Below are positions 1-64,000 of a stretch of DNA of 64,000 nucleotides, piece by piece. The stretch spans positions 1 through 64,000 of the forward strand of contig JANPZV010000001.1 of the NCBI GenBank assembly GCA_024707365.1. Direction: 5' to 3'. Position 1 is the stretch's first letter, and every line of letters starts with the position of its first letter. The notes below the pieces were generated by a model. The model did no database searches, was not told the origin of the DNA, and saw only the letters and a program-made list of their open reading frames with translations. Source of the DNA: Terricaulis sp. GTDB lineage: Bacteria > Pseudomonadota > Alphaproteobacteria > Caulobacterales > Aquidulcibacteraceae. The position numbers and the translations under genes are program-made.

Positions 1-501
1 TATGGCGTCGCCACCAGCGATAAGCTCGATTGGAACGCCGGGATTATGGGGATGGATGACGGGGCGAGCTGGAGCCTCGCGGGCGGCGTGCGGCTTTGGT
101 CCTAAGTCGATGTGGCCTCGTATTCTTACAACGAGATGGAATATTCCTGCTGCACCCCCAACAACACCAGTGAAACGCGCGTGATGGCGTATACGCCACC
201 TACAATCTCAAGCTCTTGCCCGGTTGAGCCTTATGCTGGCGCAGGCCTTGAAAGCTTTCGTGGGTTACCTATGAAAGCGTCGGCTCATACAAAAAGCGAA
301 GCCGGATGCGGAGTTCGCCTCTCAGGTGATTGGCGGCGTGCGCGTGCCGATCGGCGCGCGCTGGGGCGTGTTGGCGAGTATCGCTATCAGGCGCTGTTTC
401 GGCGACGCCAAAGGCGAGCGCGCGTTGGGCATGGTCGATGTGTGGGAGCACGAGGGCACCTGTTCCTGTTTGGCGTGCTGCTTCAACATCAATTGATCGC
501 C
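1..501 (+). CDS. Outer-membrane beta-barrel protein, 3' part only, with several apparent frameshifts
   Basis: Frame 1 reads YGVATSDKLDWNAGIMGMDDGASWSLAGGVRLWS; shifted frames then read VDVASYSYNEMEYSCCTPNNTSETRVMAYT, AEFASQVIGGVRVPIGARWGVLAS and FGDAKGERALGMVDVWEHEGT. These look like beta-barrel strands in one broken gene. Confidence 0.45.
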
Positions 502-524
502 GCTTTTTGCCCCCCTCCAAACTC

Positions 525-555
525 AAACGCCCGGCTTTCTGGGGGCGTTTTTGTT
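525..555. terminator. Intrinsic terminator between convergent OMP gene and hppA
   Basis: AAACGCCC-ggctttctgg-GGGCGTTT followed by TTGTT. Confidence 0.75.
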
Positions 556-561
556 GTGTCT

Positions 562-2720
562 CTAGAGCCCGATCAGTTCCAGTGCGCCAGCACCGCCGGC
601 AGCAGCAGCGCCACGATATAGGTGATGCTGATCATCGGGTTCACAGCAGGGCCGGACGTATCCTTGTAAGGATCGCCAACCGTATCGCCCGTCACCGCCG
701 CCGCTTATGGGCGTCGGGCCTGCCGCGCATGATGGCCTACTCTTCGATCAGCTTCTTGGCGTTGTCACGCTGCCGCCGCCGAGGTCATCGAGATGGCGAC
801 GAAGAGGTGATGGTCATGATCACGCCAACCAGCAGCGCTCCGCAGCGGTAAACGCAGTGGCCAGGCCCGAGATCGTAAAGATCACGGCGAACAGGCACGA
901 TCAGCCTGTACCGGCAGCTGCTGAAGCACGATCGTTTCGCGGATCTCCACTCGTCAGGATGTCCACCGCGCATAATCAGGCTTGGCCGTGCGTTCCATGA
1001 TGCCGGGGATTTCGCGGAATTGGCGGCGCACTTCCTGCACCACCGCTTCGGCCGCGCGCCCCACCGCCGTCATCGACCAGCCGCCGAACAGGTACGGCAG
1101 AGGCCGCCCACGAACAGGCCAACGATCACATACGGATTGGAGAGCGCAAAGTCAAGGATCACCCCTTCAAAGAAGCGATACTCGCCCGGATGGCTGGCGT
1201 AATATTTGAGATCCTCAAAATACGCCGCAAACAGCACCAGCGCGCCAAGGCCCGCTGAGGCGATGGCGTAGCCCTTCGTCACCGCCTTGGTGGTGTTGCC
1301 CACCGCGTCGAGCGCGTCGGTCGTCACGCGGACTTCCTTCGGCAGCTCGGCCATTTCAGCGATGCCGCCGGCATTGTCCGTCACCGGGCCGAACGCATCG
1401 AGCGCGACCACGATGCCCGCCACCGAAAGCATGGTCGTCACCGCGATGGCGATGCCGAACAGGCCCGCGAGCGTAAAGCACGCGATGATGCCGGCCACGA
1501 TGGTGAGCGCCGGCAGCGCCGTCGATTCCATCGAAACCGCGAGGCCCTGGATCACGTTGGTGCCGTGGCCCGATTCAGGAGGCCTTGGCCACGCTTTTGA
1601 CCGGGCGGAAGCCCGTGCCGGTGTAGTATTCGGTGATCAAGCGATCGCGCCCGTCACCAGCAAGCCGATGAGGCCGCATATGAAGAGGCTTTGGCCGGTG
1701 ATGGCCGCCAGCGGGTTCTCAACGCCAAGGCTCGGCGCAATCGATTCCCAGCCCACCGTCACATGGATCGCCGCCGCAAGGCCGACAGCCGAGAGCAAGC
1801 CCGCAGCCACAAGGCCCTTATACAGCGCGCCCATAATGTTCTGCGAAGCGCCAAGGCGCACGAAGAACGTGCCGATGATGGAGGCGATGATCGCCAGCCC
1901 GCCAATGGCGAGCGGCAGCATCATGATGGCCGAAACTTCCGGCGCGGCGCGGAAGAGGATGGAGCCAAGCACCATCGTCGCCACCGCCGTCACCGCATAG
2001 GTTTCAAACAAATCCGCCGCCATGCCGGCGCAATCGCCCACGTTGTCGCCGACGTTGTCTGCGATGGTGGCCGGGTTGCGCGGATCATCCTCGGGGATGC
2101 CCGCTTCCACCTTGCCGACCATGTCGCCGCCAACGTCCGCGCCCTTGGTGAAGATGCCCCCGCCGAGGCGCGCGAAGATCGAGATCAGCGAAGCGCCAAA
2201 GCCCAGCGCCACCAATGAATCCACCACCGTGCGCGATGTCGGCTCGAGCCCAAGGAAATTGGTCAGCAGCAGATAATAGGCGGCCACGCCAAACAGCGCC
2301 CCGCCGGCCACCAGCATGCCCGTCACCGCGCCCGCCTTGAACGCCATGTTGAGCCCGCCCGCGAGAGACACCGCGCGCCGCTTCCGCCGTGCGCACATTG
2401 GCCTGCACCGACACGTTCATGCCGATAAAGCCCGCAGCGCCCGAAAGCACCGCCCCGATCAGAAAGCCGATCGGGATTTCCCAGCTTTGGAAAAGAATGA
2501 ACAGCAGCACAAACACGCCAACGCCCACCCACGCGATCGTGGTGTATTGGCGCTTGAGATAGGCGCGCGCGCCTTCTTGAATGGCCGCTGCGATTTCCTT
2601 CATCCGGTCAGAGCCGGCTGAAGCTTTGGTGATGGCTTGAGTTTCAAACCAGCCGTAAAGCGCGGCGATCACGCCGCTGGCTACGACGAGCCACAAGATC
2701 AAATTCAGGTCCATTGTCAC
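562..2720 (-). CDS. hppA: Membrane-bound proton-translocating pyrophosphatase, frameshifted (at least 3 indels)
   Basis: ORF pieces 2085-2720, 1637-2398 and 1070-1555 plus a C-terminus ending ...[25 protein letters not shown]. Motifs [47 protein letters not shown] and [13 protein letters not shown]. Confidence 0.93.
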
Positions 2721-2871
2721 CTATCCTGGGCGAAGGGAGGGCCCCCGCGCCGGTTGGGGAGAACGGGTTGGCCGCCGCGCGACATTCTTGTCTGCGTGAA
2801 CGCTTCCCCCTAGGTGGCGCCGTCCTGCCTCAATTCGCCGCAATGCGCAATGGAGGGCCCCCAGCGGGTGC

Positions 2872-3339
2872 TCAGACCCCGCCGCCCTGGCTGGAAAAGG
2901 TCGCCACGATCGTCACGGCCGCGACCGCCCGCTCGCCCAAGGCCGCAATCGCGGCGGCGCGATAGACCTCGATCGCCCGCGCCTCGTTGAGGCTGTGCGG
3001 ATCGTCGGGGTTGGAGAGATCATGTTCGTGGCTGGCCCGCACCAGGGCGTCGCGCAGAATGTGCGCCTGCTCGCGCGTGCGCCAAAGATCCACCCCGTTG
3101 GCGATCTCCACCCGCACGGACACGAACAGATAATTTGCCAGATACCCGTCCCGCACCACCGGAACCGCCAGATACGGCGCATCCATCGAGCGCGAGGAGA
3201 GCTGCTCTGCCTCGCCCTTCTCGGCCTTGGCTTTCGCTTTGGGCGCCGCATCCGCCGAGCCTGCCGCGGCCAAGCCCGCCAGCAGCACGCCCGCAAGCGC
3301 GGCGGCGGCGATGCTGCGAATCATGGAAGAGCGCTTCAT
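2872..3339 (-). CDS. Hypothetical exported protein
   Basis: MKRSSMIRSIAAAALAGVLLAGLAAAGSADA signal peptide, then a compact alpha/beta-like domain; ORF ends at 2872. Confidence 0.6.
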   Translation of the reverse strand: MKRSSMIRSIAAAALAGVLLAGLAAAGSADAAPKAKAKAEKGEAEQLSSRSMDAPYLAVPVVRDGYLANYLFVSVRVEIANGVDLWRTREQAHILRDALVRASHEHDLSNPDDPHSLNEARAIEVYRAAAIAALGERAVAAVTIVATFSSQGGGV

Positions 3340-3376
3340 GGTGCGCCAAGGATCAGCCGCTTCGGTTAGCGCCGCG

Positions 3377-4450
3377 TTAGCGCCCCAGCTTATGGGCGTG
3401 CCCGCCCTCATCCAGCGGCAAGGCCGCGCCTTGACGATCCACCATCCGCACGCCCTCACCGGCCTCCGCCACGCCAATGCGCGAAAGCCTGAGGCTTCCA
3501 TCTGCGTCGAGCGCGGCGATGGCCGCGCGATCGGTGGGCGCGGCGGTGAACAGCACGACGTAATCGTCCCCGCCGCTGATCAGCTTGCGCACATCCCCGC
3601 CGGAAAACGCCCAGCGTAGCGCCGGCGGCGCAAACGGGATCGCGTTCGCCTCAATCCGCAGCGCCACGTTCGAGGCCGCCGCCAGCTTGCGCGCATCCGC
3701 AACCAATCCGTCCGACACATCCATCGAAGCCCGCGCAAACGCCGCCACCAGCCCGGCGCATTCGGTGTGCAGCATCGGCGCAAGATAAAGCGATTGCAGC
3801 CACGCCGCTTCGGCGTCGAATTCCTCGCCCGGCAAGCGCAGAAAATCCGGCATCTCCGCCGCCAAAGCCTCGGATTCGGCGCGCGCGGCGGCTTCATCGC
3901 GCTCGCGCCGCAGCTCGGCCATGCCCATCGCGCCGGTGCGCAATTGGAGACCCATCCAGGCCGAGCCGATGTCTCCGCCTGCGAGCCACACATCATCGCC
4001 CGCCAGCGCATCCGCGCGCGCGGGCGTGCGCGGGCCGAGCGGCTCGCCAAACAAAGTCACCGAAACCGTGAGCGGGCCTTTGGTCGCGGTCGTATCCCCG
4101 CCCAGCATGCTGATGCCGAAGGTTTCAAACTCACCCGCGATCGCATCGCCGAAATAGCGCAGATCTTCCGCGGGCCGCGTATCGGGCCAGATCAGCGTCA
4201 GCAGCGCGTAGCGCGGCCGCGCGCCCTTGGCGATGAGATCGGAAACATTCACCCGCACCGCCTTCATCGCCACCGTGGCGATCGGATCTTGCGGCAGAAA
4301 GTGCACGCCTTCGACGATGGCGTCTGTTGTGATCACCAGCCGCCCGCTGCTTTCCAGCACGGCCGCATCATCCTTGAGCCCGCGCGCCGCGGCATCCTTG
4401 GCCAACGGCGCAAACCAAGTGCGGATCACATCGAATTCGTCAGCAGACAT
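3377..4450 (-). CDS. thiL: Thiamine-monophosphate kinase
   Basis: DDAAVL...TTDAIVEGVHFL...VNVSDLIAKGARPRYALLTL...GGDTTATKG; adjacent to nusB as in other alphaproteobacteria. Confidence 0.93.
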   Translation of the reverse strand: MSADEFDVIRTWFAPLAKDAAARGLKDDAAVLESSGRLVITTDAIVEGVHFLPQDPIATVAMKAVRVNVSDLIAKGARPRYALLTLIWPDTRPAEDLRYFGDAIAGEFETFGISMLGGDTTATKGPLTVSVTLFGEPLGPRTPARADALAGDDVWLAGGDIGSAWMGLQLRTGAMGMAELRRERDEAAARAESEALAAEMPDFLRLPGEEFDAEAAWLQSLYLAPMLHTECAGLVAAFARASMDVSDGLVADARKLAAASNVALRIEANAIPFAPPALRWAFSGGDVRKLISGGDDYVVLFTAAPTDRAAIAALDADGSLRLSRIGVAEAGEGVRMVDRQGAALPLDEGGHAHKLGR

Positions 4451-4453
4451 AAG

Positions 4454-4603
4454 CTTTCCTCCCCCTCCCCTTGAGGGGAGGGGGTTGGGGGGCGGGGTGA
4501 ACCACCGGCGTATGAAGGGCAGGCGTCATATCAAAACAGCTAAAATTTCAGACATCGCGCGTCACCCCGCCTTCGCCCTCCCCTCAAGGGGAGGGGGTGA
4601 AAG
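4454..4603. repeat. Imperfect inverted-repeat (MITE/REP-like) element between nusB and thiL
   Basis: CTTTCctCCCCCTCCCCTTGAGGGGAGGGGG...GGCGGGGTGA - about 60 nt - TCACCCCGCC...CCCTCCCCTCAAGGGGAGGGGGTGAAAG. Confidence 0.7.
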
Positions 4604-4612
4604 TCGGCGGCG

Positions 4613-5068
4613 TCACGCCCTTAAATCCTTCGCACACGCATCCAGCGTCGCGTTCACAAAGCCGGGCTCTGGCCCCTCGAAGAAGCTTTTGGCGATCTCA
4701 ACATATTCATCGATCACAACGGCAACGGGAATATCATCGCGTTGTTCCAGCTCCGCCGCGCCCGCGCGCAAAATCGCGCGCGCTACGGCATCCAGCCGCT
4801 CGAGTTTCCAGCCTTTGGAGAGATGCCGCGCGATCGCCTGATCCAGCGTCAGCTGCCGCTCCACCGCTTTTTCCACCAGCGTCGTAAACAGCGCCATATC
4901 GCCGTCGATCTCGTTGATCAGCGTGTCGCTATTCTCGCGCGGCAGCTTGCCGGCGTCGAAATCGGCGATGGCTTGCGCGGTGGTGGAGCCGGAAATTTCC
5001 ATCTGATAAAGCGCCTGCACAGCCGCTAGCCGTGCTGCGCGGCGTGCGTCGATTTCACCGGGCTTCAC
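4613..5068 (-). CDS. nusB: Transcription antitermination protein NusB
   Basis: RRAARLAAVQALYQMEISG...INEIDGD...ERLDAVARAILRAGAAEL...VIDEYVEIAKSFF. Confidence 0.92.
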   Translation of the reverse strand: MKPGEIDARRAARLAAVQALYQMEISGSTTAQAIADFDAGKLPRENSDTLINEIDGDMALFTTLVEKAVERQLTLDQAIARHLSKGWKLERLDAVARAILRAGAAELEQRDDIPVAVVIDEYVEIAKSFFEGPEPGFVNATLDACAKDLRA

Positions 5069-5534
5069 GGCGCCTCTCCGCCGAAGCGGCGCTGCAGCGC
5101 GATCATGGCGATGGCCGCTTTCAGCGCCTCCCCGCCCTTATCGCCGCGCGCGGGATCTGCGCGCTCCTTCCGCTTGCGCGAGGTTTTCCACGGTGAGGAT
5201 GCCATACCCGATCGCCACCCCTTCCAGCGAAAGCTGCATCAGTCCGCGCGCGCTTTCCCCGCACACATAATCATAATGGCTCGTCTCCCCGCGCACCACG
5301 CAGCCGAGCGCGACAAAGCCGTCATACGCCCCGCACGCCAGCGCGATCGCGCCCGGAATTTCAAACGCGCCCGGCACGTTTACGCGCTCAAGCTCAACAC
5401 CCGCCTCAGCCGCCACCGCATCGGCGCCTCGCCAGCATCATCTCGGCCACGCCGCGATAATAGGGCGACACCACAACAAGCACGCGCGCCCCGCCCGGCA
5501 GCTTTTCGACCGGCGTTTTCTCAACATCCTTCAC
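5065..5534 (-). CDS. ribH: 6,7-dimethyl-8-ribityllumazine synthase, two apparent frameshifts (~5165 and ~5430)
   Basis: [15 protein letters not shown]...[34 protein letters not shown]...[14 protein letters not shown]; 3' end recovered in another frame as [33 protein letters not shown]. Confidence 0.9.
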
Positions 5535-6655
5535 GGCTCAAACCCCCGCCAGCCGTCCATGGTGAGGCCATAGCCCTCAAGGCCGATCAATTTGTGCGGC
5601 GTGTTGGAGAGCACGATCATGCGCCCCACGCCAAGATCATGCAAAATCTGCGAGCCGACGCCGACAACGCGCACCACATCTTCATGCTCAAGCGCGCCCT
5701 GCTCGCCGCGCAGCCAGCGCGTGATGCTGTCGGGCTGGCTGTCGCGCAGCAGCACCAGAACGCCCGCGCCTTCGGCCTCGATCGCTTCGATCGCCTTGTT
5801 GATGAGCCCAGCGCGCGCCGTCGCGCCCATAACATCGGCGCCGAACTCAACGCGATGCACCCGCACCAAAGTCGGCGTATCGGCCGCCACCGCGCCCTTC
5901 ACCAGCGCCACATGCTCCACCCCGTCAATCCGATTGCGGAAGACGACAAGCCGGAAACGCGCGCCAGATGCGCTGACGAAATCTTCCTCATGCGTCCGAT
6001 CAACGTAGCGATCATGCGCGCGGCGATAGGCGATGAGATCATCGATCGCGCCAATCTTCAGCCCATGAAATTGCGCGAACGCCACAAGCTCGGGCAGCCG
6101 CGCCATGGTGCCGTCATCGTTCATGATCTCGCAGATCACCGCAGAGGGATTAAGCCCCGCCGCGCGCGCGATATCCACGCTCGCCTCGGTATGGCCCGCG
6201 CGCAGCAGCACCCCGCCATCGCGCGCCGTCAGTGGAAATACATGGCCGGGCGAGACTATGTCGTCAGCGCCCTTGGTCGCATCAATCGCCACTGCGATAG
6301 TGAGCGCGCGATCGGCCGCCGAGATGCCGGTGGAAATGCCTTCCTTGGCTTCAATCGAAACCGTGAACGCCGTGCCCAGCCGCGCCTGGTTGCGCGGCGC
6401 CATCGGCTCAAGCCCCAGCCCGCGCGTGCGCTCTTCCGTGAGCGCCAGGCAGATCAGCCCGCGCCCATGCTTGGCCATGAAATTGACCTGCGCCGGCGTT
6501 GCGAACTGCGCGGGGATCACAAGATCGCCCTCGTTCTCGCGATCCTCGGCGTCCACCAGGATGAACATGCGCCCTTCGCGCGCTTCTTCGATAATTTCCG
6601 GCGCCGGCGAAATCGCGCGCTTCAAATCTTCGATCGGGGACGGCTTGGCCGTCAT
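5531..6655 (-). CDS. ribB: 3,4-dihydroxy-2-butanone-4-phosphate synthase with degenerate GTP cyclohydrolase II-like C-terminal domain (RibBX type)
   Basis: DHBP synthase core DAEDRENEGDLVIPAQFATPAQVNFMAKHGRGLICLAL; C-terminal half is RibA-like (VRVH...GSQILHDLGVGRMIVLSNTPHKLIGLEGYGL) but lacks the three zinc cysteines. Confidence 0.9.
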   Translation of the reverse strand: MTAKPSPIEDLKRAISPAPEIIEEAREGRMFILVDAEDRENEGDLVIPAQFATPAQVNFMAKHGRGLICLALTEERTRGLGLEPMAPRNQARLGTAFTVSIEAKEGISTGISAADRALTIAVAIDATKGADDIVSPGHVFPLTARDGGVLLRAGHTEASVDIARAAGLNPSAVICEIMNDDGTMARLPELVAFAQFHGLKIGAIDDLIAYRRAHDRYVDRTHEEDFVSASGARFRLVVFRNRIDGVEHVALVKGAVAADTPTLVRVHRVEFGADVMGATARAGLINKAIEAIEAEGAGVLVLLRDSQPDSITRWLRGEQGALEHEDVVRVVGVGSQILHDLGVGRMIVLSNTPHKLIGLEGYGLTMDGWRGFEP

Positions 6656-7260
6656 CAGCGTCTTCCTTCCAACAGGCGCGCCGCGTAGCGCGCCATCATA
6701 TCCGCTTCGAGGTTCACTTTATCGCCGGCCTTCAAGCGCGATAAAGTCGTCACGCCCCAGGTGTGCGGGATCACCAGCACGCCAAAGCCCTCCTCATCCA
6801 CCTCATTGACGGTGAGCGAAACCCCGTTCACCGCCACCGCGCCCTTGGGCGCAATGAGATACGCAATCTGCGCCGGCGGAGCGATGCGCACGCGCCAGCC
6901 CTCGCCGTCGGCCACAACCGAAAGCACTTCGCCCAGCCCATCCACATGGCCCTGCACGATATGCCCGCCCAATTCATCGCCCAGCTTCAACGAGCGTTCG
7001 AGGTTCACCGTATCGCCTGTTTGCAGATCGCCCATCGTCGTCAGCGCCAGGCTCTCGGGCGCCACCTCCACAAGATAGCGCGCGCCCGCTTGGATCGGCG
7101 CTTTTTCCACCACCGTCAGGCACACGCCCTCATGCGCGATCGAGGCGCCGATCTCGATGCCTTCGGCCTCGTAAGGCGCATCAATAGTGAGGCGCACGAG
7201 CCCATTGCGGCGCTCAACGCCGGTCACGGCGCCCTTGGCGGTAATGATGCCGGTAAACAT
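6655..7260 (-). CDS. ribE: Riboflavin synthase alpha subunit
   Basis: MFTGIITAKGAVTGVERRN...GASIAHEGVCLTVVEK...GHIVQGHVDGLGEV...KGAVAVNGVSLTVNEV. Confidence 0.93.
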   Translation of the reverse strand: MFTGIITAKGAVTGVERRNGLVRLTIDAPYEAEGIEIGASIAHEGVCLTVVEKAPIQAGARYLVEVAPESLALTTMGDLQTGDTVNLERSLKLGDELGGHIVQGHVDGLGEVLSVVADGEGWRVRIAPPAQIAYLIAPKGAVAVNGVSLTVNEVDEEGFGVLVIPHTWGVTTLSRLKAGDKVNLEADMMARYAARLLEGRR

Positions 7261-7270
7261 GAAACTCCGA

Positions 7271-7933
7271 TCAGCCCCGCTCGTAGCTTTCCCAGAGATC
7301 GGGGCCAAGGGCTTGGAATGCAACGCGTCGAAACGCCGGGGCCTGGCTCAGCTTCCCCAGCGCGAGCGCCGCCACCGCCGGGCGCCCCTCCGCCCCCAGC
7401 AGAATCGGCGCCCGGAACCATTCCAGCCGGTCCACCAGGCCCGTCGCGATCAGCCCGGCGGCCAGCACGCCCCCGCCTTCGACCAGCACCGATTTTACGC
7501 CGCGCGCGCCGAGCCGGCTCAGCACAGCGCCCAAATCGACGCCCTCGCCCAAAGCAGGCGCGGCCTCAACCTGAACGCCCATCGCGTCCAAAATCGCAAC
7601 CCGCGCCGGGCTCGCGCGCTCGCGGCCAAACACGATCAGCGGCGAATGCTCAAGGCGCGCGTAGAGCTTGCCCTCCAGCGGAATATCCAGCCGGTTTGTC
7701 ACCACCACGCGCGCGGGCTGCTTTGCCGGCGGCGGCTCCGTGCGCGCCAGCAGGGACGGATCATCCGCCCGCGCCGTGCCCGCGCCGATCATCACCGCAT
7801 CGTGGGCCGCGCGCAGGTTCTGCACCTCGGCACGCGCGGCTTCACCCGTGATCCAGCGGCTTTCGCCCGCAGCGGTCGCAATGCGCCCGTCAAGCGAGGT
7901 CGCCAATTTCAGGGTGACGCGGGGCCGGTCCAT
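7271..7933 (-). CDS. ribD: Stand-alone RibD C-terminal (5-amino-6-(5-phosphoribosylamino)uracil reductase) domain protein
   Basis: Starts MDRPRVTLKLATSLDGRIATAAGESRWITGEAARAEVQNLRAAHDAVMIGAGTARADDPSL, which matches the reductase half of RibD; no deaminase domain upstream. Confidence 0.85.
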   Translation of the reverse strand: MDRPRVTLKLATSLDGRIATAAGESRWITGEAARAEVQNLRAAHDAVMIGAGTARADDPSLLARTEPPPAKQPARVVVTNRLDIPLEGKLYARLEHSPLIVFGRERASPARVAILDAMGVQVEAAPALGEGVDLGAVLSRLGARGVKSVLVEGGGVLAAGLIATGLVDRLEWFRAPILLGAEGRPAVAALALGKLSQAPAFRRVAFQALGPDLWESYERG

Positions 7934-7977
7934 GGCCGCTTCCTAGCACCACCGCCGCTCCCGCGCATCCAACGTGC

Positions 7978-9898
7978 TTACCGGATTTCCAGCTCAAACC
8001 CCGCCGCCGGCAGATCCTCGGCGTTGTAGAGGTTGCACACCGGCGCATCGCCCCAGCAATAGCGCACAAAGGCCGGGTCGAGGCCGCCGCGCGGGGAGAG
8101 CACGATCTCCTCGCCCTCCACCAGCGCATCGACGAACTGGCACGCGCGGCTTGCATCGCAGAGCTCAAACCCGATCGGCCGGTGGCCGCCATAGCTCAGC
8201 AGCGGCCCATGGCTGAAACGCACGCGCACGCCATCGCCTACGCGCGCGGCGCTCAGCGGCTTGGGCCCATCGGTGATCACGTCCACGCCGTAAATCATCG
8301 CCAGCGCATGCCGCGCCAAGCGCTGGCCCACGATCAGCTTTTGCGTGGGGTGGATGTCGTAGCGGTCGCCAATGTCGATCGTCACCGCAAGGCCGGCGCG
8401 GCCATCGGCGTCCACGACGCGCCGCTGCACATCGCGCAGCCCGCCCCAGGAAAACGGCGCCGGCTCGCCAAACGCCGGCATGCCGAAATTCGCAAGCTGG
8501 GTGATGAAAAACGGCAGACGCGGCGCTTCAAACCGCGCGCGCCAATCGGCCATCCAAGCCGGCGTCAGCCGCGCATATTCATCCGGCGCGCCCGCATTGG
8601 ATTCGCCCTGATACCAAACCACGCCCGCCAGCCCATAAGGCGCAAGCAGCGCCACCATGCCGTTGAACAACACCGCATGCCCGTTCGGCCCGCCCCCATG
8701 GCGCTTGCGGCGGCGCAGACACAGCGCCCAGCGGCGCTGAGATCGCATAGCGCCACACATTGTTCAGCGGGATCACGCTGCCATCGCTGAGCCGCAGCAG
8801 CTTGGCATCCGCCGGCCCCCAAAAACCGCCGCCGCCGCCGCTATCCAGCACCGCCGCCGCCAGCACATTGCGCCCCGCGCGCAGCGCGCCGGGCGCGACG
8901 TCATAATTGCGCGGCTGATCCCAGCCGCTCATCGCGCCAATGGCGCGGCCGTTGAGATACGTCGCGTCGATATCGTCGGCCGGGCCAAGCTCAAAGCGCC
9001 CGCCCAGCGCCGCTTGCGCCGCCGTCAGCGTAAATTCGGTGCGATACCAGGCGATGCCGTCAAAACCCGCCAGCGGCGCTTCGCCGATGCTTTCCCAGAA
9101 GCCTTGCGGCATGATCGCACGCCATGCGCCATCATCGAAATCCGGCGCAAACCACCCCGCGCGCCCGCCCGGATCATTCTCGGCCCACCAGCTTTCCATC
9201 AGCGCCGTAAAGCGCCGCCGCGCCGCGCCCGGATCGGCGCGGTTTTGCTGCATCAACGCCACCGCCTCGTCATAGCCGCCAAGCTGCGTAAACGCGCGCT
9301 CGCTCATCCAGGCTTCGATGATCGTCCCGCCCCAGGAGGCGTGGATCAGCCCGATCGGAACCCCGGTTTGCAGATGCAGATCGCGCCCAAAGAAATAACA
9401 AACCGCCGAAAAATCCGCGACGCTTTCGGCGCTCGCCGCCGCCCAGCGATCCGCCGGCTCCGGCAGCGCGCGCGGGCCATCGTCGGCGATGCGGCGCGTC
9501 ACTTGAAAGAGCCGCAGGTTCGGATGATGCCCCGCCGCGACTTCAACGCCTGCATTGGTGGCGTAGCGCGTTTGAAATTCCATGTTCGATTGGCCGGAGC
9601 AGAGATACACATCGCCCACCAGCAGATCTGAAACGCTTTGCGCCGCCGCCCCGCTCTCAACCCGCAGCGTCAGCGCCGCAGCGCTCGCCGCGCGCGCGGG
9701 CAGATCAACCCGCCAGCGGCCATCGGCGCCAGCACGCGCAATACGCGCGGCGCGATCCAGCGTCACCCGCACCCGCGCGCCGGGCTCGGCCCAGCCCCAC
9801 ACCGCAATCGGCTTGCCGCGCTGCAAAACCGCGTGATCTTGGAAGATGGGATGCAGCAGCGGGCGCTCCTGCGCCTGGCTCTCCGCGCACAGCATCAA
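7978..9898 (-). CDS. Sialate O-acetylesterase family protein, one frameshift near 8690
   Basis: GDVYLCSGQSNMEF and PYGLAGVVWYQGESNAG in two overlapping ORFs (8579-9898, 7978-8760). Confidence 0.88.
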
Positions 9899-9954
9899 AG
9901 CGATCGCCGCAGCGATCGCCCCACATTTTTCTCATGCGTTTCCCCGCCTGCCCC

Positions 9955-10424
9955 TCAGTGCTTGGCTTTGGGGCCTTTGCTTGCTTCTTCGATGAAATCC
10001 GCGAAATCGCTGGCTTCGCGGAAATCCTTATACACCGAAGCATACCGCACATAGGCGACAGGATCGAGATGATTGAGCGCCTCCATCACCATCTCGCCGA
10101 TGGTTTCTGAGGCCACCTCACTTTCGCCCTGGCTTTCCAGCTTACGCACGATGCCGGAAATCATCTGCTCGATCTGATCCTGCTCGATCGGCCGCTTGCG
10201 CAGCGCGATATTGAGCGAACGCGCCAGCTTATCGCGATCAAACGGCACCCGCCGCCCCGAGCGCTTGAGCACCGTGAGTTCACGCAATTGCACCCGCTCA
10301 AACGTGGTGAAGCGCGAGCCGCATTTATCGCACTGGCGCGCCGCCGCCGAATGGCCGCGCCATCCTCGGTGGGGCGGCTATCCTTCACTTGCGTATCTTC
10401 GTTCTGGCAAAATGGGCAGCGCAT
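9955..10424 (-). CDS. nrdR: Transcriptional repressor NrdR, frameshift near 10345
   Basis: [29 protein letters not shown] + (other frame) [36 protein letters not shown]...[21 protein letters not shown]. Confidence 0.92.
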
Positions 10425-10549
10425 GGCTCGCTATCGCTCGCTAGGGAATGGGCAATGGGGATAAGGGAATGGGGGCATTCCCAGCGTTTCCGATCCAACT
10501 GATTCGTTAGTGTCGCCCGCGATTGTGAACGAAACCACCCTCCACCGCC

Positions 10550-10686
10550 TCCCCGCCGAGCGCCCCGCGCAAGCGGGGCCGAGAGCGGGGATCCAGAAGT
10601 GACGAAGCGCTCGTGCGTGTTGCTCTGGATCCCGGATCGCCCCCGGCTTTCGCCGGGGCTGCGTCCGGGAAGCGTGCGGGCGCGCC
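10550..10686. repeat. REP-like palindromic intergenic repeats
   Basis: GCGCCCCGCGCAAGCGGGGcc...GCGGGGATCCAG and CCCCCGGCTTTCGCCGGGG; related to 15780-15905 (shared CCCGCGnAAGCGGGGATCCAG core). Confidence 0.6.
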
Positions 10687-10687
10687 C

Positions 10688-11984
<1,297 letters not shown>

Positions 11985-12247
11985 GTATCGCCTCGTTCAT
12001 CCAGGGATTCTGCGCGCGCACCATAAAGCCGCCCCGCTAAGGACGCAAAGCGCCCCGGCGCCCCGGCGTCAACGTAACCTCAACTTCGTTCTACTTGGAC
12101 TCGCGCGGTTTGCTTAAGTAATTGTTGCAAACTCGTAGGGTTAGGCGCTATATCCAGCCATGAGGGCATTGTATTCGCTGGGCAAAAAGGCTGCGCAATG
12201 CGAGATGAAGACGATGAACCCAGCGCACCCCGCGGGAGGCGCTGCGC

Positions 12248-12628
12248 ATGACCACGGATATCGTCGCCTCCTACCTTCGCAACAACAAGGTGTCGCAAGA
12301 GGAGCTGACAGACCTTATCCGCACGGTGCATGGCACGCTCTCGGGCCTCACCGATGGCGGACGCGATCGGGCGGAGGAGCGCCCAAAGCCGGCCGTGCCG
12401 ATCGGCAAGAGCATCCATCACGATTACATCGTCTGCCTGGAAGACGGCAAAAAGCTGAAAATGCTCAAGCGCTACCTGCGCTCGACCTATTCCATGTCGC
12501 CCGACGAATACCGCAAGCGCTGGGGCCTGGCCGCCGATTACCCGATGGTCGCCCCCGCCTACGCCGCCCGCCGCAGCGAGTTCGCCAAGCGCATCGGCCT
12601 CGGCAAAGGCGTGCGCCGCAAGGATTGA
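12248..12628 (+). CDS. MucR/Ros-family transcriptional regulator
   Basis: MTTDIVASYLRNNKVSQEEL...VPIGKSIHHDYIVCLEDGKKLKMLKRYLRSTYSMSPDEYRKRWGLAADYPMVAPAYAARRSEFAKRIGLG. Confidence 0.93.
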   Translation: MTTDIVASYLRNNKVSQEELTDLIRTVHGTLSGLTDGGRDRAEERPKPAVPIGKSIHHDYIVCLEDGKKLKMLKRYLRSTYSMSPDEYRKRWGLAADYPMVAPAYAARRSEFAKRIGLGKGVRRKD

Positions 12629-12641
12629 TCACTTACTCGGA

Positions 12642-12670
12642 CCGCCGGCGCCCTCGCCGGCGGGGCTTTA
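12642..12670. terminator. Hairpin terminator between convergent mucR-type gene and the hemA-side operon
   Basis: CCGCCGGCG-ccct-CGCCGGCGG followed by GGCTTTAT. Confidence 0.55.
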
Positions 12671-12719
12671 TCCGTTTGCACCGTGCTTGAAGGAACGAGC
12701 GCTGCCGGCGGTCCAAGCA

Positions 12720-12974
12720 CTAAACCAGTTTGCCGCGCCCGGGCGGAGGCTTCGCCCCCGCTTCGCCGCCCGCCTCACCGGCCAGCGCCCGCTCCAGCTT
12801 GCGCAGCGCCAGCGCCTGCACATCCTCGATCGCCGCGCTCGCGGGGGCCACCACCACCACCTCCACGCCGCTGGCGACATCCACCGCCGCAACGCGCTGC
12901 GCATCGCCGATGCGCACGATCTCGAAAATGATCTCGCGCTCGGCGCTCACGCCGGCGGGATATGCACCGGGCAC
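12720..12974 (-). CDS. Small conserved hypothetical protein (DUF6898-like)
   Basis: [53 protein letters not shown]; overlaps the hemA 3' end. Confidence 0.6.
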
Positions 12975-14205
12975 TTGGCCCAGACGCTTTTGAACGCCGC
13001 GATCAGCCCATCCATCAGCGCATCGTCATGGAACGGGCTTGGCGTGATGCGCAGCCGCTCGGTGCCCACAGGCACGGTCGGATAATTGATTGGCTGCACA
13101 TAGATGCCGTGCTCATAGAGCAAAATATCGGAAATCTTCTTGCAGCGCGCCGCATCGCCCACCAGCACCGGCACGATATGCGTGGTGCTTTCGGCCATCA
13201 CCGGAATGCCGGCCTCGCGCAGCAGCGCTTTGAGCCGCTCGGCCCGTTCCTGCAAGCGGTCGCGCAGATGCGGGCATTCTTTCACCACGCGCACGCTTTC
13301 CAGCGCCGCCGCCGCGATCGAAGGCGCAAGCGAGGTGGTGAAAATAAAGCCCGAAGCGGCGGAGCGGATCGCGTCGATCGCCACAGCCGGCCCGGTCACG
13401 TACCCGCCCATCGTGCCAAAGGCTTTGGCCAGCGTGCCTTCGATGAAATCGACGCGGTGCATCACTCCATCGCGCTCGGCCACGCCCCCGCCGGTGGGCC
13501 CATAAAGGCCAACGCCATGCACTTCATCGAGATAGGTCATCGCGCCATAGGCTTCGGCGAGATCGCAAATCTGCTCGATCGGCGCTGTATCGCCATCCAT
13601 GGAATAGACGCTCTCGAACGCGATCAGCTTGGCGCATGCGCGGGCGCTTCGTTCATCAGCGCTTCGAGGTGCTGAATATCGTTGTGGCGGAAAATCCGCC
13701 GCTCACACTTCGCGCGGCGAATGCCTTCGATCATCGAGGCGTGATTTTGCTCGTCCGAGAAAATCCAAAGATCGGGAAACAGCTTCGCCAGCGTCGAGAG
13801 CGTGGCGTCGTTCGACACATAGCCGGAGGTGAACAGCAGCGCCCCCTCCTTGCCATGCAGATCGGCGAGTTCCCGCTCAAGATCGACATGATAGCTCGTC
13901 GTGCCGGAAATATTGCGCGTGCCCCCTGCGCCCGCGCCGACGCGATCCAGCGCCGCATGCGCCGCATCGAGCACTTCGGGGTTTTGCCCCTGGCCAAGAT
14001 AATCGTTCGAGCACCAGACGACGATGTCGCGATACGCTCCATCCTCAAGCCGCAAGCGCGCATGGGGAAACCGCCCGCGCTCGCGCATGATATCGGCGAA
14101 CACCCGATAGCGCCCCTCGTCGCGGATCTTCGCCACCGCGTTTTCAAAAACTTGAAGATCTTGCGTTTTCACTGACGCCTCCGGGGTCGGCCAACCCGCG
14201 CGCAT
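12947..14205 (-). CDS. hemA: 5-aminolevulinate synthase (C4 pathway), frameshift near 13620; start may be GTG at 14172
   Basis: [71 protein letters not shown] + [23 protein letters not shown]...[17 protein letters not shown]. Confidence 0.94.
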
Positions 14206-14272
14206 GCACCGTATATGCTAGATGGCCAGAACAAAGTAACTGGGACTTGAACGCGCAGACAGCGCCATTATT

Positions 14273-14287
14273 TGCGAACGGTTCGCA
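14273..14287. promoter_or_regulatory. Perfect 7-1-7 palindrome abutting the hemB start codon (candidate operator)
   Basis: TGCGAAC-G-GTTCGCA; the final A is the A of the ATG. Confidence 0.3.
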
Positions 14288-15297
14288 TGAGCTTCACTGG
14301 ACGATACCCCACAACCCGCCCGCGCCGGCTGCGCCAAGCCGATTGGGTGCGCCGCCTCACGCGCGAATGCGCGCTCACGCCCAATGATCTCATCTGGGCG
14401 ATGGTGGTGCATGATGGCGCGGAGGATGAAATCGCCGTGCCCTCCATGCCCGGCGCGCCGCGTCTTTCGGTGCGCGCCGCCGCCCAGGCGGCCAAGCGCG
14501 CCGCCGCGCTCGGCATCCCGGCGATCGCGGTGTTTCCGCATATTGATCCGGCCAAGAAAGAGCCCGCCGGCAAAGAAGCGCTCAATCCCAACGGCCTTGT
14601 GTGCACTGCAACGCGCGCGATGAAGGATGCGGCCCCTGATGTGGGCATTATGGTTGATGTCGCGCTCGATCCGTTCACCGATCACGGCCATGACGGGCTG
14701 CTCCGCGATGGCGTCATCGCCAATGACGAGACCATAGAGGTGCTCACCCAGCAGGCCTTGATCCAGGTCAAGGCCGGCGCCGACATGGTCGCCCCCTCCG
14801 ACATGATGGACGGTCGAGTCGGCGCCATTCGCACAGCGCTCGACGCCGAAGGCTTTCAAGACGCGATGATCATGTCCTACGCCGCCAAATACGCCTCGGC
14901 GTTTTACGGCCCCTATCGCGACGCGATCGGCTCAGGAAAGCTGGGCGGCGGCGCGGTGAAAAATCCCGGCGATAAGCGCACCTATCAGATGGATGCCGCC
15001 AACAGCGATGAAGCCTTGCGCGAAGTGGCGATGGATATCGCCGAAGGCGCGGACATGGTGATGGTCAAGCCCGGCCTTGCCTATCTCGACATCCTCGCGC
15101 GCATCAAACAAAGCTTCGGGGCGCCCACCTACGCGTTCCAGGTCTCCGGCGAATACGCCATGCTCAAAGCCGCCGCCGCCAATGGCTGGCTCGATGAAGA
15201 GCGGGCGATCATGGAAACGCTGCTGGCGTTCAAGCGCGCCGGCGCCGATGGGATCATCACCTATTTCGCGCCTTGGGCGGCGGAAAAATTGGGCTAG
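14287..15297 (+). CDS. hemB: Delta-aminolevulinic acid dehydratase
   Basis: [24 protein letters not shown]...GIMVDVALDPFTDHGHDGLL...ADMVAPSDMMDGRVGAIR...SYAAKYASAFYGPYRDA. Confidence 0.95.
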   Translation: MSFTGRYPTTRPRRLRQADWVRRLTRECALTPNDLIWAMVVHDGAEDEIAVPSMPGAPRLSVRAAAQAAKRAAALGIPAIAVFPHIDPAKKEPAGKEALNPNGLVCTATRAMKDAAPDVGIMVDVALDPFTDHGHDGLLRDGVIANDETIEVLTQQALIQVKAGADMVAPSDMMDGRVGAIRTALDAEGFQDAMIMSYAAKYASAFYGPYRDAIGSGKLGGGAVKNPGDKRTYQMDAANSDEALREVAMDIAEGADMVMVKPGLAYLDILARIKQSFGAPTYAFQVSGEYAMLKAAAANGWLDEERAIMETLLAFKRAGADGIITYFAPWAAEKLG

Positions 15298-15310
15298 CGC
15301 ACCGCGAACT

Positions 15311-15738
15311 CTACGATGCCGAATTGATGACAGACCAAACGCGATCAAGAGCGGCTTTGAAGGCGACCTCCACATCAGCCGCGTTATAATCCCCAGCGAT
15401 CGCTCTCGAGCATCCCCAAGCGAAAGCTCGTGACTGTGGAAGAAGAGAGTTTTCTTGCCCGCGAATGACACATCAAGCACGGGGTAGCCGCACAAGCACA
15501 TCACATGCGGTTCGCGGGCGCGAAACATTCGCCACTCGCCATAGATGTCGGCAAAAACGTTCGCGATCGCGGTTGGATAATAGGCCACAAGCGCCTCGCC
15601 GATCACGTAGCGCGTGTCGAACTCCTGAGGCAGCGCCGCAATCACTTTCCGCCAGTCAACTTTTTCCGGCGCGATCGCAACATTGCTATGCGGCACATCG
15701 GGCAGATCAGGATCGAATTGTATCTGAAATCGGCTCAT
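15311..15738 (-). CDS. Hypothetical protein, probable frameshift near 15430
   Basis: MSRFQIQFDPDLPDVPHSNVAIAPEKVDWRKVIAALPQEFDTRYVIGEALVAYY...KKTLFFHSHELS then (other frame) FAWGCSRAIAGDYNAADVEVAFKAALDRVWSVINSAS*. The unshifted ORF runs antisense into hemB, which is implausible. Confidence 0.5.
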
Positions 15739-15779
15739 CTCGGGCGCTCCGAACCATAAGCAAGCATACCACGCTTCCC

Positions 15780-15905
15780 CGCAGCGCGCCCCGCGAAAGC
15801 GGGGATCCAGGGTGACAAGCGCAACCCTTCGTCATTCCGGGGCAATGCGCAGCATTGAGATTCCGGCCAGCGCTGCGCCCGACCGGAATGACGAAATGCG
15901 GGAAT
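15780..15905. repeat. REP-like palindromic intergenic repeats
   Basis: CCCCGCGAAAGCGGGG; TTCGTCATTCCGG ... CCGGAATGACGAA (13-bp inverted repeat). Confidence 0.6.
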
Positions 15906-16084
15906 AGCGCCGCGCGCTATCCAACACTGCACGCCGCTCTCGCCGCGCAAATCAACGCCCCGGCCAAAATCAATCCGCCCTGCTTGCTGGCCAACCTACG
16001 CTCACCCCATCGCCGTTCACGCGGAGGGAGTTGGCGCCAAATCCCAAACTCGAACAGCGATGCGATCGAGCGAGAAACGCGGTT

Positions 16085-16200
16085 TCATCTTCCCCCGCTT
16101 GCGGGGAAGTGGCGAGCGAAGCGAGCCGAAGGGGGGAGGTTGTCGCCGCCCCCCTCAGTCAGCTTCGCTGACAGCTCCCCCGCAAACGGGGGAGCATGAA
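16085..16200. repeat. REP-like palindromic repeat cluster
   Basis: TTCCCCCGCTTGCGGGGAA; GGCGAGCGAAGCGAGCC; GTCAGCTTCGCTGAC; CTCCCCCGCAAACGGGGGAG in succession. Confidence 0.6.
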
Positions 16201-16438
16201 GCAGCGCCATGCCGGCGGGGCAGTGAAACCGTCGGGCCCGGGATTGGATTTGGCCAAACCCGCTCGCCGTTGGCTGGATCGTCCACGCGCTGAACACGCG
16301 CCCCGGACATGACGCTGACAGAACAACGATCGCGGGAGCGCAGCGTGCGAACGCACCAGAGCTCAATCCGCAAAGCGCAAGCTTGGCGCCAACACCGCGC
16401 GCGCACGCTGCGCTTCCGCCTCCGCTCGCCGCCGCGGC

Positions 16439-17284
16439 TTACGCCGCGCGCGTGGCGATCGCTTTGGTCACAGCGTTCTGCGTGCGCTCGGCCAGGAAGG
16501 CGCGCTCGGCGGGTTTCAGCTTCTTGGTGGTGAGGACCATCACGCCATCGACGCACGATTCAATGCCGAACCGGCGCGCGTCAGCCGGAATGTTCTGCGC
16601 CGCGATCTGCTGGGCGAAGGCGCGGCACACGCTCATCAGCGGCGCGTCATTGGCGTTCACCGCATGCGCCTGCACAAAACGCAGCGCCGCTTCGCAGGTT
16701 TTGGTTTGCTTGGGATCCATCAGATAAAGCGAAGCGGCCGCGCCGAGCGCTTCGGCGGCCTGTTCCAGCGTCAGCGTCGGCGCGGGCGCGGCTTCTTCAG
16801 CCTGATCGCCCTTGCGCCGCAACACCGGATCCCCCGCCGTGACGATGCCCGCACGCCGGCACGGGCCGACATAATTGGGCGCATCGATAAATTCGCGCGG
16901 GTTGAGCAGCACTTTGCGGATCGTGTTGAGCAGCGTGCCCGCCGAAAGCGGCTTGCCGATCAGCGCGTTCGCGCCGGCATGGCGGCATTGCTCGGCCATG
17001 GTGCGCGAAAACGCGGCGGAGGTGACAAACACCGCCGCCTTGCGATTGGCCACATCCTTGGAGCGGCGGAATTTGCGCGTCCAATCGCCGGCGGTTTGAT
17101 CATCAAGTTCAAACGAGGTGATAATGACGTTGGCGCGGTAAGCTTCGAGCACCTCAAGCGCCTCGTTAGCATACTCCATCACCGTCAACTTGCCGACATT
17201 CGCGTAGCGCAGCAAATCAATCACGATCTGGCGTTCAAACTTGTTCGGCTCGATCAGGCAGACGGCCCAGTCCTTAACGTCCAT
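16439..17284 (-). CDS. Response-regulator-like protein with degenerate receiver domain
   Basis: N-terminal CheY-like fold (WAVCLIEPNKFERQIVIDLLRYANVGKLTVMEYANEALEVLEAYRANVIITSFELDDQTAGDWTRKFR...VFVTSAAF...ALIGKPLSAGTLLNTI), but Asp positions replaced. Confidence 0.7.
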   Translation of the reverse strand: MDVKDWAVCLIEPNKFERQIVIDLLRYANVGKLTVMEYANEALEVLEAYRANVIITSFELDDQTAGDWTRKFRRSKDVANRKAAVFVTSAAFSRTMAEQCRHAGANALIGKPLSAGTLLNTIRKVLLNPREFIDAPNYVGPCRRAGIVTAGDPVLRRKGDQAEEAAPAPTLTLEQAAEALGAAASLYLMDPKQTKTCEAALRFVQAHAVNANDAPLMSVCRAFAQQIAAQNIPADARRFGIESCVDGVMVLTTKKLKPAERAFLAERTQNAVTKAIATRAA

Positions 17285-17358
17285 TAGCGGTTCGTCCCTA
17301 CGAAGCCGCGATCCTATAGGCCAAGACGCTTAAATTTCGATTGACCTTCCCCCAAAGG

Positions 17359-18229
17359 TCACTTTGCCGGCGGCTCCAGCCGCGCGATCAGGCTTGAGGT
17401 GTCCCAGCGCCGCCCGCCCATCGCCTGCACGTCCGCATAATACGCATCGATCAGCTTGGTGAGCTCCAGATTGGCGCCAATCTGCGCGCCCTCCTCCAGC
17501 ACCAAGCCCAGATCCTTGCGCATCCAATCGACCGCGAAACCGAAATCAAAGCGCCCCCTCTTTCATCGTTTTCCAGCGGTTTTCCATCTGCCAGCTTTGC
17601 GCCGCGCCCTTGGAAATCGCGGCGATCACTTTCTCCACGTCAAGCTCGGCCCGCTTGGCGAAATGCAGCGCCTCGGCCAGCCCCTGCACCACGCCGGCGA
17701 TGCAGATCTGGTTCACCATCTTGGCCAATTGGCCCGCGCCCGCCGGGCCGATCAGCGTCATGTTCGCCGCATAAGCGGCCATGATCGGCTGGGCTTCCGC
17801 AAACGTGCTCGCCTCCCCGCCCGCCATCACCGTAAGCCGCCCCGCTTCCGCGCCCGCCTGCCCGCCCGACACCGGCGCATCGAGAAAGCCAAGCTCGCGC
17901 GCGGCGGCCTTCTCCGCCAGCTCCCGCGCCAGCGCGGCGGAGGCGGTGGTGTGATCGACCATGATCGCGCCCTTGCGCATCGCGGGCGCGGCCGCATCGA
18001 ACACCTCGCGCACGTCGCGATCGGCGCCCACGCAAACGAACACGATGTCCGCGCCTTCGACAGCGGCGGCGATATCGGAATAGGTGCGGCCCTTGTGCTT
18101 TTGCGCCCAATCGCGCGCCTTGGCCTCGGTGCGGTTATAGACGGCGATGTCATGGCCCGCCGCCGCCAGATGGCCAGCCATCGGGCCGCCCATCACGCCA
18201 AGCCCGATAAACGCCGTTTTCGCCATCAC
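17359..18229 (-). CDS. NAD(P)-dependent beta-hydroxyacid dehydrogenase (3-hydroxyisobutyrate dehydrogenase family), frameshift near 17555
   Basis: AFIGLGVMGGPMAGHLAAAGHDIAVYNRT...LGFLDAPVSGGQAGAEAGRLTVMAGG...KMVNQICIAGVVQGLAEAL; C-terminus in another frame VDWMRKDLGLVLEEGAQIGANLELTKLIDAYYADVQAMGGRRWDTSSLIARLEPPAK*. Confidence 0.88.
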
Positions 18230-18711
18230 GCGCCCCCTTCGTGCGGATCTTCGGCGCGGCCATAGCGGCCGCGATAGAATGTCAGCGCCGCGCCGGGCCT
18301 TGCCTGAAAGCCCAACACCTCGCCGACGATAATCAGATGATCCCCGCCCTCATGCCGCGCATGCGTGCGGCAGGCGAAATGCGCCACGCCAGCGCGCAGC
18401 ACCGGCACGCCGGAAAGCAGATCGCTTTCCTCGATCGTCTCGGTGTGTTGCCGCGTGAAGCGCCGCGCCAATGCTTCATCGCCATCGCCCAGGATGGTGA
18501 GCCCCCAATGCTCGGCGCGCGCAAACAGCTCAAAGCGCTCGCACGTCTTCTGCAGGCACCACAACAAAAGCGGCGGCTTGAGCGACACCGAGGCCAGCGA
18601 ATTGACGGTGAGCCCCGAAAGCGCCTCCCCGCGCACAGCCGAAACCACCGCCACCCCGGTGGCGAAGGCGCCCATGGCGCGCCGATAGGCGATATCTGGC
18701 TCAGACTCCAT
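18226..18711 (-). CDS. Flavin reductase (FMN-binding split barrel) family protein
   Basis: YRRAMGAFATGVAVVSA...GLTVNSLASVSLKPPLLLWCL...HLIIVGEVLGF. Confidence 0.85.
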   Translation of the reverse strand: MESEPDIAYRRAMGAFATGVAVVSAVRGEALSGLTVNSLASVSLKPPLLLWCLQKTCERFELFARAEHWGLTILGDGDEALARRFTRQHTETIEESDLLSGVPVLRAGVAHFACRTHARHEGGDHLIIVGEVLGFQARPGAALTFYRGRYGRAEDPHEGGA

Positions 18712-18804
18712 TCCGCTTCCTTCATCCGCCCGCGCGCCCGGCGCAACCTGATCTTAACGCTGTTCGTCCATTGATGCGCCCCTCTCCGCCAGAATGGACG
18801 GATC

Positions 18805-19722
18805 ATGGCTGCCGCGACCAATCAACGCCCGATCATCATCAAGAAAGTCAAAAAGGGCGGCGGCGGCGGCCACCATGGCGGCGCCTGGAAGGTCGCCTAC
18901 GCCGATTTCGTGACGGCGATGATGGCCTTCTTCCTTTTGATGTGGCTCATCAACACCACCAGCCCCGAGCAACGCCGCGGCATCGCCGAGTTCTTCGCCC
19001 CCGCCAGCGTCTCCCGCGTGGCCTCCGGCGCGGGCGGGCTGCTGGAAGGCACCAGCTTTGCCGAAGAAGGCGTGCGCCACGGCCATTCCGCGCCCGTCGC
19101 CCCCGCCTCGGAGCCGCAATACACCTCCAACGCCGCGGGCGAAGATAACGATCAGGCCAAAACCGAGCCAGGCGGGCAAACCACGCCCAGCGAAGACAGC
19201 CTCACCCGCGCCCGCACCCTGCGCGAAAACGCCGAGTTCGCCCGCGCCGAAATCGCCATCCGCCAGGCCATGCAGGACATGCCGGACGTCGCCGAGCTCT
19301 CGCGCAACGTCATCATGGAGCAAACGCCCGAGGGCCTGCGCATCCAGATCATCGATCAGGAAGGCCGCTCCATGTTCCAGCCCGGCGCAGCCGAACTGAA
19401 TGACCGGGCGCGCCGCCTGCTGCGCACCATTTCCAGCGTCGTCGCCCAATTGCCCAATCGGCTCACCATTTCCGGCCACACCGACGGCACGCCCTCCGGC
19501 TCACGCTACAACACCAATTTCGAGCTCTCCGCCGCCCGCGCCAGCGCCGCGCGCCGCGCCCTCGCCGCCGAAGGCATCCCCGCGGGCCGCTTCTATGAGG
19601 TCGCCGGCCGCGCCGACAGCGAGCCGATGTTCGCCGACGATCCCACCTTGCCCGGCAACCGCCGCATCGCCATCACGCTCCTGCGCGAAGCCCCACCGCT
19701 GCCGGCCAATCACGGGCTTTAA
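18805..19722 (+). CDS. motB: Flagellar motor protein MotB (proton type)
   Basis: GAWKVAYADFVTAMMAFFLLMWLINTTSPEQRRGIAEFF + OmpA-like PG-binding domain (ISGHTDGTPSG...NFELSAARASAARRAL...GRADSEPMFADDPTLPGNRRIAITLL). Confidence 0.93.
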   Translation: MAAATNQRPIIIKKVKKGGGGGHHGGAWKVAYADFVTAMMAFFLLMWLINTTSPEQRRGIAEFFAPASVSRVASGAGGLLEGTSFAEEGVRHGHSAPVAPASEPQYTSNAAGEDNDQAKTEPGGQTTPSEDSLTRARTLRENAEFARAEIAIRQAMQDMPDVAELSRNVIMEQTPEGLRIQIIDQEGRSMFQPGAAELNDRARRLLRTISSVVAQLPNRLTISGHTDGTPSGSRYNTNFELSAARASAARRALAAEGIPAGRFYEVAGRADSEPMFADDPTLPGNRRIAITLLREAPPLPANHGL

Positions 19723-19912
19723 GCGCGGCCATACGCGCCGCACCTCTATCAACGCCCTGCACCCATCGTCCTCCCCCGCCAGGGGGAGCACGAATTGTCG
19801 CCAATTTGCCTTTGAATCTATCCGACCGATTTCGCGCAGCGCCACCTCACCCCCCCTTTTCAGACTTGACTTCCTGCCTACGCCCCGCTACCTTTTTTAC
19901 ACAAGGTAGCTT

Positions 19913-20239
19913 ATGCCAACTGCTGACGAACAATTCGCCGGGCTCCGCAAAGGGCTCTTGGAGTTTGCGCTCCTCTCCCTGGTATCGGGTCGGACGGTCT
20001 ATGTCGGGGATATCCTCGCGGCGCTTGCCCCCACCCCGTTCGCAACGCAGGAGGGCACGCTCTATCCGCTGCTCTCGCGCCTGCGCCGGGAGGAGCTGGT
20101 GGATTACCAATGGGTCGAAAGCGGCCAGGGCCCGCCGCGCAAATATTACTCGCTGACGGAAAAAGGCGCGGGCCGCCTTGAAGAGCTCAACGCCTATTGG
20201 CGGCGTCTTATCTCCACTCTCGAAACACTGGGGCGATAA
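19913..20239 (+). CDS. PadR-family transcriptional regulator
   Basis: LRKGLLEFALLSLVSGRTVYVGDILAAL...EGTLYPLLSRLRREELVDYQWVESGQGPPRKYYSLTEKG. Confidence 0.9.
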   Translation: MPTADEQFAGLRKGLLEFALLSLVSGRTVYVGDILAALAPTPFATQEGTLYPLLSRLRREELVDYQWVESGQGPPRKYYSLTEKGAGRLEELNAYWRRLISTLETLGR

Positions 20240-20243
20240 ATCC

Positions 20244-21359
20244 ATGGAACGGGTTGTCACCATCAATCTCAACGGCGCCGCCTATCAGCTGGAAGAGCCC
20301 GCTTATGACGCCCTGCGCGCCTATCTCGGCCGCGCTGAAGCGGCGCTGGGCGCCAATCCCGATAAGGCCGAGATCATCCGCGATCTTGAGCAGGCCATCG
20401 CCGATAAGTGCGGCGTCATCCTCGCGCCCGGCAAGAATGTCGTGAACGCCGCCGAAATGGCGCGCGTGCTCGAAGAGATGGGCCCGGTCGAAGGCGATGC
20501 GGAAACCGGCGCGCCGCGCGCCGAAAGCGGCGCTTATGAAGGCCCGCACAAGCGGCTCTACCGCATCAAGGATGGCGCCAATATCGCCGGCGTCTCAACC
20601 GGCATGGCCGCGTTCTTTGATCTCGACGTCAACATCATCCGCCTGCTCTGGATCATCGCCGCGGTGTTCACCTCGGGCGCTGCGATCGTTGTCTATATCG
20701 CCATGATGTTCCTGGTGCCTTCGGCGCATACCAGCCAGGAATGGGCCGCCGCGCACGGCATGCCCTTCAACGCCCAGGAAATCATCGAGCGCGCCAAGCG
20801 CGAAGCGCAAAACGTGGCCGAGAACGCCACCCGCGCCTGGAAGCGCGAAAGCCGCAATTGGAACCAGCATTCGCGCAGCGCCGATTGGGGCCTTGGCGGT
20901 TTGCCGCCGCTGCACGCCATGGAGCCCGCGCAGCCTGTCGGTTACGCCACGCGCATCACGGCGGGCTTCTTCGCCTTCCTCTTCTCGGTCGTCACCGCTG
21001 TGCTGCTGATCGCCTTCTTGCTCGCGTTTTTCGGCTTGCTCGCCACCGGCTCTGTGTTCGGCTGGACCCCGCCCGCAGGCGTGCCGATCTGGCTCGCCAT
21101 CGTCGTGCTCGCCATCGCGTATGCGGCGATCTCGGCCCCGTTCAGCGCGATGCGCCGCTCCTCCTACGCCACGCTCGGCGGCTATCGCGATGGCGGGGGC
21201 TGGACTGATGGGCTCGCCACGCTCGCCATCACCGCGATCGCGCTCTGGTTCGCTTGGATGTTCTGGCCCGATGCGCGCGGCTGGATCGATGAGGGCGTGA
21301 TTGTTATCCGCGATTTCGCCGATTATTGGCGCGACATGTGGATCAGCATCCGCGCCTAG
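20244..21359 (+). CDS. PspC-domain membrane protein
   Basis: KRLYRIKDGANIAGVSTGMAAFFDLDVNIIRLLWIIAAVFTSGAAIVVYIAMMFLVP; 4 nt after the PadR gene. Confidence 0.88.
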   Translation: MERVVTINLNGAAYQLEEPAYDALRAYLGRAEAALGANPDKAEIIRDLEQAIADKCGVILAPGKNVVNAAEMARVLEEMGPVEGDAETGAPRAESGAYEGPHKRLYRIKDGANIAGVSTGMAAFFDLDVNIIRLLWIIAAVFTSGAAIVVYIAMMFLVPSAHTSQEWAAAHGMPFNAQEIIERAKREAQNVAENATRAWKRESRNWNQHSRSADWGLGGLPPLHAMEPAQPVGYATRITAGFFAFLFSVVTAVLLIAFLLAFFGLLATGSVFGWTPPAGVPIWLAIVVLAIAYAAISAPFSAMRRSSYATLGGYRDGGGWTDGLATLAITAIALWFAWMFWPDARGWIDEGVIVIRDFADYWRDMWISIRA

Positions 21360-21379
21360 CCACACAACCTCCATAGCCT

Positions 21380-21417
21380 TGAGGCGCGGCGGAAAACCGT
21401 CGCGCCTCATTTTTTGT
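21380..21417. terminator. Bidirectional intrinsic terminator
   Basis: TGAGGCGCGGCGG-aaaa-CCGTCGCGCCTCA-TTTTTTG between convergent PspC and M48 genes. Confidence 0.85.
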
Positions 21418-22446
21418 TTAGCCCCAGGGCCCTTTACCCGGCGCTTCAACCCGCCCGCCCGCATATTGCGCCAGCGCCTTGATGCGCTTGGCGATCGGAG
21501 GGTGCGTGGCGAACAGGCTGGCGAATTCCGAGTGCGGGTTCTCGATGAACATCTCGCGCACTTCGGAGGGCGCATCCACCGCCGCATTGCCGGATATCTT
21601 CTGCAAAGCCGAGATCATCGCGTCGGGGTTTTTGGTGAGCTCCACCGCCCCCGCATCGGCCAGATATTCGCGCCGGCGCGAGAGCGCAAAACGGATCACG
21701 ATGGCCAGCGCATACGCAATCGCGATGATCACCAGCGCCGCCAGAATGGCGATGATCGCGCCCCCGCCATCGCTGCGCCCGCCCGATGAGGAAGAGCGCG
21801 AGGATGATCCGCCAGAGGATGAACGCGAGGCCCCGCCAAAGCGCAAGCTGCGAAACGCCATCTCACCCACGAAGGAGAAGATGCCGACAAACACCACCGA
21901 GATCACCAAGAGCCGCACATCGCTGTTGCGGATATGCGTGAGCTCATGGGCCAGCACCGCCTCGATCTCCTGATCATTCAGCGTGTTCATCAGCCCGCGC
22001 GTCACGGTGATGGAATATTGGCCCTTATGCAGCCCGGTGGCGAAGGCGTTGAGCGCATCGGTTTCCATGATGCGCAGCGCCGGCATGGTGATGCCGCGCG
22101 AGATGCAGAGGTTCTCAAGCAGATTGTAAAGCTTGGGCTCGGCGCTGCGCTCCACGCGCCTTGCGCCTGTCGCCGCATCGATGATGCCTTGATAGGACAC
22201 ATAAGCGATGCCGAACCAGAGGATCGCGCCGGCCACCGCGAACGGCCAAGATTGCGCCAGCGCATCCGCCGCCCAGATGAACGGCCCGGCCACCGGATCG
22301 GGGCCCACACTGACGCCCGAAAACCCCGCAAACAAAAGGAAAAGCGCGTAAAGCAACAGGATCAACAGAATTGGAAACCCGGCCATGAGCAGCACGGATT
22401 TCCAATTGTTGTTCCAGATATGCGTCTGAAGGCCGTAAGCGCCCAC
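21418..22446 (-). CDS. M48-family membrane metalloprotease (HtpX-like)
   Basis: NDQEIEAVLAHELTHIRNSDVRLLVISVVF...RRREYLADAGAVELTKNPDAMISAL...FATHPPIAKRIKAL. Confidence 0.92.
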   Translation of the reverse strand: MGAYGLQTHIWNNNWKSVLLMAGFPILLILLLYALFLLFAGFSGVSVGPDPVAGPFIWAADALAQSWPFAVAGAILWFGIAYVSYQGIIDAATGARRVERSAEPKLYNLLENLCISRGITMPALRIMETDALNAFATGLHKGQYSITVTRGLMNTLNDQEIEAVLAHELTHIRNSDVRLLVISVVFVGIFSFVGEMAFRSLRFGGASRSSSGGSSSRSSSSGGRSDGGGAIIAILAALVIIAIAYALAIVIRFALSRRREYLADAGAVELTKNPDAMISALQKISGNAAVDAPSEVREMFIENPHSEFASLFATHPPIAKRIKALAQYAGGRVEAPGKGPWG

Positions 22447-22458
22447 GCGCGATCCGCC

Positions 22459-23037
22459 TTAGTTGAACTTCACCTGCGGAGGGGCCGCATCCATCGAAGC
22501 GCGCGTGTCCTGGCCGACATCGAAGAAATCGCGCCCGCCAAAGCCGAACATGCCGGCGAAGATCACGGCCGGGAATTGCTCGCGCGCCGTATTGTATTCG
22601 CCCACCGCGTTGTTGAAGAAGCGGCGCGCGGCGGCGAGCTTGTTTTCGATGTCGGAAAGCTCGGCCTGCAATTGCTGGAAATTGGCGTTGGCCTTAAGAT
22701 CGGGATAGGCCTCAGCCAGCGCGATCAGCCGGCCAAGCGCTGCGCCCAGCACGCCTTCGGCCGCGCCCATCGCTTTGGGATCGCCCGTGCGCTCGGCGCT
22801 CACAGCGGCGTTGCGCGCCTGGATCACCTCTTCGAGCGTGCCGCGCTCATGGGCGGCGTAGCCCTTCACGGTTTCGACCAGGTTGGGGATGAGGTCATGC
22901 CGCTGCTTGAGCTGCACATCCACATCGGCGAACGCCTGATTGGTGTTCTGCCGCAGCGCCACCAGGCGGTTGTAAATGCCGATGACCAGCACCGCCAAAA
23001 CGACGACGACGATCAGCGCAATCAAAAGGCCGCTCAT
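22459..23037 (-). CDS. lemA: LemA-family protein
   Basis: YNRLVALRQNTNQAFADVDVQLKQRHDLIPNLVETVKGYAAHERGTLEEVIQARNAA...YNTAREQFPAVIFAGMFGF. Confidence 0.92.
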   Translation of the reverse strand: MSGLLIALIVVVVLAVLVIGIYNRLVALRQNTNQAFADVDVQLKQRHDLIPNLVETVKGYAAHERGTLEEVIQARNAAVSAERTGDPKAMGAAEGVLGAALGRLIALAEAYPDLKANANFQQLQAELSDIENKLAAARRFFNNAVGEYNTAREQFPAVIFAGMFGFGGRDFFDVGQDTRASMDAAPPQVKFN

Positions 23038-23090
23038 GTGTATCCTTCCGTTCGTTCTTGGCCCGTCTTAGCGGAAACGCAGCCCCCGCG

Positions 23091-25334
23091 CTATCCGATT
23101 ACGTCGGAGAACCGGCCAGAGCGGGAGAAACCCTTGGGAGCCAGCTTGCCCGCGCCGCCGCGCTTGCCGCGGAACTCCTTCCACTCGGGCACGGCGCGCA
23201 CGCGGCCCGCGCTATCTTCCCAGGTAAGGCCCTCGGCCTTGTCGAACACCTTCACGTCCGCGAGGCCCCGGTCGTGATAGCTCTGCAGCTTCACGCCCTT
23301 GCCGCGCGTCATCTCAGGCAGTTCGCTGAGCGGGAAGATCAGCATCTTCTTGCGCTGGCCAATGACAGCCACCTGATCCCCGAGCACCTTCGCCGCCGCC
23401 ATGGCGCGGCCGTTGAGGATTTGCTTGCCGCCGCGCTTGGCGGCCAGCATTTCGCTCTCGGCGATGATGAAGCCATAGCCTTCATTGGAGGCCACGACGC
23501 GCCGCGCGCCTTCTTCGTATTTGAAGAGGGCCACCACCTCGTCGATATCGCCAAGCTCAATCGAAAGCCGGATCGGCTCGCCATGGCCGCGCCCGCCCGG
23601 CAGCTTGTGCGCATCCAGCGTGAACGCGCGCCCATCGGAGGCGAACAGCAAGATCTTATCGGTCGTCTCGCAATGGATGATGTGCTGTGGCCCATCGCCC
23701 TCTTTGTATTTGATCTCGGTGAGATCGGTGAGGTGGCCCTTCATGGCGCGCACCCAGCCTTTCTCGGAAAGCACCACCGTCACCGGCTCGCGCACGATGA
23801 AAGCTTCGAGATCAACCTCAGCCGCGACCTCGCCGGCTTCGCCAAGCTCGGTGCGCCGCTTGCCCCAGGGCGTGCCGGGGCCGAACAGCTTGCGCGTCTC
23901 CTTGAGTTCGCCTGCCACCTTGCGCCATTGCTTGCGCGTATCTTCCAGCAAGCCTTGCAGATCGGCCTGCTCGGCGCGCAGCGCCGCATCCTCGCGGCGG
24001 ATTTCCATCTCCTCCAGCTTACGCAATTGGCGCAGGCGCGTGTTGAGGATCGCCTCGGCTTGGGTTTCGTTCAGCTTGAAGCGCTGGATCAGCTTGGCCT
24101 TGGGATCATCTTCATTGCGAATGATGCGGATCACCTCATCGAGATTGAGAAAAACGATCAACAGGCCCGCCAACACGTCCAAGCGCGCAGCGATCTTCTC
24201 AAGCCTGTGCTGGGTGCGCCGCTGAAGCACATCGCGCCGATGATCGAGGAAGGCGCGCAGCACCTCCTTCAAACTCATCACGCGCGGCGCGCCCTGCGCA
24301 TCGAGCACGTTCATGTTGAGCGAAATCCGCGTCTCGAGCGCGGAGAGCTTGAAGAGGCTCTCCATCAGCACCGCCGGCTCCACCGTGCGGGCTTTCGGTT
24401 CGATCACCACGCGCAGATCTTCGGCGCTCTCATCGCGCACATCGCCCAGAAGCGGCGCTTTCTTCTGCTCGATGAGGCCCGCGAGCTGTTCGATAAGCTT
24501 GGATTTCTGCACCAGATGCGGAATTTCGGTGACGACAATGCGCCATTGTCCGCGCCCGAGATCTTCCGTCATCCAGCGCGCGCGCACGCGGAAGCCGCCG
24601 CGGCCTGTCTCATACGCTTCGCGGATATTTTCGGCGGGTTCGACAACGATGCCGCCGGTTGGGAAATCGGGGCCAGGGATGATCTTGAGCAGATCATCGG
24701 TTGTGGCCTTCGCATTCTCGATCAGATGAAGGCTGGCGTCGATCAGCTCGGCCAGATTGTGCGGCGGGATCGAGGTGGCCATGCCGACAGCGATGCCGCT
24801 GGCGCCATTGGCGAGCAGGTTCGGAAACGCCGCCGGCAACACCACCGGCTCTTCCTTGGAGCCATCATAAGACGGGCGGAAATCCACCGCATCCTCATCA
24901 ATGCCTTCAAGCAAAGCTTCGGCGGCCTTGGTGAGCCGGCTTTCGGTGTAGCGCATCGCCGCTGGGCTATCGCCGTCGATATTGCCGAAATTGCCTTGCC
25001 CATCGATCAGCGGATAGCGCGAGTTGAAATCCTGCGCGAGCCGCACCATCGCATCATAGATCGCCTGATCGCCGTGCGGGTGATAATCGCCCATCACATC
25101 GCCCACCACCTTCGCGCTTTTGCGGAAGGCCGCATCAGCCGTGAGGTTGAGCCGCTTCATGGCGTAGAGCACGCGCCGGTGCACGGGCTTCAAGCCATCG
25201 CGCACATCCGGCAGCGCGCGGCTGGTGATGGTGGAGAGCGCGTAGGCGAGATAGCGCTTGGACAGCGCCTCGCCGATCGGCTCCTCTACAATGCGCCCGC
25301 CTTCTTCCGGCGTGCGGGTGATGTCGTCAGCCAT
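23091..25334 (-). CDS. parC: DNA topoisomerase IV subunit A
   Basis: [37 protein letters not shown]...[54 protein letters not shown]; 747 aa, distinct from gyrA at 49441-52155. Confidence 0.94.
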
Positions 25335-25378
25335 TCTTGGCTCTCCGAAACGAATCCGCGCTCTGCTGCGCTGTTAAA

Positions 25379-26107
25379 TCAGAGTCTGCCGGCAAAGCCC
25401 AAGCGCTCGATCAGGCGGCGGCGCGCATCGGGCAGGCCCTCGCCCTTATGCTCAAACACGCGGCGCTCCAGAAAGAAACCCGCCAGCGCGAAAGCATCGG
25501 CGACATCGCCGGAAACTAGTTCCGCTTCCGCATCGAGCAGAAACGGCGGCAGCCGAAGCAGCACATCCTTATGCGGCGCGCCTGCATCATACGTGGCTGC
25601 GCGCCCGGTGCGGGGGCTCACCCAAGCAAGGTTCTCAGTCTCGCCCGTCACCGCGCAGCGGGTTAGATCAAGGCCATAGCCCATCGCCGTGAGCAGCCCG
25701 AGCTCAAAGCGCGTATAGAGCGCGGGCCAGATGTCGGTATGCGGCATCGCTTCGATCAGCACGATCAGCGCATCGTAAAGCTGCGGATAGGCCTGCCGCT
25801 CCGGCGTTGCGCCGCGAATGAGCGACACGGCGGAAGACAGCCCCGCGAGCGCGATCGGATCATCGAGCAGCCGCGTTGCGTGCGGCTCTTGCATTTCAAG
25901 CGGGCTGAAAAATCCGAGTTGTTCAGAGAGCCGCGCCTTCCAGCCGGCATGCACCACATTGCCCGCTTGCAGCACAGGCTGCGCCTTGCGCCCGCCATGC
26001 ACCACCCCGCCATAGCGCCCATGATTGCGCGAGAACACTTCCGCGACGAGCTTGCCCTCACCAAGCGGCCGCGCGCCGAGCACGATGGCGTCGTCAACCC
26101 ATTGCAT
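25379..26107 (-). CDS. recO: DNA repair protein RecO
   Basis: WVDDAIVLGARPLGEGKLVAEVFSRNHGRYGGVVHGGRK...QAGNVVHAGWKARLSEQLG...RFELGLLTAMGYGLDLTRCAVTG. Confidence 0.9.
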   Translation of the reverse strand: MQWVDDAIVLGARPLGEGKLVAEVFSRNHGRYGGVVHGGRKAQPVLQAGNVVHAGWKARLSEQLGFFSPLEMQEPHATRLLDDPIALAGLSSAVSLIRGATPERQAYPQLYDALIVLIEAMPHTDIWPALYTRFELGLLTAMGYGLDLTRCAVTGETENLAWVSPRTGRAATYDAGAPHKDVLLRLPPFLLDAEAELVSGDVADAFALAGFFLERRVFEHKGEGLPDARRRLIERLGFAGRL

Positions 26108-26110
26108 GGG

Positions 26111-27041
26111 TCACGCCTCGTAATCTAAGCCCAGCCGCTGGTAGAGCGCGCGTTCTTCGCTCCAGTTTTCGCGGACTTTCACATGCAGGAAGAGGTGGAT
26201 GCGGCGGTCGAACGCCGCTTCCATTTCCTTGCGCGCGGCTTCGCCGATGATCTTGATGGTCGCGCCCTTGGCGCCGATGGCGATCTTGCGCTGGCCTTCG
26301 CGCGCCACGTAGATGATCTGATCGATCTTGGCCGAGCCGTCCTTGCGCTCTTCCCAGGTTTCGGTTTCGACCACCATGTCATAGGGGATTTCATCGTGGA
26401 GGCGCAGCATCGCCTTCTCGCGCGTGATCTCCGCCGCCAGCACGCGGGCGGGCGCGTCCATGGTTTGATCTTCGGGAAAGAGCCAAGGGCCAACCGGGGC
26501 GCGCTCAACCAAAGTGCGCATAAGATCGGCCACGCCATCGCCCTTGCGCGCGGCGATCATGAACACGTCGGTGTAGAGGCCCTCTTCCACCAGCTTGGTG
26601 GTGAGCGCCAAAAGCTCGGGCCGCGACACCGCATCCACTTTGTTGATCGCCAGGATCGAGGGGATATCCATCTGCTTGAGCTTGGCGGCGATGGCTTCGC
26701 TATCGGCGCGCGCGTGCGCATCGGCGCCGCTTGGCTTTTCACCCACAAAAGCGCTCGCATCCACCACATGCACGATCGCGTCCGCGCCTTCGAGCGCGCT
26801 CCAGGCGGCGGCCACCATGGCGCTGATCGAGGCGCCGTTTCGGCGCGAACACGCCGGGCGTGTCGATCAGGATGATCTGCGCCTCGCCCTCCATGGCGAT
26901 GCCGCGCACCAAGGCGCGCGTTGTCTGCACCTTCTGCGTGACGGCGGCCACCTTGGCGCCGACAAGCGTGTTCACGAGCGTGGATTTGCCCGCATTCGGC
27001 GCGCCAAGAACGGCCACCACGGCGCAGCGTTGCTCAACCAT
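26111..27041 (-). CDS. era: GTPase Era, frameshift near 26830
   Basis: CAVVAVLGAPNAGKSTLVNTLVGAKVAAVTQKVQTTRALVRGIAMEGEAQIILIDTPGVFAPKRRLD + SILAINKVD...YVAREGQRKIAIGAKGATIKIIGEAARKEMEAAFDRRIHLFLHVKVRENWSEE. Confidence 0.94.
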
Positions 27042-27741
27042 TGATGCCATGCTCCGCCAGAAACGCCGCCGCCGCCGCGCGCTGGGCTTCGCGCTTGGAG
27101 CCGCCTTCGCCGCGCGCGGGCGCCATCGCATCCACACGCGCCTCGATCAGAAAACGCGGCGCGTGCTCTGGGCCTGATTGTTCGATCAACACGTAACTCA
27201 AATTCCTATGCCGGGCCGCAGCCCATTCCTGCAGCACCGATTTCGCATCGCGCGCCGCATCGTTCACGTCTTCAAACGCATCGCCCCAAAAGCGCGTCAC
27301 GAACCTACGCGCCATGTCCATGCCCGCATCGAGATAAAGCGCGCCGATCACCGCTTCGCAAAGATCGGCGAGGATGGTTTCCTTGCCGCGCCCGCCCTGG
27401 CCCTCCTCGGAAGGGGAGAGGATCGCAGCCGCGCCCAAATCCGCCGCACGCGCCGCCGCCGCGCAAGCGTGGCGATTGACGAGCGCATTGAGGCGCGGGG
27501 CGAGATCGCCCTCATCGAGCGACTTATCCTCAGCCAGCAAACGCTCGGCCACGATCAGCCCAAGCACCCGATCGCCCAGGAACTCAAGCCGATCATAAGA
27601 GCGGCGCTTGCCGCGCTTGCCATCGAGCGCGCTGGCGTGCGTCATCGCTTCCAGCAGCAGCGTGCGATCCTTGAACGTATGGCCCAGGCGCGTTTGCAGC
27701 GCATCAAGGCGGGCGTCCTGCGTGGAGCCCGGCTTGCTCAT
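27034..27741 (-). CDS. rnc: Ribonuclease III
   Basis: LLLEAMTHASA...YDRLEFLGDRVLGLIVAERLL...ETILADLCEAVIGALYLD...dsRBD SKREAQRAAAAAFL. Confidence 0.93.
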   Translation of the reverse strand: MSKPGSTQDARLDALQTRLGHTFKDRTLLLEAMTHASALDGKRGKRRSYDRLEFLGDRVLGLIVAERLLAEDKSLDEGDLAPRLNALVNRHACAAAARAADLGAAAILSPSEEGQGGRGKETILADLCEAVIGALYLDAGMDMARRFVTRFWGDAFEDVNDAARDAKSVLQEWAAARHRNLSYVLIEQSGPEHAPRFLIEARVDAMAPARGEGGSKREAQRAAAAAFLAEHGING

Positions 27742-27748
27742 GGCAGGA

Positions 27749-28507
27749 TCATTCCACCGCCTTGAGGAAGCGTTCGGCGCGGAAGCCGGTGAACAGCGTC
27801 CAAGGCATGAAGAGATTGGTGGTGTGGTCGAAGGAGACGACCACGAACGTGGCGGGCCCAACGAGATTATCGGCCGGCACGAAGCCGACGGAGCGGCGGC
27901 TGTCGTCGGACTGATCGCGGTCATCGCCCATCATGAAATAATGGCCTTCCGGCACCGTGACCTCGCGCGTGTTGTCGAGCTCACCGCGCGGGGAGCGATC
28001 GAAGATCACGTGGCTTGTGCCGCCCGGCAGCGTTTCGCGATAGGCGGGGATGCGTTCAACGAAGCCCGAATGGCCGTTCGCGAACTCCTGCACGCCCAGC
28101 GATTCCATGCCCACGGCCTCGCCATTGATGTGCACCACGCCGTCGATCATCTGGATGCGATCGCCGGGCATGCCGATGACGCGCTTGATGTAATCCTTGT
28201 GCGGCTCATGCGGCGGACGGAACACGACAACGTCGCCGCGCTCAGGCGATGAGCCGAACAGCCGCCCGCTCGGCAGCAGCCCTTCGAGCGGCGCGAGCGA
28301 ATAGCGGCTGTAGCCGTAGGACCATTTGGTCACGACGATGTAATCGCCAACCTCAAGCGTGGGCTGCATCGAACCCGAAGGAATGCGGAAAGGTTGGGCG
28401 ATGGTGAAACGCAGCACCATGGCCAGCGCCAGCGCATAGAGAATGACGCGCACATTCTCCCAGAACGCGCTCATCGCCGAGCCTTGCGAAGTCGAACTCA
28501 TGCTCAT
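27749..28507 (-). CDS. lepB: Signal peptidase I
   Basis: FRIPSGSMQPTLEVGDYIVVTKWSYGYSR...RGDVVVFRPPHEPHKDYIKRVIGMPGDRI...GHYFMMGDDRDQSDDSR. Confidence 0.95.
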   Translation of the reverse strand: MSMSSTSQGSAMSAFWENVRVILYALALAMVLRFTIAQPFRIPSGSMQPTLEVGDYIVVTKWSYGYSRYSLAPLEGLLPSGRLFGSSPERGDVVVFRPPHEPHKDYIKRVIGMPGDRIQMIDGVVHINGEAVGMESLGVQEFANGHSGFVERIPAYRETLPGGTSHVIFDRSPRGELDNTREVTVPEGHYFMMGDDRDQSDDSRRSVGFVPADNLVGPATFVVVSFDHTTNLFMPWTLFTGFRAERFLKAVE

Positions 28508-28629
28508 GCGTTTCTCACTTAAGACCCCAGCCCAATCAGAGCCGCCAGGGCCCTGCGTTTAACTGGGATCGCCCCCTCAATGGGCCGGAACATCCGGCCG
28601 CGCCCCTGACCTACTCATAGGCCATTTAC

Positions 28630-29055
28630 TCACAGGCCCAACCCCGGCTGCTTCGGCTCCAACTCAGCCGAAATGATGACATAGCAGAAAGCCAGGGGGT
28701 GTTCGTCCGTCAAGCTCACATGGATATACGGGCGAAATCCCGGCGGGGTGAGCGCCGCGAGCCGCGCGGCCGCCCCGCCCGTCAGCTCCAGCGTCGGCTG
28801 CCCCGAGGGCAGGTTCACGACCCCCATATCCCGCCAAAAAACCCCTTGATTCAATCCTGTACCCAGAGCCTTGGCGCACGCCTCCTTGGCGGCGAAGCGC
28901 TTGGCGTAGGAGCCGGCCCGCAGCAGCGGGCGCCGCTCGCACCGGGCGCGCTCAAGGTCTGTATATATCCGGCGGGTGAACCGATCGCCAAAGCGGGCGA
29001 GGCTCTTCTCAATCCGGCGGATGTCGCAGATGTCGGAGCCGACGCCGAGGATCAT
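28630..29055 (-). CDS. acpS: Holo-[acyl-carrier-protein] synthase
   Basis: [42 protein letters not shown]...[18 protein letters not shown]...[15 protein letters not shown]. Confidence 0.94.
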
Positions 29056-29792
29056 GCCCCGGCCCTCGCGGCGTCCATGCAGCGGCGCATTTCGCCGACA
29101 GCGGCCGCCAGCCCGGTGAATACGGCCTCACCGATCAGGAAATGGCCGATGTTCAATTCCCTGATCTCCGGGATCGCCGCAACCGGGCCGACATTCTCAA
29201 AAGTGAGCCCGTGGCCGGCATGAATTTCAAGCCCCTGCGCATGCCCGGCCGAAGCGGCCGCGCGGATCGCCTGTAAAACAGGCTCCGCTTCGCCGGCCGC
29301 GAACGCCTCGGCATAGGCGCCGGTGTGCAATTCCACCACAGGCGCGCCGAGCCGCACCGCCGCCTCGATCTGGCGCAGGTCCGGATCGATGAACAGCGAC
29401 ACGCGCGAGCCAGCCTCGCCCAGCGCGCGGACGTAAGGGGCGATGTGCGCGAATTGCCCGGCGGCGTCGAGCCCGCCTTCGGTGGTGCGCTCGGCGCGGC
29501 GCTCGGGCACCAGGCACACCGCATGCGGGCGCGCCTTGAGCGCGATCGGCAGCATCTCCGCCGCGCACGCCATTTCGAGATTGATTGGCAGCTGCGTGAT
29601 CGCGGCGATGGCGGCGAGATCTTCCTCGCGCACGTGGCGGCGATCTTCGCGGATGTGCAGCGTGATCCCGTCCGCGCCCGCTTGCGCGGCGATTTCCGCC
29701 GCGCGCGCCGGATCGGGATGGGCGCCGCCGCGCGCGTTGCGGATGGTGGCGACGTGATCGATGTTCACGCCAAGCCGTAGACGCTCAGTCAC
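29052..29792 (-). CDS. pdxJ: Pyridoxine 5'-phosphate synthase
   Basis: [49 protein letters not shown]...[11 protein letters not shown]...[38 protein letters not shown]. Confidence 0.95.
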
Positions 29793-30385
29793 GTTGACGC
29801 CCCTTGGGAAAGCCCCCGGCTGCCGGGCTTGATCGCCGGCAACGCCGCGAGCTCCGGCGGCAGCGCATCGGCGGCGTAAGCGGGCGCTTCAACGCTGGCG
29901 AGGCACACGCGAGGAACGCCGATATCGGCCGCGCCCCCCGAGCGATCGATCAGGCACGCGGCGCCCACAAGCTCCCCCGGATGGCCGCGAATGGCGTCCA
30001 GGCACTCACGCGAAGACAGCCCGGTGGTGATCACGTCCTCCACCATCAGCACACGCTCGCCCGGGGCGATCGCAAAACCCCGGCGCAATTGGAACTCGCC
30101 CTTTTCGCGCTCGACAAACATCGCCTTGGCCTTGAGCCAGCGCGCGGTTTCATAGCCCGGAATGATCGCGCCCACCGCAGGGGAGATGACGACATCGATG
30201 CGGCCAAAGGCGGCCTCGGCCTTCTCGGCCAGCGCCTTGCACAACCGTTCCGTGCGCGCCGGATCCATGAACACCGCGTTCTTCTGGAAGAACACCGGCG
30301 AGTGTAGCCCCGAGGAGAGGATGAAATGCCCCTCCAGCAGCGCGCCGGCGGCGCGGAACTCATCGAGGGCTTGCTCTTGATTCAT
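29789..30385 (-). CDS. pyrE: Orotate phosphoribosyltransferase
   Basis: [27 protein letters not shown]...[70 protein letters not shown]. Confidence 0.93.
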
Positions 30386-30489
30386 GCAGGCTATGTAGCG
30401 GTTCCGGGCTCGCCCGTCACCGGGCGCGGCGAGTGTTGATCCAGCGCAAAGCCGGCTCTAGCCTGCGCCAAACTCAATCGGGGGATTTC

Positions 30490-32568
30490 ATGCGCCTCAT
30501 TCGCTGCCTTGCCGTCAGCATCACAGCACTCGCCGCCGCCTGCGCCAGCTCAACCACGCCGTCGGCCGATCTTTCGGGCATCGACGCGGATGTGGCGGTG
30601 CTCAACGGCGCGCCCGCTTCGCCTGAAGCGTTCACCGCGCGCTGCGATGCGCTGCTGGGGCACGCAAGCGCGCTGCGCACCGCGCTTGAAGCGCGCCAGG
30701 GGCCCGCCTCCATCGCCGTCGATTTCGTGCAATACGATCGGCTCTACAACGTGATCAGCGCCGGCGTCAGCGATGCGGCGCTGGTGCAGGAAACCCATCC
30801 CGATCCGGCCACGCGCGCCGCAGGGGAGGCCTGCACCACGCGCGTCAACGCCTTCTATTCCGAAAGCACGCTTTCGCGCCCGCTCTATAACCGGATCGCC
30901 GCGATCGATCTGAGCGGCGCCGACGCAATCGATCGCCACGCGGTGAACCGTGCGCTCACCGGCTTCCGCCTCGCCGGCGTCGATCAGGATGACGCAACGC
31001 GCGCGCGCATCAGCGCGCTCAATGCCGAGATCACCGAAATCGGCCTCGCTTTCGCGCGCACGCTGCGGGAGGATCAGAGCGCGGTCTATCTCACTGGCGC
31101 AAACGCGCTTGCCGGCCTGCCTGCCGATTACATCGCCGCCCACCCGGCGGACGCCGAGGGGCGCATCCGCATCACCGGCCAGTATCCGGATGTATTTCCC
31201 ATCCTCACCTATGCGCGCACCGATGCCACGCGCCGCGCCGTGTATGAGATGTTCAGCAACCGCGCCTATCCCGATAACGCCCCGATCCTGGCTTCGCTGA
31301 TCGCCAAGCGCTACGAGCTTGCGCAATTGCTCGGCTTTGGCAATTACGCCGAAGTGGCGATGGCCGATAAGATGATCGGCGATCCCGCCAACGCGCAGAG
31401 CTTTATCGAGCAATTGGCCGTCTATGCGCGCCCATCGGCGCAGCGCGATTATGACCGCCTGCTGCAGCGGCTACGCCAGGACGATCGCCGCGCCACAGCG
31501 CTGCAAGGCTGGGACCGCGGCTATGTGCAAGAGCTTGTGCGGCGCGAGCAATACAATCTCAACAGCCAGGAGGTGCGCTCCTACTTTGCGTACAACAACG
31601 TGCGCGACGGCATCATGACGCTGGTGAGCGATCTGTTCGGCGTCGAATTCCGCCCCTGGGCGGATGCGCCGATCTGGCATGAGAGCGTCGAAGCGTATGA
31701 GGTGTATGAGAACGGCCAATTGCTGGGCCGCATCTTCCTCGACATGCATCCGCGCGAGGGCAAATACAGCCACGCCGCCAATTTCCCGATCCGCAATGGC
31801 GGGCCGGGCGCGATTCCCGTTGGCGCTCTCATCTGCAATTTCCCCGCAGGCGATCACGAAACCGGGCTGATGACGCACGGCGAGGTGGTCACGTTTCTGC
31901 ACGAGTTCGGGCATTTGATGCACGGCATGTTCTCGGGCCATCAGCGCTATGCGCAGCTCAATTATGCCGGGCTTGAGTGGGATTTCATTGAATCGCCCTC
32001 AACGCTGCTGGAAGAATGGGTGTGGGATTATGAAACGCTTTCGCGCTTTGCCGTGAACGCTGAGGGCCAAACCATTCCGCGCGCGCTGGTCGAGCGGATG
32101 AACAGCGCCCGTTATTTCGGCCAGGCGCTCGGCGCGATGCGCCAACTCGGCCTCGCTTCGGTGTCGCTGAATTATTACAACCGCGATCCGGCCGGCATGG
32201 ATCTTGATGCGCTCTATCGTGAAAGCTACGCGCGCTACGATCTTTCGCCGTACCCCGAAGGCGTGCATCCTTACGCCAATTTCGGCCATTTGGACGGCTA
32301 TTCGGCGATCTATTACACTTATCTTTGGAGCGGGGCGATCTCGGCTGATCTGCTTACGCAATTTGAAGCCAATGGCTTGCGCGATTCCGTGACGGCGCAT
32401 CGCTATCGCGATGAGATCCTGCGCCAAGGCGGGGCGCGCCCTGCGGCGGCTTCGATCGAAGCGTTCCTGGGCCGGCCGTATAATCTCGAAGCCGCGCGCG
32501 CGCGCGCTGGCGAAATAGCGTTCAACGGGCGGGGCGGGGCGTGTAACGCGCCTCGCCCTAGCCTTTGA
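30490..32568 (+). CDS. M3-family (thimet oligopeptidase-like) metallopeptidase, lipoprotein signal
   Basis: MRLIRCLAVSITALAAACASS lipobox; VVTFLHEFGHLMHGMFSGHQRYAQLNYAGLEWDFIESPSTLLEEWVWD. Confidence 0.92.
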   Translation: MRLIRCLAVSITALAAACASSTTPSADLSGIDADVAVLNGAPASPEAFTARCDALLGHASALRTALEARQGPASIAVDFVQYDRLYNVISAGVSDAALVQETHPDPATRAAGEACTTRVNAFYSESTLSRPLYNRIAAIDLSGADAIDRHAVNRALTGFRLAGVDQDDATRARISALNAEITEIGLAFARTLREDQSAVYLTGANALAGLPADYIAAHPADAEGRIRITGQYPDVFPILTYARTDATRRAVYEMFSNRAYPDNAPILASLIAKRYELAQLLGFGNYAEVAMADKMIGDPANAQSFIEQLAVYARPSAQRDYDRLLQRLRQDDRRATALQGWDRGYVQELVRREQYNLNSQEVRSYFAYNNVRDGIMTLVSDLFGVEFRPWADAPIWHESVEAYEVYENGQLLGRIFLDMHPREGKYSHAANFPIRNGGPGAIPVGALICNFPAGDHETGLMTHGEVVTFLHEFGHLMHGMFSGHQRYAQLNYAGLEWDFIESPSTLLEEWVWDYETLSRFAVNAEGQTIPRALVERMNSARYFGQALGAMRQLGLASVSLNYYNRDPAGMDLDALYRESYARYDLSPYPEGVHPYANFGHLDGYSAIYYTYLWSGAISADLLTQFEANGLRDSVTAHRYRDEILRQGGARPAAASIEAFLGRPYNLEAARARAGEIAFNGRGGACNAPRPSL

Positions 32569-34847
32569 CACGATCGGCTTCTTTCACGGCTTTGCTGGCG
32601 CGCATGGCGGCGAGGATGTTGGTGAGGTGGCGCGCATCGGCCACTTCGACATCGAAGATCATGTCGAAGAAATCGGTGGTGCGCTTGGCCATGCGGATAT
32701 TGAGGATATCGCCCTCATTCTCGGCGATGATGCGGCAAAGATCGGCCAGCACGCCGCGCTTGTTTTCCACCGTTGCGATGATGCGGCCTACCGCCAGCGT
32801 GCGGCTGAGCGCGGTTTGCGTCCAGGCAAGGTTGATCCATTCCACATCGCCAAGCCCGGCGAGGGTTTCGCAATCGATGGTGTGCACCTCAACGCCCTTG
32901 CCCGGCGCCTGAACGCCGACAATGCGATCGCCCGGAATGGGCGTGCAGCATTCGGCAAAGTGCAGCACAACGCCGGGCGTGAGATCCCCGCCCTTGACGT
33001 AGAGCTTGGCTTTTTCGGCCTGCATCGGCTTGCGGCCCTGATCCTTGCGCACGCGCTCTTCAAGGCCGGGGAAGGCCGCCACCGCCACAGCGCTTGGCTT
33101 GAGCGCGCCTTCACCCACGGCGATGAAGAGATCTTCCGCGTCGTGCTTGCCCAAGCGTTCCGCCGCATCCTTAAGCTGGGTTTCCGCGAGCTCATGCCCA
33201 TAGCGGTGCAGCGCATGCGAGACGAGTTCGCGCCCCAGCCGCAAGAATTCCTCGCGCCGGGCCGAGCGCGCCAGCCGCCGCTGCGCGGCGCGCGCGCGGC
33301 CGGTTTTCGTCAGCGCCTCATAGCCGGGCACGGGGGCGGCGATCGGCGGTGATGATTTCCACCACATCGCCATTGTGCAGCGCCGTGCGCAGCGGGCGCT
33401 CCACGCCGTTGATCTTGGCGCCCACGCAATGATCGCCAACATCGGAGTGCACCGCATAAGCGAAATCCAGCGGCGTCGCCCCATGCGGCAGCGCAATCAG
33501 CGCGCCCTTGGGGCTGAAGGCGAACACATGGTCCTGATACATTTCGAGCTTGGCGAGCTCGAGAAATTCTTCCGCCGCCCCGCCATGCTCGGCGATTTCC
33601 AGAAGCGCGCGCGTGGCTTCGCGCGCATCGAGCCCGGCGGAGGCGGCCTGCTCTTCATCAAAGCCGTAGGATTCGTTCTTATAGCGCCAGTGCGCGGCGA
33701 CGCCCACCTCGGCAAGCTGATCCATGTCCTCGGTGCGGATCTGGATTTCCACGCGCACATTGCCCGGCCCGATCACGATGGTGTGGATCGAGCGATAGCC
33801 GTTGGGCTTGGGGTTGGAGATATAATCTTCCACCTGATCAGGCACACAGCGCCATGTCTGGTGAATGAGCCCAAGCGCGCGGTAGCAATCATCGGGCGTG
33901 GGCACGATCACGCGGAAGGCGTAGACATCGGCAAGATCGGCGAACTCGACGCTTTTGCGCTGTAGCTTGCGCCAGATCGAATAGGCCTGCTTTTCGCGGC
34001 CATAGACACGCGCATCAATGCCGGCGAATTCAAACACTTCGGAAATGGTTTGCGAGACGTTGGCGACGTTCGCGCCCTTTTCAATCCGCAGCTGATCAAG
34101 CCGCGCATTGATCGCCGCTTCCGCTTCGGGGAAGGATTCATGGAAGGCGAGGCTCTCAAGCTCGCGCGCCATCCGCTCCATGCCGATGCGGCGCGCGAGC
34201 GGCGCGTAGATTTCCAGCGTCTCCATCGCGATGCGCCGGCGCTTCTCGGGCTTTGGGATGTGGCTGAGCGTGCGCATATTGTGCAGCCGATCGGCCAGCT
34301 TCACGATCAGAACGCGCACATCCTTGGACATCGCCAGGATGAATTTCTGCAGGTTCTGCGCCTGCTTGTTCTCTTCCGATTGGATTTCGAGCTTGGAGAG
34401 CTTGGTGACGCCTTCGACCAGATCGGCGATCTGCGCGCCGAATTTTTCCTCGATCTCTTCGCGCGAGGCGTCGGTATCCTCGATCGTGTCGTGCAGCAGG
34501 CCGGCGGCGATCGTGGCCGCATCGAGCTTGTATTCGGTGAGAATGCCCGCGACCTGGATCGGGTGCGCGAAATAAGGATCGCCCGAATGGCGCTTCTGGC
34601 TGCCGTGCTTGACGGTGGCGTAGACGTAGGCGCGGTTGATCAGGTTCTCATCAACCTGCGGATCGTAATCGCGCATCCGCTCCACCAGCTCGAACTGGCG
34701 CAGATAGCGCGTGCGCGGGCTCTCGCCCGCGCCAGCCTGTTGAGGGGCCGCCGGGGTTTTGGCGGCGACTCCGTCACCGCCGCCCATGGGCTTAGTACCG
34801 TTCGTCGCGCTGGGCTTCGGCTTCTTGCTGGAGCGCGCGCAACACAT
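32558..34847 (-). CDS. rel: RelA/SpoT bifunctional (p)ppGpp synthetase/hydrolase, frameshift near 33335
   Basis: HD domain ([25 protein letters not shown]...[24 protein letters not shown]), synthetase ([35 protein letters not shown]...[42 protein letters not shown]), TGS and ACT domains. Confidence 0.95.
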
Positions 34848-35142
34848 CGTCTTCGCTGGTTTCCACCGGGGCGATGAGGGCGGCGCGATCTTGCGCGTCC
34901 TCGGCCTGGGCGGCCGGCTGGACGTCCTGATAGAGATTCACGAAGCTATCGCGCAGCTCTTCGGGGGTGATCGCGGAATCGGCGATCTCGCGCAGGGCGA
35001 CGACCGGGTCTTTATCGCGGTCGCGCTCAACCAGCGGCTCGGAGCCTGAGGAAATGTTGCGCGCCCGGTGGGCGGCCAGCAGCACCAGCGAGAACCGGTT
35101 CGGCACTTTATCTACGCAGTCTTCAACGGTTACGCGGGCCAA
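34792..35142 (-). CDS. rpoZ: RNA polymerase omega subunit
   Basis: [64 protein letters not shown]. Confidence 0.96.
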
Positions 35143-35231
35143 GGCGTGCTTCCTCTGCAGCGATTGGGGAAAGATCGAACCCTAACCTAGTGCGCTGCGC
35201 GGGATTTCGCAATGCGAAGAAGCGCCCGTTT

Positions 35232-35768
35232 TCAGGCCCCCTGCCCCGCCATTTCGGCCCAATCCGCGTTAAGACGCCGGCAACCTTCTACCGGCCCCAG
35301 CCCCGCCAGCAGCGCGGCGGCGGTTTGCCCGGAGGCAGGATGGCGCCAGTCGGGGGCGATCTCGGCCAGGGGGGCGAGCACGAACGCCCGCTCGGCCAGG
35401 CGCGGATGCGGCAGCTCCAGATCGCCGAAACGGCCGTCAAATCCTTCCATCGCCAGAATATCGAGATCCAGCGTGCGGGCGTCCCAGCGGACGCGGCGCT
35501 CGCGGCCAAAGCGGGCCTCGATGGCGCGGAGAAGCTCATAAAGCGGTTGCGGGGTAAGGCCAGCGGGGTCGAGTTCGGCCACGGCGTTAAGATAGGCCGG
35601 CTGATCGCTCGGCGGCCAGGGCGCGGTTTCCCAGAGGCTTGAGAACGCCAGCGGCCTGAGCCCGGCCTCGCCCAGCGCCGCCGCCGCGCGCGACAGGGTG
35701 GCGGCGGGGGCGCGCCCCTCAAACGGCAGATTGGCCCCAAGGGCGATAAAGGCGCGCGTTTTGGTCAC
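35232..35768 (-). CDS. folK: 2-amino-4-hydroxy-6-hydroxymethyldihydropteridine pyrophosphokinase
   Basis: AFIALGANLPFEGRAPAATLSRAAAAL...SDQPAYLNAVAEL...RFGRERRVRWDARTLDLDILAMEG...LPHPRLAERAFVLAPLAEIAPDW. Confidence 0.92.
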   Translation of the reverse strand: MTKTRAFIALGANLPFEGRAPAATLSRAAAALGEAGLRPLAFSSLWETAPWPPSDQPAYLNAVAELDPAGLTPQPLYELLRAIEARFGRERRVRWDARTLDLDILAMEGFDGRFGDLELPHPRLAERAFVLAPLAEIAPDWRHPASGQTAAALLAGLGPVEGCRRLNADWAEMAGQGA

Positions 35769-35829
35769 GGACGAGATATGGCGCGGGGGCGCTGCGGCGC
35801 AAAACGGATTCGCTGAAGGACGAAACGCT

Positions 35830-36474
35830 TGAGCACGCCCGCCCCCGCCGAAGCGCCGGCCAAATGCCCGCTCTGCCCGCGCCTGGTGGCGTATCGGCAA
35901 AAGAACGCCGCGCTTGAGCCGGCCTGGTTCAACGGCCGCGCCCTCGTTCGGCGATAAGAATGCGCGGCTGCTGATCGTGGGCCTCGCGCCCGGCCGCACC
36001 GGGGCCAACCGGACGGGCCGGCCCTTCACCGGCGATTATGCCGGCGATCTGCTTTACGGCACGCTGAAAAAGCTGGGCCTTGGCAGCGGCGTTTATCGCG
36101 CCGATCCGCAGGATGGCTTCACCCTCAAGGGCGCGATGATCACCAACGCGGTGCGCTGCGCCCCGCCGGAGAATAAGCCAACGCCGGCTGAGATCACCCA
36201 ATGCCGCCCGTTTCTCACCGCGCGCATTGAAGCGCTGCCGAAGCTGAAAGTGCTGTTCGCGCTCGGCTCGATCGCGCACGAAAGCGTGCTGCGCGCGCAT
36301 GGGCTGAAACCCTCTTACGCGAAATTCGGCCATGGCGTGGAAGCGGCGCTGCCGGGCGGGCGGATGCTCGTTTCGTCCTACCATTGCTCGCGCTACAATA
36401 CGCAGACACGGCGGCTGACGGCGGAGATGTTTGAAACGGCGATGGCGCGGGCGAAGGAGCTGGCTTGGACTTAG
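35830..36474 (+). CDS. Type-5-like Fe-S uracil-DNA glycosylase, frameshift near 35935
   Basis: CPLCPRLVAYRQKNAALEPAWFNG (frame A) + APSFGDKNARLLIVGLAPGRTGANRTGRPFTGDYAGDLLYGTL...TNAVRCAPPENKPTP...VSSYHCSRYNTQTRRLT (frame B). Confidence 0.85.
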
Positions 36475-36515
36475 CCGCGATCCTGAGCAATCACCCCGCC
36501 GATTGAATTGGGCCG

Positions 36516-37118
36516 CTAAAGCGCCTCACACATTTCGGGGTTAGCTGGTGTTTCGCCCGCCTTGCGCTGATATACGCAACGCTGCCTCTGCAAATTGCGG
36601 AAACCCTCTTGATCCATTCGCCAATAGGATTCTGGCGATAGATCTATCACTCTCTCAATGTCTGCAGCCGCCTCGGCGTAATTCCCCAAGTCGGCATGCG
36701 CGCGGGCGCGCCATGACAGGGGACTGTCAAATGTTGGATTGATCTCCACTGCCCGCGTAAAATCCGCAATCGCATCGCCATAACGTCCAAGACCGACGCG
36801 CGCGCGGCCGCGGTTAAAATAGACAGAGGCGCGTGTGGGGGCCGGCTCGAGCGTGATGGAGCGGTCATAGTCGGCGAGCGCTTCTTCCAGCCTGCCTTGC
36901 TCCATCAGGATAAAACCGCGCGCGTGGTAGGCTTCCGCCAACTCGATCTCTGCAAGCTCGCCGGACACCAGCAACGCTCCGCAGCGTTCGAGCCGCACCT
37001 CATCAGGCAAACGCGTATCGTTGCAGGCATTGCGATGCTCGGCCTGCGGCAGATCAGGGGCCGGCGCACCGCAACCCAAAAGCGCCAACGCGCAGAGAAC
37101 GAGTACAAATCGCTTCAA
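36516..37118 (-). CDS. TPR-repeat lipoprotein
   Basis: [17 protein letters not shown] lipobox; [66 protein letters not shown] repeats. Confidence 0.75.
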
Positions 37119-37588
37119 CCCCGATCCCGCAACAACCGGCCCTGCTGGCGCTTCCAATCGCGGTCCTTCTCACTCGCGCGCTTATCGTGCGCCTTCTTGC
37201 CCTTGGCCAAACCGATCAGCAATTTGGCCACGCCGCGATCGTTGAAATAGAGCTTCAGCGGCGCGATGGTGCGGCCTTCGCGCTCAACCGCGCCGATCAG
37301 CTTTTTCAGCTCGCGCGCTTTCACCAGCAATTTGCGCTTGCGGCGCGGCTCGTGATTGAAGCGGGAGGCCGCCGCATATTCTGGGATATGCGCGTTGATC
37401 AGCCAAAGCTCGCCGCCATCTGGGGCCGCATAGCTCTCAGCAATATTGGCCCGGCCCGAGCGCAGCGATTTCACCTCGGTGCCGAGCAGTTGAATGCCGG
37501 CCTCGAGCGTATCCTCGATCGCGTAATCAAAGCGTGCGCGGCGGTTTTCGGCGACCAGCTTGTTGTTGGGATCTGCTTTCTTGGCCAT
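37115..37588 (-). CDS. smpB: SsrA-binding protein
   Basis: [43 protein letters not shown]...[44 protein letters not shown]. Confidence 0.95.
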
Positions 37589-37589
37589 G

Positions 37590-38462
37590 TTAAAGCAAAT
37601 CCGCCTGGATCATGGCCGCGCGCACGATGCCCTTGGCGGATTCGCTGCACGGGATCAGCGGCAGGCGCACCTCTTCGCCGCACTTATCGAGCAGCGAGCA
37701 GGCGAATTTCGCCGGCGAGGGCGAAGGCTCGATAAACACCGCGCGATGCAAACCCGAAAGCTTCGCATCAAGATCGCGCGCCGCTTCCATATCGCCGCCA
37801 CGCAGCGCCGCCTGCACTTGCGAGCACAGCTTTGGCGCGACGTTCGCCGTCACCGAGATGCAGCCCGCGCCGCCCAGCTGGCAGAAATCCACCGAGATAT
37901 CGTCATTGCCCGAAAGCATGATGAAATCATCGCCGCAAATCTCACGATGCCGCTCCACGCGCGTAAGATCGCCGCTGGCGTCTTTGACGCCAATCACGTT
38001 CGAGAGCTTGGCCAGCCGCCCCATGGTTTCGACGCTGATGTCCACCACCGTGCGCGAGGGCACGTTGTAGATCACCATCGGGATATCCACCGCGTCGTTG
38101 ATGGCGGTGTAGTGCGCCACGAGGCCATCCTGGCTCGGCTTGTTGTAATAAGGCGCAACCAGCAGCACCGCATCCGCGCCGGCCTTCTTGGCCGCTTGCG
38201 CCAACTCGATCGCGGCGGCGGTGTCGTTGGAGCCCGCGCCGGCGATCACCGGCACACGGCGGGCGGCGGCCTCCACGCACAGCGCCACCACGCGCATATG
38301 CTCCTCCAGCGACAGCGTGGAGCTTTCCCCGGTGGTGCCACAGGGAACCAGGCCGTTGGAGCCTTCTGCGATCTGCCATTCCACCAAGCGCTGGAAGCGC
38401 GCTTCATCGACTTTACCGTCTTGGAACGGGGTAATCAGGGCGGGAATCGACCCGTTAATCAT
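37590..38462 (-). CDS. dapA: 4-hydroxy-tetrahydrodipicolinate synthase
   Basis: [52 protein letters not shown]...[20 protein letters not shown]...[13 protein letters not shown]. Confidence 0.95.
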
Positions 38463-38575
38463 GGAGACTTACTCATCTGCGGCCAGACAGGCTGGCATTG
38501 GCGCGATTCCTGCCACAGTGTCAGTCCAGGTTAAAGCTCGCCCCGCTGAACAAGCGCGGGCGGTTGAGGATTTCG

Positions 38576-40656
38576 ATGGCGGAGGGTTGGATGCAGCGCG
38601 CGCCCAGGCTGATCGGCATCGCCGCGCTGGCGATCGTTTCGACGGCGGCGATCGCCGTAAGCGCCGGCAGCCAGCCGGGCCAGGAAACCGGCCCCACCGC
38701 CGCGGCCGCCGAGGTCGCAGCCCCCTGCCGGCGCCAACATCAAGCGTGGAGCGGATGCGCGTGCGCGATGGCCTCGCCGCCGCCGCCAGCCGCGATTGGG
38801 CGGGGCTTGCGCAATTGCGTGACGGCGCGGCCGATCCGATGGTGCGCCGCCTGCTGCACTGGCGGCTCGCCACCTCGACCGAGGCGGCGCTGAGCTTTGA
38901 GGAGCTGGCGCGCGCGCTGAATGACTTGCAAGGCTGGCCAGGCCGCGCCGGCATCCGCAGCCGCGCCGAGCAAGCCATCTTCGACAGCCGCCTTTCCGCC
39001 AGCGATCGCGCCGCCTTCCTGCGCAGCGATGGCGGCCCCGCCACCGGCGATGGCCGCATCGCCCTCGCCATCGCGCTGCGCCAATTGGGCGAGCGCACCC
39101 AAGCGAATGACATCGCCCGCGCCGCCTGGCGCGATGACGCGCTGACGACGAACGCCGAAAACCAAGCGCTGGAAGCGTTTGGCTCTGTGTTCAGCGCCGA
39201 AGATCACGCCGCGCGCGTGGATGGCCTGCTCTGGCGCGGCCAGCGCAGCGCGGCGCAAAGGCTGGCTTCGCGGCTCAATCCGGCGGATCGGCTGGTGCTC
39301 AACGCGCGTGTGGCGCTGCAAACGCGCCAGCGCAGCGGCTTACAGGCGGCGGTGGACGCGGTGCCTTCCTCGCGCGCCGATCATCCAGGCTTTGTGTATG
39401 ACCGCGTGCAATATCGCCGCCGCACCGGCAATCCGGTGGAGGCGATGCCGCTGGCGGCGCAGATCAATGCGCTTGAGGCGCCCCCGAGCGCACGCGCCGA
39501 TATTTTCCGCGAAAAGCGGCTCTATATTCCGCGCGCGCTGCGCGCCGGCAATGCGCGGCTGGCCTATCAGCTCGTCAGCAATCACGGCATGAGCCAGGGC
39601 GAGCAATTCGCCGACGCCGAATGGCTGGCCGGCTGGCTCTCGCTGCGCTTTTTGAACAACGCCCAGCGCGCGGCTGAGCATTTCGCGCATCTGAGCGAAA
39701 ATGTCGGCGCGCCGGTTTCGCTCTCGCGCGCCTTCTTCTGGCGCGGGGAAGCCACGCGCGCGTTGGGGCGCGCCGATGAAGCCAATGCGCTCTACAGCCA
39801 AGCCGCCGCCTATTCCTACACCTATTACGGCCAACTCGCCGCCGGGCGCATCGGCCGCGAACCGGTGCTGGCGCTGCCGCAAAACGCAGGCGTCACCGAC
39901 GCCGCGCGCAGCCGGTTTGAAAACCGCGAATTGGTGCGCGCGCTGCGGGTGGTGAGCGAAGCGGGCAGCTTGCGCGATTTTGAATCGATCGCTTTCTATC
40001 TCGACGACACGCTCGACGATCCGATGGAGCTTGAACTGCTCAGCCAGATGGCGCGCGAGCAATCGTATCACCGCACCGCGCTGCGCAACGCCAAGGCGGG
40101 CCTCTTCCGCAATGTCGTGGCCGTCAACGCCGCCTATCCGCTGATCGAGCTGCCCGCCCGCGTGCGGCAAAGCGGCAGGCCAGAGCCGGGGCTGGTGCTG
40201 GCCATCATCCGCCAGGAAAGCGAGTTCGATCAGAATGCGATTTCCAGCGCCAATGCGCGCGGCCTCATGCAACTGATCCCCTCCACCGCCCAATTGCAGG
40301 CGCGGCGCGAAGGCATGGGCTATGAGCGCGGCATGCTGACCAGCGATCCGCAATACAACATGACGCTCGGCTCGGCGCATCTGGCCGATCTGATCGACAA
40401 TTTCGCCGGCTCTTACGTGCTGGCGATCGCGTCCTACAATGCCGGGCCCACCAATGTGCGCAATTGGATCAATGATTGGGGCGATCCGCGCTCGCGCGGG
40501 GTGGATACGCTCGATTGGATCGAGCTCATCCCGTTTGGCGAGACACGCAATTACGTGCAGCGCGTGATGGAGAACCTGCAGGTCTACCGCCACCGCCTCG
40601 CCGGGGCGCCGACGCCGATCACGCTTGAGCGCGATCTTGAGCGCGGCGAGCGCTAA
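38576..40656 (+). CDS. Soluble lytic murein transglycosylase-like (SLT) protein, frameshift near 38735
   Basis: N-terminal MAEGWMQRAPRLIGIAALAIVSTAAIAVSA in frame A, remainder in frame B; LVLAIIRQESEFDQNAISSANARGLMQLIPSTAQ...SYVLAIASYNAGPTNVRNWI. Confidence 0.9.
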
Positions 40657-41600
40657 GCGTTCAGCGCATCGATAAAGGTCGGCTGATCGACATTGCCGCC
40701 GCTGGCGATCACCGCCACGGTTTTGCCCTTGATCTCCACCGCGCCGGTCAGCGCCGCCGCCAGCGCAATGGCGCCGGAAGGCTCAAGCACCAGCTTGAGA
40801 TTGCGGAACGCGAACGCCATCGCGCGTTTGACCTCGATCTCGGGAATGGAAAGCGCGCCGGCAAAGCGCGTGCGCGCGATCTCATAGGTGATGTCGCCCA
40901 TCTCTTCGGTGAGCAGGCCATCGCAGATGGAGCGGATGCCGGGGGCGTTGCGCTCGCGTTTGCCGGATTTGAGCGAGCGGGTGATGTCGTCATGGCCTTC
41001 GGGCTCGATGGCGAACAGCTTCGCTTGCGGCAGCGCGATGGCGATTCCAGAGGCCAGCCCGCCGCCGCTGCCGGGGCAGAGCACGATGTCGGGGCTGATC
41101 TCCTCGCCGATCTCGCGCCCTGCCGTGCCTTGGCCGGCGATGACGAAGGGATCGTCGAACGGCTTGATCAGCGCCAGCCCGCGTTCGCCGGAGACTTTCG
41201 CGCCGATCGCTTCGCGGCTTTCATTCACGCGATCATAGGTGATCACCTCCGCGCCATTGGCGCGGGTGGTGTCGAGCTTAATGCGCGGGGCGTCCGCCGG
41301 CATGACGATAGTTGCGCCCACGCCAAAGATGCGCGCGGCGGTGGAAACAGCGATCGCATGATTACCGGAGGAAAACGCCAGCACCCCGCGCGCCCGCACC
41401 TCCGGCGTCAGCGCGGCGATCGCGTTGGTTGCGCCGCGCATCTTGAACGCGCCGCCGCGCTGTAAATTCTCCGCTTTCACCCAAATGCGGGCGCCGGTGA
41501 TTTCATCCAAAAGATCATTGCGCACCAGCGGGGTGCGCACGGCGATGCCTTTGATGCGCTCGGCGGCGGCGGCGATATCGTCAAGTGTCGGGATCATCAT
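40653..41600 (-). CDS. Threonine/serine dehydratase (PLP-dependent)
   Basis: TPLVRNDLLDEITGARIWVKAENLQRGGAFKMRGATNAI...GVLAFSSGNHAIAVSTAARIFG...VLCPGSGGGLASGIAIAL. Confidence 0.9.
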   Translation of the reverse strand: MMIPTLDDIAAAAERIKGIAVRTPLVRNDLLDEITGARIWVKAENLQRGGAFKMRGATNAIAALTPEVRARGVLAFSSGNHAIAVSTAARIFGVGATIVMPADAPRIKLDTTRANGAEVITYDRVNESREAIGAKVSGERGLALIKPFDDPFVIAGQGTAGREIGEEISPDIVLCPGSGGGLASGIAIALPQAKLFAIEPEGHDDITRSLKSGKRERNAPGIRSICDGLLTEEMGDITYEIARTRFAGALSIPEIEVKRAMAFAFRNLKLVLEPSGAIALAAALTGAVEIKGKTVAVIASGGNVDQPTFIDALNA

Positions 41601-44034
41601 CACGTACCTTTCGGTTTGGCGCGGCGCGTGGGCGCTGCGCTGACCGGATCTTCGGGCCAAGGGTGTTTCGGATAGCGCCCGCGCATATCGGCGCGCACGC
41701 CAGCGTAAGAGCCGCGCCAAAAGCCCGGTAAATCCTTGGTGGTTTGCACCGGGCGATGCGCGGGCGAAAGCAAGCGGATGGTGAGCGGGATGCGCCCGCC
41801 GGCGATGCTTGGATGCCGATCCTGCCCGAACATTTCCTGCAAGCGCACCTCAAGCGCCGGCCCGCCCTCGGCGGCGTAATCGATCAACAGGGATGAGCCG
41901 AGCGGGCTTTCAAAGCGCGCGGGCGCTTCGGCGCTGAGCCGCTGGCGCAGATCGTAGGGCAAGCTGTTCAGCAGCGCTTGCGCCACGTTCACATCTTTCA
42001 AGCGCGATGCGCTGGCAAGTGCGGGCGCAAGCCAGTGCGCGGCGCTTTGCAGCAGCGCCGCATCGCTCCAATCGGGCCAAGCCTCGCCATCAAGCGCGCG
42101 TAGGAACGCAACCGCGCGCGCGCCTGGATTGCGGCCTCATCCCAATCCAGCAGTGCAAGGCCATCATCACGCACCGCGTTGAGCAGTGCTTCGGCAAGAT
42201 CGGCGCCGCTCAGCCGCTCGAGCGGGGCTTCGCTCAGCGTCAGCCGGCCGAGCGCGCGGATGCGGCGGCCGCGCATGGCGCCGGTGGCGGGATCGATCGT
42301 GACGCTGGCGCGGGTTTCGATTCCATCGCCAAAGCGCGCTTCGATCTCCGCCAGCGTGATCGGCGCTGCCAGCAACGTTTGCGCGCGGCCCGCGCTGCCG
42401 GCGATGTCGGCGATCACCACGTAAGGCGCTTGCGACAGCGGCTCGGCTGCGTCCATGGCGGCGGCGCGGCCATTGGCCATAAGAAATCCGCCGCCGCGCG
42501 CTTTGGCGATGCGATCGGGATAGGCCCAGGCCAGCACCGCGCCGGCGCGTTCAACATCGAAGCTTTCCCCGCGCCCGCCCGCGCGCTCGGCAATGCGCTT
42601 GGCAAGTCCGCGCGCCGCTTCCGCGCGCTGGCCGCGCTCTTGGCCGAAACGCTGCAAGCGATCGCGCAGATCAACGCCGCGCCCGCCAAGGCCCTGCTCA
42701 GTCAACACCAGCGCGATGCGCGCGGCGAGCGCAGCTTCCCCGTCGGCTGCGGCGGCGATCACCATATGCGCCAAGCGCGGCGGCAAAGGCAGCGCCGCGA
42801 TGGCGCTTCCGTGCGGCGTGAGCGCGCCGTTTTCATCGAGCGCGCCAACGCGCTTCAGCAGCGCCAACGCCTCAGCCCAAGCCGGCTTCGGCGGCGGATC
42901 AAGCCAGGCGAGCGCCGCAGGATCGGGCGCGCCCCAGGCCGCAAGATCAAGCGCGAGGCTGGCAAGATCGGCATCGAGAATTTCAGGGCGATCGAACGCC
43001 GGCAGCGCGCGGGTTTCGCCCTCGCTCCACAGCCGCACGCACACGCCCGGCTCAAGCCGCCCGGCGCGGCCCGCGCGCTGGGTGATCGCCGCCTGGCTGG
43101 CGCGCACGGTTTCGAGCCGCGAAAGCCCAAGCCCAGGTTCAAACACAGGCCGGCGCGCAAGCCCGGCGTCAATGACGATGCGCACGCCTTCAATGGTGAG
43201 GCTGGTTTCGGCAATCGAGGTGGCGAGCACAACTTTGCGCCGGCCTTCCGGCGCGGGCGCGATCGCCGCATCCTGATCAGCCGGGCTCATCGCGCCATAG
43301 AGCGGGCGCACGTCGATGCTTTTATCCGTGAGCGCAGCACGCAGGCGCTCGGCCGTGCGCTCGATTTCGCGCGCGCCGGGCAGGAATACGAGCGCGCTGC
43401 CCGCTTCCTCGCGCATCGCCGCGCGCACGGCGCTGGCGGCCTCATCCTCAAGCGGGCTGCGCGGGTCGCGCGGGCTATAGCGCAGCGCGACCGGATACAT
43501 CCGCCCTTCGCTCACCACCACCGGCGCATCGGCAAGCAACGCGGCGATGCGCGAAGCATCGAGCGTGGCCGACATCACGATAAGCCGCAGATCAGGGCGG
43601 AAGGCGCCCTGCGCCTCGCGCGCGAGCGCAAGGCCAAGATCGCCATCGATGCTGCGCTCGTGAAACTCATCGAACAAAATCGCGGCGACGCCTTTGAGTT
43701 CGGGATCGGTTTGGATGAGGCGGGTGAACACCCCTTCGGTCACAACCTCGATGCGCGTGCGGCCGCTCACGCGGGAATCAAGCCGCACGCGATAGCCCAC
43801 CGTGTCGCCCACGCGCTCGCCCACCTCCGCGGCCATGCGGGCCGCCGCCGCGCGCGCGGCGATGCGGCGGGGCGAAAGCAAGATGATCTTGCCTTCCGCC
43901 GCCCAAGCCGCGCCAAGCAAAGCGGGCGGGACGCGCGTGGTTTTGCCCGCCCCCGGCGGGGCGACGAGCACGGCTTCGCTGCGGCTCTCTAAAGCCGCCA
44001 AAAGCTCTGGCAGGGCGGATTGGACCGGAAGCAT
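41600..44034 (-). CDS. hrpB: ATP-dependent helicase HrpB, frameshift near 42090
   Basis: LVAPPGAGKTTRVPPALL...ILLSPRRIAARAAAARMA...ILFDEFHERSIDGDLGLAL...VMSATLDASRIAALL...VLATSIAETSLTIEGVRIVIDAG...ITQRAGRAGRLEPGVCVRLW. Confidence 0.93.
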
Positions 44035-44134
44035 CGCGGCAAGCGCTTTAGCGCGGGCGGCGCTCCCTTGTCTCGCCGCATTGGCGTGATTGCGTGGCGG
44101 CGGTATAGAAAGCGCAGAAGACGAAGGGGCCGCT

Positions 44135-44662
44135 ATGCGCGCAACATTGATACTGGGCTTGATCCTGGCGCTGGGCGTTACCGCCTGCTCCACCGGGCGC
44201 ACCGCCGACACACGGCGCGGCGTGATCAGCGCCACGGCCCAGCCGCTGCGCGATGTAAACCTCGTGCGCCAGGAAATCCCCATGGTGCTGCGCGGGCTTG
44301 AATATCCCTATTCCACCGCGACGCTGACGGAAGGCTGTCCAGAAATCGCGCGCCAGATCGCGAGTTTGGACGCCGCGCTCGGCCCCGAAAGCTATCAGCC
44401 GGGCCAGAGCCGCAATGTGTGGGATCGCAGCGGCGATTTTGTTGAAGATCAGGTGATCGAGGCGGCGGAAGACACGGTGAATGATTTCATCCCGTTCCGC
44501 TCCTGGATCCGCCGCATCTCCGGCGCCAACCGGGCCGAGCGCGATGCGCTGCGCGCGGTGGCGAACGGGCAGCAGCGGCGCACCTTCCTGCGCGGCTACG
44601 GCGCCTCGCTAGGTTGCCCGCGCATCATCCCGCCCCCGCCGCCGCAGCGGCAGGGCCGCTAA
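44135..44662 (+). CDS. Hypothetical lipoprotein
   Basis: MRATLILGLILALGVTACSTG lipobox; ends 10 nt before the 44673 repeat. Confidence 0.65.
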   Translation: MRATLILGLILALGVTACSTGRTADTRRGVISATAQPLRDVNLVRQEIPMVLRGLEYPYSTATLTEGCPEIARQIASLDAALGPESYQPGQSRNVWDRSGDFVEDQVIEAAEDTVNDFIPFRSWIRRISGANRAERDALRAVANGQQRRTFLRGYGASLGCPRIIPPPPPQRQGR

Positions 44663-44672
44663 GCGGCGCGCG

Positions 44673-44840
44673 CTAAAGCAACGGACTTTAAATTCGCCTC
44701 AGTTCGATGGCGGGCGCGGCGCGAATTTAAAGTCCATAAGTTGCTTTAGAAAACTTTGAATCTAAAGCGTCTTTGAGGACTTAAATGCGACACGGCTATT
44801 GATCCATCGTGTGGGTCGCATTTAAGTCCCGACGCTTTAG
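44673..44840. repeat. Copy A of double-hairpin intergenic repeat
   Basis: Hairpin 1: CTAAAGCAAC-GGACTTTAAATTCGC / GCGAATTTAAAGTCC-ataa-GTTGCTTTAG. Hairpin 2: CTAAAGCGTC-tttga-GGACTTAAATGCGAC / GTCGCATTTAAGTCC-c-GACGCTTTAG. GAATC lies between them at 44758-44762. Confidence 0.9.
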
Positions 44841-45941
44841 GCCGGCGCGAAAATTTTCACGGAAAGCGGTGAAACGCCCTTCAGAGATGGCCGCGCGCAT
44901 ACGCGCGGTGAGGCCCTGATAATATGCGATATTGTGCCAGGAGAGCAGCACTTGACCGAGCAGCTCATTGGCTTTGAAGAGATGATGCAGATAGGCCTTT
45001 GAATAATCGCGGCTGGCCGGGCAATCGAGGCTTTCATCCAGCGGGCTTGTATCTTCGGCAAAGCGCGCATTGGTGATGTTGAGCGGGCCAGCGTCTGTCC
45101 AGGCTTGGCCGTGCCGGCCCGAGCGCGTGGGCAGCACGCAATCGAACATATCCACCCCGCGCGCAACGCTTTCGACCAGATCAAGCGGCTTGCCCACGCC
45201 CATGAGATAGCGCGGCCGATCCGCCGGCAGATGCGGAATGGTGACATCAAGCGCGCCCAGCATCGCCTCATGCCCTTCGCCCACCGCGAGCCCGCCAATG
45301 GCGTAGCCGTCAAAGCCTTCGCGCACGAGCGCAGAGGCCGAAAGCGCGCGCAGTTCGGGATCGACGCCGCCTTGCACGATGGCGAACAGGTTCTGGCTTT
45401 CGCGCTGGCCAAACGCACGCTTGCAGCGGCCCGCCCAATCCAGCGAAAGCTCCACCGCCTTTTTGATCTCATCGCGCGGCGACGGCAGCGGCGGGCATTC
45501 ATCCAATTGCATGATGATGTCCGCGCCGATCTGATCGGCCTGGATTTCCATCGCCCGCTCGGGCGTTAAGCGATGCTCGCCGCCATCGACATGGGAGCGG
45601 AAGGTCACGCCATCCTTATCCAGCTTGCGCAGTTGCGAGAGCGACATCACCTGATAGCCGCCGCTATCGGTGAGGATCGGCTTATCCCAGCGCATGAAGC
45701 TGTGCAGGCCGCCAAGGCGTTTCAGCCGCTCCCCGCCGGGGCGGAGCATGAGGTGATAGGTGTTGCCGAGAATAATATCCGCGCCGGTTTGCGCGACCTG
45801 ATCCACCGTGAGCCCCTTCACCGTACCCGCCGTGCCCACCGGCATGAAGGCCGGCGTGCGGATATCGCCACGCGGGGTTGAGAGCACGCCGGTGCGGGCC
45901 AGCCCATCTGTGGCGTTGAGGGTGAAGGCAAATGCGCTCAT
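44796..45941 (-). CDS. tgt: Queuine tRNA-ribosyltransferase, C-terminal tail and stop codon encoded by repeat copy A
   Basis: [42 protein letters not shown]...[18 protein letters not shown]...[16 protein letters not shown]...[39 protein letters not shown]. Confidence 0.94.
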
Positions 45942-47011
45942 GGCGCGCGCCATAGCAGGCTGGCGTCGCCATAGGAATAGAAGCGGTAGCCCTCAGCGAT
46001 GGCGTGGGCGTAGGCGGCGTGCATCCGCTCAAGCCCAGCGAAGGCCGAAACCAGCATGAACAGCGTTGAGCGCGGCAGGTGGAAATTGGTCCAGAGCCCA
46101 TCAACCGTGCGCCAGCGATAGCCAGGCGTGATGAAGATCGAGGTGTCGCCCGCTTCGGCGCGGACGCTGCCATCTTCGTTGGCCGCGCTTTCGAGGCTCC
46201 GCAGCGCGGTGGTGCCCACCGCGATCACGCGGCGGCCTTCGGTCTTGGCGCGATTGATGGCGGCGGCGGCGTCTGCGCTGATCTCGCGCCATTCGGCGTG
46301 CATTTTATGTTCGGCCGTATCGTCGGCCTTCACCGGCAGAAACGTGCCGGCGCCGACATGCAGCGTCACGCGGGTTTGCTCCACGCCCGCAGCGGCGAAG
46401 GCTTTGAGCAGATCGTCCGTGAAATGCAGGCCCGCCGTGGGCGCGGCCACCGCGCCATCCCTGGCGGCGTAGATGGTTTGATAATCGCGATAATCCGCCG
46501 CATCTTCCGCGCGCTTGGCGGCGATGTAAGGCGGCAGCGGCATTTCGCCATGCGCAGCGATGGCGCCGTCAAGATCGGGCCCGGCGAGATCGAATTGAAG
46601 CGTCACCTCCCCGCCTTCGCCCTTGGCCGTGATGGTTGCGTCAAGCCCGCTCATCGCGCAGGCGGTTTCGCTTTCGGCGCCGAAGCGGATGCGATCGCCT
46701 TCCTTCAGCCGCTTGCCGGGCTTGGCGAACGCGGCCCAGGCGCTGGGCGAGAGCCGCTTGTGCAGCGTGGCTTCAACCGGCACGCGATTGCCCGCCCGAT
46801 CGCGCACGCCCTTGAGTCGCGCGGGGATCACGCGCGTATCGTTGAACACCAAGAGATCGCCGGGGCGAAACAGGCTTGGCGCATCGCGGACGATCATATC
46901 CTCAAAGCCGCTCTCGCGCACATGCAGCAGCCGCGCGCTATCGCGCGGGCGCGCCGGCCGCAGCGCGATGTTTTCTTCCGGCAGCTCGAAATCGAACAGA
47001 TCGACGCGCAT
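45938..47011 (-). CDS. queA: S-adenosylmethionine:tRNA ribosyltransferase-isomerase
   Basis: [29 protein letters not shown]...[16 protein letters not shown]...[13 protein letters not shown]...[16 protein letters not shown]...[24 protein letters not shown]. Confidence 0.95.
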
Positions 47012-47631
47012 CAGCCCGCAACCATGCGCCCTGCGCGCATTTCCTCGCGCTCCCATTCCATATTGGCGCGGGCGGCCTCGGCCAATTCGGCTTGATAAAA
47101 ATCGGTGCGGAAGAGACGCGGCAAGGCCAATTGCTGATCCAGAAAATGGCCGCGCCCGGCGGTGTAGAGGGCGTCCGCGAAAGCCGCGAACTCCGCGCGC
47201 ACGCCGGCGGCGTAGGCGCGATAAGCGGCGCGCGGCGCGCCGAGGATGGCGATGTCCATATCCAGAAACAGCGCGGCGTCGCCATCGGCGTCGCCTTCAT
47301 GGTGTTTCTTGGTCATCTCGATCACCTGGGCGACGCGCGCCGCCATAGGCTGATCTGAGATCGCCGCACGCGCCCAATCGGCGCTAAGCGCCTCATTGTC
47401 GGGCGCGCCCGGCTGGTAGATCGCGTCGTGAAACCAGATCGCGTAGCCGACAAAAGCGGGATCGCGGATCAGCGCCGCGCGCCGATCCGCTTCTTCCAGC
47501 AGCCATGTGAGATGGCTCTGATCGTGATAGCGCCGCTGAGGCTCACCCCACGCGGCGATCAAGGCCTCCCCGAGAGCGCCTGCGCCCTCGCCCGCCAGCG
47601 CGCGCCAGCGCTGGAGGAGGCTTATGCTCAC
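47011..47631 (-). CDS. HD-domain predicted metal-dependent phosphohydrolase
   Basis: [15 protein letters not shown]...[25 protein letters not shown]...[25 protein letters not shown]. Confidence 0.8.
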
Positions 47632-48089
47632 TCGGCCCGCGCGGAGACGATCTTGCCGGGCGTGCGCGGCGGCTCGCCCTTGGGCAGTGCATCCACCGCA
47701 TCCATGCCTTCGATCACCTCGCCCCAGACGGTGTATTGCTTGTCGAGGAAGCGGGCGTCATCGAACACGATGAAGAACTGGCTGTTGGCCGAGTTCGGAT
47801 CGTTGGTGCGCGCCATCGAGCACACGCCGCGCACATGCGGCTCGGCTGAAAACTCAGCCTTGATGTTCGGCTTGGATGAGCCGCCCGTGCCGTTGAAATT
47901 CTTACCGTCGCCGCCTTGGGCCATGAAGCCGGCGATGACGCGGTGGAACGGCACGTTGTTGTAATAGCCTTCGTTGGCCAGATCGCCGATCTGCTTGACG
48001 TGATTGGGCGCAAGGTCCGGGCGGAACTTGATTTTCACCACGCCCGTATCGAGCTCAAGCGTCAGGGTATGAAAGGAATTATCGACCAC
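47628..48089 (-). CDS. Cyclophilin-type peptidyl-prolyl cis-trans isomerase
   Basis: YYNNVPFHRVIAGFMAQGGDGKNFNGTGGSSKPNIKAEFSAEPHVRGVCSMARTNDPNSANSQFFIVFDDARFLDKQYTVWGEV. Confidence 0.93.
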   Translation of the reverse strand: MVDNSFHTLTLELDTGVVKIKFRPDLAPNHVKQIGDLANEGYYNNVPFHRVIAGFMAQGGDGKNFNGTGGSSKPNIKAEFSAEPHVRGVCSMARTNDPNSANSQFFIVFDDARFLDKQYTVWGEVIEGMDAVDALPKGEPPRTPGKIVSARAE

Positions 48090-48946
48090 CAGCGTCTCTC
48101 TCTTTCGTTGTCGCGCGGCACGCGCGCGGGGATTTCAACATCGCACACCGAAAAATCGGCGCGGCGATCGCGCCGCGTGCGCTCAATCAGCTCGCGGAAC
48201 TCAGGCCCATCGGTGCGCAGCACATAAATGGGCGCGCGCTCCTCTGGAGGCAAATCGGCGGCCACGCGCACGGCCAGCATCCGGTCCGGATTGGCGGGCG
48301 GCTCGCCCGTCACGATCGCATCCACCGCGTTCTGGCCCCAGACCACCCGCCCCCAGGCGGTGTAGGTCTGGTTCAGCGATGAGCGCGCGCCGCGCATCAG
48401 GAAAAATTGGCTGTTGGCCGAGTTCACCGCGCTCGCCCGCGCCATCGAAGCCACGCCCCGGCAATGCAGCGCGTAGGAGAGCACCCCGCGCGTATTGATG
48501 GCCAATTGCGCATCGGGCTGGGTTTGGATCGGCAGCGCCTTGTAGAAGCCGAGCGGCCCATCGCTTTGCGCGGCGGCCTGCACGAACGGCATCGATTGGG
48601 TGCGCCGGAAGGAAAATTCCGGGTTGAGATCAGGCAGGTTCGAGGCGCCCTCGCCCGTGCCGAGCGGATCGCCGGTTTGCGCCATGAAGCCGTCGATCAC
48701 GCGGTGAAACAGCACCCCGTCATAATAGCCAAGCCGCGTCAGCGTCCTGATCCGATCGACATGCGCGGGCGCGATCTCGGGATACATCTCGATCACGATC
48801 CGGCCATGCACCGTATCGATATAGAGCGTATCTTCCGGGCTCAGCTCACGCCAATTGCGCGGATCGGGGCGCTCCTGCGCCAGCGCGGCGCCATGCAGGC
48901 CCAGCGACATCAAAGCCGCGGCGAAAAATCCAAACAAGCGCAGCAT
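48062..48946 (-). CDS. Exported cyclophilin-type peptidyl-prolyl cis-trans isomerase
   Basis: Signal peptide MLRLFGFFAAALMSLGLHGAALAQ; YYDGVLFHRVIDGFMAQTGDPLGTG...GVASMARASAVNSANSQFFLMRG...QTYTAWGRVVWG. Confidence 0.9.
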   Translation of the reverse strand: MLRLFGFFAAALMSLGLHGAALAQERPDPRNWRELSPEDTLYIDTVHGRIVIEMYPEIAPAHVDRIRTLTRLGYYDGVLFHRVIDGFMAQTGDPLGTGEGASNLPDLNPEFSFRRTQSMPFVQAAAQSDGPLGFYKALPIQTQPDAQLAINTRGVLSYALHCRGVASMARASAVNSANSQFFLMRGARSSLNQTYTAWGRVVWGQNAVDAIVTGEPPANPDRMLAVRVAADLPPEERAPIYVLRTDGPEFRELIERTRRDRRADFSVCDVEIPARVPRDNERERRWWSIIPFIP

Positions 48947-49444
48947 TCAAGGCACCCCGAACTTTGCCTTCAGTCGTCTTTCTACTTCCTGCGGCACAAA
49001 GTGCGCGACGCTTCCTTGCAGCCGCGCGATTTCCTTGACCAGACGCGAGGCGATGGCCTGATGCGTCGGATCGGCCATCAGAAAGACCGTCTCCACCTCG
49101 GGATTGATCTTCTGGTTCATTCCCACCATGGCGAACTCATACTCGAAATCCGCGACGGCTCTAAGTCCGCGGACGATGATTTGCGCCCCTACGCTCTCGG
49201 CGAATGACATCAGCAATGTGTCAAAAGGTTGAATGATGATCTCGGCGCCCTTGATGCCGGCGCATTGCTGCTCGACCATCTCGACCCGCTCGGCCAAAGA
49301 AAACAGCGGGCCCTTATCCTCGTTGATGGCGACCCCGATCACCAGCCGATCCACCAATTTGGCGGCACGGGTGATGATGTCCACATGCCCGTTGGTGACG
49401 GGATCGAACGTGCCAGGATAGAGGCCGACCAGCGGCTTGCTCAT
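48947..49444 (-). CDS. coaD: Phosphopantetheine adenylyltransferase
   Basis: [51 protein letters not shown]...[25 protein letters not shown]. Confidence 0.95.
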
Positions 49445-52155
49445 TCTCCGCCCTCCTCGGCCCCGCCGAGATTTTCCAGCCGCTCAGCGGCCACGACATG
49501 CTCATCCTCGGCCACATCGATCAGGATCACGCCCTGGGTGGCGCGGCCGGCGATGCGGATGTCGTCAACGCCGGTGCGGATCAGCTGGCCCTTATCGGTG
49601 ACGAGCAGCAATTCCTCGCCATCCTTCACCGGGAAGGAGGCGGTCAGGCGCCCATCCCCGGTGAGGCGGTGCGCGATCAGGCCTTTGCCGCCGCGATTGG
49701 TGACGCGGTATTCGTAAGCGGAGGCGCGCTTGCCGAGCCCCGTTGAGGTGACGGCCAGGATGAATTGCTCCTGCGTCTTGAGCCAGGCGAGCCGTTCAAA
49801 CGGGGTGGGCGCATCGCCCTCGGCGGCGGGCGCATCCTCTTCGGCTTCGACCTCAACATCGCCGCGCGACTGGGAATCCCATTTGAAATAATCGGCGACC
49901 TCTTTGGTGGTCACGTCCACATGGCGCAGCACGCCCATGCCGATGACGCTATCGCCCTCTTTCAGATCGATGCCGCGCACGCCGGTGGAATCGCGGCCCT
50001 TGAACACGCGCACATCGGTGGTGCGGAAGCGGCAGCACATGCCGTTCGCCGTCGTCAGCAGGATGTCGTCATCCTCGGTGCAGATCTGCACCTCGACGAT
50101 GCCATCGCCTTCATCGGGCTTCATGGCGATCTTGCCGTTGCGGTTCACCTGGATGAAATCGGAAAGCTTGTTGCGCCGCACCCCGCCCGAGCGGGTGGCG
50201 AACATCACATCGAGCTTATCCCAATCATGCTCATCTTCCGGCAGCGCCATCACCGAGGTGATGGTCTCGCCCGCTTCGAGCGGGAAGAGATTGACGAGCG
50301 CGCGGCCCTTGGCGCGCGGATCGCCTTGCGGCAGGCGCCATGTCTTCATTTTGTAGACCATGCCAGCCGAGGAGAAGAACAGGATCGGCGCATGCGTCGA
50401 GGCCGAGAACACGCGCGTGACGAAATCCTCGTCCTTCATCACCATGCCGGCGCGGCCTTTGCCGCCGCGGCGCTGGGTGCGGTAGAGCGCAAGCGGGGTG
50501 CGCTTGACGTACCCGCCATGGGTGACGGTGACGACCATATCTTCGCGCGGGATCAGCGCTTCGTCGTCAATCTCGCCTTCGCTTTCGCTGATCGGCGTGC
50601 GGCGCGGCACGCCGAAGGCGTCTTTCACCTCGCCCAATTCAGTTTTGACGATCTCGAAAATCTTCACGCGGCTGCCGAGGATTTCCAGCAGCTGGCGGAT
50701 TTCATCGGCGATTTCATTGGCCGCCTTGGCGATGTCGTCACGGCCAAGGCCGGTGAGGCGCTGCAGGCGCAATTCGAGAATGGCGCGCGCTTGCTCGTCG
50801 GAAAGGCGGATGGTCTCGCCCGCGCCTACGATGGTGCGCGGATCGGCGATCAGCGCGATCAACGGCATCATATCGCCCGTTGGCCAATCGCGATCCATCA
50901 GGCGCTCGCGCGCCTCGTTCGGATCGGCCGAGGTGCGGATCACACGGATCACTTCGTCGATATTGGCGACAGCGATGGCGAGGCCCACGGTTTCGTGCCC
51001 GCGCTTGCGCGCCTTGGCCAAACGGAACTTGGTGCGGCGTGTGACCACCTGCTCGCGGAAGCCGATAAACGCCTGCAGCATCTCGCGCAGGCCCATCTGC
51101 AGCGGGCGGCCATTGTTGAGCGCCAGCATGTTGACGCCGAACGAGGTTTGCAGCTGCGTGAAGCGATAGAGCTGGTTGACCACCACATCGGCCACGGTGT
51201 CGCGCTTGAGCTCGATCACCAGGCGGATGCCAAGCCGGTTGGATTCGTCGCGCACTTCGGCGACGCCTTCGATCTTCTTTTCACGCACCAATTCGCCGAT
51301 GCGCTCATAGACGCTGGCTTTGTTCACCTGGAACGGAATTTCGGTGAACACGATGGCTTCGCGCCCGCGGATCGCCTCGATCTTATAGCGCGCGCGCGTG
51401 GCGACAGAGCCGCGCCCCGTCAGCAGCGCCGCGCGCGCGGCGGTGCGGCCGAGGATTTCGCAGCCTGTCGGGAAATCAGGGCCCGGCACGATGTCGAGCA
51501 GATCGACATCGGAAATATCCGGATTGTCGATCATCGCCACGGTGGCGTCGATGATCTCTGAAAGATTGTGCGGCGGAATATTGGTGGCCATGCCCACGGC
51601 AATGCCGCCCGCGCCGTTGACAAGCAGGTTGGGATAGCGCGCCGGCAGCACCGTCGGCTCGCGCCGCTCGCCATCATAGTTATCCTGGAAATCGACGGTG
51701 TCTTCGTCGATGTTCGCCAGCAGCGCATTCGCAGCTTTGGCCATGCGGCTTTCGGTGTAACGCATCGCCGCCGGCGGATCGCCGTCGATCGAGCCGAAAT
51801 TGCCCTGCCCGTCGATCAGCGGCAGGCTCATGGAGAAATCCTGCGCCATGCGCACCAGCGCATCATAGATCGCCTGGTCCCCGTGCGGGTGATAGCGGCC
51901 CATCACTTCGCCGACCGTGTTGGCCGATTTGCGGTAGCGCTTGTCGGCGGTGTTGCCGGCCTCATCCATGGCGAACAGGATGCGCCGGTGCACGGGCTTG
52001 AGCCCATCGCGCACATCGGGCAGCGCCCGGCTCACGATCACGCTCATCGCGTAATCGAGATACGAACGCTTCAGCTCATCCTCGACGGTGATGAGCGAGA
52101 CGCCTTTGGGAAGGGTTGGGCCGCCGCTATCGGCGGGATCTGACGTGTCTGACAC
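49441..52155 (-). CDS. gyrA: DNA gyrase subunit A
   Basis: [108 protein letters not shown]. Confidence 0.96.
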
Positions 52156-52273
52156 GGATCGCCGGTCTCAATCTGCTGCTGAACGAAATAAAATAAAGGC
52201 GGTGAAAACTCGCCCTCGAATCCAAGGCAAACTAACATCGCTGCGCCCCCGCCGCAAACCAAGGAGCCCCCCC

Positions 52274-52849
52274 ATGCGCCGCCTCGCCGCCCCGGTTTTC
52301 GCAGCATTTTTCCTAAGCCTCGCCGGGGGCTGCGCGAGTTCGGCGCCGGAGCGTTCGCCGGCGCTCGATGCTCCGGCGCGCACCGCCTGGATCGTGAACC
52401 GTCAAGGCGGCGCAATCGGCCAGGCCCAGTTCATCGAGGCCGCCTCTGGCGTCTTGATTCGACTAGAATTTTCGCCAGGCGCGCTTGAGCCGGGCTGGCA
52501 TGGCCTGCACCTGCACGCGCGCGGCGATTGCAGCGATTTCGCCGCCGGCTTCCAGGCCTCGGGCGGGCATTTGGGCATGCGAGAAGGCGTGGCGCACGGC
52601 TTGCGCAACCCCGAAGGCCCCGAGGCGGGCGATCTGCCAAACATTTTCGCCGGGCCCGGCCCGTTCGGGGCGGAGCTGTTCAGCCCTTATGTCACACTGC
52701 ACTCGGCGCCCGTCGCGGGGCGCGCGCCGCTGCTGGACGGCGATGGCGCGGCCCTGCTGATCCACGCCGGGCCGGACGATCACCTCACCCAGCCGATCGG
52801 CGGCTCTGGCGCGCGCGTCGCCTGTGCGGCGCTGACGCCGCTGCCCTAA
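52274..52849 (+). CDS. Cu/Zn superoxide dismutase-family lipoprotein; TAA stop lies in repeat copy C
   Basis: Lipobox FLSLAGGCASS; GLHLHARGDCSDFAAGFQASGGHLGM...HGLRNPEGPEAGDLPNIFAGP...DGAALLIHAGPDDHLTQPIGGSGARVACAAL. Confidence 0.85.
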   Translation: MRRLAAPVFAAFFLSLAGGCASSAPERSPALDAPARTAWIVNRQGGAIGQAQFIEAASGVLIRLEFSPGALEPGWHGLHLHARGDCSDFAAGFQASGGHLGMREGVAHGLRNPEGPEAGDLPNIFAGPGPFGAELFSPYVTLHSAPVAGRAPLLDGDGAALLIHAGPDDHLTQPIGGSGARVACAALTPLP

Positions 52850-52883
52850 AGCGTCTGAGCTTTAAAGTCCGTTGCTTTAAACG
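52846..52883. repeat. Copy C: short, internally deleted relative of the double-hairpin repeat, inverted orientation
   Basis: CTAAAGCGTCTGAGCTTTAAAGTCCGTTGCTTTAAAC; reverse complement joins the left end of hairpin 1 (TTTAAAGCAACGGACTTTAAA) to the right end of hairpin 2 (GACGCTTTAG). Confidence 0.75.
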
Positions 52884-53878
52884 CTCTCGGCCAGCTCGTC
52901 CCGAACCTGGGCGGCGATCTCATAAGCGCGCACGCGGGCGCTATGATCGTAAATGTGCGAGGCGAGGATCAGCTCATCGGCGCCGGTGCGGCGGATGAAC
53001 GCCTCGATGCTGCGCTTGACCGTGCGCGGGGAGCCGATCGCTGATGAGGCCAGCACCATTTCCAGCTGCGCGCGCTCGGTAACATTGAGCCCGCTTTCAA
53101 AATCCGCATCAGGCGGCTGCAATTTGCGCGGGACGCCCCGGCGCAAGCTCACAAACGCCTGCATCAGCGAGGTGGAGAGCAAGCGCCCCTCCTCATCGCT
53201 CGGCGCGGCGAAAATATTGAAGCCAAGCATCACGTACGGCTCTTTCAGGGTTTCAGAAGGCCGGAACGAGCCGCGATAGACGGCCAGCGCCTCCATCATC
53301 TGCGCCGGCGCGAAATGCGAAGCGAAGGCGAACGGCAAGCCAAGATAGGCCGCGAGCTGCGCGCCAAAGGTGGACGAGCCAAGAATCCAGAGCGGCACAT
53401 TGCTGCCCTCCCCCGGTATGGCGCGCACCGCCTGGTGGTGCTCGCTTGGGCCAAGCAGCGCTTGCAGTTCGATCACGTCCTGCGGGAAGCGATCTTCGCC
53501 GCCGATCAGCGTGCGCCGCAGCGCTTGCGCCACCGCGCGATCCCCGCCCGGCGCGCGGCCAAGGCCAAGATCGATGCGGCCCGGATAAAGCGCTTCCAGC
53601 GTGCCGAATTGCTCGGCGATCACGATCGGCGCGTGATTGGGCAGCATGATCCCGCCCGCGCCAACGCGGATCGTCTTGGTGGCCGCCGCCGCGTTCATGA
53701 TCGAAAGCGCGGTGGCGGAGCTGGCGATGCCCGGCATGGCGTGATGCTCAGCCAGCCAGAAGCGCTTGTAGCCCAGGCGCTCGGCGTGCTGGGCGAGATC
53801 GCGGCTATTGGCCAGCGATTGCGCCACATCCCCATCTTCGGTGATGGGCGCAAGGTCGAGAACGGAAAACGGGATCAT
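52877..53878 (-). CDS. LLM-class (luciferase-like) flavin-dependent monooxygenase
   Basis: [83 protein letters not shown]. Confidence 0.92.
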
Positions 53879-53941
53879 AAGAGCAATATGGGCGCTCCTT
53901 GCGAAGCGCCCAAGACATGTTCGGTAAAGACTCTACGGTGC

Positions 53942-54423
53942 TTAGAACGGAATCTCGTCGTCGAGATCCTGGTTGAAGCTTTCGCGCGCGGGCCGTCGCT
54001 GACGCGCTTTTTGCCGGCGCCGGAGCTAAAGCTTGAGCCGGACTCATCGTCATAGGAGCGGCCACCGCCATCGCCCTTGCCGCCGAGCATGGTGAGTTCG
54101 CCGCGGAAGCGCTGCAGCACCACCTCTGTTGTGTATTTCTCGACGCCGTTCTGCTCATATTTGCGCGTCTGCAGCTGGCCCTCGATGTAAACGGTCGAGC
54201 CCTTCTTGAGATATTGCTCGGCCACTTTGGCGATGTTCTCGTTGAAGATCACCACGCGGTGCCACTCGGTCTTTTCCTTGCGCTCGCCGCTTTGCTTGTC
54301 GCGCCAGGTTTCCGAGGTGGCGACGCTGAGATTCACCACCGGATCGCCGTTATTGAGGCGGCGGATCTCGGGATCCTTGCCCAGATTGCCGACCAAAATC
54401 ACTTTGTTGACGCTGCCAGCCAT
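53942..54423 (-). CDS. ssb: Single-stranded DNA-binding protein, 1-nt frameshift near the 3' end
   Basis: [42 protein letters not shown]...; other frame restores the SSB tail [15 protein letters not shown]. Confidence 0.95.
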
Positions 54424-54490
54424 CGCCGACCTCCTGTTTCCTGCGCTGTACTCGATGGACGAGGCATCCGCCGGCTAAACCCGGACAAAT

Positions 54491-54505
54491 GTTCTCTCTA
54501 TGTTC
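54491..54505. promoter_or_regulatory. Alphaproteobacterial LexA (SOS) box upstream of ssb
   Basis: GTTC-TCTCTAT-GTTC (GTTC-N7-GTTC), about 68 bp from the ssb ATG. Confidence 0.8.
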
Positions 54506-54614
54506 TATAAGCCGACTCGCCCCAGAGGTAAAGAGGGTGTTAACAGGGCCATATCGTAGACGAGCCGCAACCATCCGGGGCCGGGCTGCACAACATCGCG
54601 GCCATCGCGCATGT

Positions 54615-54629
54615 GTTTCCTATTTGTTC
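54615..54629. promoter_or_regulatory. Second, one-mismatch LexA-like box upstream of the dioxygenase-uvrA operon
   Basis: GTTT-CCTATTT-GTTC, 75 bp upstream of the dioxygenase ATG; TTGATG-N16-TACTAA promoter-like sequence follows. Confidence 0.5.
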
Positions 54630-54703
54630 TTGATGCCGATGCGACTCTCGCTACTAAATATGGTGTCCGCCGCTGGGGTTTAGCGGCACGCAGAAAGCCC
54701 GCC

Positions 54704-55482
54704 ATGACCAGCACAGCACCGGCCCTTTTCATTGGCCACGGCTCGCCGATGAACGCGATTGAAGACAGCCCTCCGCGCGCGGCTGGGCTGAGATTGCGGC
54801 CGCGTTTCCGAAGCCGCGCGCCATCGTCTGCATTTCCGCCCATTGGGTGACCGAAGGCGTGCGGGTGACGTCGAACATCAAGCCCCGCACCATCCACGAT
54901 TTCGGCCGCGGCTTTCCGCAGGCGCTGTTTGACGTGCAATACCCCGCTCCGGGCGATCCGGCGCTTGCCGCGGACATCACCCAGCGGCTCGCGCCGTTTG
55001 GCGCTCAACTGGATGAAAGCTGGGGGCTCGACCACGGCACATGGTCGGTGGTCAAGCATATGTATCCTGAGGCGGACGTGCCCATCGTGCAGGTGAGCCT
55101 GGACGCCCGGCGCGGCCCGCAGGAGCATTACGCCATCGGCCAAGCGCTCGCTTCGCTGCGCAATGAAAACGTGCTGCTGATCGGCTCGGGCGACATCGTG
55201 CACAATCTGCAAAGCTTCTTCCGCAACCAGGGCAAGGAAACGCCCTGGGATCAAGAGTTTGACGATTACATCATCGATGCGGTGGCGCAGCGCGATCATG
55301 CGGCGGTGCTGAACTACGCCGCCCACCCCGCCATCCCGGCCGCCAACGCCGATTGGGAGCACTTTTTCCCGATCTTCTACACGCTCGCCGCCCAGCGCGA
55401 CGGCGAAGCCCCGCACGTTTTCAATCGTCATTTTTTCCCAGGCATCTCCATGACCTCGATCGCGTTTGGCCTGCCGCAATGA
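54704..55482 (+). CDS. Extradiol dioxygenase (DODA/LigB-like), indel(s) near 54780
   Basis: [21 protein letters not shown] + [18 protein letters not shown]...[20 protein letters not shown]...[28 protein letters not shown]...[13 protein letters not shown]. Confidence 0.9.
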
Positions 55483-58400
55483 GAGATGCGCTTACCCATA
55501 TCCGCGTGCGCGGCGCGCGCGAGCACAATCTCAAAAGCGTCAACGTCGATATTCCGCGCAATGAGCTGGTGGTGATCACCGGGCTTTCCGGCAGCGGCAA
55601 ATCCTCGCTGGCGTTCGATACGATCTACGCCGAGGGCCAGCGGCGCTATGTGGAATCGCTTTCGGCCTATGCGCGGCAATTTTTAGAGTTGATGCAGAAG
55701 CCGGATGTGGATTGATCGAGGGGCTCTCGCCCGCGATTTCGATCGAACAGAAAACCACATCGCGCAATCCGCGCTCGACTGTCGGCACTGTCACGGAAAT
55801 CTACGATTACATGCGCCTGCTCTGGGCGCGCGTGGGAATTCCCTATTCGCCCGCCACCGGCAAGCCGATCGAGGCAATGCAGGTGAGCCAGATGGTCGAT
55901 CAGATCATGGCGCTGCCGGCGGGAACGCGGCTTTATTTGCTCTCTCTCGATCGTGCGCGACCGCAAGGGCGAGTATCGCAAGGAAATGGCGGAACTACTG
56001 AAGAAGGGCTATCAGCGCGCCAAGATCAATGGCGAGTTTTATGAGCTCGCTGAGCCGCCGACGCTGGATAAGAAGCTCAAGCACGACATCGAGGTCGTGA
56101 TCGATCGCATCGCGGTGAAGCCCGGCATCGAAACCCGGCTCGCGGATTCGCTGGAGCAGGCGCTAAAGCTCGCCGATGGCGTGGCTTATGCAGAATACGC
56201 CGATGACAAGAGCGGCGCTCATGCGGGCGAGCGCATCATCTTCAGCCAGAAATTCGCCTGTCCCGTGTCAGGCTTCACCATCCCGGAGATCGAGCCGCGC
56301 CTCTTCTCATTCAACAATCCCGCCGGCGCCTGCCCGACCTGCGACGGCCTTGGCGTGCAGTTAAAATTCGACGCCGCGCGCGTCATCCCCGATCAGGATA
56401 AAAGCCTCAAGGAAGGCGCCGTGGCCCCTGGGCCAAAGGCCCTTCGCCGCTTTACGGGCAAACGCTCGAAGCCATCGCCAAACATTTTAAATCGAAAACC
56501 AGTGTACCCTGGCGCGACCTGCCCAAGCCGCTGCGCGATGCGATCCTCAACGGCACGAAAGAAGCGATCAAATTCGTCTATGACGATGGCGTACGCCGCT
56601 ATGAGACGACGAAGAATTTTGAAGGCGTGCTGCCGAACCTTGAGCGCCGCTGGAAGGAAACCGATTCCGCCTGGGTGCGCGAGGATCTGGAAAAATATCA
56701 GAGCGAGGCGCCCTGCCCCTCTTGCCATGGCAAGCGGCTAAAGCCCGAGGCGCTGGCGGTGAAAGTCGCCATGCTCGACATTTCCGACGCCTCGCAATTT
56801 TCCATCCGCCAGGCGCGCGATTGGTTTGAGGGCCTCAATGGCAAGCTCAGCGCCAAGCAAAAGGAAATCGCGGTTCGCATCCTCAAGGAGATCAACGATC
56901 GGCTGCGCTTTCTTGTCGATGTGGGGCTCGAATATCTGTCGCTCAGCCGCGCTTCGGGCACGCTGAGCGGCGGGGAGAGCCAGCGCATCCGGCTTGCCTC
57001 GCAGATCGGCTCGGGGCTGACGGGCGTGCTTTACGTGCTCGACGAGCCCAGCATTGGCCTGCATCAACGCGACAACACCCGCCTGCTCGAAACCCTCGTG
57101 CGCCTGCGCGATCTCGGCAATTCGGTGCTGGTGGTGGAGCACGATGAGGAAGCGATCCTCTCGGCCGATTATGTGCTCGATATGGGGCCCGCCGCCGGCG
57201 TGCATGGCGGCACGGTGGTGGCCGAAGGCACGCCCGCGCAGATCCAGAAAAACAAGGCCAGCATCACCGGCCTATCTCACCGGCGCACGCGAAATCGCCA
57301 TCCCCGAAAAACGGCGCTGGACCAATAAGAAGCGGCAGATCACCGTTAAAGGCGCGCGCGGCAACAATCTCAAGAATGTCGATGTCGATATTCCGCTGGG
57401 CGTGTTCGCCTGCGTGACCGGCGTTTCCGGCGGGGGCAAATCCACGCTGGTGAACGAGACGCTTTACAAAGCCGTCGCCCGGCAATGGCACGGCGCGGGC
57501 GATGTGCCGGCCGCGCATGACGCGATCCTCGGGCTTGAGCATATCGATAAGATTATCGATATCGACCAAAGCCCGATCGGGCGCACGCCGCGCTCCAACC
57601 CCGCCACCTATACCGGCGCGTTCACCCCGATCCGCGATTGGTACGCCAATCTGCCCGAAGCAAAAGCGCGCGGCTATGGGCCGGGGCGGTTTTCGTTCAA
57701 CGTCAAGGGCGGGCGCTGCGAGGCGTGCCAGGGCGATGGCGTTATCAAGATCGAGATGCACTTTTTGCCGGACGTGTACGTCACCTGCGATACCTGCCAG
57801 GGCAAACGCTACAATCGCGAGACGCTGGAAATCCTCTATCGCGGCAAATCGATCTCTGACGTTTTGGATATGACGGTGGAAGAAGGCGCAAACCTTTTCC
57901 ATGCCGTGCCCTCGATCCGCGATAAGCTCGAAACGCTCAAGCGCGTGGGCCTTGCCTATGTGCATATCGGCCAGCAGGCGACGACGCTTTCGGGCGGGGA
58001 AGCCCAGCGGGTGAAGCTTTCCAAGGAGCTGTCAAAGCGCGCCACCGGGCGCACGCTTTACATTCTCGATGAGCCCACAACCGGGCTGCATTTCGAGGAC
58101 GTGAAAAAGCTGCTCGAAGTGCTGCATGAGCTGGTCGATAACGGCAATTCGGTGCTGGTGATCGAGCATAATCTCGATGTGGTCAAAACCGCCGATTGGG
58201 TGATCGACATGGGCCCCGAGGGCGGGGATGGCGGCGGCCAGGTGGTGGCCCAAGGCACGCCCGAGGATGTGGCGAAGATCAAAGCCAGCCACACCGGGCG
58301 CTACCTCGCCGAAACGCTCAAGCGCCACGCCGAACGCCGCGCCGCCAACGCGCCCAAGCGCAAAGCCGCCGCAGCGCAAGCGCCCGCGCCAAAAACCGCC

Positions 58401-58517
58401 CGCAAGAAAAAACCGCCGCCGGCTAAAGCGCTGATCCGTTTTCCGCCCGGCGTGCGCCTACTTCCGTGCAACGCGCATAAGCGGGGGAAACATTCATGCG
58501 TTTGGCGGGCATTTTGA
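55479..58517 (+). CDS. uvrA: Excinuclease ABC subunit A, at least four frameshifts
   Basis: [151 protein letters not shown]. Split over ORFs 55353-55715, 55712-56044, 55953-56741, 56627-57328 and 57054-58517. Confidence 0.96.
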
Positions 58518-59095
58518 TTGCGGCGGCGCTCACCTTGGGCGCTTGCGATGAAGCGCAAATGATGGAGCAGCAAGATCCCTACGGCCAGCAGCAGCCCGGC
58601 CCGCATGGCCAGCAGCCGTTCGGCCAGATGCCGGATTTCGCCCAGCACCAAGGCCAGCAATTGCAAAACCCCTATTGCAGCGTGCCGACCTACCAAAACA
58701 ATTCAGTGCCCTATCGCGGCTTTGCCATGATCGGGCCGAACGGGCCGGTGATCTATATCCGCCAGGACGGCATGAGCGATCAGAACCTCTATCGCTTCAT
58801 CCTGGCGCACGAATGCGGCCATCACGCTGCCGGCCACGTCAATTCGCAGCCGCGCAGCCAGGAAGAAAACAATCAGCGTGAGCTCGAAGCCGATTGCTGG
58901 GCCGCGCGCACGATTGCCGGGCAGCTCGATTCCATGGCGCTGCAAGCGGCCTTCAATGACGCGAGCACGCAAGGCCCGTTCGGCCAGCAGCGCAATGCGA
59001 TGATCCAACAATGCGCCGCCAGCATGGGCGGGCAAGGCATGCAAGCCCCGCCGCAGCAGCAGCCCCAGCCCTTCCAGCAGCGGCCGGGATTTTAA
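58496..59095 (+). CDS. Gln-rich lipoprotein with zincin (HEXXH) motif
   Basis: [19 protein letters not shown] lipobox; [49 protein letters not shown]-rich N- and C-terminal tails. Confidence 0.75.
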
Positions 59096-59514
59096 TCGCA
59101 GCCATCGCGCTGGCCTTGGAAGATCACATCTTCCAAGCCATCGCTCAGCACTGCGATGCGCAGCGTTTCCTCGCCCGCGTCCACAAACACGCGCCCGCCC
59201 TCCAGCGAGCCGCCTTCGCCTTCGGCGATCTTCCAGCAGATCGGCTCATCCTGCCAGTGCGAGCACATGACATGATGATCGGCGCGCGGCTCGATCGTGT
59301 AGCGCGCGGCGTGGTTTTGCCCTTCGGCCCGATATTCCAGCAGATCGCCGACCAGCACGCCTGGGCGCGCGCGATCGGGCAGCCAGCGCATGGTCGTGCC
59401 CAAGCCATCGGCGCCGCGATCGATCCAGCAGCCGGCCACGCGCTCGGGCGGCGTGGGCGCGATCGGCGCCGTCGCGCATGCGGCGAGCAGAAGAAGGGCG
59501 ACGCTGGCTCTCAT
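59092..59514 (-). CDS. Hypothetical lipoprotein
   Basis: MRASVALLLLAACATAP lipobox; four-Cys small domain (GCWID...MCSHW...ICWKI...DGCD); stop overlaps the neighbouring gene end. Confidence 0.65.
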   Translation of the reverse strand: MRASVALLLLAACATAPIAPTPPERVAGCWIDRGADGLGTTMRWLPDRARPGVLVGDLLEYRAEGQNHAARYTIEPRADHHVMCSHWQDEPICWKIAEGEGGSLEGGRVFVDAGEETLRIAVLSDGLEDVIFQGQRDGCD

Positions 59515-60326
59515 TGGGCGGGCAATTCCCCACTCGCTTCAAGTTCGATCGGGCCTGTCATCAGCACTCTATCATCGCCGGCGCGCCACTCAATCTGCAG
59601 TGATCCGCCATCGACCAGCACCTCGACCTTGCGCCCGGTGCGCCCCTGGCGATGGGCCGCCACCACCGCCGCGCACGCGCCGGTGCCGCACGCCTTGGTG
59701 AGCCCGGCCCCGCGCTCCCACACGCGCAGGCGCATCTGCTCGAGCGAGCGCACCTCGGCGAAGCCGACATTCACCCGCTCAGGGAACATCGGGTCATGCT
59801 CGATCTTCGGCCCCAGCGTTTCGATCGGCGCCGCGCGCACGTCATTGACGAAGAACACCACATGCGGATTGCCCATGTTTACAGCGCCCGGCCCCTCAAG
59901 GCCGCCGGCGCTGAACGCCATGCGGTCGGTTTCCATCGGCTGCGCCAGCGGGATTTCCTCCCAGCGCAATAAAGGCGAGCCCATATCGACGGTGATGATC
60001 TGCGGCCCCGCGCGTTCGGCATAGAGCATGCCGGCCGGGGTTTCGATGCGGCGCGAGGCGGCCCCGCCCTCTTCCATCAGCAGCCAAGCCACGCAGCGCG
60101 TGGCGTTGCCGCACGCCTCCACCGACCCGCCATCCTGGTTCCAGATGCGCATGAACGCATCGCCCCGGATCGAGCGCTCCAGCGCGATCACCTGATCGGC
60201 GCCAAGGCCAGTTTTTCGATCGGCGATGGCCCGCGCCTGGGCTTCCGACAGCGGCAGCGCCCCGCGCGAACGGGCGTCGATAATCACGAAATCGTTGCCG
60301 CAGCCGTTCATCTTGAAATAGCGCAT
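59511..60326 (-). CDS. dapF: Diaminopimelate epimerase
   Basis: MRYFKMNGCGNDFVIIDARS...MRIWNQDGGSVEACGNATRCVAWLL...VNMGNPHVVFFV...VWERGAGLTKACGTGACAAVVAA. Confidence 0.96.
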   Translation of the reverse strand: MRYFKMNGCGNDFVIIDARSRGALPLSEAQARAIADRKTGLGADQVIALERSIRGDAFMRIWNQDGGSVEACGNATRCVAWLLMEEGGAASRRIETPAGMLYAERAGPQIITVDMGSPLLRWEEIPLAQPMETDRMAFSAGGLEGPGAVNMGNPHVVFFVNDVRAAPIETLGPKIEHDPMFPERVNVGFAEVRSLEQMRLRVWERGAGLTKACGTGACAAVVAAHRQGRTGRKVEVLVDGGSLQIEWRAGDDRVLMTGPIELEASGELPAQ

Positions 60327-60455
60327 GCCCCCTATCTAGGACGCTTCGGCGCCCAACGCACCCCCGGCGAACGGCGCCGTCGAGACGATGAACCGCGCTT
60401 CACTTTCGCTTCCCCCTCTGCTTTTTAGGTTGCTGCCATTTTTGAGAGGGATCAC

Positions 60456-62541
60456 ATGCGCCAGTTTTTCGCTGCGGCCTTCGGGGCGTTCGCACTCGCC
60501 GCCTGCGCCTCTTCGCCCGCCGCCACGGAAACCCATCGCATGACTGAAGATCCCTACCTTTGGCTGGAAGATATTGAAGGCGAGCGCGCGCTTGCCTGGG
60601 TGCGCGAGCAGAACGCGCGCTCGCTGGCGGTGCTGGAGGCCGACCCGCGCTATGCGGCGCTCTACGCCGACGCTTCGGCCATCGCCAATAATCGCGACCG
60701 GCTCCCGCTCGGCAGCGTGCGCGGCGGGCATTATTACAATTTCTGGCAGGACGCGACGCACGTGCGCGGCATTTGGCGGCGCGCGACGCTGGCCTCCTTC
60801 AGCGCCGGCGCGCCGGTTTGGGAAACGCTGCTCGACATCGACGCGCTGGCCCAGGCCGAGAACGCCAATTGGGTCTATAAGGGCGCGAACTGCCTTCAGA
60901 ACCGCTGCATGGTCGCGCTCTCCGATGGCGGGCGCGACGCCGCCGAATGGCGCGAATTCGACACCGAAACGCGCAGCTTCGTCAGCGGCGGCTTTGCCGT
61001 GCCCACAGCCAAATCATCGCTCGCCTGGGTTGATCACAACACCCTGCTCGTCGCCACCGATTGGGGCGAAGGCTCCATGACCGAGAGCGGCTACGCCTAT
61101 ATCGTCAAGCGCTGGACGCGCGGAACCCCGCTTTCAAGCTCGGTGGAGGTGCTGCGCGGCCAGCCTTCGGATGTGGCCGTGTTCGCGGGCGTGCTTGAGG
61201 ATGTGGATGGATCGCGCCTGCCGATCGCGATCGAGGCCGACACCTTCTTCGAGATCCAAAAACTGGCGCCTGGACGGCGCAGCCCCGCAGCACATCGCCC
61301 TGCCGAACAAGGCCAGCATCCAGGGGCTTTTCAGAGGCAATCTGGTGTTCACGCTGGAAGAAGCGTGGAACGGCTTGCCGCAAGGGGCGCTCGCCTCCTA
61401 TCCGCTCGCGCAAACCGGCGCGGCCGCGCCCGCGGCGCAACTGATCTTTGCGCCCAATGCGCGCCAATCGATCGAAGGCGTTTCAATCACGCGCGATGCG
61501 GTGCTTGTGGCAGGCTTTGAGAATGTGCGCGGGCGCATGCTGCGCTTTGCGTGGGAGAACGGCGCCTGGACGCAAAGCGCGCTCGATCTGCCCGCGACCG
61601 GCTCGATCGGCACGGCCGGCGCATCGCCCACCGAGAGCGCGGCGTTTGCGGTGTATGAGGATTTCATCACCCCGCCGACGCTCTTTGCGCTTGAGAACAA
61701 CGCCACCGCCGCGCGCGCCATCCGCTCGCTGCCGCCGCTGTTTGATGCGTCGTCCTACGTGACCGAGCAATTCGAGGCCGTGAGCGCCGACGGCGTGCGC
61801 GTGCCTTATTTTGTGATCCGCGCGCGCGACATTGAACTCAACGGCGAGAACCCGACGCTGCTTTACGCCTATGGCGGCTTTCAAGTGTCGATGACGCCGG
61901 GCTACAGCGCCAATGTCGGCAAGCTCTGGCTCGATCATGGCGGCGTCTATGTGATGGCCAATATTCGCGGCGGCGGTGAATTTGGCCCCGCCTGGCACCA
62001 GGCTGGGCTCAAGACCAATCGCCAAGTCATCTACGATGATTTCTACGCGGTGGAGCGCGATCTGGTTGAGCGCGGCATCACCAGCCCGCGCCGGCTCGGC
62101 ATTCAGGGCGGCTCCAATGGCGGATTGCTGATGGGCGTCATGCTCAATCAGCACCCGGAAATGATCAACGCCGCCATCGTGCAAGTGCCGCTGCTCGATA
62201 TGCTGCGCTACGATCAGCTGCTCGCCGGCGCATCATGGGTTGATGAATATGGCTCGCCCTCCGTGCCGGAAGAGCGCGCGTATCTGGAAACCATGTCGCC
62301 CTACCAGAACCTGCGCCAGCGCGATGATTTCCCGCTGCCGTTCGTGCTCACCTCCACCAAGGACGATCGCGTCCATCCTGGCCATGCCCGCAAGTATGTG
62401 GCGCGGCTGATGGAATTGGGCATGCCCGTGCTTTATTACGAGAATATCGATGGCGGCCATTCGGCGGCGGCCAATCTCAATGAAGCGGCCCGGCGCCGGG
62501 CGCTCGAATATGTCTATCTCATGCAGCGCCTGATGGATTAA
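60456..62541 (+). CDS. Prolyl oligopeptidase (S9) family lipoprotein, frameshift near 61272; TAA stop lies in repeat copy B
   Basis: ALAACASS lipobox; DPYLWLEDIEGERALAWVREQNARSL...TLLYAYGGFQVSMTPGYSANVGKLWLDHGGVYVMANIRGGGEFGPAWHQAG...RRLGIQGGSNGGLLMGVMLNQHPE...NIDGGHSAAANL. Confidence 0.93.
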
Positions 62542-62706
62542 AGCAACGGACTTTAAATTCGCCTCAGTCCGATGGCGGGCTCCGAGCGAATTTAAAGTCC
62601 ATAAGTTGCTTTAGAAACATTTGAATCTAAAGCGTCTTTGAGGACTTAAATGCGACGCGGGTGGTTGATCCATCGTTTGGGTCGCATTTAAGTCCCGACG
62701 CTTTAG
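62538..62706. repeat. Copy B of double-hairpin intergenic repeat
   Basis: Same architecture as 44673-44840, with the stem sequences conserved and the loop/linker bases differing; central GAATC at 62623-62627. Confidence 0.9.
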
Positions 62707-62726
62707 GCTGAAGCCTCGGAGACCTC

Positions 62727-63062
62727 ATGAACATCGCGCGCGCGGCCATCGGCATACTCGGGCTCGCCCTTTTGGGGCTGATCATCTGGGCGTTCACCGC
62801 CCAGCAGGATCTGCACGGCAGCTTCTTTGATCAAGCCGCCGTGCTGCTCACGCTGCCCTGGGGCGTTGTCGGCATCGCGGACCTTTTGGTCGGCTTTATC
62901 CTGTTTGCGGTGCTGGTGTTCTTGACCGAGCGCTCTTTGCTCGTGGCCGCGCTGTGGGCCGCGCCCGTGCTTGTGCTCGGCAATGTGTGGGCGGCGGTTT
63001 GGTTTGTCATCCGCCTGCCGCATCTGGCCAAGCAGCTCTCTAAGCCGGATTGGCCGTCTTAA
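62727..63062 (+). CDS. Small membrane protein (DUF1475-like)
   Basis: MNIARAAIGILGLALLGLIIWAF...LLTLPWGVVGIADLLVGFILFAVLVFLTERSLLVAALWAAPVLVLGNVWAAVWFV. Confidence 0.7.
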   Translation: MNIARAAIGILGLALLGLIIWAFTAQQDLHGSFFDQAAVLLTLPWGVVGIADLLVGFILFAVLVFLTERSLLVAALWAAPVLVLGNVWAAVWFVIRLPHLAKQLSKPDWPS

Positions 63063-63972
63063 AGAGATCGCGCAGCAGGCTCGCCAAAAGCCGCGCTTCT
63101 TCCTCACGCTGGCCGCCCTCGCGCCAGGCGACGCCAATGGAGCGGCCCACGATCGGCTCGGCGAACGGGCGCATCTCCACATGCGCGCCCGCGGCCGCGC
63201 CGCCCTCTGCGGCGATCTTCGGCAGCAGCGTCACGCCCATGCCGCCCGCCACCATCTGCACCAGCGTCGCCAAGCTTGTGGCGCCCACGTCAGCCGCGCG
63301 CCGGCCCGGCTCAGAGCGGCAAACGCTCAGCGCATGCTCGCGCAAGCAATGGCCGTCCTCGAGCAGCAGCACCTCCTCGTCTTTGAGGTGGCCCGGCTCC
63401 AAATCGTTGCGCGCCGCCAGCGGATGGCCCTCCGGGCAAAGCAGGAAAAACTCATCCTCCGCCACCGGCACGCTGGCGACGCCATGGGCGCTGTAGGGCA
63501 GCGCGATCACCGCCGCATCCAGCGTGCGCGCGCGCAGCCCTTCAGCCAGACGCCCGGTTAAATCCTCGCGCAATTGCAGCCGCAGCCCAGGAAAACGCTT
63601 GCGCAGCAAAGGCAAAACCCGCGGCAGCAAAAACGGCGCGATCGTCGGGATCGCGCCGAGCCGGAACACGCCGCTGAACGGCCTGCCCGCCGCCTGCACC
63701 GCGCGCACCAAATCCTCGACCTCGCGCAGCGTCCGCGCCGCGCGCTCCGCCGCTTCGGCGCCCGCCGCCGTCAACACCGCGCCGCTGCGGCCGCGCTCCA
63801 CCAAGATCGCGCCCAGCGCGGCCTCAAGTTCCTTGATGCCGGCCGAGAGCGTCGGCTGGGTGACGCCCACCGCCTCGGCGGCCGCGACGAAACTGCCCTC
63901 AGCCTGGACAGCAGTGAGAAATTGGAGCTGCCGCAGCGTCGGCAGCGACGAAGCTGGAATTCGATCGTCCAT
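63040..63972 (-). CDS. oxyR: OxyR-type LysR-family hydrogen-peroxide regulator
   Basis: PTLRQLQFLTAVQAEGSFVAAAEAVGVTQPTLSAGIKELEAALG; two-Cys redox segment LLLEDGHCLREHALSVC. Confidence 0.9.
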   Translation of the reverse strand: MDDRIPASSLPTLRQLQFLTAVQAEGSFVAAAEAVGVTQPTLSAGIKELEAALGAILVERGRSGAVLTAAGAEAAERAARTLREVEDLVRAVQAAGRPFSGVFRLGAIPTIAPFLLPRVLPLLRKRFPGLRLQLREDLTGRLAEGLRARTLDAAVIALPYSAHGVASVPVAEDEFFLLCPEGHPLAARNDLEPGHLKDEEVLLLEDGHCLREHALSVCRSEPGRRAADVGATSLATLVQMVAGGMGVTLLPKIAAEGGAAAGAHVEMRPFAEPIVGRSIGVAWREGGQREEEARLLASLLRDLFKTANPA

Positions 63973-63985
63973 AGACCATCTCTAT
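63971..63985. promoter_or_regulatory. OxyR-like operator half overlapping the oxyR start codon
   Basis: ATAG-ACCATCT-CTAT (ATAG-N7-CTAT); the rest of the site would extend toward or past the window edge. Confidence 0.6.
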
Positions 63986-64000
63986 TGAATGGAGATCGAT

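Follow-up and report, generated by a model that had tools for sequence, protein, structure and literature searches.

The junction between a sodC-like gene and a convergent luciferase-like (LLM) monooxygenase gene in a Terricaulis sp. genome raises the question of how the stop codons of two genes read from opposite strands can both lie in the ends of one short repeat. In the window, i.e., the whole 64,000-nt stretch of DNA that we analyzed, sodC ends CCC-TAA-AGC and the monooxygenase ends GTT-TAA-AGC, with each TAA falling, as the original prediction held, in one terminus of a 37-nt sequence, hereinafter copy C (Table 1). Read on the minus strand (GTTTAAAGCAACGGACTTTAAAGCTCAGACGCTTTAG), copy C begins with one flanking base, followed by the first 20 nt of a longer element (TTAAAGCAACGGACTTTAAA, exact), about 5 ambiguous nt and the last 10 nt of that element (GACGCTTTAG, likewise exact). 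These exact matches to the ends of full copies bear out the proposal that copy C joins both element ends with the interior missing; the predicted sequence is present, but its proposed end at 52883 lies one base beyond the true end at 52882. About 17–20 bases are assignable to the left end and about 10–16 to the right, and since the wider 17 + 16 assignment has three mismatches the exact deletion junction is ambiguous. The string occurs only once in the window even when up to three mismatches are allowed, with a chance expectation of none.

Table 1. Positions in the window of the element copies, their CcrM-type sites, and the genes and stop codons at copy C.
Feature	Position	Strand	Remarks
Copy A, full 168-bp element	44673..44840	+	arm 1 44673-44749, GANTC linker, arm 2 44762-44840
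GAATC (GANTC-type CcrM site), copy A linker	44758..44762	+	linker conserved in alignment of divergent copies
Copy B, full element	62538..62706	+	left terminus bears TAA stop (62539-62541) of upstream S9 peptidase gene
GAATC (GANTC-type CcrM site), copy B linker	62623..62627	+	
Copy C, minimal derivative: TTAAAGCAACGGACTTTAAA and GACGCTTTAG termini without the interior	52846..52882	-	
TAA stop of sodC	52847..52849	+	first two bases are one of the two target TAs; third base element-derived
TAA stop of luciferase-like monooxygenase	52877..52879	-	second target TA at 52878-52879
Cu/Zn superoxide dismutase (sodC)-like gene	52274..52849	+	Pfam PF00080 (Sod_Cu), E 3e-25
Luciferase-like (LLM) monooxygenase gene	52877..53878	-	Pfam PF00296 (Bac_luciferase), E 4e-40; orthologs within genus

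The full element is a double palindrome

The full element spans 168 bp and consists of two palindromes of 77 and 79 bp, with CTAAAGC/GCTTTAG feet, on either side of a linker that bears GAATC; the arm loops of copies A and B contain no GANTC. It has terminal inverted repeats, the ends TAAAGCAACGGACTTTAAATTCGC and TAAAGCGTCGGGACTTAAATGCGAC (the latter reversed) matching each other imperfectly. A search of the 3.43-Mb genome (an assembly of eight contigs, about 90% complete) with a left-end pattern at up to three mismatches returned 57 matches as against 2 with the reversed control, and we recovered about 55 element copies, about 20 of them full, with identity to a query consensus of up to 98%, and about 30 or more partial. 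Most of the 29 congeners hold 0–8 copies, pointing to a recent lineage-specific expansion in the present genome. An order-wide search that scored two candidates per genome (299 genomes, 53 genera) gave matches in 15 genomes of three genera, all from one family. The element is also found in Rhizomicrobium and other alphaproteobacterial records (17 records matching a 19-nt pattern, two of which, from a Flavobacteriaceae and a Rhodospirillaceae MAG, match by chance). Near-identical outer arms occur in the genome named Rhizomicrobium electricum (L031, L040), outside the family that holds all the order-wide matches; these suggest horizontal spread or strong constraint.

The consensus fold of 33 divergent copies comprises 49 base pairs in two arms, both of which are kept, and compensatory changes on both sides are seen at 21 of these pairs. 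The arms fold at about -40 kcal/mol each (z about -8), and the linker GANTC (as GAATC, GATTC or GAGTC) is retained in most divergent copies and lost in some. No Rfam family covers the element, and a literature search with its sequence returned only chance matches. Other palindromes were also encountered: a divergent subfamily with arms starting YTAAAGCATCGTGCGTTAAAT or AACGTGCG is present in this genome (L095:1449-1520 and L096:160-205, and also L165, L175 and L187) and recurs in two others (G161 and G219), and positions 4456-4602 of the window hold an inverted repeat (CCTCCCCTTGAGGGGAGGGGG; 37-nt arms, 73 nt spacing) that is probably a further palindromic repeat.

Insertions at YTAR have one TA at each end

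In all of the first 37 insertions curated, a C or T precedes the left TA and a G or A follows the right one (YTAR), and no base conservation was seen outward of this motif. The right-flank R holds even at insertions without a left-hand stop that would demand it. With AAGC at its start and GCTT at its end, the element regenerates a TAA for genes on either strand when inserted into TAA or TAG.

A search of 11 junctions for empty orthologous sites recovered, for the insertion L023, a relative (G019) reading CCT-TA-GCGC (TTAG), where a single TA forms the stop common to two convergent genes; the same site in a second relative (G005) is an alignable CTAG (CC-TA-GCTC). For the insertion at a carA-like gene end (L020; gene named by eye) the corresponding sequence is GTC-TA-AGCC (CTAA; G022). 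Thus, a lone TA at the host site corresponds to two at the occupied one, and the empty orthologous site, in conjunction with the orthologous gene ends described below, supports a single ancestral TA that would now be present at both ends of the element. One TA when empty and two when occupied is the signature of IS630/Tc1-mariner elements, and other TA-duplicating enzymes are possible.

The predicted empty site of copy C is CTGCC-C-TA-A-ACGCTC, which would be the common stop of sodC and the monooxygenase. No genome with this exact empty junction was found; where relatives retain both genes, an EamA-like transporter gene separates them, and congeners in which the two genes lie close together (e.g., G006) show the order monooxygenase, EamA-like gene, convergent sodC. 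This transporter gene (e.g., L053:2555-3445; identity assigned by eye, without a family search) lies between the two in several congeners and is absent from the present genome. We considered the idea that recombination between elements flanking a lost EamA-like gene joined both gene ends and thereby yielded copy C, which would be one conceivable order of events at this junction.

The stop codons were mostly taken over rather than created

The original prediction had the repeat supplying the stop codons to its neighbors. This part has to be given up: element-free orthologs mostly end at or near there already, and only the third base of the TAA derives from the element. SodC orthologs share the same end codon at 8/8 loci (with TAG, TAA and TGA as stops), and those of the gene beside the insertion L079 (MsrA-like by eye) at 9/10; these loci are partly duplicates of one genome and hence not all independent. 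Of the four closest monooxygenase orthologs, three match the gene in length; most of the others differ from it by 1–4 residues, one having an ORF that extends 59 residues further, and the ortholog ends of the L023 genes differ by 0–4 residues. Orthologs without the element thus mostly share the end codon or stop close to it, which indicates that existing stops were mostly overwritten and that the genes were not truncated. These element-free orthologs often stop with TAA or TAG; as TGA is also among the orthologous stops, YTAR is not universal among relatives.

Insertions are concentrated at stop codons

Gene calls for a quantitative comparison came from a home-made phased Markov caller trained on this genome, which replaced an underpowered simple codon score, and each insertion site was assigned to a class once its flanks had been rejoined. 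The controls comprised every YTAR in the window and in 400 kb of stretches from the same genome, chosen to avoid known copies and containing none. The 38 insertions fall into 10 at a stop common to two convergent genes, 20 at one stop, 5 at other intergenic positions and 3 in called genes; the corresponding control counts are 13, 111, 416 and 237. Stop-codon sites hence make up 30/35 non-coding insertions (30/38 of all) as against 124/540 non-coding YTAR sites (odds ratio 20, p=7e-14), and the enrichment persists at p=3e-8 when the intergenic controls are halved, a step that allows for the caller's coding fraction of only 77%. Several alternative, related control sets all pointed the same way, and the p-values carry no correction for their use. 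The predicted placement of copies at gene ends was therefore upheld against sites with the same motif; stop overlap exceeds the random level, and copies resembling copy C are not strewn at random inside genes. Non-genic YTAR sites are themselves often stops, as the control fraction shows, which lends some initial plausibility to the view that stop overlap at this frequency would be seen with any intergenic repeat containing TAA; the same control refutes it, and with genes reading past an element terminus at only 3/38 sites, where random frames would give twice as many such genes as exact stops, the probability of mere coincidence is close to nil. At one terminus with read-through, the right end of copy A (44796-44840), the queuine tRNA-ribosyltransferase gene (TGT) misses the TAA in its frame and gains about 14 element-encoded residues before a TAG.

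Convergent junctions account for 24/35 insertions and 71/394 controls (p=8e-10), and no insertion between divergent genes was detected among the 38 with this caller; one full copy (L026), which a degenerate right end excluded from the 38, does sit between divergent genes. Exact stop coincidence is not confined to this species: it recurs in others and in a second genus, and across the other genomes at least 15 distinct copies show it at one or both ends, in counts made with the caller trained on the present genome and without a matched control. Both ends coincide with stops in L148 and L166, and TAG with CTAGCGC-type ends also occurs.

The preference for stops goes beyond target availability even between convergent genes, where stop versus non-stop sites stand at 20:3 among insertions and 67:56 among controls (OR 5.6, p=0.005), implying that survival at silent sites may not be the whole cause. 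Common stops are likewise preferred over single ones (10/30 insertions versus 13/124 controls, OR 4.3, p=0.004), and co-directional insertions are at stops in a ratio of 9:1 as compared to 55:196 in controls. All three comparisons would fit a mobilizing system that actively targets stops or gene ends, for instance via convergent transcription or translation termination, as opposed to mere survival there; yet target information past YTAR is not visible, purifying selection in promoters and operons could give much of the same bias, and the events are few, making active targeting decidedly improbable in our estimation. A transposition machinery that recognizes gene ends, specifically stops common to two convergent genes, such that the element would have evolved termini and a target rendering insertion protein-silent on both strands (a safe-harbor strategy at stop codons), also strikes us as unlikely.

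The element shrinks to its ends

That the element can shrink to its ends was borne out repeatedly. At least 15 two-ended internal-deletion derivatives of 27–117 bp were recovered, with lengths, measured TA to TA, of 27, 31, 33 (copy C), 46, 47, 52, 53, 73, 74, 81, 91, 95, 96, 104, 115 and 117 bp. Two-ended copies were selected by the presence of both ends; some element copies lack one end, so keeping both is not universal, and units of 75–77 bp with arm 1 alone are also among the curated copies. Clean deletion junctions show 0–6 nt of microhomology that differs from copy to copy, several derivatives having too many mismatches for the junction to be placed. A bare pattern of two facing termini (TAAAGC-N4-34-GCTTTA) is not enriched (9 versus 19 in the control) and includes four element-derived minis, one being copy C.

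These derivatives bear directly on the proposal that the element is a 3′-end structure selected by the host (a bidirectional terminator or mRNA-end stabilizer, perhaps with a CcrM methylation site), favored between convergent genes, with mobility being secondary. The great stability of the arms, the compensatory changes in their pairs, the retention of the linker GANTC in most divergent copies, and the bias to convergent junctions and to common beyond single stops are all compatible with it. However, the structure is gone from copy C (fold z -1.4 and -0.5, not significant; no terminator-like site was found there), which nevertheless occupies two stops, and other derivatives of comparable length do likewise; moreover, the element is absent from most congeners, and compensatory change is equally expected if movement needs palindromic DNA. 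We accordingly regard this proposal as rather unlikely.

Mode of movement and relationship to known repeats

We favor, as the probable explanation, a non-autonomous, TA-duplicating MITE with CIR-like architecture that is kept where its insertion is silent, copy C being its internally deleted remnant. Under this model, a TA-duplicating DDE enzyme would insert the element into YTAR, leaving TA at each end, and with ends of the form AAGC...GCTT a hit on a TAA or TAG stop would rewrite TAA in place for genes from either side. As TAA is rewritten on both sides, insertion into the common stop of overlapping convergent genes would be silent for both proteins. Copies at silent stop sites would then persist and those elsewhere would mostly be lost, purifying selection presumably being behind the bias. 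The palindromic arms would later delete internally, with the termini staying on as the stops of the flanking genes; copy C may be near the end of this path.

No transposase sharing the element termini was found, and searches of this assembly, about 90% complete, with PF13358 (IS630-type) and PF01609 (DDE_Tnp_1) gave no match. The genome has one Y1_Tnp gene, a RAYT-like Y1 transposase gene (L195, G000:C5:1495227) flanked by a GC-rich palindrome of the GCGGGCGAGGACGCCCGCG type; this palindrome recurs at L096:203-274 and constitutes a separate REP-like family. IS630-type, DDE_Tnp_1 and Y1 transposases are all unsupported as movers. Mobilization as a REP/BIME-type palindrome by a RAYT (Y1/HUH) transposase could draw on that single gene and on the known occurrence of GTAG REPs at gene ends with a terminus supplying the stop (PMC3733652). 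It is nonetheless very unlikely: the palindrome beside the Y1_Tnp gene differs from the element, Y1_Tnp presence does not track the element (G002, G008, G011, G018 and G024 carry the latter with no Y1_Tnp match), the GTAG foot is absent, and Y on the left and R on the right with TA at both ends is unlike one-sided Y1 target rules.

Among described repeats, REP termini are known to supply a TAG stop, and REPs prefer convergent and unidirectional gaps (PMC3733652). The element is like GTAG/CGTC REPs and BIMEs in being palindromic, lying 3′ of genes in convergent or unidirectional ORF gaps and often providing the stop with its termini (PMC3733652). It differs from GTAG/CGTC REPs in regenerating TAA at both ends via the TA at each, in having no GTAG/CGTC foot, in its arms of 77–79 bp versus a 20–40-nt palindrome, and in lacking a consistent link to a Y1 transposase. 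With the CIRs (Caulobacter CcrM-associated intergenic repeats; Chen and Shapiro 2003), as described (PMC2229807), it shares two long inverted-repeat arms with a linker, GANTC, 5′-TA termini, intergenic location and an alphaproteobacterial host. Compared with that description, the element is longer (about 168 bp versus ~110 bp) and has its GANTC in the linker, whereas that of CIRs is in or at the terminal loop of one arm (PMC2229807); a further difference is its inverted termini. MITEs of the IS630/Tc1-mariner type (e.g., RUP) are similarly small and non-coding, with imperfect TIRs, TA at both ends and a CTAG-like target, CTAG being the IS630 preference (Tenzen and Ohtsubo 1991, cited in PMC2170065). 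They differ from the element in its double-palindrome body and broader YTAR target, and no autonomous partner or IS630-type transposase was found in this genome. Finally, MITEPsy1 of Pseudomonas syringae is a small inverted-repeat element that also inserts at CTAG or YTAA (PMC3189936), but it makes a 4-nt duplication, and neither a double hairpin nor stop-codon placement is reported for it (PMC3189936).

Implications

Stop-supplying REP termini have already been published (PMC3733652), and the element is hence of a known kind in a new form. What appears to be new, on a partial coverage of the literature, is that TAA at YTAR stops is restored on either side and symmetrically with respect to strand, as documented with an empty site and controls. 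It offers a simple and checkable mechanism for repeats that lie exactly on stops, namely that a YTAR target combined with ends starting in A gives TAA on both strands. The element also makes it possible to separate the choice of target from survival in a system that has been measured against controls and has an empty orthologous site. More generally, short, unrecognizable sequences at gene ends can be relics of mobile elements.
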